The notes below the pieces were generated by a model. It did no database searches. It saw only the letters and a program-made list of their open reading frames with translations, and had not been told where the DNA came from. The position numbers and the translations under genes were made by a program. From contig CAUHML010000060.1 of NCBI GenBank assembly GCA_959606905.1, positions 1-18,271 of the forward strand: 18,271 bases of DNA, read 5' to 3'. Position 1 is the first letter of the stretch. Each line of letters opens with the position of its first letter. Source of the DNA: an uncultured Bacteroides sp. Its GTDB lineage: Bacteria > Bacteroidota > Bacteroidia > Bacteroidales > Bacteroidaceae. Positions 1 to 18,271 of this stretch are shown here, in pieces.

Positions 1-91
1 AGGTTTGTTTCATTGTAGGATTCAATAATCCTTCGTACTTTGCCCGTTGCTTTCAGAAGCAGTTCGGGATATTGCCGAAAGATTATGTGAA
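1..91 (+). repeat. Direct repeat, left copy (AraC HTH coding segment)
   Basis: These 91 bases are identical, base for base, to 1553-1643. The match stops at base 92 (A against G) and may extend further left than the window. Both copies are in the same orientation, and the repeat period is 1552 bases, spanning the whole ATPase gene and its promoter. The repeated segment codes for the C-terminal AraC helix-turn-helix. Confidence 0.95.
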
Positions 92-143
92 AGGTGGTGA
101 CATAACCCATTCCCAAAAGGGAACAACTTCAATATCCCCATAA
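1..143 (+). CDS. 3' end of an AraC-family helix-turn-helix regulator (5' partial)
   Basis: An open plus-strand frame enters from the left edge (first full codon at 3) and stops at TAA 141-143. It encodes the second half of an AraC-type DNA-binding domain: VCFIVGFNNPSYFARCFQKQ followed by FGILPKDYVK, then a short tail GGDITHSQKG... This is the recognition-helix half typical of the last 30-40 residues of Bacteroides hybrid two-component systems, which control polysaccharide utilisation loci; ordinary AraC regulators end similarly. Its tail overlaps the 3' end of the minus-strand ATPase gene by 61 bases. Residues up to KDYVK lie in a 91-base segment repeated perfectly at 1553-1643; the tail is different. 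Assigning this copy as the functional end of a gene outside the window is inference, since only about 47 codons are visible. Confidence 0.6.
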   Translation, partial: VCFIVGFNNPSYFARCFQKQFGILPKDYVKGGDITHSQKGTTSISP

Positions 144-1360
144 GTTTCCTTCTGGTTGTAAGTAAGCAGGGTCTTCTTTTCGAGCATCACATTTTCCAGT
201 TCGAATCCGTACAGTTCACGTTTCAGGTTCATGTCATTCAGTTCATAGCAAACCTGAAAGCCATAAGCTTTCCCGTTTTTATACGCCAAAAAATCACATT
301 CCGTCTTACTATTGTCGAATGAAATATTCATATACCCTTTATTTCTCAGCTCATTATAAACAAGATTCTCCAAGGCACTACCACTTTGCGGAGAATAACG
401 AAAGACATTGGCTGAAACCAAGCCATTGTCAATGAAATAACACTTATGCTGGGAACGGGAAGTCTCTTTCAAAGAATAAGAAAAGTTACGTACATCGACG
501 CAAATATAACTGTCACACAAAAAGTTGAGATAGGACGCAACTGTATTTTCATTGCTTTTCAGTGCCTTACCCACAGCCGGTATAGAAAAACGACTCCCCA
601 TATTCTGCATCAAGTAACTGACCAGACGAAAGAACAAATGGGTGTCACGTATGCCACTATAAACGATGCAATCCTTCTGCACAATGGATTCGAAATAGCT
701 TTTCAATAATTCCTGTTTGATGTCCTCATCAGCATCACCCAATACGATTTCAGGAAAACAACCTGTAGAAAGGACATTGTCCATGATACGCAGAACTTTC
801 GGTGTTTGGGTATAACAATCAAGCAAAGTCGTTATTCCTTGCGAACGAAAAACTTCCCGAACAGAAAACGGACGCACTTCATTCTCGAAATAACGACCGG
901 ACAACAAGGCGGAAAAACGGTTCTGTAACAATTGCGAGTTAGACCCCGTAATATATATCTTTTCAAATATCTCAGTGTCATAAGCACTCTTTATGAATAT
1001 CTCCCAATCACATAAATGTTGTACTTCATCCAAAAACAGGAATTTCACTTTCTCTCCCGTCAGACGTTCTGCATTTTCAATCACGCCGAATAATTTGGAG
1101 GAATCATCCCAAAATGGAATGAACTGCGGATCATCCAAATTAAGTACAAGAATCGACTTACCGCTCACTCCTGATTGCAACAGGTCATTAATTAATAGTT
1201 TGAAGACAGTAGATTTGCCACAACGACGTACACCGGTCAGTATCTGAACATGACGCATCGTTTTCTTTTTCAAAAGATTGTCCATGATGTCTCTCGGACA
1301 CAAGTGATCAAACATTTTGCCATTCCATTGGGCATTCTGGCGTATCAGGGTCTTTTCCAT
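83..1360 (-). CDS. AAA-family ATPase with DUF4143 C-terminal region
   Basis: This 425-residue protein has a P-loop near its N-terminus, GVRRCGKST at residues 43-51 (Walker A), and a hydrophobic strand ending FLFLDEVQ at 107-114 (Walker B, D111/E112). A polar strand YITGSNSQLL near 136-145 looks like sensor 1. LSGRYFENEVRPFSVREV (about 153-170) is the signature seen in the AAA_14/DUF4143 group. The C-terminal half (about 210-390) fits DUF4143, which ends in a nuclease-like fold. D356 and QVC at 369-371 sit where such folds carry D and Q-x-K, but the lysine is a cysteine here. Members are common in Bacteroides and archaea, and their role is poorly known. The ATG at 1360 follows a TATATTTG promoter element. 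The stop codon lies inside the flanking direct repeat, so the last codons are shared with the antisense AraC frame. No partner gene is adjacent. Confidence 0.9.
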   Translation of the reverse strand: MEKTLIRQNAQWNGKMFDHLCPRDIMDNLLKKKTMRHVQILTGVRRCGKSTVFKLLINDLLQSGVSGKSILVLNLDDPQFIPFWDDSSKLFGVIENAERLTGEKVKFLFLDEVQHLCDWEIFIKSAYDTEIFEKIYITGSNSQLLQNRFSALLSGRYFENEVRPFSVREVFRSQGITTLLDCYTQTPKVLRIMDNVLSTGCFPEIVLGDADEDIKQELLKSYFESIVQKDCIVYSGIRDTHLFFRLVSYLMQNMGSRFSIPAVGKALKSNENTVASYLNFLCDSYICVDVRNFSYSLKETSRSQHKCYFIDNGLVSANVFRYSPQSGSALENLVYNELRNKGYMNISFDNSKTECDFLAYKNGKAYGFQVCYELNDMNLKRELYGFELENVMLEKKTLLTYNQKETYGDIEVVPFWEWVMSPPFT

Positions 1361-1395
1361 ACCAAAATCAGTTTTTTAATAACCTTCAATTCATG

Positions 1396-1403
1396 CAAAT
1401 ATA
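1396..1403 (-). promoter_or_regulatory. Candidate -7 promoter element of the ATPase gene
   Basis: Read on the minus strand this is TATATTTG, a perfect match to the Bacteroides -7 consensus TAnnTTTG. It lies about 35 bases before the ATG at 1360. I see no clear -33 TTTG at the expected distance; the position is occupied by one arm of the inverted repeat 1417-1474. Confidence 0.5.
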
Positions 1404-1416
1404 AGAACTTTATTTT

Positions 1417-1474
1417 GTTTACCTAATTATGTTTCCTGTAAATAATCATTTTACCGAAACATAGTTAGGTAAAC
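1417..1474. repeat. 19-base inverted repeat upstream of the ATPase gene
   Basis: The arms are 1417-1435 (GTTTACCTAATTATGTTTC) and 1456-1474 (GAAACATAGTTAGGTAAAC), complementary at 18 of 19 positions, with a 20-base spacer. The left arm covers the -33 region of the candidate ATPase promoter. It could be an operator for a dimeric regulator, a transcript hairpin, or part of the boundary of the repeat-flanked cassette. No T-run follows on either strand, so an intrinsic terminator is unlikely. Confidence 0.75.
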
Positions 1475-1485
1475 AAGTCCTTTAA

Positions 1486-1719
1486 TCTGAAAAGAGTGTT
1501 CTTTATAAAGAACGTTTTGCAGATAACACTTGGCGTAAATACCGGATCAATGAGGTTTGTTTCATTGTAGGATTCAATAATCCTTCGTACTTTGCCCGTT
1601 GCTTTCAGAAGCAGTTCGGGATATTGCCGAAAGATTATGTGAAGAAAGGAAACATTATCAGGGAAGTACACATTCTCAAGCATTCTCACTGCAATGAGAA
1701 CTTTTTCTCATCGCAGTGA
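1486..1719 (+). pseudogene. Headless AraC-family HTH remnant (second copy)
   Basis: An open plus-strand frame runs from just after a TAA at 1483-1485 to TGA at 1717-1719. From about 1534 it encodes RKYRINEVCFIVGFNNPSYF and onward to FGILPKDYVKK, the C-terminal half of an AraC DNA-binding domain. KYRINEV is the usual lead-in to this helix-turn-helix in Bacteroides hybrid two-component regulators, so regulator homology extends about 20 bases left of the perfect repeat. The preceding 16 codons do not resemble the first AraC helix-turn-helix, there is no plausible start, and no receiver or kinase domain is present. The remnant is therefore a detached 3' end. Its tail after KDYVKK differs from that of the left copy and runs into the hairpin at 1682-1723. 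Confidence 0.7.
1553..1643 (+). repeat. Direct repeat, right copy (AraC HTH coding segment)
   Basis: This segment is identical over 91 bases to 1-91 and in the same orientation. It lies inside the AraC remnant. With the left copy it brackets the ATPase gene, its promoter and the inverted repeat 1417-1474. Confidence 0.95.
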
Positions 1720-1723
1720 GAAT
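1682..1723. repeat. 19-bp near-perfect hairpin with nested palindromes
   Basis: The arms 1682-1700 and 1705-1723 pair at 18 of 19 positions around a 4-base loop. Each arm is itself a partial palindrome of the form TTCTCA-N6-TGAGAA. Neither strand has a T-run after the stem, so it is not a canonical terminator. The extra copies of CATTCTCA just left of it (1671-1678 and 1681-1688) add to the repetitive look. A dispersed palindromic repeat, a recombination scar or a protein-binding site are all possible; I do not recognise the family. Confidence 0.8.
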
Positions 1724-1765
1724 ATACCCTTGTCAGAATAGGCTGAAACAGCTCATGAAGCCAAT

Positions 1766-1813
1766 AAAAAGACGAGCAATAGAATAGGAAGTATAAAACT
1801 TCTGAATTCTATT
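1766..1813 (-). terminator. Possible terminator of the radical SAM gene
   Basis: On the minus strand, about 70 bases past the radical SAM stop codon, AATAGAAT (1806-1813) pairs with ATTCTATT (1778-1785). An inner GAAGT/ACTTC stem and a 5-base loop lie inside. A run of five T (1766-1770) follows after seven bases. The stem is AT-rich with an internal loop, so this is a weak candidate. I see no gene in the remaining sequence from 1720 to 1882. Confidence 0.4.
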
Positions 1814-1882
1814 AGTTCGCCCTCTTATATTAATTTTCTTACGTATTATCAAGAAGAAATATATCCCTGTTTAAATTATATT

Positions 1883-2656
1883 TTAATAAGAAGCTGTTGC
1901 CGGAATACCTTCCTTTTCCAATAAAGCCACAATACGGTCTAACTCTTCATGCGTAGCCTTTTGCAAATCGTGGTCGGGAGTCTCCCGGTCAATCGTATAT
2001 ATCATCACTTGACGGGGAGCGATTTCTTTCACTGCTTCTATCCAGGGGAGCACATACTTGTCGGATGTATTATCCATGTCTTTTCCCTGATAACCTCCTT
2101 TCAGAAACATCGTCTGTACGATGCAGTTTCCTTTGAACTCTTTCATTCTTTCGATGATCTTCTTAACAGAATATTTTCCGTTAGGACGGTCCAACAGATG
2201 AATGTATTCTTCATCCACCGTATCCAGTTTCAGGATATTATTATCTATCTTGTTCAGTGCTTCGAATACAGCAGGGCGATCAATAAATGTAGAGTTACTC
2301 AATACGCTTACTTTCGCTTTTGGGAAATACTTGTCGCGAAGCGCAAGTGTATCTTCTATGATTTCCGGGAAATGGGGATGCGCAGTCGGTTCACCGTTTC
2401 CGGCAAATGTCAGTACATCGGGAGCAGGGCCGTTTGCCTGCATGTCTTTCAGTTTCTCTTCGAGAGCCGTGCGGACTTCTTCACGGGTAGGAAGAAGTTT
2501 CTTCGTACGATGTTCGGCATTGAAACCACACTCACAATAAATGCAGTCGAATGAACAAACCTTACCGTCGTCCGGCAATAAATTGATTCCCAAAGAAACG
2601 CCCAAACGGCGGGAATGAATAGGGCCGAAGATGGGTGAAGGAAAAATAATAGTCAT
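1883..2656 (-). CDS. Radical SAM protein (COG0731-like)
   Basis: This 257-residue cytoplasmic protein carries the radical SAM cluster motif CSFDCIYC, with C34, C38 and C41 placed to bind a [4Fe-4S] cluster and S-adenosylmethionine. A GNGEPT motif follows at 86-91, equivalent to the SAM-contacting GGEP motif. The opening FPSPIFGPIHSRRLGVSLGI and the spacing resemble the small radical SAM proteins grouped with COG0731 (relatives of the wyosine-synthesis enzymes), but no substrate can be read from the sequence. There is no large C-terminal cysteine cluster for extra iron-sulfur centres. It is separated by 115 bases from the operon upstream, has its own TATCTTTG -7 element and starts at ATG 2656. 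It is probably a housekeeping neighbour unrelated to the transport operon. Confidence 0.85.
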   Translation of the reverse strand: MTIIFPSPIFGPIHSRRLGVSLGINLLPDDGKVCSFDCIYCECGFNAEHRTKKLLPTREEVRTALEEKLKDMQANGPAPDVLTFAGNGEPTAHPHFPEIIEDTLALRDKYFPKAKVSVLSNSTFIDRPAVFEALNKIDNNILKLDTVDEEYIHLLDRPNGKYSVKKIIERMKEFKGNCIVQTMFLKGGYQGKDMDNTSDKYVLPWIEAVKEIAPRQVMIYTIDRETPDHDLQKATHEELDRIVALLEKEGIPATASY

Positions 2657-2687
2657 CTTATTCTAATTATTTATTCATAAATCATAG

Positions 2688-2695
2688 CAAAGATA
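2688..2695 (-). promoter_or_regulatory. Candidate -7 promoter element of the radical SAM gene
   Basis: On the minus strand this reads TATCTTTG, matching TAnnTTTG, about 31 bases before the ATG at 2656. No clear -33 element is visible. A weak 6-bp stem (ATAACC 2693-2698 with GGTTAT 2710-2715) overlaps it. The rest of the 2657-2771 gap shows no convincing terminator for the operon upstream. Confidence 0.45.
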
Positions 2696-2771
2696 ACCCA
2701 AAACTTATAGGTTATTCTATCTGTACGACCATTTTTTCATCATCCCAAACAAATTATTACTCTAACGCCAC

Positions 2772-4883
2772 TCAAGAAACCACACGGAAATATTGATCCA
2801 TTCTTCTCAAAAGCAGAATATACATATCACGTACTTCCCTTTGGGAATGTGTCGTGCTAAGCTCCTCCAGTCTATCGTGCAGACTATGCAATTCGTTCGT
2901 TAAACGTTTCTTTATACTATTATGTTCAGTAGCTTCCTGCATAATATCCAGCCACGCTTCCAAACATATCAGCTGAATATCCATCTGTTCATAACTAACG
3001 GCAGACTGCGGATCAAAACCATTAAACAATCCTTTATAAAGATCCCGGAAAAAATCAATATCGTCATACCCCTTCCGGTCACTCTGCAACGCCTGCAATC
3101 GAAGAGCTGAAATTGTCTTTACACTCAACAATTGTTTGAACAACTTCGCCAGTTCCGGATACAGAAGATTGTTTCTTGTTTCCAACAAATTCTCTTTTAC
3201 ATAGGTACATTCCATCTTTTTAACAGAATGAAATAAATAGTTGTCCAAATCAAGCATTGCCTGACGCTGCGCATCTGCCGGTTGAGAACTACCCACCACC
3301 TTTGCTATTTCCATCAGATAACTCCCATACAGACGAATAGCCTTTCTGTATATATCAGTGAGCGAACTCCCTTTATCGTATTTCTTCCCCTTATACACAA
3401 TCTTGTCCAACCGACTCACTACAGTCTGTAAATCCGATATTTTGACCGTATAATCTTCTGGAAATGAAGAATTAGAATTCTCCTTCCCTGATGGTTGGAA
3501 TAAACGAATGTGATCTGGTAAATTATGCTCTATCCATTGGCGGAGCTTCTCCCGTTCATCATAACAATTTTGGTCTCCTTTGAAAGGATGATAACCAAAA
3601 TAAATAGTACGGCAATCATCATCTCCAACTTTTAAAGTCTTTCCACACGAACTTTTCGATAAACTTCTGCGCAAACCTAAAAGATATCCAATTTCTTCCG
3701 TTATTTCATTTTGCAACAATTCTTTTTCCACTTCTTTAGAATAACGGTCAGCCAGAATACGCGAATCCGAGGCACCGCAACTTAACAGATAGTCGTCTAA
3801 TTTTCCTTTTAGGAATCCATGTCCGATATTCAGACGACATGAAAGTATTTCTCCGGTACGAGGATGACAGATAAAGTCACTTTTGATCCCCGGTATTCTT
3901 AAATCATAAGATATAAAAGCACGTTGTTCCGCCGGAATTATCTTTCGGTCTGCATACCTTACTTGTAAAGCATCATGAATACCTGCTTTATGGAAGGCGG
4001 TATTCCATGCTTCCACTCCTTCCTTTACTGCCTGGAAATATTCCTTCGGAAAAAGGGTATCTACATAGAAAGTAAGCGGTTGTGACATATCCCAACGAAG
4101 AATCAATGAATCTTCTACCATACAATAAGGATTTTGCGAGTAATCTTTGAAACTCAATGTCCGGTAGGGTATTCTGTAATCTGCCAGGCGGATCTGATCT
4201 TTTTTCAGAGGTAGCAAGCGTACTGCACAAGTGACTTCCAAAGGCATACTACCTTCAGGCAATAGAACGGCAGAACTGGACAGCATATATCTTTCCGCTT
4301 CAACTCCATGATAGCGCCTGACCGTAAACGACACACCTTCCTTAAAAGGATGTATTTTCATTATTTCCGACAGTTCCGGAACCAAGGAACGAATAAAACT
4401 ATCATTATAGCTGAACCAGTCATCGCCAGTCATCAGATACTCTGTTATCCGAATAATAGCTCCCTGCTCTTTTGAATAGGCCACCACTGAATAACTTTTA
4501 CCGGCAGGTTGCATATTTGACAACGAGAAAGATTGGTGATATGTGCTTTTTTCATCTAAAATACGCTCTGTATAAAACGGTTTTTGAAAGCAAATTGTAG
4601 CTTTATCCGGAGATATAATACGCACTACTCCCAGTCCGTCAACCGGACGATTCAACAAATCAAACCCTCGGTCTATCTGTCCACTGACTTCAATTTCCCG
4701 CCCGATATATTTTTCGGGTATTTCCAAATAGATTTCTTTTTCCGCTACATACACAGGAAACACACCGTCGATCTTATCCATCCCGGCAACAAAAAACTCG
4801 TCAAATGACTTGACGGAATCCTGTGCCTGAAGCAAAGCTGTGACACACAACAATATACCAATCACATATCTTCTTCTCTTCAT
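2772..4883 (-). CDS. Catalytically dead homologue of the neighbouring zinc metalloprotease
   Basis: This 703-residue protein has a signal peptide (MKRRRYVIGILLCVTALLQA, probably cut near residue 20). It is a full-length paralogue of the protease encoded just upstream: FYVDTLFPKEYFQAVKEGVE (272-291) matches FYIDRNTPEKYIDCIIEAVR there, and CHPRTGEILSC (339-349) matches CEPRSGEIIAC. Where the protease has HEVGHTLGLEH, this one has EEIGYLLGLRR (396-406). The three zinc histidines are E396, Y400 and R406, while the glutamate and glycine remain. About 40 residues that hold the Met-turn in the active enzyme are missing. The frame is open throughout, so this is a maintained pseudoenzyme rather than a decayed gene. 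It may bind peptide, regulate its partner or form a complex with it; that is inference. It is the last gene of the operon, 25 bases after the protease gene, and relates to the DUF5117/DUF5118 metalloprotease family. Confidence 0.85.
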   Translation of the reverse strand: MKRRRYVIGILLCVTALLQAQDSVKSFDEFFVAGMDKIDGVFPVYVAEKEIYLEIPEKYIGREIEVSGQIDRGFDLLNRPVDGLGVVRIISPDKATICFQKPFYTERILDEKSTYHQSFSLSNMQPAGKSYSVVAYSKEQGAIIRITEYLMTGDDWFSYNDSFIRSLVPELSEIMKIHPFKEGVSFTVRRYHGVEAERYMLSSSAVLLPEGSMPLEVTCAVRLLPLKKDQIRLADYRIPYRTLSFKDYSQNPYCMVEDSLILRWDMSQPLTFYVDTLFPKEYFQAVKEGVEAWNTAFHKAGIHDALQVRYADRKIIPAEQRAFISYDLRIPGIKSDFICHPRTGEILSCRLNIGHGFLKGKLDDYLLSCGASDSRILADRYSKEVEKELLQNEITEEIGYLLGLRRSLSKSSCGKTLKVGDDDCRTIYFGYHPFKGDQNCYDEREKLRQWIEHNLPDHIRLFQPSGKENSNSSFPEDYTVKISDLQTVVSRLDKIVYKGKKYDKGSSLTDIYRKAIRLYGSYLMEIAKVVGSSQPADAQRQAMLDLDNYLFHSVKKMECTYVKENLLETRNNLLYPELAKLFKQLLSVKTISALRLQALQSDRKGYDDIDFFRDLYKGLFNGFDPQSAVSYEQMDIQLICLEAWLDIMQEATEHNSIKKRLTNELHSLHDRLEELSTTHSQREVRDMYILLLRRMDQYFRVVS

Positions 4884-4908
4884 GAATTTCTTTATTTACT
4901 TTTCATCA

Positions 4909-7257
4909 TTAAAACAAAATACTATCTACAAGAAACATTGCCCGTTTTTTGGCAACCGGATCCGTAATCTTATGGCTATAATCAAGACTTTCCTCCTTTA
5001 TTCTATTCAAAGCCTGCATAATGGAAACCAATAATCTCGACGAAGTTATCTTTTCTGATCTATCCAACAATTTAACAAGTTTACTCACATAAAGCAGCTG
5101 CACTTTATACTTAGCGTCACTTACAGGAATATTGTCAGCCCATTCGGCAAATAATTCTTTATGTATGCTTTCCAAAAACTCATCTACAGACAACATATCC
5201 TCACAAACATTCTCCGTTCTTTCCACTTCCCGGAGGGAACGAATCATTTCCGACATCAGCTCTTCATAAAAGCGATCGAACTCCCGACTACCGTTTATTT
5301 CTAACTTAGCGGTAAGTTTTTCATCAAACATCCACACAGGCGGTTGTAATATATAAGCCTGTATAAAGCTCATAACCTTCTTATTGTAATCGGCTTTTTC
5401 GGGTATGTAAATATTCTCATCATCCGGCTCAGCAAGACGTTTCCCGCCCAAATGAGACAAAACGTGCTGTACCCACTGTTTATAATGCTCCAATACCGCT
5501 TCATAACGCCCCTGTAATACACGCAAAGACGTTTTATCCGTCACATTCCAGACATCCGGATGTTCACACAAATATTTCAAGTTCTCTATTCCCTGTGTAT
5601 TAACCATAACATGGTCATTACCCAAATCTTCTGCCTGAGCCCTTACATCCATTCTGCCCGAAAAATGTAATGAGGGATCTTTCTGTTTTTCCTGATTCCA
5701 AAGGCTCCTGTTCTTTTCTCTTTCAGAAGCATCTTTACCCGGAAATATACGATAGCCCCATTCAATAGCCCACTTATCATATTCACCGACACGTACCCTC
5801 CTGTTTCTCAAATCAACTTTATCTTGAGGACGCAAAGCATAATTACACCTCACATAATCCATAATGGAACTACCAATACTATATTGACTTAAAAAGTCAT
5901 TATCACGTAATTGATCGATGGAGTAATGAGAACTACCCAGAAAGTTATGTTCCAATCCTAATGTATGACCCACTTCATGTGTCAGCACTTGTTTTATCTG
6001 TTCGTATTGCAAAGAGTCCGGCAGCTCTATATTCCATGCCTGCGGATCATTCGCTCCACATTGAGCAAAATACCATTTCTGTTCCAAATTCAAGACACTG
6101 CAAAAAATACCGATGTGGCAAGCAATAATCTCACCGGACCGGGGTTCGCATGGAGTCGGTCCATAAGCGTTATTTTGTCCTGATATCTTCCATGAGATGA
6201 ACGGATAAGTACTGTCATAAATACTAAAATCAGGATTTTCCTCAACGGTAGGAGCCAGCCGCGCATCAATGGCGTTCTTAAATCCAGCTTTCTCGAAAGC
6301 CGGACGCCAGTCACGCACCGCTTCAATGATACAGTCGATGTACTTTTCCGGTGTATTACGATCTATATAAAAAATAATAGGTTGTATGGGTTCTACCAGT
6401 TCCCCCCTCATGTATCTTTCTTCATCTTCCGCCCTTATTTCCAGCCGCCATCGTTTGACAACAGATTTCCGAATAGCAGGCTGATTCCCTTGAAAACACT
6501 CCTTGCTGATAGAAAAATAAGCTCCGGTATTTGCAGCAACTGCCTCCAACGGTCTTTTTGACAGTAATTTTATGCAGATACCTGTATCCCAGTCTCCAAT
6601 ATAAGGAGGTGCAACAGGCTTACCTGGTATTTTCATTGACGAACTTCGATAAGCTCGTGATGCGTGTATCAACAAGCGGTTGTCATATCCTTTAATTTCC
6701 TTAATATAATCTTTCTCTCTTAAACGCGTACCTATCAATAAATCAAAAGATACAATATCAAGAGTAAACAAAGGAAAATCTTTTAATACTTCACCAATCT
6801 CTATCAGGCTGCTTCCCTGATTCCTAGCTTTAATCGGTAATATTTTATAAAGCCTTTCATTCCCACGTTGGGCGGCGATTTTTGCATACGTTCCTTCAGG
6901 ATTTTCTATCACCCTCTCATATTGTGGATCCATCATCCACAACTCGTCACCCTGTTTACGGAAACTGAAAAATACCGGACCTATCATGTCACCCGCATAT
7001 CCGAATTTCTTTTCCATATCCCGGTCCGGACGGGCAGGAGCTGTCAGGATAGTTGTCGTTACGGCAAACTCACGTCCAATCAATGAATCCGGGATTTCCC
7101 AATAGATATGTTTATCACTTCGGTAGGTAGTAAACATACCGGGAATAACTTCCACTGGTGCTTCTTCTTTAATAAAAGTTGTAATACTTTGCTGTTGCCC
7201 GTACAGACAAGTACAGACAACAGCAAGAAATACTGCACCGATAATTCCTTTTAGCAT
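4909..7257 (-). CDS. Secreted zinc-dependent metalloprotease (DUF5117/DUF5118/DUF4953 family)
   Basis: This 782-residue protein has an N-terminal signal sequence (hydrophobic residues 4-19, likely cut near 20). The metzincin-type zinc motif HEVGHTLGLEH spans 427-437, with H427, H431 and H437 as zinc ligands and E428 as catalytic base. SIMDY at 464-468 fits the Met-turn. The order matches the Bacteroides family annotated as zinc-dependent metalloprotease: DUF5118 near 30-80, DUF5117 near 85-275, and DUF4953 from about 420. Domain limits are estimates. Three cysteines (370, 380, 400) keep the same spacing as in the pseudoprotease. No lipobox is visible, so it is probably periplasmic, or exported by an unseen route. 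It lies 15 bases after the PKD-like lipoprotein gene and 25 before its paralogue. A role in trimming peptides brought in or held by the SusC/D system is inferred from context. Confidence 0.9.
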   Translation of the reverse strand: MLKGIIGAVFLAVVCTCLYGQQQSITTFIKEEAPVEVIPGMFTTYRSDKHIYWEIPDSLIGREFAVTTTILTAPARPDRDMEKKFGYAGDMIGPVFFSFRKQGDELWMMDPQYERVIENPEGTYAKIAAQRGNERLYKILPIKARNQGSSLIEIGEVLKDFPLFTLDIVSFDLLIGTRLREKDYIKEIKGYDNRLLIHASRAYRSSSMKIPGKPVAPPYIGDWDTGICIKLLSKRPLEAVAANTGAYFSISKECFQGNQPAIRKSVVKRWRLEIRAEDEERYMRGELVEPIQPIIFYIDRNTPEKYIDCIIEAVRDWRPAFEKAGFKNAIDARLAPTVEENPDFSIYDSTYPFISWKISGQNNAYGPTPCEPRSGEIIACHIGIFCSVLNLEQKWYFAQCGANDPQAWNIELPDSLQYEQIKQVLTHEVGHTLGLEHNFLGSSHYSIDQLRDNDFLSQYSIGSSIMDYVRCNYALRPQDKVDLRNRRVRVGEYDKWAIEWGYRIFPGKDASEREKNRSLWNQEKQKDPSLHFSGRMDVRAQAEDLGNDHVMVNTQGIENLKYLCEHPDVWNVTDKTSLRVLQGRYEAVLEHYKQWVQHVLSHLGGKRLAEPDDENIYIPEKADYNKKVMSFIQAYILQPPVWMFDEKLTAKLEINGSREFDRFYEELMSEMIRSLREVERTENVCEDMLSVDEFLESIHKELFAEWADNIPVSDAKYKVQLLYVSKLVKLLDRSEKITSSRLLVSIMQALNRIKEESLDYSHKITDPVAKKRAMFLVDSILF

Positions 7258-7272
7258 AAAGACCGGTTTATA

Positions 7273-8946
7273 CTATTCATAATTATAGCTAATATCAACA
7301 ATCTTCCCAATAGGCTGATCGGGATCTTCGTAAACACAAATGCTGTTTTCTTCACGAGCTACATCGCCCGCCACTGTCAATTGCAATTCGACAACTACAC
7401 CTTTGTCAGCAGTATTGATACCCAACCCGAGAGACATACCTAGTTTCTCCTTATATTCGCCTATTTCCTCATCGTCATCTTCCTCTCTCACACTTTCAGG
7501 GTCCTTAAATTTAAAACTAACTATCTGTGCTGACGGATCAGTTTCATAAGTATAAAGTTCAATTGCCCTTCCGCGACCAAGATCAATGCGATATAATTTA
7601 TTACCCGATGTCATAAATATAAGGTTTGCCGTATACGCGTAAGAAGCTGCAAATTTTGCTGTTTCTACATTTACTTCGGACGGTAAAGCAATCGTATACC
7701 GGGCAGCACAAATCGGATCTTCATCTTGCGCACTGAATTTAAACACAGTCAGCTCTTTTCCGTTATGGGGAGCAGCAATTGCATAAGCAAAATTTCCCCC
7801 GTTTCCTCCCGTAACAATGTCATGCACTTCTAAAGACGGATCAATCTTATTTGGATCAAAGACATTTGATTCATCAGACGACATTAAATATGTCCTGACA
7901 GGTTTCTGATCAGTCCATTTAGTTCCATAATTACGTATATCTTGAGTAGCCGAATTCGGTACCATATAATCGCTAAAACCCAGAATAGAGGAAGCAAGAA
8001 AACGATGATTTTCAGAATCAAAAAACAAATAGCCTCCTCCATACGAACCATAAGCGGAAATGGCGGGAAACTCACTTTCCTTTTTTACTGAGAATGGTAC
8101 ACAAAATCCATCCATAGGAGCACAATATGCTTTTCCACTATTCACAAACAATTCACCATGAGTACTCATCTTATAGAGCTCGATATTCAACGGTTCCCCT
8201 TTTCCAGTCGGTTCAAAAAGTATTTTATTCGATGGATATCTCGTTATTAAAGTACTTGGAGTCAACAAGGCCAAGTCCCGATCGGTTACCACCATTAACG
8301 CCGGACTTACTTTAAAACCAAAAAAACCCAGCATACTACTTAAAAACGAATCCCCATAGTTTTTTCTTGCACTTACCGCCAAAGGTTTTCCTTCTAACGG
8401 AAATGACTGATTCAGTTCTGATTTAAAGACATCCGGATAAACATAATATCCTTCCGGAGTACCCTCTATCGCTCCTAATACTCCCTTTCCTTCTTTTTCC
8501 TGCAATACAAACCAGCAAGGATTTAAAGGACGAATAATTGCAACTTCACCTATCTGATACCAGGTTGTTCCATTCTTTTTATCCGTAATGACCAACATCA
8601 AACCTATATTTTCGGATTCATAAGGCTCGACTGTTACTTTACATTCTTTGCCTACGGAATAATCTTTATAATCACTAAGTCTGTCCGACCCCGCTTTCTT
8701 TCCTTCGATTGTTTTCTTCCATTGAAATACAAGGTTTTTCTCATTTTGCTCCAAAGTCTGAGAAATCTCGGGTATAATTGAAACTTCGACTGCTTCCTCT
8801 TTAGGCATACGTACCTTCGTTTCAGGTATTACGATATCCATCGTATTTACATCATGATAATCGTAATCTCCCTTGTCATCGTAACAGCCTGTTTGCAATA
8901 AAGCCGCTCCGATAAAACTTACTATACAGATGATATATTTCCTCAT
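7273..8946 (-). CDS. PKD-like family lipoprotein
   Basis: This 557-residue protein begins MRKYIICIVSFIGAALLQTG followed by C21, a lipoprotein signal with lipobox LQTGC. The mature start CYDDKGDYDYHDVN is typical of the Bacteroides family annotated as PKD-like lipoprotein (PF16407-like), which is usually encoded with SusC, SusD and DUF4843 proteins. After a short Ig-like region, the body contains repeated short beta-rich stretches that could form a propeller-like domain; this is inference. An acidic run EEDDDEEIGE lies near residue 490. It is likely surface-exposed and may help bind substrate in the SusC/D complex. The gene sits 17 bases after the DUF4843 gene and 15 before the protease gene. 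Confidence 0.85.
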   Translation of the reverse strand: MRKYIICIVSFIGAALLQTGCYDDKGDYDYHDVNTMDIVIPETKVRMPKEEAVEVSIIPEISQTLEQNEKNLVFQWKKTIEGKKAGSDRLSDYKDYSVGKECKVTVEPYESENIGLMLVITDKKNGTTWYQIGEVAIIRPLNPCWFVLQEKEGKGVLGAIEGTPEGYYVYPDVFKSELNQSFPLEGKPLAVSARKNYGDSFLSSMLGFFGFKVSPALMVVTDRDLALLTPSTLITRYPSNKILFEPTGKGEPLNIELYKMSTHGELFVNSGKAYCAPMDGFCVPFSVKKESEFPAISAYGSYGGGYLFFDSENHRFLASSILGFSDYMVPNSATQDIRNYGTKWTDQKPVRTYLMSSDESNVFDPNKIDPSLEVHDIVTGGNGGNFAYAIAAPHNGKELTVFKFSAQDEDPICAARYTIALPSEVNVETAKFAASYAYTANLIFMTSGNKLYRIDLGRGRAIELYTYETDPSAQIVSFKFKDPESVREEDDDEEIGEYKEKLGMSLGLGINTADKGVVVELQLTVAGDVAREENSICVYEDPDQPIGKIVDISYNYE

Positions 8947-8963
8947 AACGTTTCTTTTTAATC

Positions 8964-9647
8964 TTATTCATATTCTATTTCATCACCCTCTTCACCTAAA
9001 ATCGGTGGATTTCCCTCCTCCTTATATTCTCTATAAGCTTGCTTGATTACATCAATATCTTCATCTTCCAAATCATCCCATACACGTTGACATACATCCA
9101 TAATAAACATATATTTAGCATCGCTATAACTGCCAAATCCCACATAATCACTCCATTCGGTCGGTTTCAACTCCCATCTGACATTTAAAACGATTTGATT
9201 CTTTTCTACCAGACCTTTATCAAACTGATGAAGAGGGTTATTCAAATCAAACTCCAGATAACAACCATAAACATTTCTACCTGCCTCTACTTTCGGACGA
9301 TTTATTTTATAATAGAATATCTGGCAAACTGTATCAAGGTCAGTATATGTATACTTGCTTTCCAATAATACATCCACTGAATTCTGATAATCATTATTCG
9401 GAGTTACTTTCACACAGAAATCACGATTCTCTTTCAAAAAATCTCCTTGTATTCTTACCTCGAAACTGTCTACAGCATAAGGTTCTTTCTTCACATAATC
9501 CGTATCAACCAAAGTACGGACATGCGTAGTGCTACCATAGAAATTGATACGAGGTGTCTGGTCATATAAGTCTATCTCGTTTTCACTGCATCCTACATAA
9601 ATGCCGCAAACAAGAATAGCTAAAACAAAATATATAATACGTTTCAT
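8964..9647 (-). CDS. DUF4843-type lipoprotein
   Basis: This 227-residue protein has a lipoprotein signal ending YVGC, with the lipidated cysteine at C20, then SENEIDLYDQTPRINFYG. The opening and the gene position directly after susD match DUF4843 proteins (PF16132), small beta-rich lipoproteins of Bacteroides SusC/D loci whose exact function is unknown. The C-terminus is markedly acidic (EEGDEIEYE). A role as an accessory surface substrate-binding protein is inferred from neighbours only. Spacing is 9 bases from the susD gene and 17 to the PKD-like gene, so it is co-transcribed. Confidence 0.85.
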   Translation of the reverse strand: MKRIIYFVLAILVCGIYVGCSENEIDLYDQTPRINFYGSTTHVRTLVDTDYVKKEPYAVDSFEVRIQGDFLKENRDFCVKVTPNNDYQNSVDVLLESKYTYTDLDTVCQIFYYKINRPKVEAGRNVYGCYLEFDLNNPLHQFDKGLVEKNQIVLNVRWELKPTEWSDYVGFGSYSDAKYMFIMDVCQRVWDDLEDEDIDVIKQAYREYKEEGNPPILGEEGDEIEYE

Positions 9648-9656
9648 AATGCTTCA

Positions 9657-11180
9657 TCATTTAGAGTTGTTTCCAAAAATATACTCGTCATCCGGCAACG
9701 TCATCTGATAATGGGCTTCAGTCATCGTTTCAATCCCACAACCATAATAAGTGCTATAATTATGCGCTTTCAAGAAATAGAAAAGTTGACCTTCCGCGAA
9801 ATATTCTTTTCTATATTCTTTCATTATCTCATTAATACGTTTAGTCTGGTTTTTGTCTTCTTCCGAAGTATTATCAAGGTCATCATATCCGGTAGTCGGT
9901 ATTTCATCACTATAAGAGATACCACGTGCAAAACGTACGGTATTTAACGCGTCAGCACTTTCCGATGCAGAAGGAACACATTCTGCTACAATATAATACA
10001 TTTCGGGTAAGCGTATCAAAGGGATAGCGTCAGCACCGGAATAAGCATATCCGCCATTCAAAGGTTTCTGATTATATTTTCTACAAAAAACATCTGTCCG
10101 ACTTGCCCCATTAATAACCTCAAACATTTCCGTATTTTTTCTCCAGTCAGTATTCCCTGCATCGGCAGTTTCATAGAAGAATTTAAATTTATCTCCATCC
10201 AGATAGAAATGTTGCTGAGTATTGGTATTCTCCATATCCATATAATTTCCAATAAGCAAATTGGAGAATTCATTGACTGTTATTCCAAAGATTTGCTCTG
10301 CGTAGCGTATGGAATTGTAATTGGAAGCAGTCTGCGATTTATACAATGTAAAATACTTAGAGGCAGCAATCACTTGTTTAGCGTACTCTGTGGCCAATCC
10401 TTTACTTTCCGCATCACCTTTGTAACAATATACACGAGCCAGCATAGCTTTAACCGCATATAGATTCATACGAAACTCACGATTGACAAGAAAATGATTT
10501 TTATCTATAAAATCTTCATCCGTCTGATCGGTAAAGAAATCAAGAGGATCACTCTCTTTCAGTAATTTTTCAGCGTCATTCAAATCTTTGAGAATAGCGT
10601 CAACCACTTCGCTGGCTGGTAAAACAGGAGTGGCATCCTTATCAAAAGCAATACGGTAGGGTATAGCTTTGGATGCAGGATGTTCTTTATAAACAGGACC
10701 GAACATACGCAACAAATCAAAGTGAAGAAAAGCGCGAAGCCCGAGTGCCTCTCCCTTCATAGTTTCATAATAGCGTTCGGTAACTAAAACATCTTTATTT
10801 TTGTCTACGTACTCCAAGAAGTTATTAATATTGGCTATGATGTTATACATCGTTGAGTAAATCCCATTCTTCTTACTCAAAAACATGTTCTCATAATCGA
10901 ACACGATACTTTGGTCGAAAACAGCATTTGTATTATACCCCGGATAATCGGAATATAATCCTGCCAACTCATCCAAATAAGCATAAGTCAAGTCTCCGGC
11001 ATATAATGTCGTGGTTCCCAACTTCAAATAAATACCTGTAAGCGCATCCTTAAATCCTGATTCCGACTCAAATTGCTTGTCGGTAGGAATAGAAGTCTTC
11101 GGAGATACATCCAACCAGTCGCTGCAAGACATAAGTCCCAGCATTGTTGTTGTTAATAGTATATATATTATCTGTTTCAT
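9657..11180 (-). CDS. susD-like: SusD/RagB-family nutrient-binding lipoprotein
   Basis: This 507-residue protein has a signal with lipobox LMSC, lipidated at C19, followed by SDWLDVSPKTSIPTDKQFES, the classic mature start of SusD/RagB proteins. The N-terminal half has the TPR-like helices of the family, including GIYLKLGTTTLYAGDLTYAY and LGLRAFLHFDLLRMFGPVY. The C-terminal part ends in the typical MKEYRKEYFAEGQLFYFLK. SusD proteins form the outer-membrane lid over a SusC channel and deliver oligomers to it. RagAB of Porphyromonas gingivalis shows that such pairs can take up oligopeptides, which fits the proteases here. It lies 16 bases downstream of susC. Confidence 0.95.
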   Translation of the reverse strand: MKQIIYILLTTTMLGLMSCSDWLDVSPKTSIPTDKQFESESGFKDALTGIYLKLGTTTLYAGDLTYAYLDELAGLYSDYPGYNTNAVFDQSIVFDYENMFLSKKNGIYSTMYNIIANINNFLEYVDKNKDVLVTERYYETMKGEALGLRAFLHFDLLRMFGPVYKEHPASKAIPYRIAFDKDATPVLPASEVVDAILKDLNDAEKLLKESDPLDFFTDQTDEDFIDKNHFLVNREFRMNLYAVKAMLARVYCYKGDAESKGLATEYAKQVIAASKYFTLYKSQTASNYNSIRYAEQIFGITVNEFSNLLIGNYMDMENTNTQQHFYLDGDKFKFFYETADAGNTDWRKNTEMFEVINGASRTDVFCRKYNQKPLNGGYAYSGADAIPLIRLPEMYYIVAECVPSASESADALNTVRFARGISYSDEIPTTGYDDLDNTSEEDKNQTKRINEIMKEYRKEYFAEGQLFYFLKAHNYSTYYGCGIETMTEAHYQMTLPDDEYIFGNNSK

Positions 11181-11196
11181 ACAAATAGGTTTTTAA

Positions 11197-14100
11197 TTAG
11201 AAAGCAACATTCAGAGCAAATGTAAACTGACGGGAATACGGATAGTACAAACCTCTTTCGCGTTTCACTGTAGACCAATAGAAAAAGTCTTCCATATTAA
11301 ACGTCACTTTAGCGGAACTCAATCCCCAATGACTAATAAATTTTGTATTAGTACGATCCATACGATAGTAAACAGACAACGAACTTCCCTGGAATATATT
11401 TTCATCCATTATAAACCGGGAAGTGGCTTTCGTTTCCAAACCGTTAGGATTAAGAATACGGAACTGTGCCTTATCACCCGGTTTCGCCCAACGTAGCTGA
11501 GTTACCCGTCGATCTACATTATATTTCAAATTAGCATTTTCCACCTTGTCAAGCAAGGTCTGATTATATACCTGACCGCCAAACTGATACCTGAAGCTGA
11601 CATCTGCTCCCCAACCTCTGTATGTAAAGGAAGAATTAATATATCCTTGCCATTTAGGTTCTGTATTACCAATAGGTACTACATCATTCGCACTCCAGTT
11701 AACGGCACTCGTCATCTCCCCGTTACGTTTCAATAATATTTCATCTCCGGAAGCCGGATCAATACCTAATGAACGTACTACCCAGATACGGGAAAGAGAT
11801 TCACCTTCTTCATAACGTGGCAACGGCGTATCTTTTAAATCTGATGCACTTTTATCATTTCTGTATTTCATCGCTTCCGATATTTTCAATAGTTTGTCAG
11901 TATTATGAGAACCGTTTACTGTAATTGTCCAATAAGCTTGTTTAGCAGTGTTTTTATAAGGAATAGCCGAGAGAGAAATTTCCCAACCCTTATTCTCTAT
12001 CTTTCCCAGATTTTCCGGATAACTGCTGAAACCAAGAGAAGGAGCAAGACTTATATTGGCAACCATATTATCTGTTATTTTCCGATAATATTCCACACGT
12101 GCAGTAAAACGCTGATCGAAAAACCCGAGTTCCAAGGCAAGATTAGTACTTTTTGTAGTCTGCCATTTTAAACTTTCATTATGCATAGCCAAGATTTCCG
12201 AACCTGTTGCATCCGACGAGTAATAAGGAAGCAGTAAATTGGAATATGTATAATAACCATGTGCCTGATAAGGATCAAAACCTTGGGAACCGGTCGTACC
12301 GTATGTACCCCTCAAAATAAAATCAGAAATAAAAGATACATCTTTCAAAAAGTTCTCTTTTTTCAAATCCCAACGTAATCCGGTTGACCAGAAAGGAGCC
12401 CAACGGTTATTTTTTCCAAATTGAGAAGAACCGTCCAAGCGTATATTAAAGTCGAACGAATACTTATATTTATAAGAATAGCCTCCAGCAACTACCCAAC
12501 CAATGGAGCGCGTTGTCCTCTCATCTCCTGTCACCTTCTCATTATATTTCTTACCAAACAACAAGTTATCCATATTATCATTCGGGAAACCAGTCACATA
12601 GTTTCCATAAGTCTCCGAATTATTCTCCAATACACTCATACGTGCATTAGCAGTCAGGTAGTGATCTTCCAGTTGCTTATTCCAGCTTCCTGTTAAATCT
12701 ATGCCCCAATTGACAGCTTCGCTCTGACTTCTGCGGTAATCACCTCTTAAGGTAGGATCAGTCACATTATCAAAAAGCGTATGTTGTGCAGGACGAAAAA
12801 TATCACGATGTCCTACGCTCTTGGACAGATTAAAAGCTCCTTCAAACCGTAATTCATTAGTAGGATTATATTCCACCTTGAAAAGTTCACGTACTGTAAA
12901 GTTTTTACTTTGGTCTTTACTGTTGAATGTCGTATTATACATCGGATTCAGGTAGCTCGACTCACCACCCACTCCTTCAAAATTATCAAGCCGTTTTTGT
13001 ATTTCTCCGTTCTCTCCATACGGACGCAGATAAGGATTCAAGCGGGTATATTCACTAAAACTTCCCCACGGAGACTCATTAGCCACCGAATTATCCAACG
13101 TAATGCTATTCTTTAACAACACCTTTTTCAGACGATACTGAAAATCAAGTGAACCGGTCAGTACATCACGTTTGCTGTCTTTCATCACACCCGGAGAACT
13201 ATTATATCCGACATACATCCGATAGCGTAAGGCTTCATCACCACCTTCCAGCGTAACTGTATGTCGTTGTTGGAAAGCTGTTTGCAAAGGCTTGTCCAGC
13301 CAATAAGTATTTACTCCTGCCAGCACTTCACGCAATTTAGATTGATAGAGCTGCCATTTTTCAACTGTTTCGCCGCCGTATGTATAAAGTCCGCTTTGCA
13401 ACTCTGCATCTATCTTCTCTCTTGCATTCATCAAGTTATACCCGGTCATATCCGGAGCTTCAATACGAAGTTCCCCACCATAAGTCACCCAAATCCGTCC
13501 CGGTTTGGGAGTCTTGCTTTCGATAACAATTACTCCATTTGCCGCACGCGAACCATAAATAGCCGTAGCTGCCGCATCTTTCAACACAACGATGGAAGCA
13601 ACACGGTCGGGATCCATATCAGCAAGTGTCTGTATACTGATTTCAAATCCATCCATGATAAGCAGCGGTTGATTGGCATAGGTCTCATATTCGCCCTGAA
13701 CTGCCAGCACATCATTACTGGCAGAATTTAAATCTACCGTAGCCTGTGCATTCAAATCCATATTTGCACCGCCACGCATACGCATATCAGGCAGATTATT
13801 CGGATTAGACCCCATATTGATATTATCCATGATACGAAGCCCGGGAGCGACAGCAGCTATCGCTTTAGCCACATTATTCGTACTATACTTTTTCAGCTCT
13901 TCACCCTTGATAGTAACAGCAGAACCAGTGAATCCCTCTTTCTTTCTATTAAACATACCTGTCACCACCACTTCATCGAGTGCTTTTGTATCAGACTTCA
14001 TCACTACCGACATATAGGATGAAGGATTCAAGAACTGAGTCTCCAAACCTACATACGATATTCTAACCCGACTATCTTTCGAAACATTAGAAAGCTGAAA

Positions 14101-14550
14101 ATTACCATTATTGTCCGTGATAGCCCTAATATTATTGGCATCTTCTACGATAATAGTGGCACCGATAACAGGAAGTCCGTCTTCCTCGGAAAAAACTTTT
14201 CCTTTTACTTGTGAAAAAAACTTTTTAGAATCCTCTTTTGTGATATTGATGAATTGTCCGTCAATGTGGTATTTCAACGGATTTTTCCCGATAATCACTT
14301 TCAATGCTTCATCGACTGTAGCTTTTTCTACTTTTCCGGTAGAAGTATAAGAACTGATTTCATCGTAGATAAAAAGAACTTTATATCCCGATACTTTTTC
14401 AAAACGTTTAAAAATAGAGGGTAATCCTTCATTTTTAAACTCCATTGTTATTTGCTTTTCCTTACCTGTTTGCGCTTCAACACGCCATGAATAGGCAAAA
14501 AGGAAAAACAAGAACAAGACAATGAACTTTTGTGCTTGATTCTTTTTCAT
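11197..14550 (-). CDS. susC-like: SusC/RagA-family TonB-dependent transporter with STN signalling domain
   Basis: This 1117-residue outer-membrane transporter has a signal peptide (about 1-27). An STN secretin/TonB N-terminal domain follows (about 32-104, starting KQITMEFKNEGLPSIFKRFE), then a carboxypeptidase-regulatory-like domain (about 114-185). A TonB-box-like stretch LDEVVVTG lies at 191-198, followed by a plug (about 205-345) with the SusC signature VLKDAAATAIYGSRAANGV at 322-340, and a long beta-barrel ending FALNVAF. The STN domain is the feature of transporters that signal to an inner-membrane FecR protein, in keeping with the fecR and sigma genes directly upstream. It is the first gene of a six-gene operon, preceded by a 133-base gap holding a putative ECF promoter. 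The substrate is probably peptide, inferred from the metalloprotease genes downstream. Confidence 0.95.
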   Translation of the reverse strand: MKKNQAQKFIVLFLFFLFAYSWRVEAQTGKEKQITMEFKNEGLPSIFKRFEKVSGYKVLFIYDEISSYTSTGKVEKATVDEALKVIIGKNPLKYHIDGQFINITKEDSKKFFSQVKGKVFSEEDGLPVIGATIIVEDANNIRAITDNNGNFQLSNVSKDSRVRISYVGLETQFLNPSSYMSVVMKSDTKALDEVVVTGMFNRKKEGFTGSAVTIKGEELKKYSTNNVAKAIAAVAPGLRIMDNINMGSNPNNLPDMRMRGGANMDLNAQATVDLNSASNDVLAVQGEYETYANQPLLIMDGFEISIQTLADMDPDRVASIVVLKDAAATAIYGSRAANGVIVIESKTPKPGRIWVTYGGELRIEAPDMTGYNLMNAREKIDAELQSGLYTYGGETVEKWQLYQSKLREVLAGVNTYWLDKPLQTAFQQRHTVTLEGGDEALRYRMYVGYNSSPGVMKDSKRDVLTGSLDFQYRLKKVLLKNSITLDNSVANESPWGSFSEYTRLNPYLRPYGENGEIQKRLDNFEGVGGESSYLNPMYNTTFNSKDQSKNFTVRELFKVEYNPTNELRFEGAFNLSKSVGHRDIFRPAQHTLFDNVTDPTLRGDYRRSQSEAVNWGIDLTGSWNKQLEDHYLTANARMSVLENNSETYGNYVTGFPNDNMDNLLFGKKYNEKVTGDERTTRSIGWVVAGGYSYKYKYSFDFNIRLDGSSQFGKNNRWAPFWSTGLRWDLKKENFLKDVSFISDFILRGTYGTTGSQGFDPYQAHGYYTYSNLLLPYYSSDATGSEILAMHNESLKWQTTKSTNLALELGFFDQRFTARVEYYRKITDNMVANISLAPSLGFSSYPENLGKIENKGWEISLSAIPYKNTAKQAYWTITVNGSHNTDKLLKISEAMKYRNDKSASDLKDTPLPRYEEGESLSRIWVVRSLGIDPASGDEILLKRNGEMTSAVNWSANDVVPIGNTEPKWQGYINSSFTYRGWGADVSFRYQFGGQVYNQTLLDKVENANLKYNVDRRVTQLRWAKPGDKAQFRILNPNGLETKATSRFIMDENIFQGSSLSVYYRMDRTNTKFISHWGLSSAKVTFNMEDFFYWSTVKRERGLYYPYSRQFTFALNVAF

Positions 14551-14589
14551 AAGCCCGAATAGTTAAATAATATTTCATTCTTTTAATTA

Positions 14590-14618
14590 TATACGAAGTT
14601 TAAAAAAGAATGGTTACC
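14590..14618 (-). promoter_or_regulatory. Putative ECF-sigma promoter of the susC operon
   Basis: On the minus strand this reads GGTAACC (14612-14618), 16 bases, then CGTATA (14590-14595), about 40 bases before the susC ATG. The layout resembles ECF promoters in general, which have an AAC-containing -35 and a CGT-containing -10 with 16-17 bases between. The same motif, extended to AGGGTAACC, recurs with the same spacing before fecR. No TAnnTTTG element is present in the gap. Confidence 0.55.
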
Positions 14619-14638
14619 CTTAAAAGAATTTATTTTTC

Positions 14639-14654
14639 AGAAATATATATTTCT
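14639..14654. repeat. 16-base perfect palindrome in the fecR-susC gap
   Basis: AGAAATATATATTTCT is fully self-complementary. It lies between the fecR stop and the putative susC promoter. It could be a small operator or an AT-rich coincidence. Nothing else is recognisable in this 133-base gap apart from the promoter candidate. Confidence 0.35.
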
Positions 14655-14683
14655 ATTCAGATTTATGACTTTTTGCTCGTTTT

Positions 14684-15862
14684 TTATTCAATAATTAGTT
14701 TTCCTGTTTCAAAATGAGCATGTATCCTCTCCATTCGATTCAATAATTCAATCAAGTGAAAGATGTCTTGGTGACGATTTGCAAAGAAATGCATACGAAG
14801 ATCCATAATTTTGCTATTGCGGAACTCAATATCTATATTATACCAACGCCCTATTTCTTTCATCATGTCAACCAGGGCAACATCGTCAAAATAGAAAAAT
14901 CCTTCCTTCCAATATAAAAATGATTCAATGTCCACCTCGTTCACAGCAAACGTTCCGTCAGAAGAAAGCTGTGCACTTTGTCCCGGCATCATTTCAACAC
15001 TATGAATTCCACAAGTATCGCTAACAGCCACTTTTCCTGTAATGAGCGTAACACGGACATCAATAGGAGAGTAGCTACGCACATTAAATTCCGTTCCTAA
15101 TACGCGAACCTGTAGATTTCCACTTTTCACAATAAAAGGATGTTTTGCATCTTTAGTAACTTTAAAATAAGCTTCACCTTCCAAAGAGACGACTCTTTCT
15201 TTTCCTTTAAAAACCGTAGGGTAAGCCAGACGACTATCCGAATTCAAGAAAACTTCAGTCCCATCAGATAAAACGACTTTGAATGTCTCTCCCCTAGGAA
15301 TACTTAATCTATGTATCTGTACTTTCTGCTTTCCTACTTCCTTGGTTTCTGTCTGAAGAAGAGCACGACTATAATCTATTTTTTTAGAAGACAACTGTGC
15401 AGTAGAGGAAGACGAAAGAGATTCTACCACTTCTTTTAGTGGTTTTATTTCCTTCTCATCATTCACTTGTAAAGTGACTTCTTGGGCAACATGATTGGCT
15501 TGAAACACTTGAATGATTTCCGGTTGCGACGAAATCATCATTGCACGCAAAACTAAAATTATGACAACAGTCGCCGCTACACCTGTGGCACTGGCCCACA
15601 ACAGTATCCGCGTATTTTTTCTTCGATCGTTTTTAGAATGTTTATTATGAAAATCTGCCAATTCATTCCGGACATCAATTGCCAGCATATTTTGTTTTTT
15701 CTGCATCTCTATCACAATTTCTGCCAAATCAGAACATGCCTGCAAGCACTCCTCATCTTCTTTCAAATTATGCAATTGATCAGCAGTTATATGAGAACGA
15801 TTCTCCATAATTTCCAGGAGTTCTTCTTCCGACTTACTTATATTTATATTCTTTTCATCCAT
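14684..15862 (-). CDS. fecR-like: FecR-family anti-sigma factor
   Basis: The protein has 392 residues from ATG 15862; a TTG at 15877 could add five residues but would sit almost on the predicted transcript start. An N-terminal cytoplasmic region (about 1-84), expected to hold the sigma factor, is followed by one membrane segment (about 85-108, LLWASATGVAATVVIILVL). The periplasmic part contains a FecR domain (about 185-280, with LSDGTEVFLNSDSRLAYP and VVSLEGEAYFKV) and a C-terminal DUF4974-like region (about 315-390). FecR proteins relay a signal from the STN domain of a TonB-dependent receptor to an ECF sigma factor. Here the partners are the SusC downstream and the sigma gene just upstream. 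The gene carries its own putative ECF promoter inside the end of the sigma gene. Confidence 0.93.
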   Translation of the reverse strand: MDEKNINISKSEEELLEIMENRSHITADQLHNLKEDEECLQACSDLAEIVIEMQKKQNMLAIDVRNELADFHNKHSKNDRRKNTRILLWASATGVAATVVIILVLRAMMISSQPEIIQVFQANHVAQEVTLQVNDEKEIKPLKEVVESLSSSSTAQLSSKKIDYSRALLQTETKEVGKQKVQIHRLSIPRGETFKVVLSDGTEVFLNSDSRLAYPTVFKGKERVVSLEGEAYFKVTKDAKHPFIVKSGNLQVRVLGTEFNVRSYSPIDVRVTLITGKVAVSDTCGIHSVEMMPGQSAQLSSDGTFAVNEVDIESFLYWKEGFFYFDDVALVDMMKEIGRWYNIDIEFRNSKIMDLRMHFFANRHQDIFHLIELLNRMERIHAHFETGKLIIE

Positions 15863-15885
15863 AAATAATGTATTCAATATATATA

Positions 15886-15914
15886 TTTACGTTTTAAAGT
15901 CTATTCCGGTTACC
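15886..15914 (-). promoter_or_regulatory. Putative ECF-sigma promoter of fecR
   Basis: On the minus strand this reads GGTAACC (15908-15914), 16 bases, then CGTAAA (15886-15891). With two more bases upstream the first box is AGGGTAACC, identical to the box before susC. The upstream box lies in the last codons of the sigma gene. The expected transcript start (about 15878-15880) leaves a leader of roughly 17 bases to the ATG at 15862 and supports that start over the TTG at 15877. Confidence 0.5.
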
Positions 15915-16403
15915 CTCTTGACCCAATTCTTCGCGAAGAATACGCAAAGCCTTTACTATATTCTTATGAATAGCCGCAACACTTACATTCAATTCTTCGG
16001 CCACTTCTTTATATTTCTTATTATGAATATAGCATGCTTCCAATATATGATAATTATAAGGAGTCAACTTTTCCATAGCTTTACGAATACGCAAAACACG
16101 AGAATCAGAATGTTGCGAATCGCTTTCTATCATTTTATCAGTTAATTGCGAAGTAAACTCTACATATTCTTCATGGATATTTTGCTTGCGAAGATAGTCA
16201 ATGCAACGTGTACGAATGATTGTATAAAGATAAGTTTTAGCCGTCGCCTCTTCTATCTTTTCATAATTACGCCACAAATACTCAAAAGCATCACTTACGA
16301 TATCTCTGCATACCTCAGCGTCATTTATAAAATAATATGCAAAATATACAAACTGTGCATACCATTCATTAAACATTTTGTCAAAAGTAGCCCTGTCATC
16401 CAT
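15894..16403 (-). CDS. ECF RNA polymerase sigma factor (Bacteroidetes type)
   Basis: This 169-residue protein has sigma region 2 at about 8-75 (FNEWYAQFVYFAYYFINDAE ... DIVSDAFEYLWRNY ... YLYTIIRTRCIDYLRK). Region 4 is at about 107-157 and ends in a helix-turn-helix, YKEVAEELNVSVAAIHKNIV. It has the size and pattern of the sigma-70 family expanded in Bacteroides next to fecR and susC genes. It should direct polymerase to the susC operon once released by the FecR protein encoded 31 bases downstream of its stop (16 if the TTG start is used). It starts at ATG 16403, only 43 bases after the end of the preceding gene. Confidence 0.95.
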   Translation of the reverse strand: MDDRATFDKMFNEWYAQFVYFAYYFINDAEVCRDIVSDAFEYLWRNYEKIEEATAKTYLYTIIRTRCIDYLRKQNIHEEYVEFTSQLTDKMIESDSQHSDSRVLRIRKAMEKLTPYNYHILEACYIHNKKYKEVAEELNVSVAAIHKNIVKALRILREELGQEGNRNRL

Positions 16404-16436
16404 TTAATATCGTATTCTTCTATTATTTCTGGCAGA

Positions 16437-16444
16437 CAAATATA
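16437..16444 (-). promoter_or_regulatory. Candidate -7 promoter element of the sigma gene
   Basis: On the minus strand this is TATATTTG, a TAnnTTTG match, 33 bases before the sigma ATG and three bases after the stop codon of the upstream gene. No convincing -33 TTTG is visible in the end of that gene. The AGGGTAACC-type motif is absent, so the sigma gene may be expressed by the housekeeping sigma factor. Confidence 0.45.
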
Positions 16445-16446
16445 CA

Positions 16447-18271
16447 TTAAAACTTAATACGCAGTTGCATTTGTACATCTCCTTTTTTATTTCCACAGAT
16501 CAAATCATTGCCTGAACCGATCTCATTCCGATCTAAATAGACTGTTTCGCCAAACTTGGTTATGAACAACCAGTGCTTATTCAGTTCATATCTGAGACGG
16601 ACGCTACAGCGAAATCCACGACCTTGGAAGGACGGTGTGTAGAACGTATAAAGCAATCCGCTTTCCGAAGCATATACGCGCGAATCATAATCCTCTGTAA
16701 AAAAGTAACTGCCCTGAACGTCAGCAAACAGCCTGGCCCAAGGCAGTTGGGAGGATATCATTTGTGTAACCTGATATCCTTTATTAGCAGCTCTGTCCTG
16801 AGAATGAAAATGATTATAATCTAAAGTTGTACGACTGCTTAACACATCTCCTAAAGAATAGTTCAAACGGTAGCGAAGTTGATGGTGAAAAATAGGAAGT
16901 GTTAGTGTTCCTTTACTACCTGTCCAATCCCTTTCTTTGCGTTTATAGCGGTACTTTAGATACATGGATAGATGGCTGCGCGGAGTGAAAGTGGCTTGAA
17001 GCAATCCGTCTGTTCCGCGAGAGGGTTTATTTACTCTGTATTTTTTCCACGGAAAAGAAAATAAATCGAATGAGGCGAAAAATTTCCAATAAGCAAAAGG
17101 AGAAGCCTCCATGCCGATATAATATCCCTGTTCATTTTGTGTCGTACTTCCTTCACCGAAAGAATGGGCGAACATGGCCCAATAGTTATAAGAATAAAAC
17201 CGGTGTATCAACATGATTTGAGTGTTTTGAACCGGTGAATACTGCAAACGGTTCAAAGAGGCCCAACCTTGTTTTCCTATGGCCGTCTCTCCTTGAAAAG
17301 AAAAACGATGCCAGCGATAAGCATAATCAATCCCCAGATTATAGAAGTTGTTTCCATGAAGATTGTATTTGGAATAGCCTGTTAATTCCGGTTTGTATGG
17401 TCGGTTGAAAAGGTAGTAAATCCCGGTGATACCCAGTCGGATACGGTTGTGTTGATAACTCACGTTTCCACCTGTTAATTGCATGGTAAACAGGTTCTTT
17501 TTATCTGCTTCCTTTTGACTTCTGTGTAATCCGGTTTTATAGATGGAGGTAATTGCTCCGTTAGTGATTGTTCCATCTAATGAGCGGTGTGAATAGAAAC
17601 CGGAAAGATCCCAATCTTTAGATAAAGCAACAGTGGCAGCCACTCCCCGAAAATAATTGTATTCATCGCTGGAAGAGTGTTTCTTTATCCCCCCACTGCG
17701 ATTGTTGAAGGAAGAGGCATAGACTGTTTTTCCCATCAGATAATCAGTGCTAATCACTAATCCTTGTCCGAAACTAAGCCGATAGTTACCAACAGCTAAT
17801 GCTTTTAATCGTCCACAATCTTTTAATAACAGATAAAAGGAATAATAATCGTAGCCATAACGATTGTGTAAAGCTCCAAAAGGTTCTCCGGCATCTTTCT
17901 CGGCAACGACTCCTGCATAAAGTCGGTCACTGTATCGGAAACTGTATTTCACAGAGTTATAAACAGAAGGACCTAAATAGGTATGTTCATAACCTTTTCG
18001 CTTATAAAATGGTATATCAAAGCGAGTTAACAGCTCATTCTTTCCATACTTCGCTGCGCTTTTCAACAGACTTTTCCACCGAAAAGCAGCTTCATTGTTA
18101 ATAGCTTTTATACAGACGAAAGGTAGTAAATACTGGATTGTTTGTTTATCCATCTCTTCTACCAGTTGGAGTTCATAGATGGTTTTCATCTGTCCGTGTA
18201 TATAGATATAGGCCAGCAGATGTTCAATCTGAATATCACTAAGGAAAGGAAACTGTTCGAGTTGTTCACGG
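16447..18271 (-). CDS. Helix-hairpin-helix protein with probable outer-membrane beta-barrel (5' partial)
   Basis: The frame is open through the right edge, so the start lies outside and at least 607 residues are visible. The first visible part, LEQFPFLSDIQIEHLLAYIY, HGQMKTIYELQLVEEMDKQT and IQYLLPFV, has the rhythm of a ComEA-like helix-hairpin-helix repeat. An internal ATG at 18189 falls in the middle of it and is not the start. The rest is rich in alternating aromatic strands (SVKYSFRYSDRLYAGVVAEK, LRYRLNYSLGDVLSSRTTLD, GFRCSVRLRYEL) and ends in MQLRIKF with a terminal phenylalanine, as in outer-membrane barrels. Genes of this mixed type are seen in Bacteroides genomes without a defined function. 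It ends 43 bases before the sigma gene and is probably a separate unit. Confidence 0.75.
   Translation of the reverse strand, partial: REQLEQFPFLSDIQIEHLLAYIYIHGQMKTIYELQLVEEMDKQTIQYLLPFVCIKAINNEAAFRWKSLLKSAAKYGKNELLTRFDIPFYKRKGYEHTYLGPSVYNSVKYSFRYSDRLYAGVVAEKDAGEPFGALHNRYGYDYYSFYLLLKDCGRLKALAVGNYRLSFGQGLVISTDYLMGKTVYASSFNNRSGGIKKHSSSDEYNYFRGVAATVALSKDWDLSGFYSHRSLDGTITNGAITSIYKTGLHRSQKEADKKNLFTMQLTGGNVSYQHNRIRLGITGIYYLFNRPYKPELTGYSKYNLHGNNFYNLGIDYAYRWHRFSFQGETAIGKQGWASLNRLQYSPVQNTQIMLIHRFYSYNYWAMFAHSFGEGSTTQNEQGYYIGMEASPFAYWKFFASFDLFSFPWKKYRVNKPSRGTDGLLQATFTPRSHLSMYLKYRYKRKERDWTGSKGTLTLPIFHHQLRYRLNYSLGDVLSSRTTLDYNHFHSQDRAANKGYQVTQMISSQLPWARLFADVQGSYFFTEDYDSRVYASESGLLYTFYTPSFQGRGFRCSVRLRYELNKHWLFITKFGETVYLDRNEIGSGNDLICGNKKGDVQMQLRIKF

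Follow-up and report, generated by a model that had tools for sequence, protein, structure and literature searches.

Why would a SusC/D operon keep, directly behind the gene of an active metzincin, a full-length paralogue of that protease whose zinc site is gone? The question is raised by the window, by which we mean the whole 18,271-nucleotide stretch analysed here, from an uncultured Bacteroides sp. Read from the ORF list together with Pfam domains, the gene row lies on the minus strand and opens with an ECF sigma factor gene (15894..16403) and a FecR-type anti-sigma factor gene (14684..15877). These are followed by genes for a SusC-like TonB-dependent transporter (11197..14550) with an N-terminal FecR_C-like domain, which we take to be STN-type, a SusD-like protein (9657..11180), a DUF4843-like protein (8964..9647; its match of 28.7 bits is under the gathering score of 34.5), a PKD_2 family protein (7273..8946), the active metzincin of 782 aa (4909..7257; DUF4953 E-value 1.5e-70) and, last, the zinc-dead paralogue of 703 aa (2772..4883), the latter assigned by BLASTP as well as Pfam. 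The SusD-like, DUF4843-like and PKD_2 proteins are lipoproteins by pattern. From SusC to the dead gene the intergenic gaps measure 16, 9, 17, 15 and 25 bp, the 15 bp being those between the PKD_2 and active genes. By gene content, SusC, SusD and peptidase-family genes stand together in one operon. Among the genomes compared, the nearest one (G001) encodes a dead protein identical to that of the window, and close copies of the gene are found in B. xylanisolvens XB1A (L031) and B. finegoldii DSM 17565 (L032).

Two further genes flank this row. Positions 16447-18189 hold a gene that matches no Pfam family clearly and is probably truncated where the window ends (its relatives have 678-682 aa). In L054-L059, too, it precedes the sigma factor gene. 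After the dead gene comes a presumably radical-SAM-like gene (1883-2656), which is found there in all eight genus loci and also in L060. It was not seen at the other dead-gene loci compared, and therefore probably lies outside the system.

The first-pass annotation had called the two adjacent genes an active metalloprotease and its zinc-dead paralogue, and the sequences bear this out: both ORFs lie side by side, and the dead frame is open over 703 codons. The two proteins are homologous, since BLASTP aligns them at 29% identity over 171 aa (E-value 5e-19), with a second segment in the N-terminus at 34% over 64 aa. Both contain all three domains of the Met-zincin family (PF16313/PF17148/PF17162), and DUF5118, DUF5117 and the DUF4953 'Met-zincin' domain, present in that order in the dead protein, exceed all three gathering scores in each. 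For DUF4953 the active protein scores 238.3 bits and the dead one 37.5 against a cut-off of 24.2, so that both qualify as family members. The active protein carries the HExxHxxGxxH motif as HEVGHTLGLEH (5947..5979, minus strand; residues 427-437) and a Met-turn (SIMD). In the dead protein the motif reads EEIGYLLGLRR (3666..3698, minus strand; residues 396-406): all three histidines are gone, replaced by E, Y and R, and the glutamate between the first two ligand positions is retained. The Met-turn is absent as well, falling in a 40-residue alignment gap opposite active residues 445-484, as had been noted before. The dead protein thus has neither the zinc motif nor the Met-turn of a metzincin peptidase, and what sets it apart from its family is the absence of all zinc ligands, to which this lineage adds the loss of the Met-turn. 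Some of the cleft has fared otherwise. The HPRTGEILSCRLNIGH hairpin beside it (3819..3866, minus strand; dead residues 340-355) has a conservation of 0.59 in dead and 0.59 in active proteins, and the zinc helix has drifted; the N-terminal domains are likewise equally conserved in both (31 pairs, L155 left out, with the segments compared picked by eye).

The dead gene is under constraint. NG86 dN/dS values between the window and L055, L056, L057 and L060 are 0.21, 0.15, 0.11 and 0.12 for the dead gene, 0.10, 0.13, 0.11 and 0.10 for the active gene and 0.15-0.21 for the PKD_2 gene; in this set the dead gene of L054 is identical to that of the window, and L058 and L059 yielded no dS because of saturation. 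The near-identical L031 and L032 give 0.29 and 0.23 for the dead gene, with few changes behind these values, and in two distant pairs the dead and active genes stand at 0.35 versus 0.25 and 0.21 versus 0.12. The dead gene is therefore constrained, at a level slightly below that of the enzyme and similar to that of the PKD_2 gene. Thirty-five of the 36 loci carry it as one unbroken ORF; in L155 it is split into two ORFs. Random decay, which the first-pass annotation had named as one outcome that would speak against a maintained partner, was looked for in dN/dS and frames, and none was found. Having lost its catalytic residues under purifying selection, the dead protein has the sequence features of a pseudoprotease, and the two genes most likely encode at least an enzyme/pseudo-enzyme pair.

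At every locus examined, we found the dead gene accompanied by its partner. In all 36 dead loci (26 genomes), an intact active gene lies immediately upstream on the same strand, with a gap of -14 to 66 nt; some of these loci are near-identical, and the active ORF of L061 is cut by a contig end. The 36 loci come from 8 of 158 genomes of the genus, 5 of 15 of genus g32, the genome G063, and 12 f106 genomes holding 22 loci. Co-occurrence, whose absence the first-pass annotation had named as the other refuting outcome, is also seen from the other side. With the active gene as query, the 158 genomes of the genus give matches of at least 66% identity in exactly the eight that hold the dead gene, and the next best matches reach at most 34%. 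The active partner of L068 has 78 matches in f106, including the partners of all 22 dead genes. In the scan of f106 for the dead gene, matches under 400 bits were checked within the stretches covered and among the L066-L068 partners, so that f106 may hold further dead copies. Seven of the 56 non-partner matches (from four g238 genomes, L161 and two in L162) were placed on trees, and all fall outside the partner-active clade. Around the four g238 actives, the stretch covered contains neither SusC/D nor a dead gene, though two of the four contigs end nearby. Strict co-occurrence, as expected of two subunits, is what we observe in the 36 loci and in the 158 genomes of the genus. Sampling of the family and of the order, with two candidates scored per genome, turned up the pair in 10 of 399 and 4 of 393 genomes, respectively, and f106 has it in 12 of 56; its distribution is patchy but deep.

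The dead proteins form a family. A search of 5.8 billion proteins with the dead protein gave 373 matches, which we call class A, and none of the 120 listed contains HExxHxxGxxH; they reach down to 28% identity with the window protein. Class B, reached via L065 and L068, comprises 44 homologues, all without HExxH. A separate protein search returned 7957 matches, 120 of them listed. The joint dead alignment holds 106 sequences (53 class A, 42 class B, 7 of the 71 listed 424-aa proteins and 4 of class C, the dead copies from multi-gene arrays described below), some rows being near-copies; seven partial or fused proteins among P0001-P0049, four partial class-B proteins and seven active homologues under 740 aa were left out. 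The first and third histidines are absent in 106 of 106, the second is kept in 16 of 53 class-A and 2 of 4 class-C sequences, and no sequence keeps two. The zinc ligands and the methionine are kept in all 148 actives of the alignment, and in the partner-type group all ligands are present in 126 of 126, of which 113 were not selected by motif. Since locus rows were typed as live or dead by the motif itself, their counts are partly circular; 113 active and 89 dead database proteins were chosen without regard to it.

It is the loss of the zinc site, rather than its replacement, that is conserved. The first-pass annotation had asked whether the EE..Y..G..R pattern is kept, and it is not: relatives show KEVGH, RQVGF, KSIGE, CAIGD or QKVGT at this place. 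We therefore rejected a conserved EE..Y..R signature, the letters being local to the window lineage, and also a conserved substitute metal site at the old ligand columns, since these hold many different residues. The Met-turn gap is lineage-specific too, the segment being missing in 42 of 53 class-A sequences and retained in 11, so that loss of the zinc ligands probably preceded that of the segment. In class B the methionine of the Met-turn is usually threonine (35 of 42). A short form of the dead protein also exists: P0050-P0120, 71 of the 120 listed homologues, have 424-434 aa, and in those read the dead architecture stops about 40 residues past the old zinc motif. The public records of P0134 and P0155, both zinc-dead class-B proteins, carry the name 'zinc-dependent metalloprotease'.

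Phylogenies, which are of a 'quick' type with SH-aLRT as sole support and leave out L155, suggest one old pair and several further inactivations. A 103-row tree unites 39 dead proteins (class A, class B and relatives) in a clade with SH-aLRT 100 and the 24 partner actives in a separate clade with SH-aLRT 99. The sub-branching of the two clades matches for the class-A groups and class B, and 13-locus trees of dead and active proteins have nine of ten splits in common; the pair in this lineage is of common descent. The deep forks conflict, with L148/L150, L151/L152 and L154/L158 grouping together among the actives and lying apart among the dead. Class C consists of nine dead copies from multi-gene arrays, which fall in three further places among the actives. 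For one of them, L069_9787 from the genome nearest the window, the sister is a live protein of L163. A single origin of all dead copies (47 dead rows in a smaller tree) was rejected with a p-AU of 4.7e-37, which implies at least two inactivations, and the starred branches force three state changes in the smaller tree and four in the larger one.

Dead copies are not a fixed feature of tandem metzincin arrays. We had considered that every such array might hold one and rejected this, as five of nine picked arrays are all active, with L164, L167 and L169 of the nine resembling one orthologous array; four of the nine are arrays of class-C type with dead copies. L165 contains five tandem metzincins (2894-16154) in the order active, dead, active, dead, active. 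L069 (G001:C1:2543000-2562900) is a second SusC/D-DUF4843-PKD_2 locus in the genome nearest the window. Its tandem array comprises three metzincins; two are zinc-dead, and the active one seems to be spread over two overlapping ORFs.

We also compared evolutionary rates among the genes of the locus. Raw distance correlations over 11 class-A loci are 0.95-0.996 for all gene pairs, with SusC and the active gene at the top; linkage therefore explains much of them. After removal of the shared signal in these loci, the active and dead genes show the highest of 15 correlations (0.81), followed by SusC and SusD (0.55), and other adjacent pairs are low (-0.13 for the PKD_2 and active genes, -0.53 for SusD and DUF4843). 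Over 16 loci and five genes the value for the active and dead genes is 0.71 (reached in 0 of 2000 permutations), slightly under the 0.76 of DUF4843 with the active gene, and SusD with PKD_2 stands at 0.60. Rate covariation supports coupling, and singles out no one contact.

The predicted structure of the dead protein retains an MMP-like fold, and the model shows the five-stranded sheet and active-site helix of the metzincin fold. Neither the live nor the dead model matched a PDB entry at E <= 0.001 in Foldseek; the metzincin matches of the dead model came in a second look, which was given to that model alone. A sequence search found no solved structure for the DUF4953/DUF5117/DUF5118 family. 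Compared with matrixin catalytic domains (karilysin 2xs3, MMPs), the dead protein has no zinc motif and is extended by beta-rich domains at the N-terminus and a helical part at the C-terminus.

Both proteins are probably periplasmic. Their N-termini look Sec-like by eye, and the lipoprotein pattern is absent from 32 of 33 dead and 26 of 33 active proteins. The same rule, relaxed after a stricter lipobox rule had missed the window SusD, DUF4843 and PKD_2 proteins that serve as positive controls, flags 31 of 31 SusD-type, 17 of 17 DUF4843, 18 of 18 PKD_2 and 1 of 18 SusC proteins. A periplasmic location is firmer for the dead than for the active proteins, and that of the window active protein is unsure because it is among the seven flagged, with a cysteine in its signal stretch. 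As to the substrate, class-B loci L068 and L142 have an extra thioredoxin-DPPIV/S9 fusion gene and two S9-family proteins flank the class-C array of L166, which fits peptide use; the SusC/D loci of the pair probably import peptides. Class-B-like loci run on in other ways as well: L148 (2535-4487) into a DsbD_N-domain protein and L154 (1706-4217) into Redoxin and thioredoxin proteins. Yet other genes resemble, in BLAST alone, the L068 fusion of S9 and thioredoxin.

The literature offers parallels from other folds. A study of Clostridioides difficile (PMC12880746) describes an active protease, CspB, with maintained dead paralogues, CspA and CspC, which form a heterodimer, and according to one of its section headings the CspA/CspC complex excludes CspB. 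On the strength of that heading, binding between a pseudo-enzyme and its active paralogue is not to be taken for granted. The Csp proteins differ from the window pair in being subtilisin-like, in sensing spore germination and in having neither zinc nor a SusC/D system. Mitochondrial processing peptidase (MPP) and bacterial M16 pairs are zinc peptidases composed of one active and one inactive homologous subunit, and their fold (HxxEH) is unrelated to that of the metzincin pair. RagAB-type SusC/D peptide importers consist of a SusC/SusD pair with accessory lipoproteins, and we know of no active/dead metzincin pair in them. By analogy, our pair would work like CspB-CspA/CspC and MPP, while belonging to neither family. 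The open-access papers searched yielded no such pair among metzincins or in SusC/D loci, and no paper naming DUF5117, DUF5118 or DUF4953.

What, then, might the dead protein do? The first-pass annotation had left a regulator, a chaperone, a peptide-binding module and a heterodimer subunit side by side, and its claim of a maintained partner in the operon is supported by the low dN/dS, the intact frames and the gene order in 36 of 36 loci. Among these roles, which the sequences tell apart imperfectly, we favour a partner subunit that would keep part of the cleft. We give about an even chance to a live/dead metzincin heteromer, probably periplasmic, that handles peptides or proteins imported by SusC/D. 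In this model, an ancestral Met-zincin with DUF5118, DUF5117 and DUF4953 would have duplicated within a SusC/D operon, one copy retaining HExxHxxGxxH and the other dropping its zinc ligands and, in some lines, later shedding the Met-turn, while its fold and the hairpin next to the cleft stayed in place. The dead copy may then hold or position the substrate, or shape or regulate the live subunit, and the heteromer would act on what the transporter of the same operon delivers. The all-active arrays among the nine picked and the g238 actives without a dead gene nearby stand against it. So do the covariation of DUF4843 with the active gene, slightly above that of the pair, the high raw correlations of all gene pairs, the conflicting deep forks, the unsure location of the window active protein, and the Csp case. 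The dead cleft could instead capture imported peptides and hand them over or protect them without a stable complex. The equally conserved hairpin beside a drifted zinc helix and the near-absence of lipoprotein patterns from dead proteins suit such a free module, but equal conservation is no proof of a working cleft, since the N-terminal domains show it too, and binding alone leaves the invariable position of the dead gene behind its own active gene and the rate covariation unexplained. We consider it rather unlikely.

A dead copy that holds the exported enzyme inactive, or aids its folding until substrate arrives, is a weaker candidate again. The active-then-dead order with its short or overlapping gaps permits coupled translation, and the three-domain architecture is common to both proteins, but our observations contain no sign of inhibition and the g238 relatives, judged by gene content, seem to work without a dead gene. 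We think it improbable that the dead protein has turned into a new enzyme through a different catalytic site, such as one around H340, E345 and H355. H340 of the hairpin is found in 53 of 53 class-A sequences, where the actives mostly have Asp or Glu, and S122, R190 and D373 are among the near-invariant polar residues of the dead family; yet H340 occurs in just 5 of 42 class-B sequences, H355 also in 18 of 22 other actives, and P279, W293, G344, E345 and Y431, invariant in 60 dead rows, are retained in the actives too. Slow decay of a pseudogene kept by linkage only is hardly credible. In most comparisons the rate of the dead gene does exceed that of the active one to some extent, the gene is split in L155, and the 424-aa form exists, but the dN/dS values far below 1 and the intact frames led us to reject decay, and the great age of the gene, with its distant class-A relatives, also speaks against it.

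Returning to the heteromer, a broader claim can be made tentatively, and we would put it at somewhat less than even: the Bacteroidales SusC/D systems may contain a class of two-subunit metzincins in which the live protease has a zinc-dead sister as its obligate partner, an arrangement ancient in one lineage and, in the best tree, reinvented three more times. We keep this estimate modest because the deep forks conflict and the loss count rests on quick trees. An ancient pair and three reinventions from tandem arrays would suggest that a dead subunit is favoured by selection in import systems. In a few systems, pseudo-enzyme partners have been studied in depth. Were the dead copy a subunit, assaying the live protein by itself would overlook the true enzyme. 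Repeated inactivation beside a live copy also offers a natural experiment on the question why dead subunits are retained in protease systems.
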